A stretch of 64,000 nucleotides of DNA from Dyella sp. AtDHG13 (GTDB lineage Bacteria > Pseudomonadota > Gammaproteobacteria > Xanthomonadales > Rhodanobacteraceae), in assembly GCF_003201105.1 (NCBI RefSeq), contig NZ_QICJ01000009.1, forward strand, positions 124,001 through 188,000, read 5' to 3'. Each line of letters begins with the position of its first letter. Within the stretch, counting starts at the first letter, position 1. A program made the position numbers and the translations under genes. This document shows, piece after piece, positions 1-64,000 of the stretch. The notes under the pieces are model-generated. The model was not told where the DNA came from and made no database searches. It was given only the letters and a program-made list of their open reading frames with translations.

Positions 1-204
1 CGTTCGGCCGGCCGCACCATGGTGCTGTTCTCCGGCGGCGAGAAGAACGACGATGACGCGGCCGTGCTGCGCAAGGTGGAGTTCTACATGCAGAGCGGCG
101 CCAGCGGCGTGATGTTCGGCCGCAACATGTGGTTGCGCCCGTTCGACCAGGCGGTGTCGCTCACCCGCCAGGTGCACGACATCATGGCGCGCTATCCGGG
201 CTGA
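1..204 (+). CDS. Class I aldolase, LsrF/FbaB-like, C-terminal fragment (5' end outside window)
   Basis: The reading frame is open from base 1 to a TGA at 202-204, so only the last 67 residues are present. The fragment carries a GGEK-type strand end (FSGGEKND) and the motif GASGVMFGRNMW. That motif resembles the phosphate-binding C-terminus of DeoC/LacD/LsrF/FbaB-type (beta/alpha)8 aldolases (family knowledge). The substrate cannot be told from this fragment. An amidohydrolase starts 14 bases later and a DeoR regulator follows on the same strand, so the three may form a carbohydrate or phospho-sugar operon (inference). Confidence 0.75.
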   Translation, partial: RSAGRTMVLFSGGEKNDDDAAVLRKVEFYMQSGASGVMFGRNMWLRPFDQAVSLTRQVHDIMARYPG

Positions 205-218
205 TCGGGACACACACG

Positions 219-1475
219 ATGCGTGACGCGAACCCTCGCGCCCGGCGGCGATTCGACCCGGCTCACCGCCACTTGCTCACCGCGACCCGCACGGGCTGCG
301 GCTGCTGCGCGCCGCCGATGCTGGGCGGCGGCAGCGGCAAGAACCCGCTGCAGACCGCGGCGAAACCGCAAGGCGAGGAGCTGCGCCTCACCGACTTCCA
401 GCCGCGCAGCATGCTGCACGTGCCGGTGACGCGGGTGGAAAAGCCCGCGTTTCCGGTGATCGACGTGCACACGCACCTGAGCTGGATGAGCGAAACGCGC
501 AACGGCGTGTCGCTGGGCGAGGCGATGACCTACTTCGCCGATCCCGCCGAGCTGGTGGCGCTGATGGACCGCAAGGGCATCCGCGCCATGGTCAACCTCA
601 CCGGCGGCACCGGCAAAGGGCTGGAGGAAACCATCGCGCGTTTCGATGCGGCGGCGCCCGGCCGGTTCCGCACGATGACGGAACCCTCGTTCGCGCTGTT
701 TACCCAAACGGACTACCCACGCCTGCAGGCCGAGGCCATCGAGCATGCGCACCGCATCGGCGCGGCAGGGCTGAAGCTGCTGAAGACGCTGGGACTCTAC
801 CTGCGCGAGGGCATCGACCAGGGCGAACTGGTCGGCGTGGACGATGCGCGCTTCGATCCCATGTGGGAAACCTGCGCATCGCTCAAGATGCCGGTGTTCA
901 TCCACACCTCCGATCCGGAAGCGTTCTTCCTTCCCGGCGACAGCGCCAACGAACGCTACGAGGAACTGGCCAGGCATCCGGACTGGTCGTTCTACGGCCC
1001 GGAATACCCCAGCCATCGCGACCTGCTGGCCGCGCGCGACCGCGTGATCGCGCGCCACCCGAACACCACCTTCGTGCTGATGCACGTGGGCAACCAGGCC
1101 GAAGACCTGGCCGCCATCGCCGACTGCATGGACCGCCACCCCAACGTGCAGGTGGACATCAGCGCGCGCATCAGCGAACTCGGCCGCCAGCCGCGCATGG
1201 CGCGGCGTTTCTTCGAGCGCTACCAGGACCGCATCCTGTTCGGCACCGACGCCGTGCCGCCGCCCTACGGCAACGACGTGCCGCAGCAGTTGCTGGGCGA
1301 CGAGCTCTACGAGATCTACTACCGCTTTCTGGAGACAGAAGACGAGTACTTCGATTACGCTCCTTCCGCCGTACCGCCGCAGGGGCGTTGGTCCATCTAC
1401 GGCGTGGGCCTGCCGCGGGAGATCCTGCGCAAGCTTTATCACGACAACGCGGCGCGACTGCTGGGCATGCCCTGA
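219..1475 (+). CDS. Amidohydrolase-2 family TIM-barrel metal-dependent hydrolase
   Basis: 418 aa. After about 75 poorly conserved residues comes the metal-binding HxH (VIDVHTHLSW, His84/His86). FIHTSD, VLMHVGN and the late Asp motif LFGTDAVPPPYG follow in the order expected for the amidohydrolase-2 family (ACMSD/LigW/PHP-like hydrolases). The substrate is unknown. Start: ATG 219 has a weak GGGA 9 bases upstream; a further ATG at 129 would lie inside the aldolase gene and is less likely. Residues 1-50 are odd: RRRF resembles a Tat motif and there is a CGCC run, but no hydrophobic segment links them, so export is not supported. The gene lies between an aldolase and a DeoR-type repressor. Confidence 0.85.
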   Translation: MRDANPRARRRFDPAHRHLLTATRTGCGCCAPPMLGGGSGKNPLQTAAKPQGEELRLTDFQPRSMLHVPVTRVEKPAFPVIDVHTHLSWMSETRNGVSLGEAMTYFADPAELVALMDRKGIRAMVNLTGGTGKGLEETIARFDAAAPGRFRTMTEPSFALFTQTDYPRLQAEAIEHAHRIGAAGLKLLKTLGLYLREGIDQGELVGVDDARFDPMWETCASLKMPVFIHTSDPEAFFLPGDSANERYEELARHPDWSFYGPEYPSHRDLLAARDRVIARHPNTTFVLMHVGNQAEDLAAIADCMDRHPNVQVDISARISELGRQPRMARRFFERYQDRILFGTDAVPPPYGNDVPQQLLGDELYEIYYRFLETEDEYFDYAPSAVPPQGRWSIYGVGLPREILRKLYHDNAARLLGMP

Positions 1476-1546
1476 TTCACGCCGGTGGCAGGATGCCTAG
1501 TCCGCGCCACGCCGCCGGACCGGGCCAGCCCACCAGGAAAGGAACC

Positions 1547-2353
1547 ATGACGACACGACGCAAGGCCGCCCCGCCCCCGCCGAAACTGCTGGTGGAAGAA
1601 CGCCGGCGCCGCATCGTGGAGCGGGTGAACGAAAAGGGCCGCGCCACCGTCGACGAACTGGTGGCCCTGTTCGACATCTCGGCGGTGACCATCCGCGCCG
1701 ACCTGGAAGCGCTCGACCGCGCCGGCGCCATCAGCCGCTCGCACGGCGGCGCGCTGCCGGCCACCACGACGCAGCTGGACACGCCGCTCAACATCAAGGA
1801 AACCCGCCACCACGCGCAGAAGCTGCGCATCGGCCAGGCGGCGGCGCAGCTGATCGAGGACGGCGATACGGTCATACTCGACTCCGGCTCCACCACGGTG
1901 GAAATCGCGCGGCAGATCCGCCAGCGCAAGTGGACGTCGCTCACGGTGATCACCAACGCGCTGAACATCGCGATGGAGCTGTCGGCCACGCAGGGCGTGC
2001 GGGTGATGATGCTGGGCGGCCTGCTGCGCCAGACCTCGTACTCGCTGGCGGGGCCGGATGCGGAACAGGCCCTGTCGCGGCTCTCCGCCGATCGCCTGTT
2101 CCTGGGCGTGGACGGCCTGGACCCGGCGGTGGGCGTGACCACGCCCGACCCGCTGGAGGCCTCGCTCAATGCGCTGATGATCCGCGTCTCGCGCCAGACC
2201 ATCGCCGTGCTCGACGCCAGCAAGTTCGGCCAGCGCAGCCTGTCGGTAATCGCCCCGGTGAAGGACCTGGACATGGTGATCAGCGACACCGCCGCCCCGG
2301 CGGAATACGTCGAGGCGCTGGAAAGCAAGGGCGTGAAAACGCTGCTGGTGTAA
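1547..2353 (+). CDS. DeoR/GlpR-family transcriptional repressor
   Basis: 268 aa. An N-terminal winged HTH spans residues 18-70 (ATVDELVALFDIS, then VTIRADLEAL) and ends with the family signature RSHGGA. The rest is a DeoR C-terminal sensor domain: the motif DSGSTT at about residue 107 binds the sugar-phosphate effector in this family, and GVDG lies near residue 187. Start: ATG 1547 is preceded by AGGAAAGGA with good spacing; the frame stays open far upstream but without supporting sites. Such proteins usually repress neighbouring sugar or amino-sugar phosphate genes, so the adjacent aldolase and hydrolase are the likely targets (inference). Confidence 0.9.
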   Translation: MTTRRKAAPPPPKLLVEERRRRIVERVNEKGRATVDELVALFDISAVTIRADLEALDRAGAISRSHGGALPATTTQLDTPLNIKETRHHAQKLRIGQAAAQLIEDGDTVILDSGSTTVEIARQIRQRKWTSLTVITNALNIAMELSATQGVRVMMLGGLLRQTSYSLAGPDAEQALSRLSADRLFLGVDGLDPAVGVTTPDPLEASLNALMIRVSRQTIAVLDASKFGQRSLSVIAPVKDLDMVISDTAAPAEYVEALESKGVKTLLV

Positions 2354-2362
2354 CCGCGCGGC

Positions 2363-2545
2363 TCAGCGCGGCACGCGCAGCTGCGAATGGCGCAGGGCCT
2401 CGTCGTGCTCGACCTCGTCATGGCCGGCGATGTCCAGCGTGTCCTGCACGCCGTGGCCGGTCGGGTGGTGCATGGTGGGCGGCACGGTGATCTCGGCGGT
2501 ATCGCCATCCGGCACGACGGTATCCGGCGGGGGGATATGCTGCAT
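2363..2545 (-). CDS. Small orphan protein, 60 aa
   Basis: 60 aa, not recognised. It is rich in His, Asp, Pro, Val and Thr: the N-terminal half is Pro/Thr-rich and the C-terminal half acidic and His-rich (GHDEVEHDEALRHS). It has no membrane segment and no signal peptide. Support for a real gene: the ATG at 2545 is preceded by AGGAG eight bases upstream on the minus strand; a TAGAAT box on the minus strand (2570-2575) lies upstream; and the ORF exactly fills the space between the DeoR stop (2353, convergent) and the hscC promoter region (divergent). His and Asp clusters could bind metal, but that is a guess. Confidence 0.55.
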   Translation of the reverse strand: MQHIPPPDTVVPDGDTAEITVPPTMHHPTGHGVQDTLDIAGHDEVEHDEALRHSQLRVPR

Positions 2546-2670
2546 TGGGCGCTCCTGGCAAACGCGCGGATTCTACCCGCCCACCGTCTCAGGCGCGGCT
2601 ATCCTCGCCGCCACCCGCCGGCCGGGCCATTCCGATTACACTCCCCCGAGCTTCACAGGGGATGGCAAGG

Positions 2671-4362
2671 ATGATCGTCGGCATTGACCTGGGTACCACG
2701 CATTCGCTGATCGGTACCTACGGAGAGCAAGGCTCGGTTCTGTTTCCCAATGCGCTGGGCGACCTGCTGACACCGTCGGTGGTCAGCGTGGATGGCGATG
2801 GGCACATCATCGTCGGCCGCGCCGCGCGGGACCGCATGGTCAGCCACCCGGACACCAGCGTGGCGACCTTCAAGCGCTTCATGGGCACGGCGCGCGAAAC
2901 GCGCCTGGGCAAGCACGCCTTCCGCCCGGAAGAACTGTCGGCGCTGATCCTGCGCGCGCTGATCGCCGATGCCGAAGCAGCCACCGGCGAAAAGGTCACC
3001 GAGGCGGTGATCAGCGTGCCGGCGTATTTCTCCGACGCCCAGCGCAAGGCCACCCGCGCGGCCGGCGAGCTGGCCGGCATCCGTGTCGAGCGCCTGATCA
3101 ACGAACCCACCGCCGCCGCGCTCGCCTACGGCCTGCAGGAGAAACCGGACGGTTCGCGCTTCCTGGTGTTCGACCTCGGCGGCGGCACCTTCGACGTGTC
3201 GGTGCTGGAAATGTTCGACGGCGTGGTGGAAGTGCATGCGAGCGCGGGCGACAACTTCCTGGGCGGCGAGGATTTTCTCGACGTGATGGAAAGCGCCTTC
3301 CTCAGCGATGAGAAGATCGCGCTCGACACACTCACCGCGCAGGAGCACGGCCAGCTGCGTCGCCGGCTGGAACAGGCCAAGCGCGAACTCGGCGCGCAAG
3401 GCAGCGCCGGCATCGAATGGCGCCTGGGCGAACGCCAGCTGAGCTGGCAGATCGACGAGGAACGCTTCGCGCGCCTGTGCGATCCGCTCGTGCAGCGCAT
3501 GCGTGCGCCGCTGGAGCGCGCGATGCGCGACGCGCGCCTGCAGCCGGAACAACTGGAGGAAATCGTGCTGGTCGGCGGCGCCAGCCGCATGCCGCTGGTG
3601 GCGCGCCTGGTGTCGCGCATGTTCGGGCGCCTGCCGTTGCGGCACATCAACCCGGATCAGGCCATCGCGCTCGGCGCGTGCATCGCCGCCGGCCTCAAGT
3701 CGCGCGACCAGCGGCTGGACGAGGTCATCCTCACCGACGTGTGCCCTTACACGCTGGGCACCAAGGTGTCCCGCCGCGACGAACAGGGCCGCGAGCAGAC
3801 CGGCTTCTTCGCGCCCATCATCCATCGCAACAGCACGGTGCCCGTGAGCCGCGAGGAAACCTTCCAGCCGTTCCGCGACAACCAGACCAAGCTCACGCTG
3901 GAGGTGTACCAGGGCGAGCACCCGATGGCCGAGCGCAACATCAAGCTGGGCGAACTGGACATCCCGCTCTCGCCGCAGCGCACCGCCGCGCAGAATGCGG
4001 TGAACCTGCGTTTCACCTACGACGTGAACGGCGTGCTGCAGGTGGAAGCCACCCTGCTCGCCACCCAGGAACGTCACGAGCTGGTGCTCGAACAGAACCC
4101 CGGCCTGCTCACGCCCGCGGAAATCCGCGCGCGCCTGCAGGCGCTGGAGGGCATCAAGATCCATCCGCGCGACAAGCACGAGAACATCGCCCTGCTCGCG
4201 CGCGCCGAGCGCCTGTACGAGGAATACATCGCCGCGCGCGCGCAGCTGCAGCAGTGGATCGCGCAGTTCCGCAACGTGCTGGACACGCAGGACGAACAGC
4301 TCATCCGCGAACACCGCCGCCAGCTGAGCCAAGCGCTGGACGCCATGGAAGCCCACGTATGA
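2671..4362 (+). CDS. hscC: Hsp70-family chaperone, HscC type
   Basis: 563 aa, close to the about 556 aa of E. coli HscC and shorter than DnaK (about 638) because it lacks the long C-terminal lid tail. The actin-like ATPase domain shows IVGIDLGTTHSLIG at the N-terminus, NEPTAAALAYG, FDLGGGTFDVSVLEM and VLVGGASRMPLV; the substrate-binding domain follows from about residue 370. Start: ATG 2671 has AGGGG nine bases upstream; an in-frame ATG at 2662 is possible. The gene overlaps the next by ATGA, and that gene is a J-domain protein, matching the known HscC/J-protein pairing. Role: ATP-driven chaperone, specific clients unknown. Confidence 0.93.
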   Translation: MIVGIDLGTTHSLIGTYGEQGSVLFPNALGDLLTPSVVSVDGDGHIIVGRAARDRMVSHPDTSVATFKRFMGTARETRLGKHAFRPEELSALILRALIADAEAATGEKVTEAVISVPAYFSDAQRKATRAAGELAGIRVERLINEPTAAALAYGLQEKPDGSRFLVFDLGGGTFDVSVLEMFDGVVEVHASAGDNFLGGEDFLDVMESAFLSDEKIALDTLTAQEHGQLRRRLEQAKRELGAQGSAGIEWRLGERQLSWQIDEERFARLCDPLVQRMRAPLERAMRDARLQPEQLEEIVLVGGASRMPLVARLVSRMFGRLPLRHINPDQAIALGACIAAGLKSRDQRLDEVILTDVCPYTLGTKVSRRDEQGREQTGFFAPIIHRNSTVPVSREETFQPFRDNQTKLTLEVYQGEHPMAERNIKLGELDIPLSPQRTAAQNAVNLRFTYDVNGVLQVEATLLATQERHELVLEQNPGLLTPAEIRARLQALEGIKIHPRDKHENIALLARAERLYEEYIAARAQLQQWIAQFRNVLDTQDEQLIREHRRQLSQALDAMEAHV

Positions 4363-6155
4363 CCACGCCGCTGGCGTGGTTTGGGTTGCCGCACGACGCC
4401 GATGAAAGGGAACTCAAGCGGGCTTATGCGAAGCGGCTGAAGGAGGCGCGGCCGGATGTCGATCCGGAAGGCTTTCAGGTTCTGCGCGAAAAGTACGAAG
4501 CCGCAATGGCGTGGTGCAGGCACAGGCCAACCGCCGCCATGCCTGGCGCGCAACTTGACCACGGCGAAGACGCACAGCCATCTCCTGCGGCGGACGTGCC
4601 GCTCGACAAGACAGCTTCGGAGTTGCCGCCCACGCCGGAGCACAGTGAGCCGGCATCCTCGTGGCGCGTTCAGTCAGTTTCCGAGTCCGCCAAGGCAGAG
4701 GCGCCTTTCGACGTCGACGCCTTTGTCTGGGCGTACTTGCAGGTGTGCGCTCACGAAGACGCCGCGCAGCTGCAGCGCTGGCTACAGGATCAACCGGCGC
4801 TGTGGTCGCTGCGCCACAAGCACACCGCCGGCAACGCCCTGATGCAGCGACTGTTTGCGGACCCGCCGCCGATGGCGGAGGGCAGCTTCGATGCCACGCT
4901 GGAATTCTTTCACCTTGACCAGGCACGTTCGGCGTTCGATCCGCTTCGCATACGGCAACTGCGCGAAACGATGCAGGAGCGTCTCACTGCCCAGCGCCGT
5001 GCCGAAGCCATGGTGCAGGACTGGGGTGCCGCGCCCGAGTCGTTCGATGCCGATGCTTTCTACGTGTGGTTCTGCCTATCCGCGATGGAGAGTTCCAGCG
5101 GACAGCTCGAGATTCTGCTCCAGGCACAACCGGCACTGCGTTCACTTACGTTGAGGCGACAGGCAGCACCGCTCCTGCTCAAGCGCCTGTGCCGCGAGCG
5201 TCCACCGATGCCCAGCGAAGCCTTCGAGCTGCTCTCGCGCGTTTTCCGCTTCGCCGACCATGCGCGTGACATCGAACGGTGGCAATCCTCGCTGGAGGAA
5301 CTGCCGTACGAGCTGGAGATTCAATGGCTCACGCTGCCGCGTCAGCTCGTCAAGCTTTCTGCCTATACGTATGTGCCTGGCAAGCCCTATGCGGAAGTCC
5401 TTCGCACCAAGCGCAGCATGCATTGGGCATCGAAGCCATTCCGCTGGTGGTGGGTGCTCTGCATCTGCCTGATGCCCGGCCTGCCGCGCAACCTGGGCTT
5501 TTTCTTCTGGAGGCTGTCCGGCGGCAGGCTTTCCCGTCTGTCCTACCGTTTCGATCCGCGCATGGTGCAGTTTTTCCTGCGCGCAGGAGACGCGGCGCGC
5601 ATCACCGCACCACGCCTGTTTGTGGGAGGGATCCGCTGCGCCGTGCTGCTGGCCTTGGCCGTCGTTTGCGACCTGCTGCTGCCGAATAAAGCGACTCTTG
5701 GTGACAGCGCAAGGTGGGGCCTGACCTTTGTTGCCTCGGTCTGCACGTTGGGCTGGATCGGCTTTATGTCGATGCTGGCGCTGACGCGCTGGCAGGCGCG
5801 GCCTGAAGAGCCGGTCACAAGGCTGCCGTGGCTACGTCTGGCATTTATTCCGCTACTCACCGTGCCGCTTCTTGCCTGGACCCTTCTCAGCGGCGCAACC
5901 CTGGCCGGCGAATCCTTAATGCTCGCGCTGGCCTGGCTGGCCTATGCGCGCTTTCGCGCCCGTCGGCCACCCAAGGAGGCACCGCGCTCCGGTAAGTCCA
6001 TGCTCGCCGCGGGCGTCACCGTGCTATTGGCGCTGATCGTCGTGCCGCTCTCGATCACGCCTGCCCTTGGCGCGATCACGCTCTGGATGGCGGACGCGCT
6101 CAAGCAAGGCTCCAGGCTGCGCTTTCGGCGCCCGGCCTCCGCGACAACGGACTGA
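4359..6155 (+). CDS. Membrane-anchored J-domain co-chaperone of HscC (HPD replaced by RPD)
   Basis: 598 aa. Residues 1-55 look like a J domain (WFGLPHDADERELKRAYAKR, then the loop, then GFQVLREKYEAA), but the loop tripeptide is RPD where DnaJ proteins have HPD. A hydrophilic middle follows with two related about 100-residue blocks (FDVDAFVWAYLQV and FDADAFYVWFCLS), suggesting an internal repeat. The C-terminal 240 residues carry about six hydrophobic segments, including WWWVLCICLMPGL and VLLALAVVCDLLL, so the protein is probably anchored in the inner membrane. It overlaps hscC by ATGA, so the two are likely translationally coupled and it is the dedicated partner of that Hsp70 (inference from context). 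Confidence 0.85.
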   Translation: MTTPLAWFGLPHDADERELKRAYAKRLKEARPDVDPEGFQVLREKYEAAMAWCRHRPTAAMPGAQLDHGEDAQPSPAADVPLDKTASELPPTPEHSEPASSWRVQSVSESAKAEAPFDVDAFVWAYLQVCAHEDAAQLQRWLQDQPALWSLRHKHTAGNALMQRLFADPPPMAEGSFDATLEFFHLDQARSAFDPLRIRQLRETMQERLTAQRRAEAMVQDWGAAPESFDADAFYVWFCLSAMESSSGQLEILLQAQPALRSLTLRRQAAPLLLKRLCRERPPMPSEAFELLSRVFRFADHARDIERWQSSLEELPYELEIQWLTLPRQLVKLSAYTYVPGKPYAEVLRTKRSMHWASKPFRWWWVLCICLMPGLPRNLGFFFWRLSGGRLSRLSYRFDPRMVQFFLRAGDAARITAPRLFVGGIRCAVLLALAVVCDLLLPNKATLGDSARWGLTFVASVCTLGWIGFMSMLALTRWQARPEEPVTRLPWLRLAFIPLLTVPLLAWTLLSGATLAGESLMLALAWLAYARFRARRPPKEAPRSGKSMLAAGVTVLLALIVVPLSITPALGAITLWMADALKQGSRLRFRRPASATTD

Positions 6156-6170
6156 CCGCACCACGGTGTC

Positions 6171-6230
6171 ATTCAACCTTTTGGTTGACATTTGTCCGTC
6201 GCAGGTAGATATTCAACCTCATGGTTGAAT
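6171..6230 (+). promoter_or_regulatory. Twin palindromic operator and leaderless promoter of the arsR-SRPBCC operon
   Basis: Two copies of one inverted repeat lie with centres 40 bp apart. At 6173-6188, TCAACC-tttt-GGTTGA. At 6211-6230, attcaacctcatggttgaat, a perfect 8-bp-arm palindrome that contains the arsR start codon ATG (6221-6223). A consensus -35 TTGACA (6185-6190) grows out of the first copy, and GATATT (6208-6213) sits 17 bases downstream as -10. Transcription would then begin at about 6220-6221, on the ATG itself. No Shine-Dalgarno precedes that ATG. This fits autorepression with a leaderless mRNA. Confidence 0.8.
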
Positions 6231-6589
6231 TAACTACTCCCGCCCTGGACGCCGTCTTCCAGGCCCTCACCGACGCCACCCGCCGCGCCATGCTGCACAG
6301 CCTCTCCGAGGGCGAACGCAATATCGGCGAGCTCGCCGCGCCGTTCGACATGTCGCTGGCGGCCGCCTCCAAGCACGTGAAGGTGCTGGAACGCGCCGGG
6401 CTGGTCCGGCGGACGATCAAGGGGCGCACGCACACCTGCCGGCTGGAGCCTGCACCGCTGGCCGCCGTCGACGACTGGCTGCGCTTCTACGAACGGTTCT
6501 GGAACCACCGGCTCGACGCCCTCGACGCCTTGCTCAAGGCGGAAGACGAAGCCGCCGGCAAACCCCAACCCCACGGGACTCCGCGATGA
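6221..6589 (+). CDS. ArsR-family winged-helix repressor
   Basis: 122 aa. Typical ArsR/SmtB wHTH: FQALTDATRRAMLHSL near residue 12, NIGELAAPFDMSLAAASKHV as recognition region, and the wing LVRRTIKGRTHTCRLE. It lacks the Cys metal sites (CxC) of arsenic or cadmium sensors. It belongs to the branch that is co-transcribed with AHSA1/SRPBCC proteins. It overlaps the SRPBCC gene by ATGA. The start codon lies inside a palindromic operator and no ribosome-binding site precedes it, so translation is probably from a leaderless transcript. The effector is unknown. Confidence 0.92.
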   Translation: MVELTTPALDAVFQALTDATRRAMLHSLSEGERNIGELAAPFDMSLAAASKHVKVLERAGLVRRTIKGRTHTCRLEPAPLAAVDDWLRFYERFWNHRLDALDALLKAEDEAAGKPQPHGTPR

Positions 6590-7545
6590 ACACCACGACC
6601 CTGCGCACGCTGCGCATCAGCCGCCATTTCGACGCCAGCCCCGAGCGCGTGTTCGATGCGTGGCTCGACCCCGCCACTGCCGGGCGCTGGCTGTTCTCCG
6701 CGCCCAACGGCGAGATGGTGAAGGTGGATATCGACGCGCGCGTTGGCGGGCACTTCTGCTTCCGCGACCGTCGCGACGGCGTGGACGTGGATCACGTGGG
6801 CGAGTACCTGCAGATCGACCGCCCGCGCCGGCTGGTCTTCACTTTCGGCGTGCCCAAATACTCCGAGGCGATGACGCGCGTCACCATCGACATCGTGCCG
6901 GTGGGCTCCGGCTGCGACCTCACCCTGCTGCACGAAGACGTGCTGCCGGAATGGGCGGACGCCACCACGGAGGGATGGACCGGCATCCTCGAACACCTGC
7001 AGCAGAACCTGCATCGCCATCCCTCGCGCCAGCTGCTCGCCGCCGACACCATTCGCTTCGAGCGCCTGCTGCCCGGCCCCATCGAGCGCGTGTGGTCCTA
7101 TCTCACCGACTCCGACAAGCGTGGCCAGTGGTTGGCCACCGGCACCATGGAACAGCGCGTGGGCAGCGAGTTCGAGCTGCGCTTTCACCACGTCGAACTC
7201 TCGCAGACACCCTTGCCTCCGCCCGAACGCTTCAAGGACTATGCCGACGGCCTGTCGTCGCGCCATCGCGTGCTCGCCTGCGAACCGCCGCATCGCCTCG
7301 CCATGACCTGGGGCGCGCTGGACGATCCATCGGAAGTCACTTTCGAGCTGGCTCCCGAACATGGACAAGTTCGCCTGACGGTGACGCACCGCAAGCTCAA
7401 GGCCAGCGACATCGCCGGCACCAGCGGCGGCTGGCATACGCACCTCGACGTGCTGGCCGACCGTCTGGACGGCCATTTGCCGCAGCCGTTCTGGCCGGTC
7501 TTCAGCCATCTGCTGGCGCGCTACGAGGGGCTTTCGGGCGAGTGA
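6586..7545 (+). CDS. Tandem SRPBCC (AHSA1-like) protein
   Basis: 319 aa, about twice the usual AHSA1 length, because two SRPBCC/START-like domains are fused. Domain 1 runs from about residue 10 to 140 (ISRHFDASPERVFDAWLDPA, then GRWLF and the helix WTGILEHLQQNL). Domain 2 runs from about 155 to 310 (FERLLPGPIERVWSYLTD, then GQWLATG and GWHTHLDVLADRL). These folds form a hydrophobic ligand cavity. The pairing with ArsR in one operon is common and points to a ligand-responsive, non-enzymatic or hydrolase-like role. The ligand is unknown. Confidence 0.88.
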   Translation: MNTTTLRTLRISRHFDASPERVFDAWLDPATAGRWLFSAPNGEMVKVDIDARVGGHFCFRDRRDGVDVDHVGEYLQIDRPRRLVFTFGVPKYSEAMTRVTIDIVPVGSGCDLTLLHEDVLPEWADATTEGWTGILEHLQQNLHRHPSRQLLAADTIRFERLLPGPIERVWSYLTDSDKRGQWLATGTMEQRVGSEFELRFHHVELSQTPLPPPERFKDYADGLSSRHRVLACEPPHRLAMTWGALDDPSEVTFELAPEHGQVRLTVTHRKLKASDIAGTSGGWHTHLDVLADRLDGHLPQPFWPVFSHLLARYEGLSGE

Positions 7546-7634
7546 GGCTTCGGACGTTTGCGGCGATTGCCCCGCCCTTGGGATAAGAGTAGGTTCCAGG
7601 GGCGGTTATCTCCACGCAGACGCGAGGTGTCGCC

Positions 7635-8549
7635 ATGGGCGTGCGCCATTACCTGAAGCCGGGTTCCCTGCAGGCTATCGTTCTCGCCGGGCTATTGCTC
7701 TGCCCCGCCCTTCGCGCCACGGAAGATGCGCTGCCTACCATTCCCATCGACACGCAGTCGCCGCCGCCGAAGGTGGTGAGCTATAGAGCGACTCCGGACG
7801 TGCCCACGAGCCGCACCGATCCGTTCAATCGTCCGGAGGACGATGGCCGCCCCGGCGAGTATTTCTTCTATCTTGGCGCGCTGGCGAACCAGAAGGGCGA
7901 CTATGCGCACGCCATCGCCATGTTCCAGGTGTCGGCCTCGTGGGCGTACAAACCGGCTGAGTACAACCTGGGCGTGCTGTATCTCAACGGCCACGGCTCG
8001 CCGGTGGACCTGCCGCGCGCCATGGCGTGGTTCGCGCTGGCGGCGGAGCGCAACGAACCGCAATACGTCTATGCCAAGCAATTGCTCTACGCGCACCTGA
8101 CGCCGGATCAATTCGACCAGGCCAATGTCATCTGGCGCGAGCTGCTGCCGACCTACGGTGACGCCACCGCGCTGCCGCGCGCCAAGGCACGCTGGCGCGA
8201 AGTGCTGATCTCCGCCACGGGCTCGCGCGTGGGTTCGGCGGCGCCGCACCTGATGGTCGGCGGCATGTCGGGCAGGAACGGCCATGAGTCGTTTCCCAAC
8301 TACGACGTGGGCAACGGCGGCATCCTCGCCAACTCTCCGGGCGAAGTCACGGGCGTGCACCAGACCGATGGCGTCATCGCCTACGAGCAGTTGCGCGCGA
8401 GCAGCGATCCCTACGATCCGAAGTTCACCTCGTACCTGCGTTCGGGCACGGTCACCGTGGGCATCCTGCGGCCGGTGAAGCCGGACGATCCGGCGCTGCG
8501 CAAGTTGAATCCACCGATGGACAGTTCGCCTGCCGATCATCAGCCGTAG
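7635..8549 (+). CDS. Exported Sel1-like repeat protein
   Basis: 304 aa. A signal peptide is likely (hydrophobic LQAIVLAGLLLCPALRA, residues 13-29). A Sel1/TPR-like repeat region follows: YFFYLGALANQKGDYAHAIA at about residue 76, then YNLGVLYLNGHGSPVDLPRA and MAWFALAAERNEP, the classic LG.LY..G.GV..D...A..W pattern. The C-terminal half is less conserved and low in recognisable motifs. Sel1 proteins usually act as scaffolds for protein complexes; the partner is unknown here. The gene stands alone, 89 bases after the SRPBCC gene. Confidence 0.82.
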   Translation: MGVRHYLKPGSLQAIVLAGLLLCPALRATEDALPTIPIDTQSPPPKVVSYRATPDVPTSRTDPFNRPEDDGRPGEYFFYLGALANQKGDYAHAIAMFQVSASWAYKPAEYNLGVLYLNGHGSPVDLPRAMAWFALAAERNEPQYVYAKQLLYAHLTPDQFDQANVIWRELLPTYGDATALPRAKARWREVLISATGSRVGSAAPHLMVGGMSGRNGHESFPNYDVGNGGILANSPGEVTGVHQTDGVIAYEQLRASSDPYDPKFTSYLRSGTVTVGILRPVKPDDPALRKLNPPMDSSPADHQP

Positions 8550-8911
8550 TCGGCACTGCTGCGCACCGCATACGCCGTCCTGAAGGGCTCACGCAAGCAA
8601 GCGGCGTTGCGCGAACTGCGCACCAACGCGCCGGAATTCTTCACACCGACTGCACTGCCGCCATGGCAGCGCGCTGCCTTTCGGTGAACTGCATCACGCG
8701 CAAAAGCCGCTAACTGCATCGCGCGTGACCGCATGAACTTGCCTCGCGCCGACGAAGGCGTTCTGTCACATACACGCAGTGTCATGCCGGCTGCCGCCGC
8801 ATGGGGAGCGGCTTGGCAAGCGCATCGAACGCCTCGCCACACGCCACGGCGGTTCATCGCGCGGCAGCGCGCCGCGTCGCAACCAACCCGATATCACGAA
8901 GGGAGTTCGTC
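8550..8911. other. 362-bp intergenic region
   Basis: No convincing gene on either strand. It contains a GC-rich self-complementary stretch, ggcagcgcgctgcc followed by TTT (about 8664-8680), that could act as a weak terminator for the Sel1-like gene. An imperfect direct repeat lies at about 8687-8702 and 8712-8727 (aactgcatcacgcgc and aactgcatcgcgcgt). No clear promoter was found; one for the downstream phospholipase D-like gene is expected in the last 150 bases. Confidence 0.4.
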
Positions 8912-9904
8912 ATGAAATCTCGCAGCAAGCTGTTTGCACTGTGCATGCCCGCCATCAGCGCCTTGCTTTGCGCCGGCCTGGCCACGTCGGCATCGGCCGC
9001 CACCGTTACCCGCACGCTGGTGGTGGAACCGGACCAGGGCCTTACGCCCATCTACAACCTGATCCAGTCGGCGACCCGCAGCATCGACATGACCATGTAC
9101 GAACTGGTGGACACCCAGGCGCAGTCCCTGCTTTGCCAGGCCGCCGCCAACGGCGTGGCGGTGCGCGTGATACTCGACCAGAACCTCGAATACAACAACA
9201 ACCTCAGCGCCTACAACCAGCTCAACAGCTGCGGCGCGACGGCCGTGTGGGCTTGGACCAAGTACGACGCCACGCATGAAAAGGCCATCGTAGTCGACGG
9301 CACCACGGCGGCGATCATGTCGCTCAACCTGACCAGCCGCTATTACAGCGACACGCGCGATTTCGCGGTGATCGAGAATGATGCAGCCGACGTCGCCGCC
9401 ATCGAGAGCACCTTCAATGCCGACTTCGCCGCGCAGACCATCACGCCGCCGGTGGGCGACGACCTGGTGTGGAGCCCGACCAACGCCAAGACCCAGCTGG
9501 TCAACGTGATCAACAACGCGCAGTCCACCCTGCAGGTCGAAAACGAGGAAATGAGCTACGGCACCATCGTCACCGCGCTGGAGAACGCAGCCAAGCGCGG
9601 CGTGAACGTCACGGTCTGCATGACCAACGACAACAACGACTACGCCACCGAGTTCAATGCGCTGAAAAAGGCCGGCGTGCACATCACGACCTATGCCTAT
9701 ACCGCGCCGCTGTACATCCATGCCAAGGCCATCGTGGCCGACTACGGCACGACGCATGCCACGGCGTTCGTGGGTTCGGAGAACTTCTCGTCGAACTCGA
9801 TCAACTACAACCGCGAGCTTGGCCTGGTGACGTCCGACACCAACGTGTTGACCGGCCTGCACACCACGCTGGCCAGCGACTACGCCGGCGGCACGGCCTG
9901 GTAA
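8912..9904 (+). CDS. Exported phospholipase D-like (HKD) protein
   Basis: 330 aa. Signal peptide: a basic N-terminus, a hydrophobic core (LFALCMPAISALLCAGLA) and a cleavage-like ASA-A site at about residue 30. Two HKD half-sites follow, HEKAIVVDGTTA then MSLN (about residue 118), and HAKAIVADYGTTHATAFVGS then EN (about residue 270), giving a complete intramolecular PLD active site. Size and layout match small secreted PLD/Nuc-type enzymes rather than cardiolipin synthases, which have membrane segments. The substrate may be phospholipid or nucleic acid. Start: ATG 8912 follows AAGGGAG; upstream in-frame starts lack sites. Confidence 0.88.
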   Translation: MKSRSKLFALCMPAISALLCAGLATSASAATVTRTLVVEPDQGLTPIYNLIQSATRSIDMTMYELVDTQAQSLLCQAAANGVAVRVILDQNLEYNNNLSAYNQLNSCGATAVWAWTKYDATHEKAIVVDGTTAAIMSLNLTSRYYSDTRDFAVIENDAADVAAIESTFNADFAAQTITPPVGDDLVWSPTNAKTQLVNVINNAQSTLQVENEEMSYGTIVTALENAAKRGVNVTVCMTNDNNDYATEFNALKKAGVHITTYAYTAPLYIHAKAIVADYGTTHATAFVGSENFSSNSINYNRELGLVTSDTNVLTGLHTTLASDYAGGTAW

Positions 9905-9907
9905 GCG

Positions 9908-9945
9908 GCACGACGGCCGGGGCGCATTCGCGCTCCGGTCGTTCC
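9908..9945. terminator. Probable bidirectional hairpin between the PLD gene and the feo operon
   Basis: The 49-bp gap between these convergent genes holds an imperfect hairpin: CCGG-g-GCGC, loop attc, GCGC-t-CCGG. It is extended outward by five more pairs including G-U wobble. There is no strong T-run on either side, so this is only a probable terminator. Confidence 0.45.
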
Positions 9946-9953
9946 ACTTGGCC

Positions 9954-10253
9954 TCATTTGCCGCGCGGACGAAACTCCAGCGGGTAGACGTCGCGGGCTG
10001 CCGCTGGCGGCTTGGGACCGCAGGAGCCACAGGTATCGCAGCCATCGCTGCAGTTGCCGGTGGACTGCTTCGGTTGCAGGCGGTGCGCCAGCGCCCGCTG
10101 CCATGCGGCGCTGTCGGCGCGGTCAAGGCGCAGCGCCAGCGTGGCGAGCCAGCGGCTGGTCATCCGTGGCGCGAGCTTGCGCAGCGTGATCCACGCGCCG
10201 ATCAACACGACTACGCCGACCACCGCGTACTGCAGGAGCAGGCCTGTACTCAT
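9954..10253 (-). CDS. Small Cys-rich single-TM protein after FeoB
   Basis: 99 aa. One N-terminal membrane segment (LLLQYAVVGVVVLIGAWITL, residues 5-24) precedes a basic region and a Cys-rich cluster near the C-terminus (CSDGCDTCGSCGPKPP), followed by a Pro/Arg tail. The start overlaps the feoB stop by ATGA, so it is the third gene of the feo operon. The layout (TM followed by CxxxCxxCxxC) resembles the FeoB-associated Cys-rich membrane proteins of other phyla, though sequence relatedness was not tested. A role in handling ferrous iron at the FeoB exit or in FeoB assembly is plausible. Confidence 0.75.
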   Translation of the reverse strand: MSTGLLLQYAVVGVVVLIGAWITLRKLAPRMTSRWLATLALRLDRADSAAWQRALAHRLQPKQSTGNCSDGCDTCGSCGPKPPAAARDVYPLEFRPRGK

Positions 10254-12094
10254 GTCAGCCAGCTCGCGATCTGGTACGTGAGGAAGGAAGCGACATACGC
10301 CACCGCGAACATGTAGCCGAAGGAGATACCCACGTTGCGCCACGAGTTGGTCTCGCGGCGGATCACCGCCAGCGTGGACATGCACTGCGGCGCGAACGCA
10401 AACCACACCAGCAGCGACAACGCGCTGGCCAGCGAGAAGTTGGCCGTCAGCGCCTGCGCCAGGCCCGCGCCATCGGCATCGCCACCACCCACCGCGTACA
10501 CCGTGGCCAGCGCGGCGACGGCGGTTTCGCGCGCGGCGAAGGCGGGAATCAGCGACACGCTCATCTGCCAGTTGAAACCGATCGGCGCGAAGATGTACTG
10601 CAGGCCGCGGCCGATGTAGCCGGCGAAGCTGTAGTCGATGGCGGGTCCTGTGGCGCCGGCCGGCGCCGCCGGGAAGCTCGACAGGAACCACATCAGGATG
10701 GTCAGGCCCAGGATCACGCCGGTGAGGCGCTTGAGGAAGATCATGCCGCGCTCCCACAGGCCGATGGCCACGTCGCGGACATTGGGCAAGCGGTACGAAG
10801 GCAGCTCCATCAGCAATGCATGCTCGCTGCGGTCGCGACGCATCTTCTTCATCACCCAGCCCACCGCCATGGCGCCAACGATGCCCACCGCGTACAGCGC
10901 GAACAGCACCAGGCCCTGCATGTTGAAGATGCCCAGCACGCGGCGGGTGGGAATGAAGGCGCCGATCAGCAGCGCATACACCGGCAGGCGCGCCGAACAG
11001 GTCATCAGCGGCGCGACCAGGATGGTCGACAGCCGGTCGCGTGGATCGGTGATGCTGCGCGTACCCATGATGCCGGGAATGGCGCAGGCAAAGCTGGAAA
11101 GCAGCGGGATGAACGAACGCCCGGTCAGGCCCACCGACACCATCAGCCGATCGAGCAGGAAGGCCGCGCGCGGCAGGTAGCCCGACTCCTCCAGCACCAG
11201 GATGAAGAAGAACAGCACGAGGATGACGGGCAGGAATCCGACCACGGTACCCAGGCCGCCGAACACGCCGTCGACCAGCAGGCTTTGCAGCGGCCCCGCG
11301 GGCATCCATGACGTGACGTGTTCGCCCAGCCAGCCGAAACCGTCACCGATCAGGTCGGACATGGGCTTGCCGGCCGCGTACACCGCCTGGAACACCAGGA
11401 ACATCACCGCCGTGAGTATCGCCAGGCCGAACACCGGGTGCAGCGCCCAGCGATCCAGCGCGTCGTCGATCTTTGCGGTGGCGCGCGGCATGGTCACGGT
11501 CGCCGCCAGCAACTCACGCACCTGCGCATGGAGGTCCGCGCGGCTGGCCGCGTCGTCGGGCTGTGCCGGCGCGGCCTGCGGGATCTCGCCATCCACCCGG
11601 GCAATCAGCGCCTGCACGCCGTTGCGCTTCACCGCCACGGTTTCCACTACGGGCATGCCCAGGCGGCGCGACAGTTCCGCCACGTCCACCACGATGCCGC
11701 GACGGCGCGCGGCATCCATCATGTTCAGCGCCAGCACCACGGGCAGCCCAAGCCGCTTCACTTCCAGCACGAAGCGCAGGTGCAGCCGCAGGTTGGTGGC
11801 GTCGGCCACGCAGACCACCAGATCGGGCACGCTTTCGCCGGGATAATTGCCTTCCAGCACGTCGCGGGTGATCTGCTCGTCGGGGCTGGTGGCATCGAAG
11901 CTGTACGTGCCGGGCAAGTCGAGCAGGTGCAGCACGCGGCCGGAAGGCGCGGTGAAACGGCCTTCCTTGCGCTCCACCGTCACGCCAGCGTAGTTGGCCA
12001 CCTTCTGGCGGCCGCCGGTGAGCTGGTTGAACAACGCGGTCTTGCCGCAGTTGGGATTGCCGACCAGGGCAATGCGCAGCGTGCCGGCGCTCAT
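10250..12094 (-). CDS. feoB: Ferrous iron transport protein B
   Basis: 614 aa, shorter than E. coli FeoB (about 773). The N-terminal G domain has G1 GNPNCGKT (residues 12-19), G2 Thr in NYAGVTVE, G3 DLPGTY and G4 NMMD. The GDI-like helical part follows, then a polytopic membrane domain with Gate motifs (GFLPVILVLFFFILVLEESG; SFACAIPGIMGTR, whose conserved Cys is in the gate). It imports Fe2+ across the inner membrane with GTP hydrolysis. It overlaps feoA upstream and the Cys-rich gene downstream by 4 bases each, so the three are co-translated. A Fur box lies upstream of feoA. Confidence 0.96.
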   Translation of the reverse strand: MSAGTLRIALVGNPNCGKTALFNQLTGGRQKVANYAGVTVERKEGRFTAPSGRVLHLLDLPGTYSFDATSPDEQITRDVLEGNYPGESVPDLVVCVADATNLRLHLRFVLEVKRLGLPVVLALNMMDAARRRGIVVDVAELSRRLGMPVVETVAVKRNGVQALIARVDGEIPQAAPAQPDDAASRADLHAQVRELLAATVTMPRATAKIDDALDRWALHPVFGLAILTAVMFLVFQAVYAAGKPMSDLIGDGFGWLGEHVTSWMPAGPLQSLLVDGVFGGLGTVVGFLPVILVLFFFILVLEESGYLPRAAFLLDRLMVSVGLTGRSFIPLLSSFACAIPGIMGTRSITDPRDRLSTILVAPLMTCSARLPVYALLIGAFIPTRRVLGIFNMQGLVLFALYAVGIVGAMAVGWVMKKMRRDRSEHALLMELPSYRLPNVRDVAIGLWERGMIFLKRLTGVILGLTILMWFLSSFPAAPAGATGPAIDYSFAGYIGRGLQYIFAPIGFNWQMSVSLIPAFAARETAVAALATVYAVGGGDADGAGLAQALTANFSLASALSLLVWFAFAPQCMSTLAVIRRETNSWRNVGISFGYMFAVAYVASFLTYQIASWLT

Positions 12095-12336
12095 GCGGCG
12101 GCCTCCGTAGTCACCAGCACGCGCTCAGCTTCCTTGCGACGCAGGGCGAAGCGCGTGGAGCCGATCTGGATCAGCAGCGGATCGGCGCCCAGCGGCCCCT
12201 GCGCCACCATGCGCACCGGCTCGCCCGACACGAAACCGAGGTCGCGCAGGCGCTGCGCGATCGCGTCGGAAGCATGAGCATCGTCCACTCGGTCCACCAC
12301 GGCAGTAGCCCCTTTCGGAAGATCGGACAGGCGCAC
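12091..12336 (-). CDS. feoA: Ferrous iron transport protein A
   Basis: 81 aa SH3-like FeoA domain with MRLSDLPKGATAVVDRV at the start, LRDLGFVSGEPVRMVAQGP in the middle, and a final strand FALRRKEAERVLV. It is the cytosolic partner of FeoB. The start codon is GTG (12334-12336) with only a weak GGTG upstream. It is the first gene of the feoA-feoB-Cys-rich operon and is preceded by a Fur-box-like site next to a TACAAT -10. Confidence 0.94.
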   Translation of the reverse strand: MRLSDLPKGATAVVDRVDDAHASDAIAQRLRDLGFVSGEPVRMVAQGPLGADPLLIQIGSTRFALRRKEAERVLVTTEAAA

Positions 12337-12349
12337 TGGTCACCAACTT

Positions 12350-12371
12350 AAATAAGAATGGTTCGCATTGT
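12350..12371 (-). promoter_or_regulatory. Fur box and -10 of the feo operon
   Basis: On the plus strand, aaataagaatggttcgcatt (12350-12369) closely resembles the Fur box form AAATGAGAATGATTCGCATT. It adjoins TACAAT (12366-12371 read on the minus strand), a good -10 for feoA. Fur would sit over the start of transcription and repress in iron-replete cells (family knowledge). No convincing -35 was found. Confidence 0.7.
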
Positions 12372-12570
12372 ACATTACTCCCCCGTGGACTGCAGCGCGA
12401 CACATGGCTGCCATGCCCGGGCGCCGCCGCAAGAACATGAACGCTAAACCTCGTCCCTCGCCCGGCACTTGGAACCCGGCGTCCGCGCCCCGATAGCCGT
12501 CCCATGGGGCGTCGCGGCAGCAAGGCGGCACCCACGCTCCGCCAGATCCCCCTTTGATGCCGAGGTCCAC

Positions 12571-13662
12571 ATGGCTCTGTTCACCCGACATGCGGCCGGG
12601 TTACGCCTGGAACGCATGCAAGCTTCGCCGCAGTACGGCGGCGAAGGCTTCATCAACACCTACCGCTCCAGCGCGCCGCGCATCGAGGACGAGCGGCCCT
12701 CCCTGGTCGATTTCATTTTCCGCGGGGAAGGCCGTACGCCCTCCAAGCCCCTGCCCTCGCTCGATCCGCGCCCATCGTGGACACGGCCCGTGGAAACCGG
12801 CCTGCGCGCCACCTGGCTGGGCCATTCCACCGTGCTGCTGGAAATCGACGGCGTGCGCGTGCTCACCGACCCGGTATGGGGCGAACGCGCGTCGCCCTTC
12901 TCCTTCATGGGCCCCAAGCGCTTCCAGCCAGTGCCGGTGGACATCGCCGCGCTGCCGCCACTGGATGCCGTGCTGATCTCGCACGACCACTACGATCACC
13001 TCGACTACCCGAGCATCCGCGCACTGGCGAAACTGCAGGTGCCCTTCATTACCTCGCTGGGCGTGGGCGTGCATCTGGAAGCATGGGGCGTACCGCCCGA
13101 ACGCATCATCGAGCTGGACTGGTGGGAAAGCACCACATTGCCGCGCGGGCTGACGCTTACCGCCGCCCCGTCGCACCACTTCTCCGGCCGCAGCCTGCGG
13201 GACCGCAACGCCACGCTGTGGTCCTCCTTCGTGCTGCGCGGCGAACGCCATAGCGTTTTCTTCAGCGGCGACACGGGGCTGTCGCCGCATTTCGCGGAGA
13301 TCGGCCAGCGACTCGGGCCGTTCGACCTGGTGATGATCGAGGTCGGCGCGTTCCATCCGTCGTGGGGCAGCGTGCACCTGGGCCCGGACAACGCCATCAC
13401 CGCGTGGCGCCAGTTGGGCAGCGGAAGCTTCCTGCCCGTGCACTGGGGCACCTTCAACCTGGCCATGCATCCCTGGGCCGAACCCGCCGAAGTCCTGCTG
13501 GCCAAGGTGCCCGAAGGCCTGGTCATGCCACGGCTGGGCGAAGCCATCGAACCCGCGCGCGTGGAGAGCGTGCAACCGTGGTGGCGCGACGTGAGCGCCG
13601 GCCACTGGCAGGGATCGGCGCTGGAAGCAGCGGAGTTTCTTGTGCTGCCGGCAAAGGATTAG
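12571..13662 (+). CDS. Metallo-beta-lactamase-fold hydrolase, NAPE-PLD/UlaG-like
   Basis: 363 aa. The MBL metal motif SHDHYDHLD is at about residue 139. An earlier WLGHSTVLLEIDG (about residue 82) and the later FSGDTGLSP and LPVHWGTF complete the metal site in the order of the NAPE-PLD/UlaG branch (beta-lactamase superfamily domain 2). The conserved GFINTY and PSWTRP segments before the domain also occur in that branch. There is no signal peptide. Start: ATG 12571 with GAGG six bases upstream. Bacterial members often act on N-acyl phosphatidylethanolamine or similar phosphodiesters; the substrate here is not determined. Confidence 0.85.
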   Translation: MALFTRHAAGLRLERMQASPQYGGEGFINTYRSSAPRIEDERPSLVDFIFRGEGRTPSKPLPSLDPRPSWTRPVETGLRATWLGHSTVLLEIDGVRVLTDPVWGERASPFSFMGPKRFQPVPVDIAALPPLDAVLISHDHYDHLDYPSIRALAKLQVPFITSLGVGVHLEAWGVPPERIIELDWWESTTLPRGLTLTAAPSHHFSGRSLRDRNATLWSSFVLRGERHSVFFSGDTGLSPHFAEIGQRLGPFDLVMIEVGAFHPSWGSVHLGPDNAITAWRQLGSGSFLPVHWGTFNLAMHPWAEPAEVLLAKVPEGLVMPRLGEAIEPARVESVQPWWRDVSAGHWQGSALEAAEFLVLPAKD

Positions 13663-13893
13663 TCCGCGTCCGACGAACCGCACGCATATCCAGCGAGCGC
13701 CTACACGAACTGGCGCGCGAAAGAATGCTCGAACAGCGCCGAAAAGGCGGTGAAACCCCCTGTAAAACAAGAATCGTCCGATTGTTCGCCTGCATGGCAA
13801 ATGGCAAGTTTTCTTCAAGCCGGGACTGGTGCGGCGCATGGCACGCGCGCTCTGCATGGGCCCGGCATCCGGCCATTACCAGAACCAGGACCC

Positions 13894-14577
13894 ATGACCG
13901 ATCAGCCCAGGGATGCTGCTGGCGCACCGCCCTTGCCCCGCCGTGGAAGGACTCCCCTGTCCTCCAGCCAGCACGAAGACAAGGAACGCCTGGAGGCCTT
14001 CCTTCGCCAGCGGGATCTTCGCCGCGCCAAGGCCGAGCTGGCTCGCCTGCACACCGCCGCGCGCGAGCAGGGCGTGGAGTGCCTGAACACGACGTTCGAA
14101 GGCATACACGCGCTGTATCGGTTCCGCTGCCCGGCGGGCCACGAGTGGGACAGGAAGGGCGACGCCTCGTTGCAGCGCAACGCGTGTCCCCATTGCGCCG
14201 AAGCCTCGCGGTTGACGGTATTGGACGAAGCGCTTCGCATCGCGGAGGAACTCGGCGGGCGATGCCTGACGGAGCACCTGAAATTCGCATCGACCGAGGC
14301 CCTGTGGTGCTGTCGCCATGGACACCGCTGGCGTGCCCAGCCTCGGGAAATACGCCATGGCACCTGGTGTCCCGAATGCTCCGATCAGGTGCGCCTGCTC
14401 GTCCTGCGCGGCAAGCGCCGGCGCGGCTCCTGCCATCGCCAGCGGCTCCATGCCATCAACGACAAGGAAGATGGCGAGCTGGAGCATGACACCCTTCCGA
14501 TCGACACCGCGCTGGCCTCGCCCGTGGAGGAACATGCGTCCGATGTCGACCCGCTCACATGGTTGCCGCCGGTGTGA
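13894..14577 (+). CDS. Protein with two treble-clef zinc-ribbon repeats
   Basis: 227 aa. Two about 27-residue modules share the pattern C..GH.W.......CP.C: FRCPAGHEWDRKG...NACPHC (about residues 77-102) and WCCRHGHRWRAQP...TWCPEC (about residues 136-160). This is the layout of the probable zinc-ribbon/treble-clef family found next to nucleases and in phage or defence contexts (family knowledge). The N-terminus has a charged helix (KERLEAFLRQRDLRRAKAEL); the C-terminus is acidic and unremarkable. Start: ATG 13894 after AGGA; an ATG at 13750 is possible, but that stretch looks non-coding. The gene stands alone, and the 230 bases upstream are less GC-rich than the surroundings. Confidence 0.65.
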   Translation: MTDQPRDAAGAPPLPRRGRTPLSSSQHEDKERLEAFLRQRDLRRAKAELARLHTAAREQGVECLNTTFEGIHALYRFRCPAGHEWDRKGDASLQRNACPHCAEASRLTVLDEALRIAEELGGRCLTEHLKFASTEALWCCRHGHRWRAQPREIRHGTWCPECSDQVRLLVLRGKRRRGSCHRQRLHAINDKEDGELEHDTLPIDTALASPVEEHASDVDPLTWLPPV

Positions 14578-14747
14578 TGCGGATGCTTCGCGCAGCGGAC
14601 ATCGCCTTCCATGAAACGAGCAAGGACGCGTTGAAGCGCTGAACGCGCGTCCTGATGGCAGCGTGCACGCAAGCCGTTCATTGCCGTGTGTGCCCACGCG
14701 CGTGACGCGCCTTTCCCGGTGGTCCAGAATGTCGCCGAAGACATTCC

Positions 14748-15554
14748 ATGGACCGCCTCATGCCTGATTTTCTCCACATCACGGACTCGCGCGGCGTCCG
14801 CCGCATCGCGCTGAACCGCCCGCAGGTGCACAACGCGTTCGACGACGGCCTGATCGCCGAACTCACGATGGCGCTGGAACACGCGGGCAAGGACGCCGCG
14901 GTGCGTGCCGTGGTGCTCACTGGCGAAGGCGCCAGCTTCTCCGCAGGGGCGGACCTGAACTGGATGCGCGGCATGGTGGGCGCGAGCGAAGCGGAGAACC
15001 GCGACGACTCGCTGCGACTCGCCAGCCTGATGCGCACGCTGCAATACCTGCCCAAGCCCACCATCGCCCGCGTGAATGGCGCGGCCTACGGCGGCGGCGT
15101 GGGCCTGGTGGCCTGCTGCGACATCGCCATCGGCGTGGACACGGCGCGCTTTGGCCTTACCGAAGTGAAACTCGGCCTTGTGCCGGCCGTGATCTCGCCC
15201 TACGTCATCCACGCCATTGGCCTGCGCCAGGCGCGCCGCCTGTTCCTTACCGGTGAACTGTTCGATGCGGCCACGGCGTTGCAGATCGGCCTGCTTCACC
15301 AATGCGTGCCCGCCGACCAGTTGGACGCCACTGTCCACGCCACCACCGCCCAGCTCGCCAAGGCCGGACCGGTGGCACAGGCGGAAGCCAAGCAGCTTGC
15401 CTTGCGCATGGCTGGCGCCGACGAGACGCACGCCGCCGCGCTCGACCGCGAGAACGCTGCCCTGATCGCCCGCCTGCGCGTGTCCGCGGAAGGCCAGGAA
15501 GGGCTGGGGGCATTCCTGTCCAAGCGGGCACCTGCTTGGTGCGTGCAGGACTGA
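14748..15554 (+). CDS. liuC: Enoyl-CoA hydratase family, likely 3-methylglutaconyl-CoA hydratase
   Basis: 268 aa crotonase-fold enzyme. The oxyanion-hole segments are FSAGADLNWMRGM (about residue 64) and NGAAYGGGVGLVACCDIA (about residue 109); the catalytic Glu region is FGLTEVKLGLVPAVIS. The ADLNWM form is typical of LiuC-type hydratases in leucine/isovalerate breakdown. Context supports this: a biotin carboxylase of the methylcrotonyl-CoA type and HMG-CoA lyase lie downstream on the same strand. The start could be ATG 14748 or 14760; neither has a strong ribosome site. Confidence 0.85.
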   Translation: MDRLMPDFLHITDSRGVRRIALNRPQVHNAFDDGLIAELTMALEHAGKDAAVRAVVLTGEGASFSAGADLNWMRGMVGASEAENRDDSLRLASLMRTLQYLPKPTIARVNGAAYGGGVGLVACCDIAIGVDTARFGLTEVKLGLVPAVISPYVIHAIGLRQARRLFLTGELFDAATALQIGLLHQCVPADQLDATVHATTAQLAKAGPVAQAEAKQLALRMAGADETHAAALDRENAALIARLRVSAEGQEGLGAFLSKRAPAWCVQD

Positions 15555-15597
15555 GGCGTCGCATACTCGGCATCTCACCACGCAAGGGAGCCATGCC

Positions 15598-15996
15598 GTG
15601 ATCGATCACGTGGGGTTGCAGGTGTCGGGCTACGAACGCAGCCGCGAGTTCTACCGCAAGGTGCTTGCGCCGCTGGGCGGCGAGCTGATCCTGGAAGTGA
15701 CGGCGGAGCAGACCGGCGATGGCGCCCACGCCGGCTTCGGCATGCACGGTCGCCCCACCTTCTGGATCGGCACCTCGCAGCACGCCAGCCACCCGTCCGG
15801 CTCGGTGCACGTGGCGTTCACGGCGCCCAACCGCGCGGCGGTGATGGCCTTCCATCGTGCCGCGCTCGACGCCGGCGCCAAGGACAACGGCGCGCCGGGC
15901 CTGCGCCCGCACTACCACGCGCACTACTACTACGGCGCCTTCGTGCTCGATCCGGACGGCCACAACATCGAAGCCGTCTGCCACGCGCCGGAATGA
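15598..15996 (+). CDS. VOC-family (glyoxalase/dioxygenase fold) protein
   Basis: 132 aa single VOC domain. It opens with MIDHVGLQVSGYERSREFYR, has the strand SVHVAFTAPNRAAVMAFHRA, and ends with YYGAFVLDPDGHNIEAVCH, where the late Glu and the His residues would form the metal site. Start: GTG 15598 with AAGGGAG seven bases upstream; the nearby ATG at 15593 is out of frame. It lies between liuC and a cupin gene inside the leucine-catabolism block. The substrate is unknown. Confidence 0.87.
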   Translation: MIDHVGLQVSGYERSREFYRKVLAPLGGELILEVTAEQTGDGAHAGFGMHGRPTFWIGTSQHASHPSGSVHVAFTAPNRAAVMAFHRAALDAGAKDNGAPGLRPHYHAHYYYGAFVLDPDGHNIEAVCHAPE

Positions 15997-16018
15997 CTCC
16001 CGCCACGGACATCACGCC

Positions 16019-16537
16019 ATGACCCATCCCATCATCAACATCGCCGACGTCGAGTTGCAGCCCTTTCCGCCCGGCATGGGCCCTACCGGCGATACCGCCG
16101 AGCGCTTCGAGGCACGCATGGGCCGCTTCTCCATGCAGATCGGCGCGAAGAAGCTGGGTTACAACATCACCGCCGTGCCGCCGGGCAAACGCGCGTTTCC
16201 GCTGCACAACCATCGCGTCAACGAGGAGATGTTCTTCATCCTCGAAGGCAGCGGCGAGGTGCGCATCGGCAGCGAGCGCCATCCGATACGCGCCGGCGAC
16301 GTGATCGCCTGCCCGCCGGGCGGCCCGGAGAAGGCGCACCAGATCATCAACACCGGCACCACCGAGCTGCGCTATCTCGCGGTGAGCACCAAGGAAACGC
16401 CGGAGATCTGCGAATACCCGGACACCGGCAAGATCGGCATCCTCGCCGAATACCCGCCCGCCGCCGATGGCTCGCCGCAAGGTTTCAGGATGGTGACGCG
16501 CGCGGACATGCAAGTGGGCTACTGGGAAGGCGAATAG
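16019..16537 (+). CDS. Cupin-domain protein
   Basis: 172 aa single cupin. Motif 1 is FPLHNHRVNEEMFFILEGSG (about residue 60); motif 2 is HPIRAGDVIACPPGGPEKAH (about residue 90). The motif-1 HxH/E and motif-2 His would bind a metal. The C-terminal region (PEICEYPDTGKIG) is typical of sugar-isomerase-like or small-molecule cupins. It follows the VOC gene by 22 bases, so the two are probably co-transcribed. No function can be assigned. Confidence 0.85.
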   Translation: MTHPIINIADVELQPFPPGMGPTGDTAERFEARMGRFSMQIGAKKLGYNITAVPPGKRAFPLHNHRVNEEMFFILEGSGEVRIGSERHPIRAGDVIACPPGGPEKAHQIINTGTTELRYLAVSTKETPEICEYPDTGKIGILAEYPPAADGSPQGFRMVTRADMQVGYWEGE

Positions 16538-16630
16538 CAAGGCCAGCGGCATGCCCATGCTGCGCTGCGCATCGGCGGCAGCGCGGCAATCTGCTAGTTT
16601 TGGCGGCTTCGCACCATCCCCGGAAGCCGC

Positions 16631-18619
16631 ATGTTCGAGCGCGTACTCATTGCCAACCGCGGCGAGATCGCCTGCCGCGTCATTCGCACCTGCCGTCGCC
16701 TCGGCATCCATACCATTGCGGTGTATTCGGAGGCCGACGCCAGTGCGCAACACGTGCGGCTGGCCGACGAGGCCTGGCCGATCGGCGGCCCGCGACCCAC
16801 GGAATCCTACCTGCGTGGCGAGGTGATCCTGGACGTCGCGCGCAAGAGCGGCGCGCAGGCGATCCATCCCGGCTATGGTTTTCTCTCCGAGAACACCGCC
16901 TTCGCGCGCGCCTGCACCGAGGCCGGCATCACCTTCATCGGCCCGCGTCCGGAAAGCATTGACGCCATGGGTTCCAAGGCCGCCGCCAAGGCGCTGATGG
17001 AACAACACCAGGTGCCGCTGGTGCCCGGCTACCACGGCGCGGACCAGTCCGACGCGGTGCTTGCCGAACAGGCGCGCCGCACCGGCTTCCCGCTGATGAT
17101 CAAGGCCGCGGCCGGCGGTGGCGGCAAGGGCATGCGCATCGTGCGCAGCGAGGCGGAATTTGCCGATGCGCTGGCTTCCGCGCAGCGCGAAGCCGCCAGC
17201 TCGTTCGGCGATACGCGCGTGATTCTCGAGCGCTATGTCGAACACCCGCGCCACATCGAATTCCAGGTGTTCGGCGACACGCAGGGCAACGTGATCCACC
17301 TCAACGAGCGCGAGTGCTCAGCGCAGCGTCGCTACCAGAAGGTGCTGGAGGAAACGCCCTCGCCCTTCCTCGACGACGCACGGCGCGCGGCGATGGGCGC
17401 CGCCGCGGTGGCTGCCGCCAAGGCGGTGAACTACGTCGGCGCCGGCACGGTGGAATTCATCGTCGGCCAGGACGGCGAGTTCTTCTTCATGGAAATGAAC
17501 ACGCGCCTGCAGGTCGAGCATCCGGTGACGGAGGAAACGCTGGGTCTGGACCTGGTGGAATGGCAGCTGCGCGTGGCCGCCGGCCAGCCCTTGCCGCTCG
17601 CGCAGGAACGAATCAAGGCGCACGGCCATGCGATCGAAGTGCGCCTGTATGCCGAGGACCCCGACCAGAACTTCCTGCCCGGTTCCGGCAAGCTGCTGAA
17701 GCTGCGCCTGCCCTCGCCTTCTCGCCACGTGCGCCTGGACGGCGGCGTGATCGAGGGCGACACCGTCACCATCTTCTACGACCCGATGATCGCCAAGCTC
17801 ATCGTGTGGGACGTGGATCGCCCGCAGGCCTTGCAGCGCCTGCGCGATGCGCTGATGGCCTGCGAGATCGTCGGGCCCAAGTCCAATATCGCGTTCCTGG
17901 AACGCCTGTCGCGCCATCCGGTGGTGGTCGAAGGCCGCATCGACACCGGCTATCTGGATCGTCATCTCGACCAGTTCCTGGCCGGCGACGCTGCGCCCCA
18001 CGCACGGGTGCTGTTCTCCGCCGCCGTCGCCGCGCTGATGGTCGACGAGAAGCATGTGCAGGCGACTGCCAGCGATCCCTATTCGCCATGGTCGCGCGCG
18101 GACGCCTGGCGCGTGGGCCATGCGGGCAAGCGCCTCGTTGCGCTCTCGCTGCACGGCCAGCGCCATGAAATCGAAGCCTATGGGCACGACGGCAACTATC
18201 GGCTCCGCCATGGCGACACCGCATGCGAGGTGCAAGGCGCGCGCCTCGGTGAAGAGGCGCTCAGTGCTCGCTTCGACGGCGAATCCGTGCGCGTGCCGCT
18301 GCGCGCCGACGCGGCGCGCGTCACCCTGCACGATGCCCACGGCAACCGCCATGCCTTCGAACGCGCGGCCGCGTTTGCGTGGGAATCGAAGGAAGCCGCG
18401 GGCGGTAACCAGATCGTCGCTCCCATGCCGGGCCGCATCGTGCTGGTGAAGGCACAAGCCGGCGACGCCGTCGAGGAAGGGCAGGAACTGCTGGTGATGG
18501 AAGCGATGAAGATGGAGCTGGCGCTGAAAGCGCCCCGCGCCGGCACGCTCGCAAGCATCCATGCCGCGCAAGGCGATTTTGTGGAAGCCGACACGGTTCT
18601 GCTGCGCTTCGCCGACTGA
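16631..18619 (+). CDS. liuD: Biotin-dependent acyl-CoA carboxylase alpha subunit, likely 3-methylcrotonyl-CoA carboxylase
   Basis: 662 aa. The biotin carboxylase domain fills residues 1-450 (FERVLIANRGEIACRVIRT; the Gly-rich ATP loop AAAGGGGKGMRIV; FFFMEMNTRLQVEHPVTE). A BT-like linker follows, and a C-terminal biotinyl domain carries MEAMKMELAL, where the Lys is the biotinylation site. The length fits MccA/LiuD. It catalyses ATP- and bicarbonate-dependent carboxylation, with the CoA substrate held by a separate beta subunit. That subunit (LiuB) is not in this window. LiuC upstream and HMG-CoA lyase downstream support methylcrotonyl-CoA over propionyl- or acetyl-CoA. Confidence 0.9.
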   Translation: MFERVLIANRGEIACRVIRTCRRLGIHTIAVYSEADASAQHVRLADEAWPIGGPRPTESYLRGEVILDVARKSGAQAIHPGYGFLSENTAFARACTEAGITFIGPRPESIDAMGSKAAAKALMEQHQVPLVPGYHGADQSDAVLAEQARRTGFPLMIKAAAGGGGKGMRIVRSEAEFADALASAQREAASSFGDTRVILERYVEHPRHIEFQVFGDTQGNVIHLNERECSAQRRYQKVLEETPSPFLDDARRAAMGAAAVAAAKAVNYVGAGTVEFIVGQDGEFFFMEMNTRLQVEHPVTEETLGLDLVEWQLRVAAGQPLPLAQERIKAHGHAIEVRLYAEDPDQNFLPGSGKLLKLRLPSPSRHVRLDGGVIEGDTVTIFYDPMIAKLIVWDVDRPQALQRLRDALMACEIVGPKSNIAFLERLSRHPVVVEGRIDTGYLDRHLDQFLAGDAAPHARVLFSAAVAALMVDEKHVQATASDPYSPWSRADAWRVGHAGKRLVALSLHGQRHEIEAYGHDGNYRLRHGDTACEVQGARLGEEALSARFDGESVRVPLRADAARVTLHDAHGNRHAFERAAAFAWESKEAAGGNQIVAPMPGRIVLVKAQAGDAVEEGQELLVMEAMKMELALKAPRAGTLASIHAAQGDFVEADTVLLRFAD

Positions 18620-18678
18620 CGCAACGCGCGGGTCAGCCCGCAGTCACACAAGCGCACAAATTTGCGATTACAAAGTGC

Positions 18679-18702
18679 GGGCTGCCACGAGGCAGCCCTT
18701 TC
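18679..18702 (+). other. Hairpin in the 5' region of the OmpA-family gene
   Basis: GGGCTGCC (18679-18686), loop acga, GGCAGCCC (18691-18698), then TTTC. The 8-bp perfect stem ends four bases before the AAGGAAGA ribosome site of the downstream gene. It could be a short terminator for liuD or a structure that affects translation or stability of the OmpA-family mRNA. Confidence 0.5.
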
Positions 18703-18715
18703 AAGGAAGAACCCC

Positions 18716-19660
18716 ATGCTACGCAAGCCCGCCCTCCTCGGCCTGTTGCTGGCCGCCTCGACGTTTGCCATCCACGCCGAAGACGTCAAAGGCAGCAAGG
18801 ATCATCCCCTGCTGAGCCGCTTCACCGGCGCCAAGATCGAGAACTACAAGCAGTCCGACTACGACGAAGCGGAGCTGCCGAACGCCCCCATCGCCACGAA
18901 GGACGGCAAGATGATGACGGTCGAAGGCCGCATCACCCGCATCGGCTATCGCATCGACGGCAATCACTCGCTGCTGGAAATCAGCCGCAACTACGAGCAG
19001 GCGTTGGCGGCGGGCAAGTTCCAGACCGTGTTCAGCTGCAAAGGCAGGGAGTGCGGCGAGGAGTTCAGTGCGGTCGTGGTCAACTCCGGCCGCGTGATGC
19101 CCGTGTCCTTTCCCGCCAGCTTCAACGACAAGCAGCGCGCCGTGCTGGCCAAGCGCAGCGGCCCGGACGGCGACACCTGGGCTTTCCTCTTCCTGATGGA
19201 CGACACCGATTCCAACAAGGCCAATTACGTCTACGAGGAAATCGTCGAACCCAAGCCGATGGCGACGGGCCAGGTGAAGGTGCTCGATGCCAAGAGCATG
19301 CAGAATGCCTTGAACAGCGATGGCAAGGTCGCGCTCTACGGCATCTACTTCGACACCGACAAGGCCGACATCAAGCCTGAGTCGAAGCCGGAGCTGGCGG
19401 AGATGGCCAAGCTGCTCAACGACAATCCCAAGCTCAAGGTGTACATCGTCGGCCACACCGACAACCAGGGCCAGTTCGCGCACAACCTCGACCTGGCCCA
19501 GCACCGCGCGGATGCCGTGGCCAAGACGCTGGCCGCCGACTACAAGGTGCCGGCCGCACGCATGGCAGCCAAGAGCGTGGCATCGCTCGCGCCGGTAGCC
19601 AGCAACGCGGACGATGCCGGACGCGCCAAGAACCGCCGCGTGGAGCTGGTGGTCCAGTAA
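18716..19660 (+). CDS. OmpA-family outer-membrane/periplasmic protein with DUF4892-like N-terminal domain
   Basis: 314 aa. Signal peptide MLRKPALLGLLLAASTFAIH then A-E. The middle region (LLSRFTGAKIENYKQSDYDE, a CKGRECG pair) looks like the DUF4892 family. The C-terminal OmpA domain starts at about residue 205: YFDTDKADIKPESKPELAEM, VYIVGHTDNQGQ, and RAKNRRVELVVQ at the end, the peptidoglycan-binding signature. Start: ATG 18716 after AAGGAAGA. It is followed by a strong terminator. It probably has an envelope role and is unrelated to the surrounding catabolic genes. Confidence 0.9.
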   Translation: MLRKPALLGLLLAASTFAIHAEDVKGSKDHPLLSRFTGAKIENYKQSDYDEAELPNAPIATKDGKMMTVEGRITRIGYRIDGNHSLLEISRNYEQALAAGKFQTVFSCKGRECGEEFSAVVVNSGRVMPVSFPASFNDKQRAVLAKRSGPDGDTWAFLFLMDDTDSNKANYVYEEIVEPKPMATGQVKVLDAKSMQNALNSDGKVALYGIYFDTDKADIKPESKPELAEMAKLLNDNPKLKVYIVGHTDNQGQFAHNLDLAQHRADAVAKTLAADYKVPAARMAAKSVASLAPVASNADDAGRAKNRRVELVVQ

Positions 19661-19685
19661 CCGCCCTGCACTGAGCGCATTCGAT

Positions 19686-19718
19686 GCCGGAAGCGATACG
19701 TCGCTTCCGGCTTTTTTT
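19686..19718 (+). terminator. Intrinsic terminator of the OmpA-family gene
   Basis: Perfect 11-bp stem GCCGGAAGCGA, loop tacg, TCGCTTCCGGC, followed by seven T residues. This is a canonical rho-independent terminator 25 bases after the stop codon. Confidence 0.95.
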
Positions 19719-19761
19719 GTGTTGAACGCGTGATTTCCGGCGTCGGCGACGGGAACGCGCT

Positions 19762-20670
19762 ATGCTCGATGGCATGAGCACAAACCATGTCCGCATCGTC
19801 GAAGTCGGCGCGCGCGACGGCCTGCAGAACGAGAAGACCCTGCTGCCGGCCGACGTGAAGATCGCCTTGATCGATCGCCTTTCCAGCACCGGCCTGAAGA
19901 CCATCGAGGCCACCAGCTTCGTCAGCCCTAAGTGGGTGCCGCAACTGGCGGATGCCGCCGAAGTGTTCCAGGGCATCCGCAAGGTGCCCGGCGTGAGCTA
20001 TCCCGTGCTCGTGCCCAACGCGCAGGGCTATGAACGCGCACACGCCGTCGGCGTGACGGAGATCGCCGTGTTCACGGCGGCGTCGGAAGCGTTCAACCGC
20101 AAGAACATCAACGCGTCGATCGACGAATCCATCGAACGCTTCATCCCAGTGATGAAGCGCGCGAAGGAAGACGGCGTGAAAGTGCGCGGCTATGTCTCCA
20201 CCGTGCTTGGCTGTCCTTATCAGGGCGAGGTGCCGGTAAGCGACGTGGTGCGCGTGGCGCGCCGCCTGCACGAGCTGGGCTGCTATGAAGTGTCGCTCGG
20301 CGACACCATCGGCGTCGGCACGCCGGCCAAGGCGCGCGCCATGCTCAAGGCGGTGGCCGCGGAGGTGCCGATGTCCGCGCTGGCCGTGCATTTCCACGAT
20401 ACCTACGGGCAGGCGCTGGCCAATATCCTGGCCTGCCTGGAGGAAGGCGTGCGCGTGGTCGACAGCGCGGTGTCCGGCACGGGCGGCTGCCCGTATGCCA
20501 AGGGCGCCACCGGCAATGTGGCCAGCGAGGACGTGGTGTACATGCTGCACGGGCTGGGCATGGATACCGGCATCGACCTGGAGATCCTGGTCGCCACCGG
20601 CGCCTGGCTGGCCGGCCAGCTGCACAAGGAAACCGCCAGCCGCGTGACGCGCGCGCTCACCGCCGCCTGA
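19762..20670 (+). CDS. liuE: Hydroxymethylglutaryl-CoA lyase
   Basis: 302 aa HMGL-like TIM barrel. The N-terminal VEVGARDGLQNEK (about residue 15) contains the metal-binding and catalytic Arg-Asp. Next come TSFVSPKWVPQLADA, VLGCPYQGEV, SLGDTIGVGTP and AVHFHDTYGQALANI (metal HxH). The catalytic Cys loop is GTGGCPYAKGATGNVASED. It cleaves HMG-CoA to acetyl-CoA and acetoacetate, the last step of leucine breakdown. Start: ATG 19762 has GGGAA upstream; ATG 19774 is an alternative. It is separated from liuD by the OmpA gene and its terminator, so it has its own promoter. Confidence 0.93.
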   Translation: MLDGMSTNHVRIVEVGARDGLQNEKTLLPADVKIALIDRLSSTGLKTIEATSFVSPKWVPQLADAAEVFQGIRKVPGVSYPVLVPNAQGYERAHAVGVTEIAVFTAASEAFNRKNINASIDESIERFIPVMKRAKEDGVKVRGYVSTVLGCPYQGEVPVSDVVRVARRLHELGCYEVSLGDTIGVGTPAKARAMLKAVAAEVPMSALAVHFHDTYGQALANILACLEEGVRVVDSAVSGTGGCPYAKGATGNVASEDVVYMLHGLGMDTGIDLEILVATGAWLAGQLHKETASRVTRALTAA

Positions 20671-20711
20671 TCCGCCCGCGGGCGCCCTTGCCCGCCGGCA
20701 TTCACTCCCGT

Positions 20712-20743
20712 CCGGGGCCGTTTCGTCGCCCCGGGCGCGTTTT
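20712..20743 (+). terminator. Possible terminator after the HMG-CoA lyase gene
   Basis: CCGGGGC (20712-20718) and GCCCCGG (20728-20734) form a 7-bp stem with a 9-base loop, followed by gcgcg and TTTT. A second small hairpin (TTTTC/GAAAA) overlaps the T-run. The T-tract is offset from the stem, so confidence is modest. Confidence 0.4.
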
Positions 20744-20818
20744 CGTCGAAAAGCGCGCGCTGGCGGCAAGCGGGCTGGTTATGCTCCGGCACATCCCATC
20801 CAAGCCAAGGATGCTGTC

Positions 20819-22078
20819 GTGATGAAGAGCTTTTTCTTCGTAGCCCGCCTGGTCGTGTTCTGGTTCTTCGTGCTGCTGTTCGCGGCGCTGCTGCTCGCCA
20901 ACAGCCCCATGTTCCGTTATCGCGATTCCGGGCCGGGGTTCGTGCTGGTGATCTTCATCGCCCTGCTCATGGTGGTGACCAGCGCGGTGTCGCATCTGCG
21001 CCGCGTGCGGCTGATCGCCGGCCATCTCGACGACAGCACCATGGGAAACCGCCAGCGGCGGCAGATCGAGATCCCCTTCGAGGCGGGCGAGGCGTTCGAC
21101 CTGCTGGATGCGGCCATCCGCGAACTGCCGCGCACGGAAGACGTGGAAAGCGCGCGCGACAGCCTGCAGATCCGCGCCAAGGTGCAGCGTCCCAAGCCTT
21201 ACGGACACAACCCGCTGGGCCGGCTGGATCCCTCGCGCTGGTTCGGCCACCTGCGCAACCAGATCTTCGCCACCGTCACGCCGGGCGACGGCACCGGTAG
21301 CGTCACCCTGATCTGCGAACCGGAGGCCGGCGCATGGAGCGACTGGTTCCGCGTGGACGACGGCACCAACCTGGAGAATGCCGAAGGCATCACCCGCGCC
21401 ATCACGCGCCGCATCGCCGAAAAGCGCCGCAACGAGCAGATGCGCGCCCGCCAGACGGAAAGCGAGAAGGAACGCACCGTCGCGCGCCTCAACCTGCTGC
21501 ACGCCCAGGTGGAACCGCACTTCCTCTACAACACCCTGGCCAGCGCGCAGTACCTCACGCGTACCGATCCGCAGCAGGCCGATCACATGCTGGGGCACCT
21601 GATCCACTACCTGCGCCATTCCCTGCCGCAGCGCGACGACGCGCTCTCCACGCTGGGCGACGAACTGGAACGCACCCGTGCCTATCTGGAAATCATGCGT
21701 CTGCGCATGGGCCCGCGACTGTCGCTGCAGATCGACGTGCCGGATGCGCTGCGCGCCATCGCCATCCCGCCGATGATGCTGCAGACGCTGGTGGAAAACG
21801 CCATCAAGCACGGCCTGGAACCCAAGCCCGGCGGCGGCACCGTGTGGATACTCGCCCGCCGCGACGACGGCGCCATCGCCATCACCGTGGCGGACGACGG
21901 GCGCGGCTTCAACGAGGCAGGCGGCGGCACCGGCATCGGCCTGAAGAACGTGCGCGAACGGCTGCGCCTAATCTACGGCGCGGAGGCCTCGCTCTCGGTC
22001 GTCAGCAACGTCCCCGAAGGCGTCGCCGCCACCCTCACCGTGCCTGCGCGCACCGACACCACGGATGACGCGTCGTGA
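20819..22078 (+). CDS. LytS/YehU-type sensor histidine kinase
   Basis: 419 aa. Two N-terminal membrane helices (about residues 8-27 and 40-58) leave a short periplasmic loop, so sensing is probably intramembrane. The His_kinase domain has the phosphoacceptor in VEPHFLYNTLAS (His234). The ATPase shows LVENAIKHGLEPK (N box), VADDGRGF and GTGIGLKNVRERL (G boxes). Start: GTG 20819 or ATG 20822, with AAGGA upstream. It overlaps the response regulator by GTGA, so the pair is coupled. The signal is unknown. Confidence 0.93.
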   Translation: MMKSFFFVARLVVFWFFVLLFAALLLANSPMFRYRDSGPGFVLVIFIALLMVVTSAVSHLRRVRLIAGHLDDSTMGNRQRRQIEIPFEAGEAFDLLDAAIRELPRTEDVESARDSLQIRAKVQRPKPYGHNPLGRLDPSRWFGHLRNQIFATVTPGDGTGSVTLICEPEAGAWSDWFRVDDGTNLENAEGITRAITRRIAEKRRNEQMRARQTESEKERTVARLNLLHAQVEPHFLYNTLASAQYLTRTDPQQADHMLGHLIHYLRHSLPQRDDALSTLGDELERTRAYLEIMRLRMGPRLSLQIDVPDALRAIAIPPMMLQTLVENAIKHGLEPKPGGGTVWILARRDDGAIAITVADDGRGFNEAGGGTGIGLKNVRERLRLIYGAEASLSVVSNVPEGVAATLTVPARTDTTDDAS

Positions 22079-22839
22079 CCACCGCGATTCTTGCCGAAGA
22101 CGAAAGCCTGCTGCGCACGGCGCTGCGCGACCTGCTCGCCCGCGTGTGGCCCGAGCTGCAGGTGCTCGCCGAATGCGAGGACGGCGCGAGCGCACTGGAA
22201 GCCATCGATGCGCAGCGGCCGGACATCGCCTTTCTCGACATCCGCATGCCCGGCCTCAACGGTTTGGAAGTCGCGGCAGCCGCCGCGGAAGCCAGTCCGG
22301 GAACACAGGTGGTGTTCACCACGGCGTATGACCAGTACGCCATCGATGCGTTCGAGCGTGGCGCGGTGGATTACCTGCTCAAGCCCATCACCGAGGCCAG
22401 GCTGCGCGCCACCATGCAGCGTCTGCAATCGCGAGTCGCACCCAAGGCCACCGAGGCCGCCGCGCTGTCGCAGCTGCTGCGCGACGTGCTGCTGCATTCG
22501 GGTGCGCGCGGCGAGCCGCTCACCTGGATCACCGCCAGCAACGGCCGCGAAACGCGCCTGATCATGGTGGACGACGTGGCCTATTTCCGCGCCGACAACA
22601 AGTACACCGTCGCCATGACGGCCGAGGGCGAAGCGCTGCTGCGCAAGCCCATCCGCGAACTGGCCGCCATGCTCGACCCGACCGTGTTCAAGCAGATCCA
22701 CCGCTCCACCATCGTCAACCTTCGCGCGGTCGCCTCCATCGTGCGCGACGACACCGGCAAGGGCACGCTGCGCCTGAAGCAGCGGCCCGAGACGCTGGTG
22801 GTGAGCCAACCCTTCATGACGTTGTTCCGGAACATGTAG
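22075..22839 (+). CDS. LytTR-family response regulator
   Basis: 254 aa. The receiver domain (residues 3-120) has acidic pocket residues in AEDES and the phosphoacceptor Asp55 in IAFLDIRMPG; the Thr and Lys switch residues are in VVFTTAYDQYA and YLLKP. The LytTR DNA-binding domain covers about residues 145-252 (VDDVAYFRADNKYTVAMT; FKQIHRSTIVNLRAV). The GTG start overlaps the kinase stop. The pair resembles LytSR/YehUT/AlgZR; targets may include the small lipoprotein gene 30 bases downstream (inference). Confidence 0.94.
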   Translation: MTTAILAEDESLLRTALRDLLARVWPELQVLAECEDGASALEAIDAQRPDIAFLDIRMPGLNGLEVAAAAAEASPGTQVVFTTAYDQYAIDAFERGAVDYLLKPITEARLRATMQRLQSRVAPKATEAAALSQLLRDVLLHSGARGEPLTWITASNGRETRLIMVDDVAYFRADNKYTVAMTAEGEALLRKPIRELAAMLDPTVFKQIHRSTIVNLRAVASIVRDDTGKGTLRLKQRPETLVVSQPFMTLFRNM

Positions 22840-22866
22840 GCGGCGATGCCGCCACGAGAGGTCGCC

Positions 22867-23241
22867 ATGGAAAAGCTGATCCTTCTGTTCTACCTGTTGT
22901 TGTCGCTGACCGGCTGCGAGCCGACACGCAACGTCGTCACGCACGAAGCGGTCAACGGCATCGACCTGATCTACAGCAAGATCCAGATCACGGGCGCGCT
23001 GGCCACGTTGCGCTGCCTGCGCAGCGAGAGCGGCGAATGCCACTACACCGTGCTGTCCGGCTCGTGCGGCACCCGGCAGCTCAACTGCAAGCCGCCCATC
23101 ACCGTGTTCTCCATGCGCGAGGGCGACACGCTCCTGCTTACGCGCCTGCCCGAAGACTTCACCAGTTGCGTCACCACCACGTCGGTCGCCCCGGATGACT
23201 GCGCCCGGCAGCTCGCCAGCGCGACTCCCGCCGCGCCCTGA
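22867..23241 (+). CDS. Small putative lipoprotein
   Basis: 124 aa. The N-terminus MEKLILLFYLLLSLTGCEPT is a lipoprotein signal with lipobox LTGC (Cys17). The mature part contains six further Cys (CLRSESGEC, SGSCGT, LNCK, FTSC, DDC), suggesting disulphides in the periplasm. Start: ATG 22867 after GAGAGG; an ATG at 22846 would put charge ahead of the signal and is less likely. No known family was recognised. It directly follows the LytTR regulator gene and may share its transcript. Confidence 0.72.
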   Translation: MEKLILLFYLLLSLTGCEPTRNVVTHEAVNGIDLIYSKIQITGALATLRCLRSESGECHYTVLSGSCGTRQLNCKPPITVFSMREGDTLLLTRLPEDFTSCVTTTSVAPDDCARQLASATPAAP

Positions 23242-23283
23242 ACACGCCCTACAATCGGGCGCATCGACGGCGGGGAGTACGCG

Positions 23284-24603
23284 ATGCGCTGGACACGTGG
23301 CAAGACCTGGGCGGGACTTCTGGCGGCACTGGCCATCACCAGCGCCAATGCGGCGACCGCCGTACCAACCAAGGGCGACACGCTGCTGTTACCCGATCGC
23401 GTATGGACGGCCGATGGCGACGCCGCGCACGCCGGCTGGGCGGTGCTGGTGCATGACGGCGCCATCGCCGCGGTGGGACCCGTCGACACCCTCAAGGCGC
23501 CAGCGGATGCGCAGCGCATCGCCCTGCCCGGCGCCACGCTCACGCCCGGCCTGATCGACCTGCATTCCCATGTGTTCCTGCATCCCTACAACGAAACGCT
23601 GTGGAACGACCAGGTACTGAAGGAGCCGCAGGATTACCGCACGCTGGAGGCCGCCGCCCATGCGCGCGCCACCCTGCTCGCCGGCTTCACCACGCTGCGC
23701 GACCTGGGCACCGAAGGAGCGGGCTTTGCGGATGTGTCGGTCAAGCGCGCCATCGACGAAGGCATGATTCCCGGGCCGCGCATGTTCGTCGCCACCCGCG
23801 CCATCGTGGCGACGGCCAGCTATGGTCCCGGGCCACGTGGATTCCGCCCTGACATCGACCTGCCCGGCGGCGCGCAGGAAATCAGCGGCGTGGACGAAGC
23901 CGTCCGCGCCACGCGCGAACAGGCCGGGCACGGCGCGGACTGGATCAAACTGTACGCCGACTATCGCGTAGGCGTGGACGGCAGCACGCAACCCACGCTG
24001 TCGCTGGCGGAAATGAAGGCCATCGTGGATACCGCGCATCTTTCGGGCCGCCCTGTCGCGGCGCATGCCTCCAGCGACGAAGGCGTACGCCTCGCGGTGG
24101 AGGCCGGCGTGGACAGCATCGAGCACGGCTACGGCGCGAGCGAGGCGACCTTCCGCCTGCTCAAGCAACACGGCACGGCGTATGAGCCCACGCTCACCGC
24201 CGTGGAATCCACGGCGCAATACTTCGAGCACTACGTGCCCGGCCAGAGCGAACCCACCGCGCGCATGAAGGAGGCCGAACGCGCCTTCCGCACCGCGCTC
24301 AAGCTTGGCGTACTCATCGGCAACGGCAGCGACGTGGGCGTGTTCACGCATGGCGACAACTGGCGCGAACCGGCCAATATGGTGCGCGATGGCATGACGC
24401 CACCGCAGGCCTTGCACGCCGCCACCAACGTCGCCGCGCGCATCCTGCGCCAGCAAGGCACATTCGGCCGCATCGCTCCCGGCCTGCGCGCGGATCTCGC
24501 GGCGTTCACGGGCGATCCCAGCGCGCACATCGACGATCTTCAGCATCCCGTCTTCGTGATGAAGGACGGCACCATCTACCGCACGCCAGCGACCACGCCA
24601 TGA
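23284..24603 (+). CDS. Exported amidohydrolase, prolidase/imidazolonepropionase-like
   Basis: 439 aa. A signal peptide is likely (WAGLLAALAITSANA then A, cleavage near residue 24). Metal HxH is in GLIDLHSHVFLH (His94/His96). The carboxylated Lys is probably in WIKLYADY (about residue 222), with further His in AHASSDEG and SIEHGYG and the final Asp in GNGSDVGVF. This order matches the secreted Xaa-Pro dipeptidase-like amidohydrolases. The substrate may be a small peptide derivative. It overlaps the next gene by ATGA. Confidence 0.87.
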   Translation: MRWTRGKTWAGLLAALAITSANAATAVPTKGDTLLLPDRVWTADGDAAHAGWAVLVHDGAIAAVGPVDTLKAPADAQRIALPGATLTPGLIDLHSHVFLHPYNETLWNDQVLKEPQDYRTLEAAAHARATLLAGFTTLRDLGTEGAGFADVSVKRAIDEGMIPGPRMFVATRAIVATASYGPGPRGFRPDIDLPGGAQEISGVDEAVRATREQAGHGADWIKLYADYRVGVDGSTQPTLSLAEMKAIVDTAHLSGRPVAAHASSDEGVRLAVEAGVDSIEHGYGASEATFRLLKQHGTAYEPTLTAVESTAQYFEHYVPGQSEPTARMKEAERAFRTALKLGVLIGNGSDVGVFTHGDNWREPANMVRDGMTPPQALHAATNVAARILRQQGTFGRIAPGLRADLAAFTGDPSAHIDDLQHPVFVMKDGTIYRTPATTP

Positions 24604-25085
24604 CCGATATCCGCATCCGCCCCATCGAAGCACGCGACAACGCCGCCGTCGCCGGCATCATCCGCGCAGTCATGCCCGAGTTCGGCGCCGATGGTCCCGG
24701 CTTCGCCATCCACGATGCGGAAGTGGATGCCATGTACGAGGCCTACACGCGTCCACGCAGCGCGTACTTCGTGGTGGAGCGCGACGGCAAGGTGATCGGC
24801 GGCGGTGGCATCGCGCCGCTGGAAGGCGGCGACGCCGACGTATGCGAGCTGCGCAAGATGTATTTCCTGCCCGAAGCGCGCGGCGTCGGCGCGGGCAGCG
24901 CGATGATGCTGCGTTGCCTGGACGCGGCCCGCGCGCACGGCTTCCGACGCTGCTATCTGGAAACGCTCACCGGCATGGACGCAGCCAAGGCGCTTTATCT
25001 GCGCCATGGTTTTCGCGCCATCGCCTCGCCCATGGGCGGCACCGGGCATTTCAGCTGCGATCGGTTCTATCTGCGCGAAATTTAG
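24600..25085 (+). CDS. GNAT-family N-acetyltransferase
   Basis: 161 aa. GNAT motif A is CELRKMYFLPEARGVGAGSAM (the Q/RxxGxG/A acetyl-CoA loop, here RGVGAG); motif B is LETLTGMDAAKALYLRHGFR. It begins inside the end of the amidohydrolase gene (ATGA overlap), so the two are translationally coupled. The acceptor is unknown; acetylation of amines or peptides released by the hydrolase is one possibility. Confidence 0.88.
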   Translation: MTDIRIRPIEARDNAAVAGIIRAVMPEFGADGPGFAIHDAEVDAMYEAYTRPRSAYFVVERDGKVIGGGGIAPLEGGDADVCELRKMYFLPEARGVGAGSAMMLRCLDAARAHGFRRCYLETLTGMDAAKALYLRHGFRAIASPMGGTGHFSCDRFYLREI

Positions 25086-25264
25086 GAATGCTCTCATCCC
25101 TTCGCCGAAGTGTGGCATCTGCTCCTGCAAGCTCGTAGGGTGTGCGGGCACTGACGCCGCGCATGGCGGCCATGGCGCACGGACATCAGGGGCGAGGCGC
25201 TTCAACCCGCCCGGGATGCATATCCCGTCGTCGTCAGTGCAGCACGCATCGGAGGGCCCACGGA

Positions 25265-25324
25265 ATGAGCGCCCTCGCAGTGAACCGATCAGAGTACGTC
25301 CAGGAAAACCACCATGGCCCGTGA
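25265..25324 (+). CDS. Possible 19-aa upstream ORF overlapping the YdeI-like gene start
   Basis: ATG 25265 has GGAGG at good distance and opens 19 codons ending in a TGA at 25322-25324, eight bases inside the following gene. The overlap could couple or tune translation of that gene. The peptide has no recognisable features. It is listed because the ribosome site is better than random, not because a product is known. Confidence 0.3.
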   Translation: MSALAVNRSEYVQENHHGP

Positions 25325-25907
25325 CCACCGCGTTGGCACCTACATCAAGGAAGCACAGCCGTTCGCCCAACCCATCCTCGAACACCTGCGGGATCTGATT
25401 CACGAGGTCTGCCCCCAGGTTGAAGAGGACGTCAAATGGAGCATGCCCTTCTTCAACTACAAGGGTGCGCCCATCTGCTCGATGGCGGCATTCAAGCAGC
25501 ACTGCTCGCTGGGCTTCTGGCGCTACAAGGACATCGTCGGCGCCAAGAACGACAACGGCATGGGCCAGTTCGGCAAGCTGACCTCGCTCAAGGACCTGCC
25601 GCCCAGCGACGTGCTCGTGGCCTATATCCAGAAGGCGATGGCGCTCAACGAGACGGGTGCGAAGTCCCGGCGCGCCCGGGCCGCGGCCAGGCCCGCGCCG
25701 CCGCTGCCCGATGACCTGGCGGCACAGTTCGCGAAAGAGGAACACGCCGCCGCCCGCAAGACCTACGAGGCCTTTCCGCCCGGCGCGCGACGCGAATACG
25801 TGGAGTGGATCAACGGGGCAAAGACCGACGCCACGCGCCAGAAGCGCATCGCCACTACACTGCAGTGGCTGGCCGAAGGTAAACGGCGCAACTGGAAATA
25901 CGAGTAA
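25314..25907 (+). CDS. YdeI/OmpD-associated (DUF1801-like) protein
   Basis: 197 aa. The N-terminal DUF1801-like domain shows VEEDVKWSMPFFNYKGAPIC and FKQHCSLGFWRYKD. The C-terminal bacteriocin-protection (YdeI) helical part shows PPGARREYVEWINGAKTDAT and RQKRIATTLQWLAEGKR. The combination is the usual YdeI family layout; the biochemical role is not known. Start: ATG 25314 after AGGAAAACCACC. The stop shares one base with the start of the next gene (TAATG). Confidence 0.9.
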   Translation: MARDHRVGTYIKEAQPFAQPILEHLRDLIHEVCPQVEEDVKWSMPFFNYKGAPICSMAAFKQHCSLGFWRYKDIVGAKNDNGMGQFGKLTSLKDLPPSDVLVAYIQKAMALNETGAKSRRARAAARPAPPLPDDLAAQFAKEEHAAARKTYEAFPPGARREYVEWINGAKTDATRQKRIATTLQWLAEGKRRNWKYE

Positions 25908-26374
25908 TGCTGAAAGCCCCCCGGCTCCATTTCGGAATCGATGACCCGGACGCTCCCGACGTCTCGCCATTGATCCGGGAGCTGGACGGCTATCTGGCGG
26001 AGCTTTACCCCACCGGCAACATACGGCCGGTGACGGCGCAGGAACTGAAGCAAGCCAATGTCACCTTTCTCACCGCGCGTGTCGACGGCACGCCGGTGGC
26101 CTGCGGCGCCATCGTGCGGCACGGCGACTACGCGGAAGTGAAGCGCATGTACGTGCTGCCAGCCTGCCGCGGGCTCGACCTGGGCAAGCAGCTCCTGGAT
26201 GCTCTGGAAACGGAGATCGCGCGCACCGGTGGCAAGGTGGTTCGCCTGGAAACCGGCACCGCGCAGGCGGAAGCGCTGGAACTCTATGGGCACGCTGGTT
26301 ATCGTCGCTGTCCACCGTTTGGTGAACATCGCGCCAACCCGCGCAGCATCTGCATGGAGAAAGCCCTCGCATGA
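25907..26374 (+). CDS. GNAT-family N-acetyltransferase
   Basis: 155 aa. Motif A is VKRMYVLPACRGLDLGKQLL (acetyl-CoA loop RGLDLG); motif B is VVRLETGTAQAEALELYGHA and YRR. The family resembles PhnO/amino-acid-type acetyltransferases. The TAATG junction with the YdeI-like gene and the ATGA junction with the next acetyltransferase indicate one operon. Confidence 0.88.
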   Translation: MLKAPRLHFGIDDPDAPDVSPLIRELDGYLAELYPTGNIRPVTAQELKQANVTFLTARVDGTPVACGAIVRHGDYAEVKRMYVLPACRGLDLGKQLLDALETEIARTGGKVVRLETGTAQAEALELYGHAGYRRCPPFGEHRANPRSICMEKALA

Positions 26375-26946
26375 TCCGCATTGCCCATGGCGACGACGCC
26401 ACTGCCGTGCACGACATCTACACGCCGTCGGTACTGCGCGGCGTGGAAACGTTCGAAACGGAACTGCCCGGCGTCGACGCCATGCGCGAACGCATCCTCG
26501 CGCGCCTGCGCCACTACCCGTGGATCGTGTGGGAGGAAGGTGGCCGCGTGCTCGCCTATGCCTATGCCAGCCGCTTCCGCGAACGCGCGGCGTATGACTG
26601 GATCGCCGAGACGTCCATCTACGTCCACGCGGACGCCCGCCGGCGCGGCATCGCCCGTCGCCTCTACGCCACCTTGCTCGACGCCATGCGCCTGCAGGGC
26701 ATCAACCAGGCGGTCGGCGTGATCACCCTGCCCGGCCAGGGCAGCGTCGCCATGCACGAGGCCATGGGCTTTGCGCCCGCCGGCGTATGGCGCGGCGCGG
26801 GCTACAAGCTCGATGCCTGGTGGGACGTGGGCGTGTGGCAACTCGAACTGCAGGCGCCACAGAACCCGCCCCGCCGCGTGGTGCCGTTCGCGGAACTGCG
26901 CGAGACGCCGGACTGGGCCGCCCTGCTGCAGCGCGCCAACGCCTGA
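26371..26946 (+). CDS. GNAT acetyltransferase, phosphinothricin-acetyltransferase-like
   Basis: 191 aa. Matches the Pat/YncA branch: IAHGDDATAVHDIYTPSVLR at the N-terminus, FRERAAYDWIAETSIYVHAD, the acetyl-CoA loop RRRGIARRLY, and GFAPAGVWRGAGYKLDAWWD. Family members acetylate methionine sulphoximine/sulphone or phosphinothricin. It overlaps the preceding GNAT gene by ATGA. It is the third acetyltransferase in 2.4 kb. Confidence 0.9.
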   Translation: MIRIAHGDDATAVHDIYTPSVLRGVETFETELPGVDAMRERILARLRHYPWIVWEEGGRVLAYAYASRFRERAAYDWIAETSIYVHADARRRGIARRLYATLLDAMRLQGINQAVGVITLPGQGSVAMHEAMGFAPAGVWRGAGYKLDAWWDVGVWQLELQAPQNPPRRVVPFAELRETPDWAALLQRANA

Positions 26947-27021
26947 CACCCTCCCGGCGCCCGCGCGGGCCCGGCCCCTCCTCGGCTACCATTGGCGTTT
27001 TGGCATTACCGAGGACGTTCC

Positions 27022-27783
27022 ATGCAGCTCAACCAGGTCAAGGCGATCATCACCGGCGGCGCCTCCGGTCTCGGCCACGCGGTGGCCCAGTACCTTGTCG
27101 CCAACGGCGGCAAGGTGGCCCTGCTCGACGTGAACGAAGAAAAGGGCCAGGAAGCCGCCAAGGTGCTGAACGGCCATTTCTACCGCACCGACGTCACCTC
27201 CGAGGAAGGCGTGTCGGCCAACGTCGCCGCCGCCAGCGCCGCGATGGGCGGACTGAACGTGGTGGTGAACTGCGCCGGCATCCTGGGCGCGGGCCGCATG
27301 CTCGGCAAGGAAGGCCCGATGCCGCTCAACACCTTTGCCACCACGGTGATGGTGAACCTGGTGGGCAGCTTCAACGTCGCCAAGGCCGGCGCCGCCCTGA
27401 TGCAGAACAACGAGACGGGCGAAGACGGCGAGCGCGGCGTGATCATCAACACCGCCTCCGTGGCCGCCTACGAAGGCCAGATCGGCCAGGCCGCCTACTC
27501 CGCGTCCAAGGGCGGCGTGGTCGGCATGACGCTGCCGATGGCGCGCGAGCTGTCGCGCTTCGGCATCCGCGTGGCGACCATCGCGCCGGGCATCTTCTGG
27601 ACCCCGATGGTGGACGGCATGCCGCCGCAGGTGCAGGAATCGCTGTCGGCCTCCATCCCCTTCCCCTCGCGACTGGGCAAGCCGGACGAGTTCGCCAGCA
27701 CGGTGGGCTTCATCCTGGGCAACCGCTACATCAACGGCGAAACCATCCGCCTCGACGGCGCGGTTCGTCTGGCTCCGAAGTAA
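27022..27783 (+). CDS. SDR-family dehydrogenase, type-2 3-hydroxyacyl-CoA dehydrogenase-like
   Basis: 253 aa. Rossmann TGGASGLG motif at residue 12, NCAG(I) in VVVNCAGIL, catalytic Ser in INTASVAAYEGQ, and YSASKGG (YxxxK) at about residue 160. The overall sequence resembles human HSD17B10/bacterial 2-methyl-3-hydroxybutyryl-CoA dehydrogenase, a NAD-dependent step of isoleucine and fatty-acid breakdown, which would fit the liu genes 7 kb upstream (inference). Start: ATG 27022 after GAGGA. Confidence 0.9.
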   Translation: MQLNQVKAIITGGASGLGHAVAQYLVANGGKVALLDVNEEKGQEAAKVLNGHFYRTDVTSEEGVSANVAAASAAMGGLNVVVNCAGILGAGRMLGKEGPMPLNTFATTVMVNLVGSFNVAKAGAALMQNNETGEDGERGVIINTASVAAYEGQIGQAAYSASKGGVVGMTLPMARELSRFGIRVATIAPGIFWTPMVDGMPPQVQESLSASIPFPSRLGKPDEFASTVGFILGNRYINGETIRLDGAVRLAPK

Positions 27784-27785
27784 TC

Positions 27786-27880
27786 AGGGAATAGGGAATC
27801 GGGAATGGGGAATAGCAAAAGCCCCGCCCGCGTCTCGCTCCCTGCTCTTACTATTCCCTATTCACCATTCTCTATTCCCT
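27786..27880. repeat. Imperfect 30-bp inverted repeat of GGGAAT units
   Basis: Left arm 27786-27815 and right arm 27851-27880 match at 26 of 30 positions when one is reverse-complemented. Each arm is a run of GGGAATA/GGGAATC-type units, all purine on one strand. The 35-base loop is GC-rich. The element fills the gap between the SDR gene stop and the efpL start, ending seven bases before the efpL ATG, which has no visible Shine-Dalgarno. Confidence 0.8.
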
Positions 27881-27887
27881 CCAAAAC

Positions 27888-28451
27888 ATGAAAGCTTCCG
27901 ACGTCAAGAAAGGCAACGTGGTCGAACACGATGGCACCGTCTACCAGGTGCGCGACATCGAGCGCAGCGCGCCCACCGCGCGTGGCGGTAACGTCACCTT
28001 CCGCTTCACCATGTATTCCATCCCCGGTGGCCGCAAGTTCGACCTGAGCCTGCGCGCCGACGACGATCTCAAGGAAATGGACCTGGTCCGCCGCGAGGCG
28101 AACTTCTCGTACATGGACGGCGAGGTCTTCGTGTTCATGGACAAGGAGGACTACACCCAGTACCTGCTCTCGCCGGAACTGGTGGGCGACAACGCGGGCT
28201 ACGTGGTCGAGGACGTCGAGGGCTACTACGTGCAGCTCATCGACGACGCGCCGGTGGGCCTGCAGGTGCCGACCAGCGTCACGCTGACCGTGGTCGACAC
28301 CGCGCCGGAACTGAAGGGCGCCAGCGCCACCAAGCGCACCAAGCCGGCCAAGCTCAACACCGGCATCGAAATCCAGGTGCCCGAATACATCACCAACGAA
28401 GAGAAGGTGTGGGTGAACACGCTGACGGGCGAGTTCGCCGGACGGGCTTGA
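27888..28451 (+). CDS. efpL: EfpL (YeiP), elongation factor P-like protein
   Basis: 187 aa, three-domain EF-P fold. EfpL-specific features: the tip loop [12 protein letters not shown] in place of the PGKG loop of [23 protein letters not shown], and the C-terminal [20 protein letters not shown] then QVPEYI. EfpL helps ribosomes through polyproline and related stalls and, unlike EF-P, has an Arg at the tip. A standard EF-P is present at 61.5 kb. No ribosome-binding site is visible before the ATG because a repeat element abuts it. Confidence 0.95.
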
Positions 28452-28458
28452 GGGCAGG

Positions 28459-28550
28459 AACGAGGGGAGAGGAGTGAGAAGTGAGAGAAAGCCCGCCAGC
28501 GCGATGCTCCTCTCTCGCTCCTCACTACTCTTCACTCACTTCTCGCTCTT
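28459..28550. repeat. AGTGAGAAG-type stem-loop repeat, copy A
   Basis: Purine-rich left arm (28459-28493, containing gaggagtgagaagtgagag and ending gagagaaagcc) and pyrimidine-rich right arm (28507-28550, ending actcacttctcgctctt). The arms can fold on each other imperfectly. The same left core, the gagagaaagcc boundary and the 17-base actcacttctcgctctt end recur at 41679-41765. It lies between efpL and the AmiD-like gene. Confidence 0.75.
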
Positions 28551-28608
28551 CTTGACGCCACGGCGGCGCTGCGGCACGTTCGCCACTTCCCTGTCAGGAA
28601 GCCATGCC

Positions 28609-29421
28609 GTGTCGCGCTCCCTTGCCCCGCATGTCCGCTGGTTTTCCCTCCGCCGCTGGCTGATGTCGCTGTGCCTGGCGGTCACGCTTTCGGCGTGTGC
28701 ACCGGCGCCGGTGCGCAACCCCATCGCGCAATGGGTGCCCTCGCCCAACTTCGACGCGCGCCGCCCGGTGCTGATCGTCATCCATTTCACCAACGAGCAA
28801 TCCGCCTCGCAGGCGCTGCATACGCTGCGTACGGCCAATAGCGGCGGCCCGGTGAGTGCGCACTATCTGGTCGGCAACGACGGCCGCATCTACCAACTGG
28901 TGGCCGACAGCGAACGCGCATGGCATGCGGGCGCCGGCCATTGGGGCACGATCACCGATGTGAACTCGGGCTCCATCGGCATCGAGCTGGACAACGACGG
29001 CGACTCGCCCTTCACCCAGGTGCAGATCGACAGCCTGCTGCGCCTGCTGGCCGACCTCACCGATCGCCTGCGCATTCCGCGCACGCAGATCATCGGCCAC
29101 GAAGACCTCGCGCCGGGGCGCAAGGACGATCCGGGCCCGCGCTTTCCCTGGCAGCAGCTGGCGCAGGCCGGCTTCGGCCTGTGGCCGCAGGGGCCCTTGG
29201 TCGATCCGCCGCTCGGCTTCGATCCGTGGGCGGCGCTGGGCCTGATCGGCTATCCGCTGGATAACCGCGCCGCCACGGTGCATTCCTTCCATCACCACTT
29301 CCGTGGCATGGACGCCAGCGTCAGCGGCGACACGCTGGACGCGCAGGACCTGCGCATCCTGTACGCGCTGTCGCGGCAGCTCGGTGCCGGCAACGGCACA
29401 CTCGTCGCACCATCGGGCTGA
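28609..29421 (+). CDS. AmiD-like N-acetylmuramoyl-L-alanine amidase, lipoprotein
   Basis: 270 aa. Basic N-terminus and hydrophobic stretch end in lipobox LSAC (Cys30). The Amidase_2 domain has zinc ligands in VLIVIHFTNE, the pair VSAHYLVGNDGRIYQLV and WHAG, and IIGHEDLAPGRKDDPGP. The C-terminal about 65 residues (YPLDNRAATVHSFHHHF) form a peptidoglycan-binding-like tail. Length and layout match E. coli AmiD (276 aa), an outer-membrane lipoprotein that cleaves the MurNAc-peptide bond. Start: GTG 28609 with AGGAAG upstream; ATG 28663 would shorten the signal. Confidence 0.88.
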   Translation: MSRSLAPHVRWFSLRRWLMSLCLAVTLSACAPAPVRNPIAQWVPSPNFDARRPVLIVIHFTNEQSASQALHTLRTANSGGPVSAHYLVGNDGRIYQLVADSERAWHAGAGHWGTITDVNSGSIGIELDNDGDSPFTQVQIDSLLRLLADLTDRLRIPRTQIIGHEDLAPGRKDDPGPRFPWQQLAQAGFGLWPQGPLVDPPLGFDPWAALGLIGYPLDNRAATVHSFHHHFRGMDASVSGDTLDAQDLRILYALSRQLGAGNGTLVAPSG

Positions 29422-29499
29422 CGGCCCGTCGATCCGTCGCGTTTGCTTCAGGCTGGTTGAGGCAAAATCCCTCGCGTCACCAAGGAGCTTTGCCGCGTC

Positions 29500-31584
29500 A
29501 TGTCTTCGACGGGTTATTCGCTGCGCGCCACGGTCGTCGACAGCCTGCTCACCGCCAAGCGCCCGGACGTGCCGGTGCGCGTGGTCGTGCGCAATACCGC
29601 CGCGGTCATCCTGCCGCTGGCGATCGGCATTGCCACGGGGCATCCAGGGATCGGGCTGGGCATCGGCGCCGGCGCGCTCGACACCATGTTCTCGGATCAA
29701 CCGGGCCCGTATCGCCAGCGCATGACGCGCCTGCTGCTGGCCTCGCTCGCCGCCGGCCTGGCCGCGCTGATCGGCTTTCTCACCGGCGACCAGTTGATTC
29801 CCATCCTGATCGCCACCGCCGCCTTCGGCTTCTTCGGCGGCCTGCTGGTGGTGTTCGGCGCGGACATGGCCCGCGTGGGCATGACCAGCATGATCCTGCT
29901 CGTGGTCACCGCCGCCACGCCACGGCCCTTCGCGGAGGCCCTGGGTGCGTCGGCGTTGATCTTCGCCGGTGGCCTGCTGCTTACGCTGTTCTCCGTCGCC
30001 GCGTGGCCATTGCAGCGCTATCGCCCCGAGCGGCATGCGCTGGCGGACGTGTATCGCGGCCTCGCCTCGCTCGCGCGCCAGCAGGAGCACGACGATGCCG
30101 ACGTGCCCGCGCTCACCGACGCCATGACCACGCTGCAGCACACCCTGCTGGGCCGCCACCACGCGCGCGGTCGCGCCATGGAAGCCTTCGGCGTGCTGCT
30201 GGAGCTGGCCGAACGCATCCGCCTGGAACTCGTGGCGATGGCGGAACTGCGCGCCAACCCGACCATCCACGCCATGTTCCGTGGCGACGCCGCGCGCGTG
30301 CTGGCGGCCATCGCCGATGCGCTGGAAGCGGCCGAATCGCCGCAGCAGGCGGAGCACGCGCTGCAGACCCTGCAGGCCAGCGAGAACGCCTTGCTCGGCG
30401 ATGGCGGCAAGGCGGACGGCCTGGCGACGCACATCCACGCGCTGTCGGGCCAGCTGGCCGCCGCGGTGCGCAACGCGAACTGGGCCGGCAGCCGCGGCGA
30501 ACTGCGCGCCGCCGCCGCGGAAACGCCCTTGCCCGCCGCCCTGCGCAGCAGCTCGGCGCGCGCCACCCTGCGCGCCAATCTGACGCCGCATTCGGTGGCC
30601 TTTCGCCATGCCGTGCGCACCGCCATCACCTTGTCGGCCACGCTGCTGGTGTCGCGCGAACTCGGCCTGCCCCACGGTTACTGGCTGCCGATGACGGCGG
30701 CGATCGTGCTGCGCCCCGATTTCGCCGCCACCTTCAACTTCGGCCTGCTGCGCGTGGTCGGCACGGTGCTTGGCCTGGTGCTGACCACGGCGCTGCTGCA
30801 TTTCACCCCGCACGAAGCCTGGGCGCACCTGGCCCTGATGGCCGTGCTGTGCATGGGCTTTCGCTACCTGGCCACCGCGCACTACGGCGTGGCGGTGGCG
30901 GCGCTGACCGGCACGGTGGTGATCCTGTTGTCGTTCGAGGGCGTGAACTCCAGCGACGCCGTGATGGATCGCGTGATCAACACCGCGCTGGGCAGCGGCA
31001 TCGCCCTGCTCGCCTACGTGCTATGGCCCACCTGGGAGCGCGCACGCGCACGCGCCGCGCTGTCGGACATGCTCGACGCCTATGCCGACTACCTCAACGC
31101 GCTCGCCCGCCCGGAGCGCCGCGACGGCCGCCGCGAGGCGCGCACGGCGGCACGCACCGCGCGCAGCAACGCGCAGGCCTCGCTGGACCGCATGCGCGCC
31201 GAGCCCGGTACGCCCGTGCAGCTGCTGGAACTGGCCAATGCGCTGTTCGCCAACGGCAACCGCCTAGCGCGCACGGCGATGACGCTGGAAGCGCTGATCG
31301 ACGATCACCCCAGCCTGCCGGAAACGGCGGAAATGTGCTCCTTCGTCGATCACGCCGCCGGCGCGCTGCACGCCATCGCCAACGCCTTGCGCGCCCACCG
31401 CGCGCCCGAGCAGTTGCCCGACCTGCGCGGACTGCAACGCACCTTCGCCGCCCTGCTCACCATGGCCGAGGACCGCCAGGCCGCCGAACTGCTCACGCGC
31501 ATCAGCGACCGGCTGGTGGACAACGTGAACACGCTGGCGCACATCACGGGGCGTAGTCCCAACAAGTCCACGGCGACGGTGTAG
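29500..31584 (+). CDS. FUSC-family (YccS/AaeB-like) inner-membrane transporter
   Basis: 694 aa. Two hydrophobic blocks, each of several membrane helices, flank a long soluble helical part: residues about 25-175 (VILPLAIGIATGHPGIGLGI; FGFFGGLLVVFGADMARVG) and about 370-515 (ALRTAITLSATLLVSRELGL-like start; the FUSC signature GYWLPMTAAIVLRPDF). The C-terminus is again soluble. AaeB-type proteins export aromatic acids; YccS-like ones have unknown cargo. AAGGAG lies 12 bases before the ATG. No membrane-fusion partner gene is adjacent. Confidence 0.88.
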   Translation: MSSTGYSLRATVVDSLLTAKRPDVPVRVVVRNTAAVILPLAIGIATGHPGIGLGIGAGALDTMFSDQPGPYRQRMTRLLLASLAAGLAALIGFLTGDQLIPILIATAAFGFFGGLLVVFGADMARVGMTSMILLVVTAATPRPFAEALGASALIFAGGLLLTLFSVAAWPLQRYRPERHALADVYRGLASLARQQEHDDADVPALTDAMTTLQHTLLGRHHARGRAMEAFGVLLELAERIRLELVAMAELRANPTIHAMFRGDAARVLAAIADALEAAESPQQAEHALQTLQASENALLGDGGKADGLATHIHALSGQLAAAVRNANWAGSRGELRAAAAETPLPAALRSSSARATLRANLTPHSVAFRHAVRTAITLSATLLVSRELGLPHGYWLPMTAAIVLRPDFAATFNFGLLRVVGTVLGLVLTTALLHFTPHEAWAHLALMAVLCMGFRYLATAHYGVAVAALTGTVVILLSFEGVNSSDAVMDRVINTALGSGIALLAYVLWPTWERARARAALSDMLDAYADYLNALARPERRDGRREARTAARTARSNAQASLDRMRAEPGTPVQLLELANALFANGNRLARTAMTLEALIDDHPSLPETAEMCSFVDHAAGALHAIANALRAHRAPEQLPDLRGLQRTFAALLTMAEDRQAAELLTRISDRLVDNVNTLAHITGRSPNKSTATV

Positions 31585-31620
31585 GGACCTGTTCAAGAAC
31601 TCGCGCTGGCGTCCAATGTC

Positions 31621-31759
31621 CTCACCGTCATTCCGGCGCAGGCCGGAATCCAGTAGCGGAAGCGCCCGGTTTTCGCCGTGACGTCAAAACCTTTTGCCTT
31701 TCTGCGAAAACCGTACTGTAAGGCCACTGGATTCCGGCCTGCGCCGGAATGACGGTGAG
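31621..31759. repeat. 139-bp element with 34-bp perfect terminal inverted repeats
   Basis: Left end 31621-31654 (ctcaccgtcattccggcgca...) and right end 31726-31759 are exact reverse complements over 34 bases. Inside is a second inverted repeat, CGGTTTTCGC (31668-31677) and GCGAAAACCG (31704-31713). There is no ORF and no obvious target duplication. The GTCATTCCGGCG...CCAGT ends match the type of repeat seen again at 61.3 kb. It lies between convergent genes and may act as a terminator. Confidence 0.9.
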
Positions 31760-31810
31760 GGGAATGAATTTCACGGAGATCGTGAAATGGCCGGTGGAAC
31801 CCGTAAAACC

Positions 31811-32185
31811 TCAGGCCCCGACACGCCGCCTCACGGCGTCGATATCACGCACCGGCCGCACCTCGATACGCCCGGTGCGTGCCCACGGAAATTCCGAGGC
31901 GATGCGCACGGCCTCGTCCATGTCCGCCGCCTCGATCAGGTTGAAGCCGCCGAGGTATTCCTTGGCTTCGGCGAACGGGCCGTCCATCACGCTCATCTTG
32001 TTGTCGCGCACGCGCAGCGACTTGGCCTGGTTCGGCCCTTCGAGCTGCATGGAGTCGAGCAGGTGGCCCTCAGCGCGCAGTTCGTCGGCATGCACGAAGC
32101 AGCCGTGCATCATCTTGTCGAACTCGCCTGCCGGCAGGGCGTCGAGCAGGGCGTCGTCGTTGTAGATCATCACCAGGAACTTCAT
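31811..32185 (-). CDS. YCII/DGPF-domain protein
   Basis: 124 aa. MKFLVMIYNDDALLDALPAG opens the domain, and MSVMDGPFAEAKEYLGGFNL carries the DGPF signature; WARTGRIEVRPV closes it. This family is often found with sigma-70-like (ECF) or DGPF partners; none is adjacent here. Start: ATG 32185 with GGGAGG five bases upstream. The molecular function is not established for the family. Confidence 0.9.
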   Translation of the reverse strand: MKFLVMIYNDDALLDALPAGEFDKMMHGCFVHADELRAEGHLLDSMQLEGPNQAKSLRVRDNKMSVMDGPFAEAKEYLGGFNLIEAADMDEAVRIASEFPWARTGRIEVRPVRDIDAVRRRVGA

Positions 32186-32399
32186 GTTGCCTCCCGTGGC
32201 AAGCAAGTGCGATCGCGACCGACATCATGACGGCAGAAGCTTGCGGTTGCATGTGCGTAACGGCGGGTATTCATTCCACGGCCATGCCCCGGCAATCTCG
32301 CCGCCCCTGAGCGGAGCAATCCCGGCACCAAGCCAGCCCCGCCCGCTTACGCTGCACCGCGCCGAGACGGCGCCCCGGCCGTGGCATACACTCGGGAAC

Positions 32400-33434
32400 A
32401 TGCTCAAGATCGATACGCACGCCCACATCCTGCCCCGCGACTGGCCGAACCTGGCCGCCAAGTACGGGGACGATCGCTTCCCCGTGATGATCCACAACGA
32501 CGGGCGCCATCGCATCTACAAGGACGGCAAGTTTTTCCGCGAGGTGTGGGAGTCCGCCTTCGATCCACAGCAGCGCATCGACGATTACGCGCGGTTCGGG
32601 GTGAGCGTGCAGGTGGTCTCCACCGTACCGGTGCTGTTCTCCTACTGGGCGCCGGGCTACCAGGCGCTGGAGCTGCATCGCCACCTGAACGACGACATGG
32701 CGCGGATCTGCAACGACCATCCGCGCCACTACGCCGGTATCGGCACCGTGCCGCTGCAATCGCCGGAGCTGGCCATACGCGAGCTGGAGCGCTGCATCGA
32801 CGAGCTCGGCCTGCAGGGCGTGCAGGTGGGCTCGCACTGCAACGAGTGGAACCTCGACGCGCCGGAGCTGTTCCCCTTCTTCGAGGCCGCGGCCGATCTC
32901 GGCGCCGCGATCATGGTGCATCCCTGGGACATGATGGGCGCCGCCAGCATGCCCAAGTACTGGCTGCCGTGGCTGGTGGGCATGCCCGCCGAGCAGTCGC
33001 GCGCAGGCTGCTGCCTGGTGTTCGGCGGCGTGCTCGAACGCCTGCCCAAGCTGCGCGTGATGCTGGCCCACGGCGGCGGCAGCTTCCCCTGGTCCATCGG
33101 CCGCATCGAGCACGGCTTTCGCATGCGCCCGGACCTGGTCGCCACGGACAACCCGCGCAACCCGCGCGAATACCTCAAGCGGCTGTATTTCGACTCGTGC
33201 GTGCACGACCCGCAGGCCTTGCGCTATCTCCTGGATGTGACCGGGGTCGAGCGCGTGATGCTGGGGACCGATTATCCTTTCCCGCTGGGGGAACAGCATC
33301 CGGGCAGCGGCATCGAGTCACTCGGGCTCGACCAGGCCGCCCGCGCGCAGCTCTTCCACGGCACCGCCCTGGAATGGCTGGGGCTGCCGCTACAGCGTTT
33401 CCAACCTCACACCCTCTCACAGGAAAAGGCATGA
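32400..33434 (+). CDS. 2-amino-3-carboxymuconate-6-semialdehyde decarboxylase (ACMSD)-type amidohydrolase
   Basis: 344 aa. Metal ligands: THAH (His7/His9), VHPWDMMG (about residue 180), MLAHGGGSFPWSIGRIEHG (about residue 222) and LGTDYPFPLGE (about residue 288). The Arg/Phe-rich N-terminal segment and SHCNEWNLD match bacterial ACMSD rather than generic amidohydrolases. It diverts the tryptophan-derived semialdehyde away from quinolinate. Kynureninase lies two genes downstream on the same strand. It overlaps the next gene by ATGA. Confidence 0.88.
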   Translation: MLKIDTHAHILPRDWPNLAAKYGDDRFPVMIHNDGRHRIYKDGKFFREVWESAFDPQQRIDDYARFGVSVQVVSTVPVLFSYWAPGYQALELHRHLNDDMARICNDHPRHYAGIGTVPLQSPELAIRELERCIDELGLQGVQVGSHCNEWNLDAPELFPFFEAAADLGAAIMVHPWDMMGAASMPKYWLPWLVGMPAEQSRAGCCLVFGGVLERLPKLRVMLAHGGGSFPWSIGRIEHGFRMRPDLVATDNPRNPREYLKRLYFDSCVHDPQALRYLLDVTGVERVMLGTDYPFPLGEQHPGSGIESLGLDQAARAQLFHGTALEWLGLPLQRFQPHTLSQEKA

Positions 33435-33931
33435 GCTTCTTCCGCAATACGGTAATCGCCGGCGCCCTCGTGCTCAGCGGAGCCGCGCAGGCCGGCGACG
33501 TCAGCATGGCCGGCGGCAGCGTCACCTTCCGCACGCCGGACCAGTGGGTAGACATCCTGGAAACCGACAGCGACCCCGAGGCACGCGTCTTCCAGGTGCC
33601 CGACCCCTCGCCCAACGGCAGCAACAGCCTTGCCCGCATTTCCGTCACGGTAAAGCAGGTCGGCAACAGCAGCGAGTTCCAGCAGTACGTGGCCAGCGCC
33701 ATGAGCAAGGCCAAAGCGCTCACCGGCTACCAGGCCGCCAGCGGCGGCGCGGCGGACAACTTCGTCTACACCGCGCAGGAAAACGGCGCGCAGTACAGCT
33801 ACAGCGAACGCTACTGGCTCAAGAACAACCACGCCATCCAGCTGCGTTGCGTGCGTCCCAGCCAGGCCGGCGCGGCGTGGCAGTCGGCGTTCGACAAGGG
33901 TTGCAACGACATCGCCGCGTCCCTGAAGTAA
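33431..33931 (+). CDS. Exported protein of unknown function in the kynurenine cluster
   Basis: 166 aa. Signal peptide MSFFRNTVIAGALVLSGAAQ then A-G. The mature part is hydrophilic, begins DVSMAGGSVTFRTPDQWVDI, and has two Cys (LRCVRPS, KGCND) that could form a disulphide. No family was recognised. It overlaps the ACMSD stop by ATGA, with AGGAAAAGG as ribosome site, so it is co-translated with a cytosolic catabolic enzyme. That is unexpected for a periplasmic protein. Confidence 0.8.
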   Translation: MSFFRNTVIAGALVLSGAAQAGDVSMAGGSVTFRTPDQWVDILETDSDPEARVFQVPDPSPNGSNSLARISVTVKQVGNSSEFQQYVASAMSKAKALTGYQAASGGAADNFVYTAQENGAQYSYSERYWLKNNHAIQLRCVRPSQAGAAWQSAFDKGCNDIAASLK

Positions 33932-33987
33932 GCCGTTCCTTCGCGTCGTGCCGCCGTCGGCACGACGCTTCCGCAAGAGACTCCCCG

Positions 33988-35268
33988 ATGTCCGCTCCCT
34001 ACGAAGCCACCCTTGCCTGGGCGCAGGCCCAGGATGCCGCCGACCCGCTGCGCGGCTTTCGCGACGAATTCCTGATTCCTCCGCACGAGGGCCGCGACAG
34101 CCACTATTTCTGCGGCAACTCGCTGGGCCTGCAGCCGCGTGCCGTGCGCGACGCGCTGGGTGCGGAACTGGACGACTGGTCGAACCTCGCGGTGGAAGGC
34201 CACTTCAAGGGCCGCCTGCCGTGGATGGACTACCACGAGTTCGTGCGCGACGACCTCGCCGCCGTGGTGGGCGCGCAGCCGTCCGAAGTGGTGGCGATGA
34301 ACACGCTGGGCGTGAACCTGCATCTGATGATGGTGAGCTTTTATCGCCCCACGCCGGAGCGCCACGCCATCCTGATCGAGGCGGGCTCGTTTCCCACCGA
34401 CCGTTATGCGGTGGAATCGCAGGTGCGCTTCCACGGCTACGACCCGGCCACGTCGCTGATCGAACTGCAGGGCGACGAAGCGAACGGCACGATTTCCATG
34501 GATGCCATCGAGCGCGTGCTGGCCGAGCACGGTTCGCGCATCGCGCTGGTGATGCTGCCCGGCGTGCAGTACCGCACGGGCCAGGCGTTCGATCTCGCGG
34601 CCATCACGCGACTGGCCAGTCGCCACGGTTGCATGGTCGGCTTCGACCTGGCGCACGCGGTGGGCAATCTGCCGCTGCAATTGCACGATGTCGGCTGCGA
34701 CTTCGCCATCTGGTGCAGCTACAAATACCTCAACAGTGGCCCCGGCGCCGTCGGCGGCGCCTTCGTGCACGAGCGCCACGCGCGCACCACGCTGCCGCGC
34801 TTCGCCGGCTGGTGGGGGCACGACAAGACCACGCGTTTCCAGATGGGACCGCAGTTCGTGCCCACCTACGGCGCGGACGGCTGGCAGCTGAGCAACCCGC
34901 CCATCCTCGCGCTGGCGCCGCTGCGCGTGTCGCTGGAGATGTTCGTGCGCGCCGGCATGTCCAACCTGCGCGAGAAATCACTACGCCTTACCGGCTATCT
35001 GGAATGGCTGGTGCAGACGCAGCTGGGCGACGTGCTGGAGGTGGTGACGCCAAGCGACCCGCAACGCCGCGGCTCGCAGCTTTCCATCCGCGTGCAGGGT
35101 GGCCGCGCGCGTGGCCGTTCGCTGTTCGAGTATCTGATGGAGCACGGCATCGTCGGTGACTGGCGCGAACCGGACGTGATCCGCATTTCACCCACGCCGC
35201 TCTACAACCGCTTTGCCGATTGCGTGGCGTTTGCCGAAGCCACGCGACGCTGGGTGCAGCGGGGATAA
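33988..35268 (+). CDS. kynU: Kynureninase
   Basis: 426 aa PLP enzyme, fold type I. Diagnostic segments: YFCGNSLGLQPR near the N-terminus, MNTLGVNLHLMM, IEAGSFPTDRYA, GFDLAHAVGNLPL, and the PLP lysine in CSYKYLNSGPG (Lys246). GGAFVHERH and RFAGWWGHD then follow. It hydrolyses kynurenine or 3-hydroxykynurenine to (3-hydroxy)anthranilate and alanine. Kynurenine monooxygenase and 3-hydroxyanthranilate dioxygenase are not in the window. The stop abuts the stop of the convergent MFS gene with no spacer. Confidence 0.96.
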   Translation: MSAPYEATLAWAQAQDAADPLRGFRDEFLIPPHEGRDSHYFCGNSLGLQPRAVRDALGAELDDWSNLAVEGHFKGRLPWMDYHEFVRDDLAAVVGAQPSEVVAMNTLGVNLHLMMVSFYRPTPERHAILIEAGSFPTDRYAVESQVRFHGYDPATSLIELQGDEANGTISMDAIERVLAEHGSRIALVMLPGVQYRTGQAFDLAAITRLASRHGCMVGFDLAHAVGNLPLQLHDVGCDFAIWCSYKYLNSGPGAVGGAFVHERHARTTLPRFAGWWGHDKTTRFQMGPQFVPTYGADGWQLSNPPILALAPLRVSLEMFVRAGMSNLREKSLRLTGYLEWLVQTQLGDVLEVVTPSDPQRRGSQLSIRVQGGRARGRSLFEYLMEHGIVGDWREPDVIRISPTPLYNRFADCVAFAEATRRWVQRG

Positions 35269-36534
35269 TTACGCGGCGCGCCGCGCCAGCGCGTCGCCGA
35301 CGAAAGCCAGCGCGCACAGCCCAAGGCCGACGACGCACACGCCTGTCCATCCCGCCAAGGCCCACGCACTGCCGGCCACCACGGCGCCCGCGCCGCCGCC
35401 GATGAAGAACACGCCGACGAACAAGCCATTCAAGCGGCTGCGCGCGGCCGGATCGAGCATGTTGATGGCGCGCCGGCCCAAGGTCTGATCGCCGATGGCG
35501 CCAGCATCCAGCACGATGGCCGCCACCACCATCAGGCCCAGCGCCAGCGACGGATGGCCGGCAACATCCAGCCCGAACCAGCCCGCTCCCGCCACGCCCG
35601 CCAGCACAAAGCCAGCCGTCGCCACCACGTGGGCAATCGGCATGCCCACCACGCTGTAGCCGCGATCGCCCGCCTTGCCCGCCAATGGCGCGACCACCGT
35701 GCCGGCGACTCCCGCCAGCGCGAACCAGGCAAGCCCGCGGCTGTCCAGCAGGAACGGCGCCTGCACCAGGCGCAATGCAATGCCCGTCCAGAAGGCGCTG
35801 AACGCTGCCATGACGACGGCCGCCGATACCGCATACCGCCGCAACACTCGCTCATCGCGCCACAGCGACCACAGCGACGCGATCAACGCGCGATACGAGG
35901 CATGCACCGGCGGCTGTCGCGTGGGCAGCGCAAACCACAGCGCCACGGCGAGCAGCACGTCGAAGAGGGCCAGCAAGCCGTAGCAGGCGCGCCATCCCCA
36001 CGTGCCTTCGACCAGGCTCGCGAACGGCCGCGACAGCAGGATGCCAAGCATCACGCCGCTCATCACATTGCCCACAGCGCTGCCGCGATGCTCCGGCCGG
36101 GCCATGGCCGCCGCCAGCGGCACAAGGATCTGGATGGCGCATGAGGTCGTGCCCGCCACGCACACCGCGAGCAGCAGCCACCACGCCTGCTGCGCCACGG
36201 CGGCGGTGCCCAGCGCCAGCGCACAGGCCACCAGCGTGATCGTGGTCAGGCGGCGATTCTCGAACAGGTCCGCCAGCGGCACGAGGAACAACATGCCCAC
36301 CGCGTAACCGAGCTGCGGAAGCATGGCCACTAGGCCGGTCAGCGACGCCGGCAAGTGCACGGCTCGCGCCACGGGACCCGCCAAGGGCTGCGCCGCCGTG
36401 AGGTTGATGATGATCACGCCCACCGCAAAGGCGAACAGCAGCGTCAGCGGCGTGGTGAGTTCCGCCGGCGCGTCATCCGCGGCGACTTCGATACGGCGAT
36501 GGGAGCGATATTCCATGAGCTGGGGCCTTGCCAT
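35269..36534 (-). CDS. MFS transporter (drug/metabolite exporter type)
   Basis: About 421 aa with about 12 membrane segments (first LLFAFAVGVIIINLTAAQPL; last about TGVCVVGLGLCALAFVG). The loop 2-3 motif is LADLFENRRLTTITL, a variant of the MFS motif A. This group is the Bcr/YgaY-like H+ antiporters. Start: ATG 36534 (AAGG eight bases upstream) or ATG 36516 (AAGG nine bases upstream) are both possible. It diverges from a LysR regulator, the usual arrangement for a LysR-controlled exporter. Confidence 0.88.
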   Translation of the reverse strand: MARPQLMEYRSHRRIEVAADDAPAELTTPLTLLFAFAVGVIIINLTAAQPLAGPVARAVHLPASLTGLVAMLPQLGYAVGMLFLVPLADLFENRRLTTITLVACALALGTAAVAQQAWWLLLAVCVAGTTSCAIQILVPLAAAMARPEHRGSAVGNVMSGVMLGILLSRPFASLVEGTWGWRACYGLLALFDVLLAVALWFALPTRQPPVHASYRALIASLWSLWRDERVLRRYAVSAAVVMAAFSAFWTGIALRLVQAPFLLDSRGLAWFALAGVAGTVVAPLAGKAGDRGYSVVGMPIAHVVATAGFVLAGVAGAGWFGLDVAGHPSLALGLMVVAAIVLDAGAIGDQTLGRRAINMLDPAARSRLNGLFVGVFFIGGGAGAVVAGSAWALAGWTGVCVVGLGLCALAFVGDALARRAA

Positions 36535-36578
36535 TCGACAGGCCTTGGATGCTAAATACGCCCACGACATAACAACAG

Positions 36579-36615
36579 TGAATAATATTCATAACTTTCA
36601 TGCGTACTTCGCATG
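36579..36615. promoter_or_regulatory. LysR-type binding sites between the MFS and lysR genes
   Basis: An A/T-rich dyad TGAATA-a-TATTCA at 36579-36591 fits the T-N11-A LysR box. A second dyad CATGCG-tactt-CGCATG lies at 36599-36615, 14 bases later. Both fall in the 100-base intergenic region, which is far more AT-rich than its surroundings, and are placed to control both divergent genes. Confidence 0.6.
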
Positions 36616-36634
36616 ATGTGATGAAGCCATCCGC

Positions 36635-37558
36635 ATGAACACGCGAGACGTCAAAGCCTTCATGGCCGTGGTCGACACGGGCTCCATCGTGCAGGCCGCC
36701 GCCCTGTTGCACCTCACCCAGCCGGGCGTGACACGTCGCGTGCAAAGCCTGGAAGCCCTGCTGGGCATTGAGCTGCTGGATCGCCAGTCCAAGCCGCTGC
36801 GCCCCACCGCGGCAGGGCGCGAGATCTACCAGAAAGGGCGGGATCTGCTGCATGCGGAAGCGAGCCTGCTCGCGCTCGCCCGCGCCGACACGGAGCCCAC
36901 CGGCGAGTTCCGGCTGGGCGTGCCGCCCTATCTCGCCGAGCGCGCGCTCGCGGCGCCGGTCGATCAGCTGCGCGCCCGCTTCCCCGGCCTTACCTTGCGC
37001 ATCCAGGCCGCCTGGTCGCCCGGGCTGGTGGAGCAGGTCGAGCAAGGGCTGCTGGATGTCTCCGCCGTCCTGCTGTCGGAAAGCTCGCCACCGCCGCAGG
37101 GCATGATCACGCACGCCTTCGACCGCCAGCCGATACGCATCGTGGCGGCGCCTTCGCTGGGTTTGCGCGGCCGCGTGTCGCTCAAGGATCTGTCCGCGTT
37201 TCCGTGGGTGCTCAGCCAGAACGGATGCGGCATGCGTTCCACGCTTCGGCGCGCGATGGAAGAGCGCGGCCTGCCCTGCAACGTCGGCATCGAAGCATTC
37301 GGCGCGGACCTGCAGCTGTCGCTGGTGGCGCGTGGCGCGGGCATCGGCATCGTCACGCCGGACCTGCTGGCGGCCAGTCCTTACCGCAAGCAGGTCCGCG
37401 TGCTCACCATCACCGACTTCCAATTGGACATGGTCGCCTGGCTGATCCACCGCGCCCTGCCGCCGCGTCTCGATGCACCGGTGGCGGTGCTGCTGGAACA
37501 GCTCAAGCTGATCACTTCGCAACGGCCACCGTCGCGCCGAGCCAGCGATACGGGCTGA
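36635..37558 (+). CDS. LysR-family transcriptional regulator
   Basis: 307 aa. N-terminal wHTH: MNTRDVKAFMAVVDTGSIVQ, AAALLHLTQPGVTRRVQSLE, and LLDRQSKPLRPTAAGREIY. The type-2 periplasmic-binding-like effector domain runs from residue 90. It probably controls the divergent MFS exporter through the palindromes between the two genes. The effector is unknown. Its stop is three bases from the proA stop on the other strand. Confidence 0.94.
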   Translation: MNTRDVKAFMAVVDTGSIVQAAALLHLTQPGVTRRVQSLEALLGIELLDRQSKPLRPTAAGREIYQKGRDLLHAEASLLALARADTEPTGEFRLGVPPYLAERALAAPVDQLRARFPGLTLRIQAAWSPGLVEQVEQGLLDVSAVLLSESSPPPQGMITHAFDRQPIRIVAAPSLGLRGRVSLKDLSAFPWVLSQNGCGMRSTLRRAMEERGLPCNVGIEAFGADLQLSLVARGAGIGIVTPDLLAASPYRKQVRVLTITDFQLDMVAWLIHRALPPRLDAPVAVLLEQLKLITSQRPPSRRASDTG

Positions 37559-37561
37559 GCA

Positions 37562-38827
37562 TCAACCGACGCGGCTCTCCGGATGCCGCACCTGCCCTTC
37601 CCCGCGCACCACGAAACGCTCGATGGTCAGCGACTCCGCGCCCATCGGGCCGTAGGCATGCAGGCGCGTGGTCGAGATGCCGATCTCCGCACCCAGCCCC
37701 AGCTGCCCACCGTCGGAGAAGCGCGAGGACGCATTGACCATCACCACTGCGGAGCGCAGTGACTGCACGAATCGCCGTGCCGCCGCGTCGTCGGTGGTGG
37801 CAATGACTTCGGTGTGGTCCGAGCCGTAACGGCGGATATGGGCGATCGCCTCGTCCAGGCTGTCCACCACCCGCACGGCGATCACCAGGTCGAGAAATTC
37901 GGCGGCGTAATCGTCATCCGTGGCGACGCTGGCATCGGGCACGAGCGCGCGCGTGACATTGTCGCCTTTCAGCACCACACCGCGTTCACCCAGCGCGGCG
38001 GCGGCGCGCGGCAGGAAATCCTGCGCCACATCGCGATGGACCAGCAGGGTTTCCAGCGCATTGCAGACGCCCGGCCGCGATGTCTTGCCGTCGACCAGCA
38101 GGTTCAAGGCGAGCGCGAGGTCGGCGGACGCATCGACGTATAGATGGCACACGCCCTTGTAATGCTTGATCACCGGTACGCGCGCATGCTCGGTGACGAA
38201 GCGGATCAGCCCCTCGCCGCCACGTGGAATGGCGAGGTCCACGATGTCGCTCAGCTGCAGCAGTTCGATCATGGTCTCGCGGCGAAGATCCTCCACCAGC
38301 GTCACGGCCGCTTCGGGCAGGCCGTGCGCGCGCAAGGCTTCGTGCAGGGCTGCGGCAATCGCCCGATTGGAATGGATGGCCTCGGAACCTCCGCGCAGGA
38401 TCACCGCATTGCCGGCCATCAGGCACAGCGCGGCCGCATCGGCGGTCACGTTGGGACGCGCTTCGTAGATCATCGCCACCACGCCCAGCGGAATGCGCAC
38501 GCGCTCCACCACGACGCCATTGGATAGCGTGTCACGGCGCGTGATGTTGCCCACCGGATCGGGTAGCGAGGCAACGTCGCGCAGCGCCTGAACGATGCCG
38601 GCCACGCGTGCCGCGTCCAGGCGCAGACGGTCGAGCATCGCACCCTGCACGCCCTTCTCGGCGGCCGACCGCACATCCTCCGCATTCGCCTGAAGGACAG
38701 CGTCCGTTCGGCGCGACAAGGCATCCGCCATATCGTTCAACAGCGCCCGCTTCGCCGCGGTATCGAGCATCGCCAACCGTGGCGCCGCATCGCGGCAGGC
38801 CAGCGCCAGTGAACGGATGTCGCTCAT
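37562..38827 (-). CDS. proA: Gamma-glutamyl phosphate reductase
   Basis: 421 aa. Aldehyde-dehydrogenase fold with [32 protein letters not shown], the catalytic Cys in [17 protein letters not shown] (about residue 252), and the C-terminal [20 protein letters not shown] then [11 protein letters not shown]. It makes glutamate-5-semialdehyde for proline. It overlaps proB by ATGA and is the last gene of the arginine/proline cluster. Confidence 0.97.
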
Positions 38828-39999
38828 GCGTCGATGTCTCCGATGGTTTCGATCTCGGCCAGCGGAGCAAGGTCGTCGCGATGGACGATCTCCGCGCCAT
38901 AGCTGTAGCCCAGCACGGCGTCGATGTCGCGGCTGTGCCTCCCGGCCACGCGCTTCACCTCGGCCGCGCCGTACTGGCACAGCCCGCGTGCCACCGCATG
39001 ACCGGCGGCGTCGACGATCTCCACCAGGTCGCCGCGATGGAATTCGCCTGCCGCCTCCAGCACGCCACCCGGCAACAGCGAAGCGCGACCGCTCGCCAGC
39101 GCTCTGGCTGCACCCTCATCGACGCGAATACGCCCCGGCGCCGCCGGTGCGTGGCGCAGCCAGTACTTGCGCGCCTGCATGCGGCTGCGGCCGGCCTCGA
39201 AATACGTGCCCTGCAGCCGATCGTGCGCCAGCGCGGCGACGGCAGCATCGTTCCTGCCACTGAACAGCGCGGTGGGAACGCCAGCCGCCGCGGCCTTGGC
39301 GGCGGCTTCCAGCTTGGTGCGCATGCCGCCCGTGCCCACGGCGCTGCCGCTGCCGCCCGCCATCGCGAGGATGTCCGGCGTCAGCGACGCGACCCGCGCC
39401 AATGGCACGGCCATGGGATCGCGGCGCGGATCGGCCGTGTACAGCGCATCGATATCCGAGGCGATCAGCAACAGGTCGGCATCCACCAGCGCCGCCACGA
39501 TGGCGGCGAGGTTGTCGTTGTCGCCCAACTTCAACTCATCGACGGCAACGGTATCGTTCTCGTTCACCACCGGCAGGACATCGAGCGCCAGCAGTTCGCG
39601 CAAGGTGGTGCGCGCATTGAGATAGCGGCGCCGGTTGCGCAGGTCGTCATGCGTCAACAGCACCTGCGCGACAGGGCATGGGCTCAAGGACTGCCACAAC
39701 GCGATCATCGGGGCCTGCCCCAGCGCGGCCAGGGCCTGTTTCGCGGCGAGGTCGCCGCCGCTGGGCGCATGCGCGCGCAACTGCGCGCGGCCCGCCGCCA
39801 CCGCCCCGGAAGACACCAGCACCACTTGCCGGCCCGCGGCACGGCTCGCCTGGATAAAGGCCGCGAGAGCCGCGGCATAGCGTGGCGTGAGGCCGCCGCC
39901 ATCGGCCGCCAGCAGGTTGCTGCCCACCTTGAGCACGGCCCGCCGCCACGCGGGTAACGCCTGTACGGGCATGGCCTGTTCGTGCTGCGCGCCGCTCAT
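38824..39999 (-). CDS. proB: Glutamate 5-kinase
   Basis: 391 aa. The amino-acid-kinase domain (residues 15-265) shows [27 protein letters not shown] and [21 protein letters not shown]-terminal PUA domain (about residues 285-370, from [20 protein letters not shown]) is as in E. coli ProB. It phosphorylates glutamate and is normally feedback-inhibited by proline. ATGA overlaps with proA downstream and with the cupin gene upstream. Confidence 0.97.
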
Positions 40000-40355
40000 G
40001 CCTCGGCCTCCACGGGAGCATCGATACGGTCGCCGTGGCTGCGGGGCGACGACACCACCAGCATCCGTAATTCCGCCCCGCTGTCATTGCGAGCCTGGTG
40101 GGCAGCGCCCGGCGGCACGTGCAGGCCGTGTTCCGCTGCGAGGCGATGGCGCTGGCCGTCCAGTTCCAACGTCAGTTCGCCCTGCAGCACATAGAAGAAC
40201 TGCCGCGAACGCGCGTGCCGGTGGCGCGCCTCCCATGTGCCGGGAGGCATGCGCTCCTCGATCACGCTAAGGTCATCGCCGGCCAGCAGATGCCAGCCGT
40301 CGCAACCTTGCCCCCAGCGGTAGTGTTCGGCATTCCCCGTACTGACGGTCCCCAT
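39996..40355 (-). CDS. Small cupin between argH and proB
   Basis: 119 aa single cupin: MPPGTWEARHRHARSRQFFY then VLQGELTLELDG (motif 1, HxH) and HGLHVPPGAAHQARNDSG (motif 2). It overlaps proB by ATGA and follows argH by 13 bases, so it is translated within the amino-acid biosynthesis operon. A small-molecule sensor or isomerase-like role is possible; no function is known. Confidence 0.87.
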   Translation of the reverse strand: MGTVSTGNAEHYRWGQGCDGWHLLAGDDLSVIEERMPPGTWEARHRHARSRQFFYVLQGELTLELDGQRHRLAAEHGLHVPPGAAHQARNDSGAELRMLVVSSPRSHGDRIDAPVEAEA

Positions 40356-40368
40356 GCCGATTCTCCGT

Positions 40369-41664
40369 TTAGCCGTCCAGACGGCTGAGTCTATCGCGCA
40401 AGGCATCCAGGCGCAGGTCGTGGCCCGAACCGGGCGACACGCGGGCCGCCAGGCTGGCTTCGGGCGTACGCCCCTCGCCGGCCGAGGCCGCCGCGTCCGC
40501 CGCCGCACGATAGGCGTCACGGAACGGCACGCCCGCCGCCGCCTGCTCGATGGCCACGTCGGTGGCATACATGGCCGGCTCGATGGCGGCGCGCATGGCC
40601 GGTTCGTTCCATTCCATGCGGGCCAGCAGGTCGGGCACCAGTTCCAGCGCGGCCAGGCCGTGACGGCAACCGTGGAACAGCGAGCCCTTGGAGAACTGCA
40701 GGTCGCGCTGGTAGCCGGAGGGCAGCGACAGCAGCTGCTCGATCTCGGTGCGGGCCGCCGCCACGCTGGCGTAGCTGGCGCGCAGCAGTTCCACCACGTC
40801 CGGGTTGCGCTTGTTCGGCATGATCGAGCTGCCTGTGGTGTATTCGGACGGCAGCTTCACGAAATTGAATTCCGCCGTGGTGAACAGCGAGAGATCCCAC
40901 GCCAGGCGGCGCACGTCGAGCAAGGCACCGGCAATGGCTTCGAGCACGGCCATCTCGAACTTGCCGCGCGAAAGCTGCGCGTAGATCGGCGACACCTGCA
41001 TGCGGGCGAAGCCCAGCGCCTGCGTGGTGTGCTCGCGGTCCAGCTTGAGGTTCACGCCGTAGCCTGCGGCGGTGCCCAGCGGATTGGCATCGATCAGCAG
41101 CGCGGTCTGCTGCGCACGCAGGGCGTTGTCGATAAAGCCTTCCGCAAAGCCCGCGAACCACATGCCGGTCGACGACACCACGGCGCGCTGCAGATGGGTG
41201 TAGCCCGGCAGCGGAATCGCCGGCTGGGCGGCACGGTCGAGGCAGACCTTCGCGATGGCACGGCAATGCTGCTCCAGTTCGGCCAGTTTTTCCTTCAGCC
41301 ACAGGCGCGTCGCGACCAGGATCTGATCGTTGCGGCTGCGCCCGGTGTGAACACGGCGACCGGCATCGCCCAGGCGCTCGGTCAGGCGCGCCTCGATGGC
41401 CGAATGTCCGTCTTCATAGCGGTCGTCCAGCACGAAGTGGCCGGCGCGGAAATCCTCCGCCAGCACGTCCAGCTCGCGCTTGAGCGCTGCCGCCTCATCG
41501 GCGCTCACCACGCCGATATTGGCCAGGCCTTCGACATGCGCCTTGCTCGCGGTGATGTCGTGCAGGAAGAACTCGCGGTCCAGCAGCACGTCGTCGCCGG
41601 CGAGAAACGCCATGATGCGCGCGTCGATCTTGATGTTGGATTTCTGCCAGAGGGGTTGCGTCAT
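40369..41664 (-). CDS. argH: Argininosuccinate lyase
   Basis: 431 aa. Fumarase/aspartase superfamily: [20 protein letters not shown], the HLQRAV segment after PLPGYT, and the signature [18 protein letters not shown] with the catalytic Ser. The last step of arginine synthesis, releasing fumarate. The ATG at 41664 is preceded by a repeat-containing spacer that separates it from argC. Length is slightly below the usual 455-460. Confidence 0.96.
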
Positions 41665-41678
41665 AAAAAATCCTTGGA

Positions 41679-41745
41679 AACGAGGAATGAGAAGTGAGAA
41701 ACGAGAGAAAGCCAGGGCTGCAGCACCTCTCTCTACTCACTCCTC

Positions 41746-41765
<20 letters not shown>
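41679..41765. repeat. AGTGAGAAG-type stem-loop repeat, copy B, overlapping the argC 3' end
   Basis: Left arm 41679-41712 (gaatgagaagtgagaaacga, ending gagagaaagcc) and right arm 41726-41765 (ending actcacttctcgctctt). It shares both boundaries with the copy at 28459-28550. The argC stop (41746-41748) and its last codons lie inside the right arm, so the ArgC tail QEREVS is encoded by the repeat. Confidence 0.75.
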
Positions 41766-42717
<952 letters not shown>

Positions 42718-42720
42718 GAT

Positions 42721-44037
42721 TCAGTCCACCAGGGTCGGCTGGCGCTGGGCGCAATGCGCGACGCAGCGGGCGATCGTGTCAAAGTCCTCGATGCCGTACC
42801 AGAACACTTTCCAGCGCGGCTGCTTGAGGCAACCATCCGATTCGGCGTAGTAGAAGTGATTGACCGTGTTGCCGTGGCGCGAGCGCCAGAACAGCTGCGG
42901 ATTCTCCTCGCGCATCACCTGCCACACGGCGCGGCCCAGGCCTTCGCCCTGCGCATCATCAAGCACGGCGAACTTATCCAGGTACGGCAGGCCGTCTTCC
43001 AGAGTGAGGATCATCGCCGTGCGGTAGTTCTCGCTCACGTAGATGCGGAAGGGCTTGGTGCGTTCGAAGTAATCCGGCACCAGCGCGCGGCCGAAGCTCG
43101 ATTCGACCAGCTCGCGCATGCGCGCCAGGTCGATGCCTTCCCACGACTCGAAGCGCTTCACCTTTTCGCCGCGACGCACCAGCGTGCCCGAGCCCTTGTG
43201 CGTGAACAGCTCCTTGGCCAGCTCCGAGGGCTTGGTGATGGATACCGACGAGGTCAGCGGCAGGTCGTTCAGCAGATCGGCGATCTGCTCGATCTTCAGA
43301 CGCATGCCGCCGTTGATCCAAGGCTGCGACATCAGGTGTTCGAACTCGGTGCTCAGGTTGATCGAGTCGATGATGTTGCCCTTGTCGTCCAGCAGGCCGC
43401 CGGTGCCCGTAAGGAAAACGATCTTGTACGGCTGCAGCACGCGCACCAGTTCGTTGGCGGCGAAATCCGCGTTGACGTTGAGGATCTGGCCCTCCTCCGT
43501 CTCGCCCAGGCTGGCGATGACCGGGATGGAACCGGCACGCAGGCTGGCCTCGATCGGCGCAAGGTTGATGCTGCTCACCTTGCCCACCAGGCCGTAGGTA
43601 TCGCGATCCAGATAGCTTGCGGTGAACACGCCCGACAGCACCGAGGTGGCGCGCGTATCCATGGTCTGCAGCGCCTCGACCAGGCGCAGGTTCTGGTCCT
43701 GGAACACTTTGCGCACGATGGCGAGCGCCTTGGGCGTGGTCACGCGCAGGCCGTTCACCGTGTGCTTCTCGATGCCGGCGGCGGAAAGCTCTTCGTCCAG
43801 CTGCGGGCCCGCGCCATGCAGCACGATGGGCGTCAGGCCCACCTGCTGCAGGAAGGTCAACGAGGACGTGAGCGCCGGCAGGTCGTCGCGCAGCACCGCG
43901 CCGCCAACCTTCACCACGGCGAAGCGCTTGGCGTCGAGCTGCGAGAAGCGCTTGAGGTATTGCTGGATCTCCTTCGCGCTGCCCATGCTCGAAAGCAGGC
44001 GGACGATGGTTTTCCGGGTGTGCTTGTGGGCTTCCAC
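42721..44037 (-). CDS. argB: Bifunctional N-acetylglutamate synthase/kinase
   Basis: 438 aa, much longer than stand-alone ArgB (about 300). Residues 30-285 form an amino-acid-kinase domain ([58 protein letters not shown]). Residues about 290-438 are a vertebrate-type NAT domain ([52 protein letters not shown]). This NAGS/K fusion is known from Xanthomonas and Xylella and supplies both first steps, which explains the lack of a separate argA here. Allosteric control by arginine is known in the family. Confidence 0.95.
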
Positions 44038-44043
44038 AGTGGT

Positions 44044-45138
44044 TTAACTCTTATCGATGAGGCGGTAGATGGTGTCGGCGTAGTGCTTGAGCTGGTCCAG
44101 CGAGACCCACTCGTCGGCGGTGTGCGCCTGGGCGATGTCGCCGGGGCCGTAGACGAAGCTGATGTAGCCGGCGGCGGAGAACAGCGCCGCTTCCGTCCAG
44201 AAGTCCACGGCATTGCCGATGGGGATGTTCAGCTCGTCGGCCAGGTCGCGCGCGGCCAGTCGGCGCGCTTCCGCCGTGGCCGTGTCGCCGGCCGGCAGCG
44301 AATCGCCGCGGAACAGTTCCTCGAACGACACCGGCTGCGGCTCGACCAGCGTGCGGAACGTCTCCAGCAGCTGATCCGGCGCCATGGTCGGCAGTGGACG
44401 GAAACCGAAACGCACGTCCGCCGACGGAGCGATCATGTTGGCCTTGATGCCGCCATCGACGCGGCCGATGTTGAAGCGCAGGCCGGTCAGCCCGCCGAAG
44501 CGTTCGTGCGCCTGCTTCTCCACGTAGTCGAGCGCGGCGGCGCCCCAGCGCACCGCCTGGTGCACGGCGCTGTCGCTGGGTTTCTGCTCGCCCGAGGCGT
44601 GGCCTGCGCTGCCCTTGAAGCGCATGTGCACCGAATGGATGCCACGATGCGCCAGCACCGCCTCGCCCTTGGTGGGCTCGGCCACGATGACGGCGTCGTA
44701 GGCGGGCTTGTCCTTGAGGAAGCCGGCGATGCAACGCGGATCGTTCGCTTCCTCGTCGGTGGACAGCAGCAGCGCCATGTCGCCCTGGGTCACGTTGGCG
44801 ACGGCGACGAGTGCGGCGGCTGCGCCCTTGATGTCGCACGCGCCGAGGCCGATGGCGCGGTCTTCGGTCACGCGCAGCTCATGCGGATTGGCCGTCCAGT
44901 GCGGCGAATCCGGTACGGTGTCCAGGTGCACGTTGAACAGCAACCGGGGCGTGCCACGCACGGCGTACAGCGTCACGGCGCCGGCGCCGTAATCGGTCAC
45001 GGTGACGTCGAAGCCCGGCAGGTTGTCCCGCAGGTAATCGAAGATGCCGCCGGGGCCGATCTCGCGCGGCGGATTGCGCGTGTCGTAGCTGACCAACGCG
45101 CGAAGATGTCGAAGGGTGTCGTCCAGTAGTGCGCTCAT
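44044..45138 (-). CDS. argE: ArgE-type deacetylase (likely N-acetylcitrulline deacetylase)
   Basis: 364 aa M20 metallopeptidase-fold enzyme: LLFNVHLDTVPDSPHW (metal His and Asp), IGLGACDIKGAAAALVAVAN, LLLSTDEEANDPRC (Glu-Glu), and a late YGPGDIAQAHTADEW with the final metal His. In Xanthomonadaceae the carbamoylated intermediate is N-acetylcitrulline, made by AOTCase, and ArgE removes its acetyl group to give citrulline. The presence of AOTCase in this operon supports that specificity. Confidence 0.92.
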   Translation of the reverse strand: MSALLDDTLRHLRALVSYDTRNPPREIGPGGIFDYLRDNLPGFDVTVTDYGAGAVTLYAVRGTPRLLFNVHLDTVPDSPHWTANPHELRVTEDRAIGLGACDIKGAAAALVAVANVTQGDMALLLSTDEEANDPRCIAGFLKDKPAYDAVIVAEPTKGEAVLAHRGIHSVHMRFKGSAGHASGEQKPSDSAVHQAVRWGAAALDYVEKQAHERFGGLTGLRFNIGRVDGGIKANMIAPSADVRFGFRPLPTMAPDQLLETFRTLVEPQPVSFEELFRGDSLPAGDTATAEARRLAARDLADELNIPIGNAVDFWTEAALFSAAGYISFVYGPGDIAQAHTADEWVSLDQLKHYADTIYRLIDKS

Positions 45139-45172
45139 GAAGTCCGTCGTTGTCGATGCGTCGCCGTGCCCG

Positions 45173-45610
45173 TCAGGAACGGGCCGCTTGATAGATTCCA
45201 GGCCGATAGATTTCCATCAGCGTGTCGGGGCGCGAAGGCGCGGTAAAACCGTGCCGGGCGTAGAGCTCGTGCGCGTCGAAGGTGGCGAGCGTGAAGCGGC
45301 GCAAACCCTGCAGGTCAGTGTGCGCCATCACCGCCTCCACCATCTGCTTGCCGTAGGCCTTGCCGCGATGCTCGGGCAGCACGAACACGTCCACCAGGTT
45401 GGCGAAGGTCGCGTAGTCGGAAATGACCCGAGCAAACGCCACCTGGCTGCCGTTGACGTAACCGCCGAAGCACAGCGAATGTTCAATCGAACGGCGCACC
45501 GTCGACAGCGGGATGCCCTGCGCCCAGGTCGACCCGGTCGAAAGGAATCCATGGATCAGCGCGAGATCGAGCTGACCCTTGTCGGTGGAGATACGCAGTT
45601 TGCCATCCAT
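45173..45610 (-). CDS. GNAT-family N-acetyltransferase in the arg operon
   Basis: 145 aa. Motif A is LVDVFVLPEHRGKAYGKQMV (acetyl-CoA loop RGKAYG); motif B is LATFDAHELYARHGFTAPSR. The N-terminus (LALIHGFLSTGSTWAQGIPL then STVRRSIEHSL) resembles the YjdJ/arylalkylamine-like GNATs seen in many arg clusters. Start: ATG 45610, or GTG 45613. The fused synthase/kinase already supplies NAGS activity, so this acetyltransferase probably has another substrate. Confidence 0.88.
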   Translation of the reverse strand: MDGKLRISTDKGQLDLALIHGFLSTGSTWAQGIPLSTVRRSIEHSLCFGGYVNGSQVAFARVISDYATFANLVDVFVLPEHRGKAYGKQMVEAVMAHTDLQGLRRFTLATFDAHELYARHGFTAPSRPDTLMEIYRPGIYQAARS

Positions 45611-45633
45611 CACGCTGTGCCCCAGGCCTTGGC

Positions 45634-46827
45634 TTAGCCGCGGTTGACTTCCGCCCACAGCGTGCTGCTCATGCCGAACAGCTTGATGAAGCCTTCGGCC
45701 TCTTCCACGCCCCAGTCCGCCGACTGCGCGTAGGTCGCGCCCTTGGCGTTGAGGATGTGCGGCGAGCGCACTTCCACCGCCGTCACCTGCGCGCCGGAGG
45801 TTTCCAGCACCACTTCGCCGTTGACCTGGCTCTGGCTGGAGGCAAGGTAGGCTTCCAGGTCGGTCTTGATCGGGTCGTGGAAGAAGCCCTCGTACACCAC
45901 TTCCACCCACTTGCGCGCCACTTCCGGCTTGAAGCGGTTCTGCTGCTTGGTCAGCACGGCCTCTTCCAGCGCGCGATGCGCGGCGAGCAGCGAGATCAGG
46001 CCCGGCGCTTCGTACACGATGCGGCCCTTGAGGCCGATGGTGGTGTCGCCGGTGTACATGCCACGGCCCACGCCATACGGCGCGAACAGTTCATTGAGCT
46101 TGGCCAGCAGCTTGGCTCCCGGCAGCTTCTCGCCATTGAGCGACACGGCCTCACCCTTCTCGAAGCCCAGGGTGACGGTGAGCTTTTCGGACGGCCATTC
46201 GGCGCGCGGCTTGCACCAGCCGCGGGCGCCCTCGCCCGGGGTCTTCCAATGATCGATCTCGCCGCCGGACAGCGTCACGCCCAGCAGGTTCTCGTTGATG
46301 GTGTAGCTCTTCTGCTTGGCGCGAACCTCGAAGCCGCGTTCTTCCAGATACGCCTGCTCGTAGGCGCGGGTCTGGGTGTGCTCCTTCTGAATCTCGCGGA
46401 TCGGCGCCACGATCTGGTAGTCGCCCAGCGCCTTCACGGCCAGGTCGAAACGCACCTGGTCGTTGCCCATGCCGGTGCAGCCGTGCGCGATGGCCTTGGT
46501 GCCCAGCTCCTTGGCGCGGGCGATGGCCGCGTCCACGATCAGGTAGCGGTCGGACACCAGCAGCGGGTACTGGCCCTGGTAGGCCTCGCCGGCCTGCACG
46601 AAGGGCTTCACGAAGCCGTTCCAGATCGCCGGGCCGCCGTCCACGGTGACGTGGCTCGCCACGCCCAGCTCCTTGGCGCGCTGCTCGATATAGGCGCGTT
46701 CCTCGGCATCCACGCCGCCGGTGTCGGCGAACACGGTGTGCACGGCCCAGCCGCGCTCCTTGAGGTAAGGCACGCAGAAGCTGGTGTCGAGGCCACCGGA
46801 GAAGGCGAGAACGATGTCTTTGCTCAT
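45634..46827 (-). CDS. argG: Argininosuccinate synthase
   Basis: 397 aa. ATP-binding P-loop [20 protein letters not shown] at residue 8, [17 protein letters not shown] and IAPIREIQ-like text ([11 protein letters not shown]). Then [20 protein letters not shown] and [20 protein letters not shown]. It joins citrulline and aspartate. The sequence is of the shorter type I family. It is part of the minus-strand arg operon, 41 bases after the OsmC-like gene. Confidence 0.97.
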
Positions 46828-46868
46828 GACTTGCGGATCCTGGAATGGAAGGCTAAACGGATAAATGA

Positions 46869-47348
46869 TTAGGCAGATTCAACCACGATGCACGGTTCCA
46901 CGCGCACCGGAAAGTTCACGGAATTGGCAATGAAGCAGGCATGATGCGCGGGGTCGTGCGCCGCCTCGGCCTTGGCGGGGTCGCTGTCAGCGCTGATGGT
47001 GACCACCGGATGCAGCACCACTTCGGTGAAGCGGCCGCCATGCACGGTGGTTTCCATGCTGCCTTCGGCGCTGTCGACGTAGGCCGTCACCACCACGCCC
47101 GCCAGCACCGCCTGGTGCAGGTACGACAGCATGTGGCAGGTGGATAGCGCCGTCACCAGCATGTCCTCCGGGTTGTGCTTGCTGGCGTCGCCACGAAACA
47201 TCGGGTCGGAGGAACCCTCCAGCATCGGCTTGCCGGCGATGCGTATCTCGTGCCCGCGGCCATAACCCTGGTAGGTCCGGGTGCCGCTGCCCTGGTTGCC
47301 TGTCCAGGTGACGTCGACCTTGTAGTGGTGCTGATGCGTATGGCTCAC
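46869..47348 (-). CDS. OsmC/Ohr-family protein
   Basis: 159 aa. OsmC fold with [40 protein letters not shown] (the first redox Cys in the helix) and [19 protein letters not shown] (second Cys). These two Cys reduce organic or peptide hydroperoxides in the family. The GTG start overlaps the PaiB-like gene by GTGA, so it is translated as part of the arg operon although its role is oxidative-stress related. Confidence 0.9.
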
Positions 47349-47968
47349 GACCTGTCCCTTTCTTCCTGTGACATGAGTTCGGCCAGTGCCGCGTCGCCGC
47401 GGCCGGCACGCTCGCCCAGCCCGGCAACGACACCCGCGCGATTCGCGTCGGGATGGTTCTGGCTCAGCTTGAACTTGCCTTCGATGCGGTCGATGGAAAT
47501 CTCCAGGCCCACGATGGCCCGCAGCAGCTTTTCGATGTGGTCTTCCGGCGCATCCGACACGCGCCACGTCTCCGGCTGGCCGGCTTCGTGGCGAGCGGTC
47601 AGGCGCTCCAGCAACTGGCGCAGCCACGCGGCATCGCTGACCGTGCGCAGGCGGCCATGCACGTGCACCACGGCGTAGTTCCAGGTGGGCACTTCGCGAT
47701 GGGTTTCCCGCTTGCTCGGGTACCAGTTCGGGCTCACGTAGCCATCCGGCCCGCGGAAGATCACCAGCACCTCGGCGCCATCGAGCCGCGACAGTTCATT
47801 GCCGCAGGCCACGTGGCCATGGAGTTTCCCGTCGACCAGTTCCAGCGGCAGGTGATTGGCCGCAAGGCCGCCCTGCCCGCCCGTCACCACGGTGGCAAAC
47901 GGATACGCGCGCATCAGCGCGTGCAGCTTCTCGCCATCAGCGACCCGGAAGTGCGTGGGCTGATACAT
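47345..47968 (-). CDS. PaiB-like FMN-binding negative regulator family protein
   Basis: 207 aa. MYQPTHFRVADGEKLHALMR at the start, LAANHLPLELVDGKLHGHVA, FRGPDGYVSPNWYPSKRETH and VPTWNYAVVHVHGRL are the PaiB signatures, with FMN-binding split-barrel folding. PaiB is known as a regulator in Bacillus, but most members are probably FMN-dependent enzymes or degrade haem-like ligands. It lies two bases from the argF' stop, inside the arg operon. Confidence 0.9.
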   Translation of the reverse strand: MYQPTHFRVADGEKLHALMRAYPFATVVTGGQGGLAANHLPLELVDGKLHGHVACGNELSRLDGAEVLVIFRGPDGYVSPNWYPSKRETHREVPTWNYAVVHVHGRLRTVSDAAWLRQLLERLTARHEAGQPETWRVSDAPEDHIEKLLRAIVGLEISIDRIEGKFKLSQNHPDANRAGVVAGLGERAGRGDAALAELMSQEERDRS

Positions 47969-47970
47969 GT

Positions 47971-48978
47971 TCAGCGCTGGCCGATCAGCGAAGCCATCAC
48001 CGCCTTCTGCACGTGCAGGCGGTTTTCGGCCTCGTCGATGGCGATGCAGGCCGGCGAATCCATCACCGCATCGGTGGCCTTCACGTTGCGGCGCAAGGGC
48101 AGGCAGTGGCTGAAGAGGCCGTTGTTGGTCAGCGCCATCTTCGCCTCGTCCACGATGAAATGCTTGTTGGCCTCGCGGATCGGCTTTTCCTGCTCCCAGC
48201 GGCCGAAGAACGGCAGCGCGCCCCAACTCTTGGCGTACACGACGTCGGCGCCGCGATAAGCCTCCTCGATGTCATGGCTGACCTTGAGCGAACCGCCGTT
48301 TTCCTTGGCGTTCTGGTAGCCGAACGCCATGTAGCGCTCGTCCAGCACGTAGTCGGGCGTGGGACACAGCAGGGTCACGTCCATGCCCATCTTGGTGGCG
48401 ATGAGCAGGGCCGAGTTGGCGACGGCGGTGTTGAGCGGCTTGGGGTGGTACGTCCAGGTGAGCACGTACTTCTTGTTCTGCAGGTTGCCCAGGTGTTCCT
48501 TCAGCGCCAGCGCGTGCGCCAGCTCCTGGCAGGGATGGGTGATGGTTTCCATGTTGATCACCGGCACCGTGGCGTACTTGGCGAACGCCTTGATGACGTT
48601 GTCCTCGCGGTCCACCGCCCAATCCTGGAATTTCGGGAAGGCGCGCACGGCGATCAGGTCCACGTAGCGCGACAGCACGCGCGCCACTTCGGCGATGTGC
48701 TCCTCGGTGTCGCCGTCCATCACGGTGCCAACCTCGAACTCGATCGGCCATGCGTCCTTGCCCGGCGCCAGCACGATGGCGTGGCCGCCCAGGTGGAAGG
48801 CGCCCAGCTCGAAGCTGGTGCGCGTGCGCATGGACGGGTTGAAGAACATCAGCGCCACCGACTTGCCGGCCAGCTGCTGGCCGCGCGGGGAACGCTTGAA
48901 GGCCGCGGCCTGCTCGAGCAGCGCATCGATCTCGGCGCGGCTGTAGTCCTGGGTGGTCAGAAAGTGGCGGAGCGTCAT
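47971..48978 (-). CDS. argF': N-acetyl-L-ornithine carbamoyltransferase (AOTCase)
   Basis: 335 aa. Carbamoyl-phosphate loop SMRTRTSFELGAFHLGGHA, then AWPIEFEVGTVMDGDTEEHI. Residue 92 is Glu, the residue that in Xanthomonas AOTCase selects acetyl- over succinyl-ornithine. HPCQELAHALALKEHLG and HCLPLRRNVKATDAV complete the active site. It makes N-acetylcitrulline, the mark of the Xanthomonas-type arginine pathway. First structural gene of the operon, with an attenuator-like leader upstream. Confidence 0.95.
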   Translation of the reverse strand: MTLRHFLTTQDYSRAEIDALLEQAAAFKRSPRGQQLAGKSVALMFFNPSMRTRTSFELGAFHLGGHAIVLAPGKDAWPIEFEVGTVMDGDTEEHIAEVARVLSRYVDLIAVRAFPKFQDWAVDREDNVIKAFAKYATVPVINMETITHPCQELAHALALKEHLGNLQNKKYVLTWTYHPKPLNTAVANSALLIATKMGMDVTLLCPTPDYVLDERYMAFGYQNAKENGGSLKVSHDIEEAYRGADVVYAKSWGALPFFGRWEQEKPIREANKHFIVDEAKMALTNNGLFSHCLPLRRNVKATDAVMDSPACIAIDEAENRLHVQKAVMASLIGQR

Positions 48979-49017
48979 GGTGGAAGTTGCCCTTGTCGAA
49001 AGTCGAATCCCGGAAAC

Positions 49018-49045
49018 AAAAAAACCCGGCTGCAGGCCGGGTTTT
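49018..49045 (-). terminator. Leader terminator ahead of argF'
   Basis: On the minus strand, a 10-bp stem AAAACCCGGC, loop ctgca, GCCGGGTTTT, ends in a run of seven T. It lies 40 bases upstream of the argF' ATG and 32 bases after the leader stop codon. It would end transcription before the operon unless its 5' arm (49035-49041) is held by the leader (49081-49087). Confidence 0.85.
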
Positions 49046-49077
49046 GTCGTCGATGCACGTTAAACGCGTGCGACAGC

Positions 49078-49182
49078 CTACCCGGCCAATTGGCGGAGCA
49101 GCGGTCGGCGAGCACGCGACGTCATCCCAGCGGCCATGCGGGCGCTAGTGAGGACAGTGGCGGTATAGACGGCTGCGGACAT
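49078..49182 (-). CDS. Candidate leader peptide of the arg operon (34 aa)
   Basis: 34 codons, start ATG 49182 with GGAA six bases upstream, stop TAG 49078-49080. Five Arg codons: R15 (CGC), R23 (CGT), R25 (CGC), R26 (CGA, usually rare at high GC) and R30 (CGC); four fall within eight residues near the end (TSRARRPLLRQLAG). The product itself is not expected to be functional. The ORF ends on the sequence that can pair with the terminator arm, as in classical amino-acid leader peptides. Confidence 0.55.
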   Translation of the reverse strand: MSAAVYTATVLTSARMAAGMTSRARRPLLRQLAG

Positions 49183-49304
49183 GGACGTTCCGGTAGGTTG
49201 AACTCGCATCATGACGGGATTTTCGCTGCCGTGCAACAACAAGGTCCTGCGACGGCCGCCCGGACAGCACATCGCCGCCCGGAGGCGGCGATGGCGGGTG
49301 AATC

Positions 49305-49847
49305 TCAGTCGGCGGGAGAAACGCTCACCCGCACCCGCAGGCGCTCGCCGGGGTCGTAATTGAGGCGGGATAGGTACACCTCGCCCCGGTAACGATATTC
49401 CACGTCGTAGCCCATGATGCGGCGCTGCTCACTCACCGCGCTGACCTGGCGGCAATGGGTTTCGGTGGTCTCGTACTCGCCGCCGCCCGACTGCGTGGCG
49501 CTGTTGCCCACCGCGCCGCCGGCCACGGCGCCGGCCACGGTCGCGGCGGTGCGGCCGTTGCCACGGCCCACGGTGCTGCCCAGCACGCCGCCCACCACGG
49601 CACCGAGGATGGTGCCGGCGGCCGAGCCCTGGCTGGGGGTTTGGTGCACGACCTGCTGGTCATAGCATTCCTGGCGCGGCACTTCGGTACGCGCCACGCC
49701 ATACACGGGATCGACGCGCAGCACATCCGCCCATCCATAGTGGGTGTTGTCGTCGTTGTTTTGCTGATTCTGGTACCGCGCATCCTGCGCAAACACGCCG
49801 GTGGTCACCAAGGACAGCACCAGCGCGGGGAACAACCACTTGGTCAT
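49305..49847 (-). CDS. Glycine-zipper 2TM-domain envelope protein
   Basis: 180 aa. Signal peptide MTKWLFPALVLSLVTTGVFA then Q. The glycine-zipper segment at about residues 75-115 (AAGTILGAVVGGVLGSTVG and TAATVAGAVAGGAVGNSA) follows a Cys-containing linker. The C-terminus (CRQVSAVSEQRRIMGYDVEY and YRGEVY) matches the 17-kDa/Rick-like surface protein group. Start: ATG 49847 with GGAGG six bases upstream. The predicted location is the outer membrane or periplasm. Confidence 0.88.
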   Translation of the reverse strand: MTKWLFPALVLSLVTTGVFAQDARYQNQQNNDDNTHYGWADVLRVDPVYGVARTEVPRQECYDQQVVHQTPSQGSAAGTILGAVVGGVLGSTVGRGNGRTAATVAGAVAGGAVGNSATQSGGGEYETTETHCRQVSAVSEQRRIMGYDVEYRYRGEVYLSRLNYDPGERLRVRVSVSPAD

Positions 49848-50102
49848 TGCGACCTCCGCTAGGAGCAACTCAAGGCGCATCTCTGCACCTCATAGCCCAT
49901 TCCAGCAAATTCACTCTGAATCGACGCTTAGAACCTGTCCTCAAGCTGGGCGATCTGGTGCCGTTGTTCATCCATCTGGCTGCGTTCCGGCCGGCAACGG
50001 GCAAAACGCCAGCGAGCCAGCGGAGCGCCCGGCGGCTTGTTAAGATGCGCGACTGGCCTGCGCCGCCCGGCGCCGCTATCCACCGCCCGGACCACCCGAC
50101 CG

Positions 50103-51491
50103 ATGCCGATTTCGCTCCATAACAGCCTGACGCGCCGCGTAGAACCGTTCACCCCGCAGGACCCCGAGCGGGTCACCATGTACCTGTGCGGGCCGACCGT
50201 CTACAACTACGTGCACATCGGCAATGCCCGCGGCCCGGTGGTGTTCGACGTGCTGGCCAAGCTGCTGCGCCGCCACTATCCGAACGTGGTCTACGCCCGC
50301 AACATCACCGACGTCGACGACAAGATCAACGCGGCGGCCAAGGAACGGGGCGTGGGCATCGAAAGCATCACCACGCGCTACGCGCAGGCCTATCGCGAGG
50401 ACATGGCCACGCTGGGCATCGCGCCGCCGGACGTGGAACCGCACGCCACCGACCATATCCCCCAGATCATCGCCATGATCGAGCGCCTGATCGCCGGCGG
50501 CCACGCGTATGCCGCGGAGGGCCACGTGCTGTTCGAGGTGGACTCCTTCCCGGCCTATGGCGCCCTGTCCGGCCGCGACCCGGAAGAGCTCCTGGCCGGC
50601 GCCCGCGTCGAAGTGGCGCCCTACAAGAAGAGTCCCGGCGACTTCGTGCTGTGGAAGCCTTCCACGCCCGACCTGCCGGGCTGGGACAGCCCCTGGGGCC
50701 GCGGCCGCCCAGGCTGGCACATCGAGTGCTCGGCCATGAGCGAAGCGCATCTGGGCGAAACCATCGACATCCACGCCGGTGGCGTCGACCTGCAGTTCCC
50801 GCATCACGAGAATGAGATCGCCCAGTCCACCTGCGCCCACGGCGGCAAGGTGTTTGCCCGCTTCTGGCTGCACAACGGCATGCTGACCTTCAGCGGCCGC
50901 AAGATGTCCAAGTCGCTGGGCAACGTGATGCTGGTGCACGAGCTGCTGAAGGAGCATCCGCCCGAAGCCCTGCGCCTGCTGCTGCTGCGCGGCCACTACC
51001 GCCAGCCGCTGGACTGGTCCGAGGGCGCCATCGCGCAGTCGATCAGCACCCTCGACGGCTGGTATCGCGTGCTGCGCGATCTGGCCGATATCGAGGTGGA
51101 TACGACCCGCCTGCCGGTTCCCGCGTCCGTGGAAGCGGCCCTGTGCGACGATCTCAACACGCCACAGGCCCTGGCCGAACTGTCGCAACTGGCCGATGCC
51201 GCGCGCCAGGCGAGCACGCTGGAAGCGCAGCGCGAAGCCAAGGCCGCCCTGCTCGGCGCCGGCGCCGTGCTCGGCCTGCTGCAGCAGGATCCGGAAGCCT
51301 GGTTCAAGCAGGCCGGTGGCGCAGCAGAAGTCGACGAAGCGCGTATCGAGGCGTTGCTCGAAGAGCGCCGCGCCGCGCGGGCGGCCAAGGATTTCAAGCG
51401 CGCCGATGCCATTCGCGAAGAACTCACCGCGATGGGCATCGCCATCGAGGATGGCGCCCAGGGCACGCGCTGGAGTGTGGTGAAGGGGTGA
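50103..51491 (+). CDS. cysS: Cysteinyl-tRNA synthetase
   Basis: 462 aa. Class I synthetase: zinc Cys in [19 protein letters not shown] (HIGN at residues 38-41 replaces HIGH), [22 protein letters not shown], and KMSKS at residues 267-271. Helical bundle and DALR-like anticodon domain lie at the C-terminus. Charges tRNA-Cys. Start: ATG 50103; there is no strong ribosome site (ccacccgaccg). The 255-bp gap upstream, shared with the divergent glycine-zipper gene, must hold its promoter. Confidence 0.97.
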
Positions 51492-51532
51492 TTGCCTTCG
51501 CCCGTACGGCGACGGACTCATCCAGTCATGAG

Positions 51533-51556
51533 GCCATCTCCCTGACGGGAGATGGC
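51533..51556. other. Perfect 10-bp hairpin between cysS and sufE
   Basis: GCCATCTCCC, loop tgac, GGGAGATGGC. It lies 41 bases ahead of the sufE start. No T-run follows on the plus strand (tcaaaaag), so it is not a standard terminator. It may be a stability or processing element or a short repeat. Confidence 0.5.
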
Positions 51557-51596
51557 TCAAAAAGCGGCGCATGGCCAAACGCGCGATAATGGGGCC

Positions 51597-52031
51597 ATGA
51601 ATGCCATCGCCACTTCCAGCGCCGAGCAGGCGCAGCAAGACATCGTCGACGAATTTGCCTTCTTTGGAGACTGGACCGAGCGCTACCAGTACCTGATCGA
51701 CCTGGGCAAGCAGCTGCCGGATTTTCCGGAAGACCTGAAGATCGAGGATTACCGCGTGCACGGCTGCCAGTCCATGGTGTGGCTGGTGCCGACCGGCGAT
51801 GCCGACAAGCTGCATTTTCAGGCGACCAGCGACTCCGCCATCGTGTCGGGCCTGATCGCCCTGGTGCTGCGCGTGTATTCGGATCGTTCCGCCCGCGACA
51901 TCGTCGCCACCGAGCCGCGCTTCATCGAAGCGATCGGCCTGGCGAAGCACCTCTCGCCCACGCGCTCGAACGGCCTTGCCGCCATGCTGGCGAAGATCAA
52001 GGCCTATGCCGCGGCCACGCTGAAGGCCTGA
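51597..52031 (+). CDS. sufE: SufE-family cysteine desulphurase acceptor
   Basis: 144 aa. IVDEFAFFGDWTERYQYLID (SufE signature), the acceptor Cys57 in DYRVHGCQSMVWLVP, and RSNGLAAMLAKIKAYA at the end. SufE receives persulphide sulphur from SufS and passes it to the Fe-S scaffold. It is followed by a strong bidirectional terminator; suf operon genes are not in the window. Confidence 0.94.
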   Translation: MNAIATSSAEQAQQDIVDEFAFFGDWTERYQYLIDLGKQLPDFPEDLKIEDYRVHGCQSMVWLVPTGDADKLHFQATSDSAIVSGLIALVLRVYSDRSARDIVATEPRFIEAIGLAKHLSPTRSNGLAAMLAKIKAYAAATLKA

Positions 52032-52046
52032 ACCCAGCCCTCACCA

Positions 52047-52077
52047 AAACAAAGCCCCGCACAGCGGGGCTTTGTTT
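52047..52077. terminator. Bidirectional terminator between sufE and the dksA-like gene
   Basis: 14-bp perfect stem AAACAAAGCCCCGC, loop aca, GCGGGGCTTTGTTT. The A-rich and T-rich ends make it work on both strands; the two genes converge on it. Confidence 0.95.
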
Positions 52078-52104
52078 CATGCGGCAGGCGAAGGATGCGT
52101 CCGC

Positions 52105-53193
52105 TCAGTCGCCCATCTGCTTCTGCAGATGCTCGCGACGTTCCTGCGCGTCCAGCGACAAGGTGGCGATCGGGCGGGCGTCGAGACGCTCCAGGCCGAT
52201 TTCCTCGTCGGTCTCTTCGCAGTAGCCGTAGCGACCTTCTTCGATGCGGCGCAGGGCCTTGTCGATCTTGGAGATCAGCTTGCGGTAGCGATCGCGCGTG
52301 CGCAGTTCCAGCGAGTTTTCAGTCTCGCGGGTGGCGCGCTCGGCTTCGTCGCCCACGTCGCGCACTTCGTCACGCAGGTTCTCCATGGTCTGGCGCGACT
52401 CTTCCACCAACTGCTCGCGCCATTCGCGCAGCTTGTTGCGGAAGTAGGCCAGATGCTTGGGGTTCATGTACTCCTCGTCGTTCGAGGGGCGGTAACCCTT
52501 GGGCAGATCGATCAGCGTCGTGGAGGGCAGCGCGTAGCGGCCGTCTTCACGGGTGATGCCATTGTCGAGAGTTGCAGATTTGTTCATCGAGGACTGCTGG
52601 GCTTTCTGAGTTTTGATGGGGGTGTGGCGAGCGGTCGCGCTGGCCACCTTGCCCGTGAAGGGCGAAGTGACCGGCTTGGCCGGCTCGGCATGGGAGACCG
52701 GGGTGGCCTTGGCCGGTGCCGGCGCCGCAGCGGGCTGCTTGGCGGGCGCGGGGCTGGCTACGGGCTTGGCGGGTGCTGCCTTGGCCGCTTTCACCGGTGT
52801 CGGAGCCGGTTTCGCCGGCTTGGCCACCGCCTTGGGCGGCTGCTTCTTGGCGGGCGCCGCAACCTTCTTGGCGACCGGTTTCTCGGTTTTCTTGGCAACC
52901 ACCGGCTTCTTGGCCGGGGCGGCCTTCTTGGCTACGGGCTTGGGCGCCGCCTTCTTGGCGACGCTCTTGGCCGGAGCCTTGGCGACGGCCTTCTTGGCAG
53001 CAGGCTTCTTGGCGGCGGCAACCTTCTTCACCGGCGCCTTCTTCGCGGCCGGTTTCTTGGCGGCGGCAGCCTTGGTGGGCGCCGCACTACGCCCGGCGGC
53101 AACCTTCTTGCCGGCCTTGAGGTCTTTCACCTTGCCGGCAGGCTTTCCCTTCTGCGGCTTGGTGGCTGTCGCACTACGCGTCGTTTTCGCCAT
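52105..53193 (-). CDS. DksA-domain protein with a histone-H1-like Lys/Ala/Pro N-terminal tail
   Basis: 362 aa, against about 151 for E. coli DksA. Residues 1-200 are an AlgP/H1-like low-complexity tail of AKKPAAKK-type repeats. Residues 203-362 are DksA: a coiled coil with tip D279-V-G-D282-E-A284, matching the essential DxxDxA tip. The zinc-finger region reads [12 protein letters not shown] and ATLSLDAQE, so only one of four zinc Cys remains, as in Cys-poor DksA variants. Met203 could start a tail-less form, but no ribosome site precedes it. Predicted to bind the RNA polymerase secondary channel with (p)ppGpp; the tail may add DNA binding. Confidence 0.9.
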
Positions 53194-53318
53194 ATCCCTT
53201 CACCATTTTGGCCTTGGCGGCCGGGTGTTATAGCCCATGCGGCTTACACCGGCAACCTCGCTTCTGGAATACTTGCGCCACTACATGCCGCAAGCTGTTT
53301 CGGCAGCGTCAAACCGTC

Positions 53319-53579
53319 GTGACCCGACTGATACTTCTATTGCTCGGCTTCTACAAGCGCTGGCTAAGCCCCCTGCTGGGTCAGCGCTGCCGTTTCCACC
53401 CCAGCTGTTCCGATTATGCACGGATTGCCGTCGTGCGCTTTGGTCCACTTAGGGGTGGCGCGCTCGCCGGCTGGCGCCTGCTGCGCTGCCAGCCGCTGTG
53501 CGAGGGCGGAGACGACCCCGTGCCCGAGCACTTCACCTTTCGCCGTTGTCGCACCCCAGGAGAAACCCATGTCCACTGA
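53319..53579 (+). CDS. yidD: Membrane protein insertion efficiency factor YidD
   Basis: 86 aa. [20 protein letters not shown] then [20 protein letters not shown] is the YidD signature with its conserved Cys pair; [20 protein letters not shown] follows. A membrane-associated helper of YidC-dependent insertion. Start: GTG 53319. The gene normally sits between rnpA and yidC near dnaA; here neither neighbour is present, and the last 11 bases overlap the dihydroorotase start. Confidence 0.92.
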
Positions 53580-54906
53580 GTGGCTGATCAAGAACGCCGA
53601 GCTGGTCAACGAAGGCCGCCGCTTCCACGCCGACGTGCGCGTGAAGCAGGGCCGCATCGATGCCATCGCCGGCGACCTGGATGCGCGTCCCGGCGAGCAG
53701 GTGATCGACGCCAGCGGCCTGTGGCTGTTCCCGGGCATGATCGACGACCAGGTGCACTTCCGTGAGCCCGGCCTGACACAGAAGGCCGACATCGCGCACG
53801 AGTCGCGTGCCTGCGCTGCCGGCGGCATCACCAGCTTCATGGAGATGCCCAACACCAAGCCCCCCGCGCTGGACCGCGAAACGCTGGAAGCCAAGTACGC
53901 GCGCGGCGCGGAAGTCTCCGCGGTGAACTACGCCTTCTACATGGGCGCCAGCAACGACAACCTCGAAGCCATCAAGAGCCTGGACCCGCTCGCCGCGCCG
54001 GGCATCAAGGTGTTCATGGGCGCCTCCACCGGCAACATGCTGGTGGACAACCCCGAGGTGCTGGACGGCATTTTCAAGTACGCGCCCACGCCGATCATCA
54101 CGCACTGCGAAGACACGCCGATGATCGACGCTAACCTCGCCAAGGCGCACGAGAAGTACGGCGACGACATCCCGGCCCGCGAGCATCCGCTGATCCGCTC
54201 GCGCGAGGCCTGCATCAAGTCCACGCGCCTGGCGATCGAACTGGCGCGGCGCCACAACACCCGCCTGCACGTGCTGCACATTTCCACCGCCGACGAGCTG
54301 GCCCTGTTCGAGCCGGGCCCGATCAAGGGCAAGCGCATCACTGCGGAAACCTGCGTGCACTTCCTGCATTTCGATGACCGCGACTACGAGCGCCTGGGCT
54401 TCCTGATCAAGTGCAACCCGGCGATCAAGACCGCCGCCGACCGCGAGGCGATCATCCAGGCGCTGGCCGAAGGCCGCCTGGACGTGCTGGCCACCGACCA
54501 TGCGCCGCACCTGCTCGAAGAGAAGGGCCAGCTGTACGACAAGGCGCCCAGCGGCCTGCCCCTGGTGCAATACGCATTGCAGGCGGCGCTGCAGCGCGTG
54601 TTCGAGGGCAAGCTGACGCTGGAGCGCGTGGTGGAAGCCGTGACGCATGCGCCGGCCACGCTGTTCGACGTGAAGGAGCGCGGCTTCCTGCGCGAAGGCT
54701 ATGCCGCCGACCTGGTGCTGGTCGATCCGAACAAGCCGCACACGGTGCGCCGCGAGGAAGTGCTCTCCAAGTGCGCGTGGTCGCCGTTCGAGGGCTACAC
54801 CTTCAACAGTTCGATCGCCGCCACCTTCGTGAACGGCCAGCGCGTGTGGGATGGCAAGAACGTCGACCAGTCCGTGCGTGGCCAGCGCCTGGCGTTCGAT
54901 CGATGA
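53569..54906 (+). CDS. pyrC: Dihydroorotase ([10 protein letters not shown] subfamily)
   Basis: 445 aa. Signatures: [20 protein letters not shown] (the usual HxH is QVH here, His63 only), [32 protein letters not shown] (probable carboxylated Lys), [14 protein letters not shown], and [12 protein letters not shown]. This QVH form belongs to a dihydroorotase branch also seen in Bacteroidetes (recalled family knowledge). It converts carbamoyl-aspartate to dihydroorotate for pyrimidines. Start: ATG 53569 with CAGGAG upstream. It overlaps yidD upstream and the peptidase gene downstream (ATGA). Confidence 0.92.
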
Positions 54907-55727
54907 GGTGGATGCAACGGGCGAGCGCCCTGCTCGCCCTTGGCGTGGCCGCCATGCCCCTGGCAGCGGCCACGCTGCCGGCCAGCCTGTCGCAGGGCGG
55001 ACTGGTGACCGCCACCGTGGCGGCGGGATCCTCCGCCACCGTGAACGGCAAGAGCGTGCGCGTCGGCACCGACGGCATGCTGGTGTTCGGCGCGGGCCGC
55101 GATGAAAAAGGCCCCATCGTCGTCGTCATCACCACGCCCGATGGCCGCCGCGAAACCTCGCGCCTGGCGGTGACGCCACGCGCGTGGCCGGTGGAACGCG
55201 TCAACGGCGTGCCGGCAAAGACGGTGAATCCGCCACCCGACATCGCGGCGCGCATCCAGCGCGAACAGGCGGAGGTGGCCGCCGCGCGCAAGCGCGACGA
55301 CGATCGCGAAGGCTTCGCGCACGGCTTCATCTGGCCGGTAACGGGGCGCATCAGCGGACGTTTCGGCAGCCAGCGCATCTTCAACGGCACGCCGAAATCA
55401 CCGCATCCGGGCATGGATATCGCCGTGCCGCAGGGCACGCCGGTCAAGGCGCCGGCCGATGGCATCGTCACGTTCGCCAAGCCCGATCTCTACCTCACCG
55501 GCGGCACCGTGCTGATCGATCACGGCTTCGGGCTGAGTTCCAATTTCCTGCACCTGTCGCGGCTGGACGTAAAGGTCGGCCAGGTGGTGCATCAGGGCGA
55601 GGTGATCGGCGCAGCGGGCATGACCGGTCGCGCGACCGGCCCGCACGTGCACTGGGGCATCAACTGGTTCGAAGTGCGGCTCGATCCGCTGCTGCTGCCG
55701 GGCATCGCCGGCACCGCGCCGCACTGA
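54903..55727 (+). CDS. Exported M23-family metallopeptidase (peptidoglycan LytM type)
   Basis: 274 aa. Signal peptide [20 protein letters not shown] then A-A. An Ig-like N-terminal domain precedes the LytM domain: WPVTGRISGRFGSQRIFNG, zinc His168 and Asp172 in HPGMDIAVPQGTPV, and HVHWGINW (His248, His250). All catalytic residues are present, so it is probably an active D,D-endopeptidase in the periplasm. It overlaps the dihydroorotase stop by ATGA. Confidence 0.92.
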   Translation: MRWMQRASALLALGVAAMPLAAATLPASLSQGGLVTATVAAGSSATVNGKSVRVGTDGMLVFGAGRDEKGPIVVVITTPDGRRETSRLAVTPRAWPVERVNGVPAKTVNPPPDIAARIQREQAEVAAARKRDDDREGFAHGFIWPVTGRISGRFGSQRIFNGTPKSPHPGMDIAVPQGTPVKAPADGIVTFAKPDLYLTGGTVLIDHGFGLSSNFLHLSRLDVKVGQVVHQGEVIGAAGMTGRATGPHVHWGINWFEVRLDPLLLPGIAGTAPH

Positions 55728-55733
55728 GCCGGC

Positions 55734-56198
55734 TTACGGCACGGCCTTGAGGGTGATGCTCACCGGGCCGTTCTCGCCGGAACGTCCAAGCACGCTGGTG
55801 CGCGTGTCATTGATGGCGAGCAGCTTGTCGCCCTGCTGAAGGCGCACGTTGATGGCGAAATCCACGCCGTCGCGCAGATCGGCGGGGTCGTAGCTGAGCA
55901 TGAAATCCACCGGCGATGCACCGACCGGCTGGATGCGCTCTTCCGCCACCGTACGCGCGGCGACGTCCAGGCGACTGACGTCGGCCAGCGTCACGATCAG
56001 CACGGCATCGGACGGCACCGCTTGCGGAAGGGTGTAGCGCACGTCGCCCACCAGCGTCCTCATCAAGGCCTGGTGCACCGGCGCCGCGGGCGCGCTGGTC
56101 GTCGGCTGAGGTGCCGCTTCCTTGTGATGGAACGGAAGCCACGAGCAGGCGGACAGCGCGAGCACGGTGACGGCCAGCAAGCGAAAGCGGAAGGGCAT
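55734..56198 (-). CDS. YbaY-like lipoprotein
   Basis: 154 aa. Lipoprotein signal with LALSACSW (lipobox LSAC, Cys near residue 18). The domain begins VGDVRYTLPQAVPSDAVLIV and shows LADVSRLDVAARTVAEERI and FMLSYDPADLRDGVDFAINV, the Type III secretion lipoprotein/YbaY family. Start: ATG 56198 with GGAG seven bases upstream. It converges on the M23 gene, six bases apart. Confidence 0.86.
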   Translation of the reverse strand: MPFRFRLLAVTVLALSACSWLPFHHKEAAPQPTTSAPAAPVHQALMRTLVGDVRYTLPQAVPSDAVLIVTLADVSRLDVAARTVAEERIQPVGASPVDFMLSYDPADLRDGVDFAINVRLQQGDKLLAINDTRTSVLGRSGENGPVSITLKAVP

Positions 56199-56270
56199 GC
56201 GGATCTCCAGACGATGAAAGCCCGGCAACGGGCTTTCATCATGCTAACAGGGCGGGAATCGAACCAGGCC

Positions 56271-57224
56271 TCAGGCGCAGCCCTTGCCGGCGTATCCGCC
56301 TTCCACGCCCTTGCTGGCGTAGGCGACGGCGTCGTGCGGATGCAGGCTTTCCTGGTGCTCCACGCGAATGTGGAAGTCGCTCAGCGCCTTGTCGGCATCG
56401 AGCGCCTTCTGGATGCGGCGGGCCGCATCCTCGCAGAACATCAGGTTGCCGCCATTGGCGAGCGCGAAGGCCTGTTCGTCCTCGCGCTTCACCGCAGTCT
56501 GCACTGGCGTGCCCAGGGCTCGCTCGGTGACGTCGATCAGGTCGATCAGGTTGAACGCCGCGCCCGCCGCCGGACGCACGCGCAGGCGCGCCACGCTGCG
56601 CTGGGCATGCGGCGTGGCCACGATGCCCTTTTCGCTGCCCAGCCACGCCAGCACGGCGGCGTGATCGAGCGGCTTGCCGGCCTCGAAGTCCTTGGCGAAC
56701 TGATCCTGGATCAACTGGCGCGACAGCGCCGCCGACGCGGGACAGGTCGACGAATAGACGATCTCGGTGCCGAACTCCAAGAGGAATTCATCACCGACCA
56801 TGCTGGCCTCGATGGTGACCGGATACGAACGCCAGCCGCTGTTGGCGCTGCGCAGCGCGGGGCGCCGCACCAGATGCTCGAAGCGGATGCTCAGGCAGGC
56901 GCGGTCGGAAAGATCCTTGTGCGATTCCAGAAAACCGCGCAGCAAGCCTTGCAAGGTGTCCGCACTCAGCGTCTGCGTGCTCAGCGCCTGCTCGACCTGA
57001 AGATAGAGGCGCGACATGTGGATGCCGCGCTTGTCCGGGCGGCGCAGATTGACGAAGGCGCCCACGCGCGCACTGGCGCGCTGCACGTCGCCATCGCCGG
57101 CATCGAACCGCACCGGCACCTCGATGCCGTCCATGCCCACCCAATCCAGCTCGCCGACGAGATGCGGCTGGGCGTGGACTGCCACGTCGGGCAGCAGGCG
57201 GGCGGTGTTTTCCTCGGTATACAT
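56271..57224 (-). CDS. folE2: GTP cyclohydrolase FolE2
   Basis: 317 aa. Type IB GTP cyclohydrolase: VGMDGIEVPVRFDAGDG, GAFVNLRRPDKRGIHMSRLY, FGTEIVYSSTCPASAALSRQ (active-site Cys) and VATPHAQRSVARLRV. It makes dihydroneopterin triphosphate for folate and can substitute for the zinc enzyme FolE when zinc is scarce. No Zur-like palindrome is visible in the 113 bases upstream. Start: ATG 57224 with AGGA. Confidence 0.95.
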   Translation of the reverse strand: MYTEENTARLLPDVAVHAQPHLVGELDWVGMDGIEVPVRFDAGDGDVQRASARVGAFVNLRRPDKRGIHMSRLYLQVEQALSTQTLSADTLQGLLRGFLESHKDLSDRACLSIRFEHLVRRPALRSANSGWRSYPVTIEASMVGDEFLLEFGTEIVYSSTCPASAALSRQLIQDQFAKDFEAGKPLDHAAVLAWLGSEKGIVATPHAQRSVARLRVRPAAGAAFNLIDLIDVTERALGTPVQTAVKREDEQAFALANGGNLMFCEDAARRIQKALDADKALSDFHIRVEHQESLHPHDAVAYASKGVEGGYAGKGCA

Positions 57225-57337
57225 GGGTGAATCCTGTGTGTCCGGCCGGGTCTTGGCGTCCGGGAGACCACAATCTTGGGGCACGAAAGCGGCCTCGCAA
57301 TAGTGGCGCCCGGGAAACGCTGCGTCCCTGCCCTTGC

Positions 57338-58177
57338 TCAGTCGACCTGACGACGCCAGGCGCGCGCAGCCTGCCAGGCCTGCCAGACCACGCCCGGCCC
57401 TTGCCGCCCCTGCCCCTTGCGAAGCACGTCGAGGGGATCCGCGGCCTTGCGTGCCTTGGCCACCAGCGCCTTGCCCAGGCGCGATTCCAGGCCACGAAAA
57501 GCGCTCAGGGGACCGGGCAGGCGTTCGGATTCGCGCCATGCCTGGTACAGATCTTCCAGCTGGGCACGAATCGCCTCGTTGCGCGCGGCGCTGGCCTCGC
57601 GCAATTCACTGCGGCTGAGGCCGAACTTGGCGAGCCGCGACATCGGCAGCGCCAGGCGATCGCGATCGGCGTCTTCTTCCAGGCGCAGCAGCGAATAAAG
57701 CAGGTGCGAGAGCGTCGCCACGCGCGCGGCGCGTTCGCTGGATGCCTTGTCGCCGAACCACCATGCGGTTTCCAACTCGGCGATGGCGCCGTGCAGCAGT
57801 GAACCGGCGGCGAGCTGCGCCTGGAAATCCGCCGCGGTGCCCTCTTCCAGCTGGCCCATGGCGGCCAGCACGGGAGCGACCCAACGCTCGGCCGTCATGG
57901 CGTGCGCGCGATCGTCATCGAACAGCACGTGGGTCAATGGATGGCGTCCACCGCTGGCCGCAGCGCCCGACAATTCTTCCGCCCACCAGTTGAGCTTGCT
58001 GGCCGCCACGTGCGGCTCGCGAATCCCATAGGCGGCGCCCAGCCACTCCTGCTCCAGCGCCGCGAGGGCGATGTGTCCGGGATAGGCGTTCTGGTCGACG
58101 AAAGCCAACGCAATGCGCTGCTGCGGCTGCACGGCCAGCCATTTGTCGATGTAGCTCTGCAGCGCGGCGTCGCTCAT
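57338..58177 (-). CDS. Phytoene/squalene-synthase-like protein, divergent
   Basis: 279 aa. The trans-isoprenyl fold is suggested by YIDKWLAVQPQQRIALAFVD, AYGIREPHVAASKLNWWAEE, and LLYSLLRLEEDADRDRLALP. The canonical DxxxD motifs are poor: FDDDRAHAM and EEDADRD are the only acidic clusters, so activity as a squalene or phytoene synthase is doubtful. Hopanoid or carotenoid genes are absent nearby. It overlaps the phosphatase gene by ATGA. Confidence 0.75.
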   Translation of the reverse strand: MSDAALQSYIDKWLAVQPQQRIALAFVDQNAYPGHIALAALEQEWLGAAYGIREPHVAASKLNWWAEELSGAAASGGRHPLTHVLFDDDRAHAMTAERWVAPVLAAMGQLEEGTAADFQAQLAAGSLLHGAIAELETAWWFGDKASSERAARVATLSHLLYSLLRLEEDADRDRLALPMSRLAKFGLSRSELREASAARNEAIRAQLEDLYQAWRESERLPGPLSAFRGLESRLGKALVAKARKAADPLDVLRKGQGRQGPGVVWQAWQAARAWRRQVD

Positions 58178-58845
58178 GCCGCCACCTTGATGCGGCCGGT
58201 GAGGTCGGAGGGATGATCCACCACCAGGTCGGCATTCCACTGCAGCGGATCGCCGCCATCCAAATAACCCCAGCGCACCGCGACGGTGTACATGCCCGCG
58301 GCGGCGCCGGCCATCACGTCGCGCCGGTCATCGCCGACGAACAGGCAGCGCGAAGGATCGAGCCCCGCGCGCTCGCACGCCAGCAGCACCGGCGCGGGGT
58401 CGGGCTTCTTCACCGGCAGCGTGTCGCCCGACACCACCGCGGCGGCGCGCGGCGTCCAGCCGATACGCACCAGCAGCTCGTCGGTCAGGAAGCCCGGCTT
58501 GTTGGTGACGACGCCCCAGGCAATGCCCTGCGATTCCAGCGACGCGAGCAGCTCGTCCACGCCATCGAACGGACGCGTGTGCTCGGCCATCACCGCGTGG
58601 TAAATCTCCAGATAGCGCGGCACCAGCGCCATCAGCGCGTCATCGTCGAGATCGGGAAACGCGCAGCGCAGGATGGCGCGCGAGCCGCGCGACACCACTT
58701 CGCGGACCATCGCATACGGCGGCACCGCCACCTGCATTTCCTCGCACTGCGTCTTCAGCGCGGCGTAGAGATCGGGTGCGCTGTCGAGCAAGGTGCCGTC
58801 GAGATCGAACAGCACGCCCTGGATGTTTTCCGGAAACGGCTTCAT
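58174..58845 (-). CDS. gph: HAD phosphatase, Gph/MupP-like
   Basis: 223 aa. HAD motif I FDLDGTLLDSAPDLYAA (nucleophile Asp13), motif II VVTNKPG, motif III Lys in VKKPDPAPV, and motif IV CLFVGDDRRDVMAG. Usually annotated phosphoglycolate phosphatase. But in Pseudomonas the HAD protein next to ubiG is MupP, a MurNAc-6-phosphate phosphatase of cell-wall recycling, and the same linkage holds here. The sequence alone does not decide. It overlaps ubiG by ATGA. Confidence 0.9.
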   Translation of the reverse strand: MKPFPENIQGVLFDLDGTLLDSAPDLYAALKTQCEEMQVAVPPYAMVREVVSRGSRAILRCAFPDLDDDALMALVPRYLEIYHAVMAEHTRPFDGVDELLASLESQGIAWGVVTNKPGFLTDELLVRIGWTPRAAAVVSGDTLPVKKPDPAPVLLACERAGLDPSRCLFVGDDRRDVMAGAAAGMYTVAVRWGYLDGGDPLQWNADLVVDHPSDLTGRIKVAA

Positions 58846-59564
58846 GCGGGCTTGCGTGCGCTGATCAGGTAATTCACGGCCGTGATGCGGCTCAGCCATG
58901 CCTTGCGGTTGAGCGGGTTGTAACCGAGGCCGGACACGTCGTCGATTTCCAGCCCGGCGTGGCGCATCAGTCGCCCCAGCTCCGACGGCTTGAGGAATTG
59001 CGCGTAGTGATGCGTGCCGCGCGGCAGCATGCGCATGATGTATTCCGCGCCGAGGATCGCGGCGCCGAACGCGGCCGGCGTGCGGTTGAGCGTGGACATC
59101 ACCACCACGCCGCCCGGCTTCACCATGCGGGCGAGATCGCCCACCAGCGCGGCGGGGTCGGGTACGTGCTCGATCAGTTCCATGCAGCACACGGCGTCGA
59201 AACTTTCCGGCTCGGCGGCGGCCAGCTCGGTCGACGACTGCACGCGGTAGTCGATGTCGAGGCTCGGGTTTTCCAGCCGCGACTCGTGCATGTGCAGGCG
59301 CGCGATCTCGATCACCTTCTCGCCCAGGTCGATGCCGGTGACGCGCGCGCCCGCCTTGGCCAGCGCTTCGCTGAGCAGGCCGCCGCCGCAGCCGACGTCG
59401 GCCACGCGCGCGCCGCGCAGGTTCACGCGATCGGCCACGTACGAGGCGCGGACGGGATTGAGATCATGCAGCGGACGGGATTCGCCATCCGGATCCCACC
59501 AGCGCGCGGCGAGCTTGCCGAAGCGCGCGATTTCCTCGGGGCTGACATTGGTTGCGGCTTGCAT
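58842..59564 (-). CDS. ubiG: Ubiquinone biosynthesis O-methyltransferase
   Basis: 240 aa. SAM motif VADVGCGGGLLSEALAKAGA, MELIEHVPDPAALVGDLARM, and the UbiG start EEIARFGKLAARWWDPDGES. LHDLNPVR and YILPRGTH-type text (MLPRGTHHYAQFL) are typical. It methylates 2-polyprenyl-catechol/6-hydroxyphenol intermediates in quinone synthesis. Cytosolic or membrane-associated. Confidence 0.96.
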   Translation of the reverse strand: MQAATNVSPEEIARFGKLAARWWDPDGESRPLHDLNPVRASYVADRVNLRGARVADVGCGGGLLSEALAKAGARVTGIDLGEKVIEIARLHMHESRLENPSLDIDYRVQSSTELAAAEPESFDAVCCMELIEHVPDPAALVGDLARMVKPGGVVVMSTLNRTPAAFGAAILGAEYIMRMLPRGTHHYAQFLKPSELGRLMRHAGLEIDDVSGLGYNPLNRKAWLSRITAVNYLISARKPA

Positions 59565-59594
59565 GGAAAGCGTCCTTCGGAACCTGCGCGCAGC

Positions 59595-59849
59595 TTAGCG
59601 CGCGTTCCATTCGTAGACCGTGATGTCCCAGCCGCCACTGGTGTGGGCCGGGTCCTGATGCGCGATGGCGAGGGCTTCGCTCATGTCGTTCGCAAGCATG
59701 AGATAGGCGCCGCCCGACTGGTCACTGAAGCCTCCGGCCATTTCCAGCCGTCCGCCCGCACGCAACCCTTCGAGGAAGTCCTTGTGCGGCTGCACGATGG
59801 CCGGATCGAAGTTCGGGCGACGCATGGCCATGACGAGATAACGGTTCAT
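59595..59849 (-). CDS. YciI-family protein
   Basis: 84 aa. MNRYLVMAMRRPNFDPAIVQ, then HKDFLEGLRAGGRLEMAGGF and a final WDITVYEWN. This is the single-domain YciI/YCII alpha-beta fold with the conserved His-Asp region. It lies between ubiG and the MTA/SAH deaminase gene, 30 and nine bases from each. No specific function is known. Confidence 0.9.
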   Translation of the reverse strand: MNRYLVMAMRRPNFDPAIVQPHKDFLEGLRAGGRLEMAGGFSDQSGGAYLMLANDMSEALAIAHQDPAHTSGGWDITVYEWNAR

Positions 59850-59858
59850 GGGATTCCC

Positions 59859-61199
59859 TCAGCCTGCATCGATGGCCGCGATGCGTTCGCGCCATGCGTG
59901 TGTCTTCGCCAGCACGGCGTCCGTGTCGATGTCGGTCAGCACGCGCCCAGCCAGCTTGCGCACGCCGTTGATCCACACGTCGGTGACCTGATGGCGACCG
60001 GTGGCGTAGGCCAGCTGCGAGGCGATGTGGAACAGCGGCTGCGTTTCCAGGTCGGACAGGCGCACGGCGGCAAGATCCGCCTGCTTGCCGGGCTCGATGG
60101 AGCCGATGCGGTCTTCCAGCCCCATGGCGCGTGCGCCATTGAGCGTGGCAGCGCGCAGTGCATAAGCCGCATCGAATGCTGCCGCATCGCCGGCGACGGC
60201 CTTGGCCAACAGGGCCGCGGTGCGCATTTCGCCGAACATGTCCAGATCGTTGTTGGATGCGCAGCCGTCCGTGCCGATGGCGACGTTCACGCCGGCCTTG
60301 CGCAGCTTTTCCGCCGGGCAGAAGCCGGAGGCGAGCTTGAGGTTGGATTCCGGGCAATGCACCACGGACACGCCGGCTTCCGCGCAGGCGGCGATTTCCG
60401 CGTCGGTGAGCTGCGTCATGTGCACGGCGATCAGGCGGTCGTTGACCAGGCCAAGCTTTTGCAGGCGCTGGAAGGGACGCAGGCCGGTCTTGGCCTTCTC
60501 CTCCTCCACTTCATGCGCGGTTTCATGCGTGTGCAGGTGCACCTGGATATCGAGCTGGTCGGCCAGCACGCGGATGCGCTCGAAGCTTTCGTCCGACACG
60601 GTGTACGGCGCATGCGGCGCGAAGGAGGTGCTCACCAGCGCGTCGCCGAGGAAGCTGTCGTGCACTTCGATGGCGCGCTCGAAGTATTCGTCCTGCGTCT
60701 TCGCCCATGCGGTGGGGAACTCGATCACGGGCAGGCCGACCACGGCGCGGAAACCCATGCGGCGGTAGGTGGCGCCAATGACGTCCGGGAAGAAGTAGTT
60801 CTCGTTGGCGCAGGTGGTGCCGCCGCGGATCATCTCGGCCACCGCCAGCTCGACGCCGTCGCGCACGAACTCCGGCCCGATCACCTGGCCTTCCACCGGC
60901 CAGATGTGCTTCTGCAGCCACACCATCAGCGGCAGGTCGTCGGCCAGGCCGCGCAGCAGCGTCATCGGGTTGTGCGTGTGCGTGTTGACCAGGCCAGGGA
61001 TGAGCACGTGCTCGCCCAGCTCCACGCGCTCGCGCGGCGCATAGGCGGCGCGCGCGTCGGCCTGGGGCAGCAAGGCCACGATGGCGCCCTTGTCGACCGC
61101 CACGGCGTGATGCTCGAGCACGACAGCGTGCGGCTCCACCGGAACGACCCAGCGCGCTTCGATCAGCAGGTCGATGGTTTGCGGGGCGTTCTGGCTCAT
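59859..61199 (-). CDS. mtaD: 5-methylthioadenosine/S-adenosylhomocysteine deaminase
   Basis: 446 aa TRZ/ATZ-family amidohydrolase: LIPGLVNTHTHNPMTLLRGL (metal HxH), HLHTHETAHEVEEE, AVHMTQLTD, SVVHCPESNLKLASG and IGTDGCASNNDLDM (metal Asp). The NLKLASG and TDGCASN forms match MtaD/SAHD. It deaminates methylthioadenosine or SAH to inosyl compounds. It lies beside UbiG, whose reaction makes SAH, which is consistent with SAH clearance (inference). Confidence 0.88.
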   Translation of the reverse strand: MSQNAPQTIDLLIEARWVVPVEPHAVVLEHHAVAVDKGAIVALLPQADARAAYAPRERVELGEHVLIPGLVNTHTHNPMTLLRGLADDLPLMVWLQKHIWPVEGQVIGPEFVRDGVELAVAEMIRGGTTCANENYFFPDVIGATYRRMGFRAVVGLPVIEFPTAWAKTQDEYFERAIEVHDSFLGDALVSTSFAPHAPYTVSDESFERIRVLADQLDIQVHLHTHETAHEVEEEKAKTGLRPFQRLQKLGLVNDRLIAVHMTQLTDAEIAACAEAGVSVVHCPESNLKLASGFCPAEKLRKAGVNVAIGTDGCASNNDLDMFGEMRTAALLAKAVAGDAAAFDAAYALRAATLNGARAMGLEDRIGSIEPGKQADLAAVRLSDLETQPLFHIASQLAYATGRHQVTDVWINGVRKLAGRVLTDIDTDAVLAKTHAWRERIAAIDAG

Positions 61200-61300
61200 C
61201 CGTTGGCTCGCTTTTGTGAGGTTGGATACGACATGGGGCGGATCACCTTGCGGTGGCCGCCCCATGGTTGCCTGACTTCATGACGCTTCAGGCATCGTCG

Positions 61301-61456
61301 CTCCCGCCAAGGCGGGAGTTTCACCCGTCATTCCGGCGAAAGCCCGAATCCAGTGACTTTGTTTTGGAGTGTGCGAAGCAAGAAGCAGTGTGCTTCGCAC
61401 AGCGTATTTCACTGGATCCATGCCCTTGCCCCCTTTTCGGGGTACGCAGGGATGAC
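61301..61456. repeat. Composite intergenic repeat region (GTCATTCCGGCG type)
   Basis: Contains a hairpin ctcccgccaaggcgggag (61301-61318), a left unit beginning gtcattccggcgaaagcccg (61327), an inner hairpin tgtgcgaagca / tgcttcgcaca (about 61370-61400), and a right unit from cactggatcc to gggatgac (61409-61456). The outer ends GTCAT / ATGAC and CCAGTG / CACTGG are inverted. No coding potential. The left unit resembles the ends of the element at 31621-31759. Confidence 0.7.
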
Positions 61457-61457
61457 A

Positions 61458-61492
61458 AATCGGCAAGCCGCGCGCAAGCGCGCGGGCCGATT
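61458..61492 (-). terminator. Two-tier hairpin directly after efp
   Basis: Outer stem AATCGGC (61458-61464) with GCCGATT (61486-61492), inner stem CCGCGCGC (61468-61475) with GCGCGCGG (61478-61485). It begins two bases after the efp stop codon. The T-run on the minus strand is short (ATTTG), so termination is probable rather than certain. Confidence 0.65.
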
Positions 61493-61494
61493 CG

Positions 61495-62064
61495 TCACTT
61501 GCCGACGCGGCTGACGTATTCGCCCGTGCGGGTGTCGACCTTGATCACTTCGTCGGTGCTGACGAACAGCGGCACGCGCACCACGGCGCCCGTTTCCAGC
61601 GTGGCCGGCTTGCCGCCGCCGCCCGAGGTGTCGCCACGCAGGCCCGGATCGGTCTCGGTGATCTTCAGTTCCACGAAGTTCGGCGCCTGCACGGCGATGA
61701 TCTCGCCATTGAACAGCGTGACCACGCACTCTTCCTCGCCCTTCAGCCACTTGGCGGCATCGCCCACGCCCGTCTTGCTGGCCTGGTGCTGCTCGAAGCT
61801 TTCCTGGTGCATGAAGTGCCAGAACTCGCCATCGGAGTAGAGGTACTGCATGTCGGTATCGACCACGTCGGCGACTTCGAAGCTGTCGCTGGACTTCATG
61901 GTCTGCTCGGTGGTGCGGCCGTTCTTCAGGTTGCGGATGAAGATGCGGGTGAACGCCTGACCCTTGCCGGGCTTGATGAAGTCGGCGTCGGTAATGACCC
62001 ACGGGTCATTGTTGTGAAGGATCTTCATACCCTTCTTGACGTCGTTGAGACCGGCGGTGGCCAT
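61495..62064 (-). CDS. efp: Elongation factor P
   Basis: 189 aa. Tip loop [10 protein letters not shown] with Lys34, the residue modified by (R)-beta-lysine through EpmA and Epm[40 protein letters not shown] and [19 protein letters not shown] then follow. It rescues ribosomes stalled at Pro-Pro. Start: ATG 62064 with TGGAG at good spacing; GTG 62073 is unlikely. Divergent from epmB, 84 bases apart. Confidence 0.97.
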
Positions 62065-62147
62065 GTGCTGCACTCCAGGTGTGATGCCGCGGGGAGGCGG
62101 CTAGAATAGGGTTTTCGCCGGGCCAGGGGCCCGATTCAAGACCCACT

Positions 62148-63158
62148 ATGATAACCGCAAGCCACGCCGCCCGCCTATCTCCGCCAGGACCCGACTGGCG
62201 CGCGCTCTGGCGCGAGGCCGTGACCGACCCGCGCGAGCTGCTGGAATTGGTGGGCCTGGGCCACCTGGGCGACCGCCTGCCCAAGGACGATGCCGGCTTC
62301 GCCGTGCGGGTGCCGCGGGGCTTCGTGGCCCGCATGCGCCCAGGCGACGCCAACGACCCCCTGCTCCTGCAGGCCCTGCCGCAGCTGGCCGAACTGGACG
62401 TGGTCCAGGGCTTCGGCACCGACGCCGTGGGGGACATGGCCGCCCGCTCCGCCCAGGGCGTGCTGCACAAGTACGACGGACGCGCCCTGCTGATCGCCAG
62501 CGGCAGCTGCGCCATCAACTGCCGGTACTGCTTCCGCCGCCATTTCCCCTATGGCGACGAAATGGCCGCCGCGGGCCAATGGCGCAAGGCGCTGGAGCAT
62601 GTCCGCCAGGACGCATCCATCAGCGAGCTGATTCTCTCCGGCGGCGACCCGCTGTCGCTGGCCACGAGCAAGCTGGAAGAGCTGACCCGCGGCCTGGCCG
62701 AGATTCCCCACGTCACCCGCCTGCGCATCCACACGCGCCTGCCGGTGGTGCTGCCCGAACGCATCGACGACGCCTTCGTGCGCTGGCTGGCCGACCTTCC
62801 GCTGCAGAAGGTGGTGGTGCTGCACGCCAACCACGCCAACGAGTTCGACGCCACCGTGGACGCGGCGTGCGCCCGCCTGCGCGATGCGGGAGCCACCCTG
62901 CTGAACCAGTCCGTCCTCCTGCGCGGCATCAACGACGATGCCGATATCTTGGCCGCGCTGTCCGAGCGACTGTTCGCCGCCGGCGTACTGCCCTACTACC
63001 TGCACCAGCTCGACCGCGTGCAGGGCGCGGCGCATTTCGAGGTGGACGACGCGCGCGCGCTGTCCCTGGTCGAAGCGGTCCGCCATCGGCTGCCCGGGTA
63101 TCTCGTGCCGAAGCTGGTGCGCGAGGTCGGCGGCGAGCCGTCCAAGCGGCCGGTGTAA
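62148..63158 (+). CDS. epmB: EF-P beta-lysylation protein EpmB (lysine 2,3-aminomutase family)
   Basis: 336 aa radical-SAM protein. Fe-S cluster motif CAINCRYCFRRHFPY (CxxxCxxC at about residue 120), ILSGGDPLSL (SAM Gly-rich), RLRIHTRLPVVLPERI, and QSVLLRGINDD. The family isomerises alpha-lysine to (R)-beta-lysine for attachment to EF-P Lys34. The divergent efp gene makes the role firm. EpmA is not in the window. ATG 62148 lacks a ribosome site; a TAGAAT box at 62102-62107 could serve as -10. Confidence 0.95.
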   Translation: MITASHAARLSPPGPDWRALWREAVTDPRELLELVGLGHLGDRLPKDDAGFAVRVPRGFVARMRPGDANDPLLLQALPQLAELDVVQGFGTDAVGDMAARSAQGVLHKYDGRALLIASGSCAINCRYCFRRHFPYGDEMAAAGQWRKALEHVRQDASISELILSGGDPLSLATSKLEELTRGLAEIPHVTRLRIHTRLPVVLPERIDDAFVRWLADLPLQKVVVLHANHANEFDATVDAACARLRDAGATLLNQSVLLRGINDDADILAALSERLFAAGVLPYYLHQLDRVQGAAHFEVDDARALSLVEAVRHRLPGYLVPKLVREVGGEPSKRPV

Positions 63159-63305
63159 CAGAGACACAGTACAGTTGTGGGTTCCGTCACTACCGGAATA
63201 TTTCTGCTGGCAGTGACCGGCGTAATCCGTTAAAACCCACGGATGGCCCGCCCTCCTGTCATGTCAGGCAAGCAGCGGCGCACAACGGAATAGCTCGGCG
63301 AGCCC

Positions 63306-64000
63306 ATGAAAACTGACCAGGTCATCAAGATCCTTTTCATCGAGAAGTCAGTCGAAGACGCGGAACAGATCATCAGCCTGCTGCGCAACAGCGGCATCGC
63401 CGTCCGACCGGCGCGCGCCACCAGCGCCGAACAGATCACGGCCGCCCTTGATGAACTCGGCCCCGACATCGTCCTGTTCGACCCTTCCGTCGGCACGCTG
63501 GAACTGCGCGAGGTGTCGCGCATGCTCGATGCGCACGGTCGCGACCTGTCGCTGATCGCGCTCGTCGGCCAGGTGGACAACGCCGCCATCACCGAGCTTT
63601 TCGTCAACGGCGCGCGCAGCGTCGCACTGCGGCCGCAGCCCAAGCAGCTGATGGCCGTCATCCAGCGCGAGTTCGACGCGCTCAACATGCGTCGCCAGGT
63701 GCGCCGCCTGGAAGCGGCGCTGCGCGAGTCGGAGCGCCGCTGCGACGCGCTGCTCGACTCCTCCACCGACGCCATCGCCTATGTGCATGAAGGCATGCAC
63801 GTGCGCGCCAACCAGGCCTACCTCGATACCTTCGGCTACACGGATTTCGACGACCTGCTGGGCCTGCCCCTGCTGGACATGATCAGCCCCAACGATGCCG
63901 AGGAACTCAAGGGCATCCTCAAGGGCCTATCCAAGGGCGAAAAGCCCTCCGGCGTGATCGAGCTGCAGGCCCGCCGCGCCGATGCCAGCACCTTCAAGGC
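63306..64000 (+). CDS. Receiver-like/PAS signalling protein, FimX-like N-terminal part (3' end outside window)
   Basis: First 231 residues of a longer protein. Residues 1-125 are receiver-like (VIKILFIEKSVEDAEQIISL, IVLFDPSVGTLEL), but the acidic pocket is poor (EKS where receivers have DD). A coiled linker (LNMRRQVRRLEAALRESERR) leads to a PAS domain from residue 145 (LLDSSTDAIAYVHEGMHVRA, GYTDFDDLLGLPLLDMISPN). This order matches FimX-type proteins, which continue with GGDEF and EAL domains and act in type IV pili and c-di-GMP signalling. The enzymatic part is not visible here. Confidence 0.7.
   Translation, partial: MKTDQVIKILFIEKSVEDAEQIISLLRNSGIAVRPARATSAEQITAALDELGPDIVLFDPSVGTLELREVSRMLDAHGRDLSLIALVGQVDNAAITELFVNGARSVALRPQPKQLMAVIQREFDALNMRRQVRRLEAALRESERRCDALLDSSTDAIAYVHEGMHVRANQAYLDTFGYTDFDDLLGLPLLDMISPNDAEELKGILKGLSKGEKPSGVIELQARRADASTFK

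Follow-up and report, generated by a model that had tools for sequence, protein, structure and literature searches.

A probable arginine-sensing, ribosome-mediated attenuator before argF' in Dyella and across its order

The leader that precedes argF' in Dyella sp. AtDHG13 is very probably a ribosome-mediated transcription attenuator that senses the charging of arginine tRNA, and leaders of this kind appear to be spread over the order to which Dyella belongs. This interpretation had been proposed in the initial annotation of the window (by which we mean the whole 64,000-nucleotide stretch of contig NZ_QICJ01000009.1 analysed here), and it is supported by the present analysis. Two aspects are new, namely the amino acid that is read and a frozen stretch within the leader peptide, a part that is found in the nearer families and that ordinary switches of such kind should not need. 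If correct, the interpretation brings arginine into the set of amino acids that attenuators of proteobacteria respond to, and offers an explanation for the control of arginine genes in a group without ArgR.

How would such a leader work? When arginine is ample, the ribosome would reach the stop codon of the leader ORF and cover an RNA segment, segment 2, that lies at the end of this ORF; segments 3 and 4 would then form a terminator, and transcription would end before argF'. When charged Arg-tRNA is short, the ribosome would instead halt at R23-R26, about 21 nt before segment 2. Left free, segment 2 would pair with segment 3 ahead of the synthesis of segment 4, and the polymerase would carry on into the arginine and proline genes. 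In families f1-f4, which carry fixed residues before and between the Arg codons, the nascent chain would most likely aid the stall or tune its sensitivity.

All elements of the locus lie on the minus strand of the window. A promoter-like element, TTGCAC-17-CATGAT (49208-49236; -35 at 49236-49231, -10 at 49213-49208), is predicted by motif scan and is followed by the leader ORF of 34 codons, MSAAVYTATVLTSARMAAGMTSRARRPLLRQLAG plus stop (49182-49078). Arginine stands at positions 15, 23, 25, 26 and 30, so that residues 23-30 hold the four Arg within eight residues that the annotation had described. Comparison of relatives defines a conserved stretch, AAGMTSRARR, at codons 17-26 (49134-49105), and the candidate regulatory codons within it are R23 (CGT), R25 (CGC) and R26 (CGA). 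Segment 2, the putative 5' half of the antiterminator, is GGCCGGGT (49087-49080), and segment 3, which would serve both as the 5' arm of the terminator and as the 3' half of the antiterminator, is ACCCGGCC (49042-49035); the perfect complementarity between GGCCGGG (49087-49081) and CCCGGCC (49041-49035) was as annotated. The two sequences of a further annotated pairing, TGTCG (49075-49071) and CGACA (49049-49045), are also in place, and they pair in the predicted stalled-state fold of the window. The predicted intrinsic terminator formed by segments 3 and 4 (49045-49018, hairpin 49045-49021) has a T-run and lies about 42 bases before the ATG of argF' at 48978, close to the 40 first given. Terminator-like sites number 2 in 601 bases of the window, against a mean of 0.3 in shuffles.

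The first gene downstream, argF' (47971-48978), encodes an N-acetylornithine carbamoyltransferase (614 bits, cut-off 288). The presumed operon continues on the same strand with argG, a GNAT gene, genes of the argE, argB, argC and argH types, a 190-aa ORF, proB and proA (37562-46827). Genes for an FMN-binding (PF04299) and an OsmC-like (PF02566) protein lie between argF' and argG (46869-47986), inside this presumed arginine operon, and the 190-aa ORF between argH and proB (39996-40568) has no NCBIfam match at 1e-10. The upstream neighbour of the leader is a gene for a glycine-zipper protein of the 17 kDa antigen type, likewise on the minus strand (49305-49880).

The leader ORF is strongly conserved. 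Every one of the 80 loci fetched by argF' alone, from Dyella, Rhodanobacter, Luteibacter, Frateuria and relatives, carries, like the window, an ORF with AR[M/A]AAGMTSRARRP and an end in AG plus stop. In one locus, L002, unrelated sequence stands in place of the first codons of the leader, which is probably an assembly artefact at a chimeric contig end. The three core Arg codons are kept throughout, but R30, the fourth member of the annotated cluster, is Arg in only 51 of 81. A peptide profile built from 12 sequences matched 274 of 398 genomes of the order (E up to 0.01). Eleven of these, in families f8-f10, match weakly and appear doubtful, since argF' was nearby in none of the five such loci that were fetched (among L191-L199, a set of nine loci without argF', out of a batch of 18, that was left out of the counts). 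Reading 70 and then 39 further loci revealed MTSRARR upstream of argF' every time, as in all 190 leaders gathered; 109 of these had entered via peptide matches, and the 80 are the sole unbiased count. Outside the order the core was sought at the level of the class, where five of 369 genomes were positive, all inside the order, and of the phylum, with 12 of 398 positive, ten of them inside. The two outside matches, in G1031 and G1012, overlap longer frames and have no argF' match (E up to 1, 3 kb), and were set aside as chance.

A terminator follows the leader in all 211 leaders examined (190 core, 21 outer). The spacing that the attenuator model calls for was assessed with a blind anchor, 7 nt starting 21 nt past the R26 codon and free to slide by 2. 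In 175 of 190 leaders, 6 or 7 positions of this anchor pair with the 5' arm of the terminator, against 148 of 3800 shuffled linkers, and anchors at +9, +12, +15, +27, +30 and +33 do so in 0-6 of 190. With either blind anchor (+21 or stop-6), pairing is found in 180 of the 190 core leaders and in 14 of the 21 outer ones. The commonest triples of segments 2, 3 and 4 are GCCGGGT/ACCCGGC/GCCGGGT (121 leaders), GCTGGGT/ACCCAGC/GCTGGGT (22) and GCTGGGT/GCCCAGC/GCTGGGC (17), with four G-U intermediates, and L228 has its own version of the pairing (CCAGGTT with AACCTGG). The covariation anticipated by the annotation is present in the sense that GCCGGG/CCCGGC and GCTGGG/CCCAGC change in step, but the paired changes rest on few independent events: 5 and 7 changes were counted on the tree, with 64 of 70 rows in agreement, 4 G-U and 2 mismatched, and only two independent paired changes fall on well-supported branches.

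The leaders with an early stop, 2-6 codons past R26 (18 of 190), are informative in this respect. Blind-anchor pairing is missing in seven of 21 outer leaders and in 10 of 190 core leaders, and all ten of the latter are of the early-stop type. In ten of the 18, a complement of 6-7 nt (GCTGGG or GCTGGGT) is retained 18-21 nt past R26, outside the ORF, which argues that segment 2 is kept there as RNA at a distance set from the Arg codons. Four others have 5 nt and two have 4 nt of complement at 19-22 nt, no better than shuffles, and L178 and L186 have none at that distance. The attenuator model does not account for the smallest of these leaders.

Folding gave a mixed answer. In equilibrium folds of the stalled state with segment 4 present, the terminator wins in 172 of 190 leaders; this speaks against an equilibrium switch, so that a switch of the modelled kind must be kinetic. 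Folds of the nascent RNA before segment 4 is made do fit the switch and the annotated spacing. Segments 2 and 3, the former about 21 nt past R26, pair in 188 of 190 leaders (19 of 21 outer) when the ribosome is placed on the last Arg codon, and in only 33 of 190 (none of 21 outer) when it is at the stop codon with a 12-nt shield. With a 9-nt shield, upstream pairing persists in 84 of 190 (5 of 21 outer), at a median of -5.5 kcal/mol. The median energies are -24.8 kcal/mol for the stalled state and -3.8 kcal/mol for the unpaired stop state. Upstream pairing of segment 3 arises with shuffled linkers as well (1094 of 1900), but it is less stable, with a median of -18.1 and with 290 of 3800 as stable as the real ones. 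Free RNA, with no ribosome, likewise folds into the 2:3 structure in 160 of 190, and the model therefore does not explain termination without translation; the free-RNA folds of the 190 leaders gave no convincing sign of a structure that would stop transcription in an untranslated leader.

The outer families of the order were sampled separately. A protein search for an argF'-like gene in 43 genomes, most of them picked for an absent or weak peptide, found one in 39, and 30 argF' loci were fetched. Twenty of these carry a short ORF that contains a cluster of Arg codons (such as NPRRRRVLQSTAG, MMNTHASAHNRTNPRRRRVLQSTAG, MTAHVHFQTQLQALGSHAALRRRRRSSQRRAG and MTQQLDNLFNLNNAPAQSSAVVVRRRRPVKRMELFG, each followed by a stop codon), two have the core, one (L204) has MTSRARR in another setting, and in seven a search for Arg clusters over 320 nt found no leader. 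The seven are L205, five of the six loci from genus g33, and L210, where the contig ends. Two of the g33 loci, L214 and L223 (family f10), still have a CCCAGCC/GCTGGG terminator before argF' but show no leader ORF, a pattern that would result if the leader alone had been lost; L224, also from g33, has an Arg leader. Given the Arg clusters at outer argF' loci, an Arg leader is spread over the order, and the frozen stretch is the mark of families f1-f4. A quick argF' tree of 107 rows gives 3 changes for the label of the fixed stretch, against 21.0 in shuffles; the exceptions are two Arg-cluster rows of f7 that sit, on a long branch, within the fixed part, and two rows of f4 that fall outside. 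Moderate Arg density had been regarded as the main weakness of the attenuator interpretation. It is true that only three core Arg are kept, but this looks like a derived feature, because the outer families have denser clusters.

The distribution of ArgR (PF01316) bears on why such a leader might matter. It was not found in the genome of Dyella sp. AtDHG13, by a search whose control was positive in 9 of 14, and it is present in only 8 of 200 genomes of the order, all eight in outer family f12; ArgR is thus absent from the genomes searched outside f12. Six f12 genomes that were searched have an argF'-like gene only 39-42% identical. In f12 genomes G011, G021, G030, G038, G045 and G052, ArgR lies about 1.2 kb from this gene on the same contig.

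Promoter-like motifs precede 180 of 190 loci and fall into two main classes according to the position of the -10 element, whose end lies 23-28 nt from the start codon in 116 loci and 6-10 nt in 55; in outer leaders it lies 6-8 nt before the start in 10 of 21. In the 6-10 nt class, which is found outside the window's family, the ORF is likely to be nearly leaderless. A cloned RNA agrees with this prediction. The window matches the Rfam family RF02242, the small RNA Xoo5, over its full length (49061-49184), at 35.9 bits against a gathering score of 50; none of the other Rfam matches in the region (Thr_leader, Leu_leader, P9, anti-hemB and others) comes near its gathering score. Run on seven loci, the Xoo5 model scores 104-146 bits in four of family f2 (L162, L167, L158 and L155), all with argF' downstream, and 35.1 bits, below threshold, in L128, with no listed match in L036 and L174. 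The Rfam consensus encodes the same conserved leader ORF. By these comparisons Xoo5 is this leader and the RNA of the window is its homolog by ORF and position, and from the loci of relatives we infer that the Xoo5 gene of Xanthomonas oryzae also lies before argF'. A curated small RNA with no assigned role would thereby become the leader of an arginine operon. The 5' end of Xoo5 was set by RACE (PMC3039613, Table 2) and lies two bases before the AUG in the Rfam model, in agreement with a nearly leaderless start; the mapped end of the homologous RNA thus lies upstream of the ORF, whereas a transcription start downstream would have told against the annotated leader.

The sizes of Xoo5 RNAs do not agree with the terminated RNA predicted here, which is about 160 nt long. 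The cloned RNA is 124 nt, and its 3' end falls 4-6 nt short of the terminator stem seen in close relatives; Northern bands are reported at about 130 and 100 nt early in growth and at the shorter size alone later (PMC3039613). The words argF, ornithine and leader are absent from the text of that paper, and no paper on RF02242 was found in the open-licence literature.

What is the frozen stretch for? Among 150 distinct sequences from the 190 leaders, pN/pS is 0.91 for codons 5-11, 1.08 for codons 12-16, 0.073 for codons 17-22 and 0 in RARR. The baseline for this comparison is internal, codons 5-11 and the outer-family leaders, because a control with His leaders proved unusable (eight His-run matches in the genome of Dyella sp. 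AtDHG13, of which the five inspected sit within frames 236-633 codons long). Ala is invariant at position 14, positions 15 and 16 vary, either Ala or Ser occurs at 18, Gly occupies 19 in 146 of 150, and 27 is variable (P, L, R, C, M or N). Codons 17-26, A[A/S]GMTSRARR, are by this measure under peptide-level selection, and the nascent or released peptide therefore probably matters. To our knowledge, the leader peptides of known attenuators conserve regulatory codons only.

Codon choice within the stretch is also restricted. R26 is CGA in 187 of 190 leaders, a codon that makes up 1.5% of the Arg codons of argF' genes, and neither CGG nor AGR occurs among the 570 core Arg codons. This choice fits the sensing of one isoacceptor, tRNA-Arg(ICG), which decodes codons of the CGT, CGC and CGA type; perhaps this single isoacceptor is the tRNA that is sensed. 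Part of the codon choice may be structural.

One extension of the attenuator interpretation, which we offer tentatively and as somewhat short of an even bet, is that a dense Arg cluster gave way to the frozen stretch with three Arg, and that the nascent chain now sharpens the stall at R23-R26 when charged Arg-tRNA falls. If true, tRNA-charge sensing and nascent-chain arrest would be joined in one leader in a clade without ArgR. The series from Arg cluster to frozen RARR stretch would also make the evolution of a stalling peptide directly testable.

Less probable, though to be taken seriously, is the idea of a trans function, exerted by the released fixed peptide or by the terminated RNA, with attenuation as one job among several. 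Peptide-level selection does go beyond the demands of tRNA sensing, Xoo5 accumulates as an RNA of its own, with bands that shift with growth phase (PMC3039613), and there is a precedent in peTrpL, whose RNA also begins at AUG (PMC7298713). It is difficult to reconcile this idea with the location of the conserved residues, at or just before the Arg codons, with the variation of both peptide ends across families, with the peptides of L154, L178 and L186, which stop right after RARR, or with the lack of a Pfam match.

Could the conserved codons reflect RNA structure rather than peptide? At the nucleotide level the codons of S22 (TCG) and R26 (CGA) hardly vary, and GCC is the usual codon of A14, yet third bases vary in codons 17, 18, 19, 21 and 24 with the residue kept (Ala or Ser at 18), which makes this explanation improbable. 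Slightly less credible still is an arrest peptide that senses a ligand, of the TnaC or fungal arginine attenuator peptide type, and stalls at high free arginine. The conserved residues do immediately precede the last Arg codons, a position that would place them in the upper exit tunnel, but a stall at RARR frees segment 2 and would turn biosynthetic genes on, the wrong sign for feedback, and outer families have Arg clusters without fixed residues. Finally, that Xoo5 is an independent small RNA gene merely located before argF', as its description and curation as an sRNA (PMC3039613; Rfam RF02242), the end of the 124-nt clone and Northern sizes below the expected length might suggest, is very hard to accept, considering that its Rfam consensus encodes the conserved ORF, that the pairing of the end of this ORF with the terminator keeps a fixed spacing to the Arg codons, and that Arg-cluster versions exist elsewhere.

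The attenuator interpretation, which we continue to prefer, places the argF' leader beside those of his, thr, leu, ilv, trp and pheST, the ribosome-mediated attenuators of amino-acid operons in proteobacteria. It shares with them a leader ORF with regulatory codons, mutually exclusive RNA segments, an intrinsic terminator before the first gene, and a spacing that fits a stalled and a terminating ribosome. It differs in reading arginine, in the residues fixed beside the regulatory codons in f1-f4, and in the near-leaderless start predicted at many argF' loci outside the window's family. A 2005 survey lists his, thr and phe among the attenuators, and arginine among the T-boxes (PMC1262725), and arginine, argF and arg do not occur as whole words in a 2010 survey of terminators (PMC2965389). 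Titles and abstract openings in the open-licence literature yielded no proteobacterial arginine attenuator or argF' leader, and no paper on an ArgR regulon in Xanthomonadales was found in that literature. The carAB leader of Pseudomonas aeruginosa also precedes an arginine/pyrimidine gene; it is described as having a pyrimidine-response stem-loop, and arginine control is exerted via ArgR (PMC4997734).

Three other systems are closer in particular respects. Xoo5 is the same RNA, filed as an sRNA and with a model that ends before the terminator. The peTrpL/rnTrpL leader of Sinorhizobium meliloti likewise starts at AUG and accumulates as a small RNA, and that work shows that an attenuator peptide can act in trans (PMC7298713); it reads Trp, its peptide is unrelated, and the trans roles are those reported for peTrpL. 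SecM and ApdA, with their RAGP and RAPP ends, resemble the argF' leader in having conserved residues at the presumed stall site and Arg-Ala in the motif, whereas the argF' leader has no Gly-Pro or Pro-Pro end, varies at position 27, and would be expected to stall in a manner that depends on tRNA charge.
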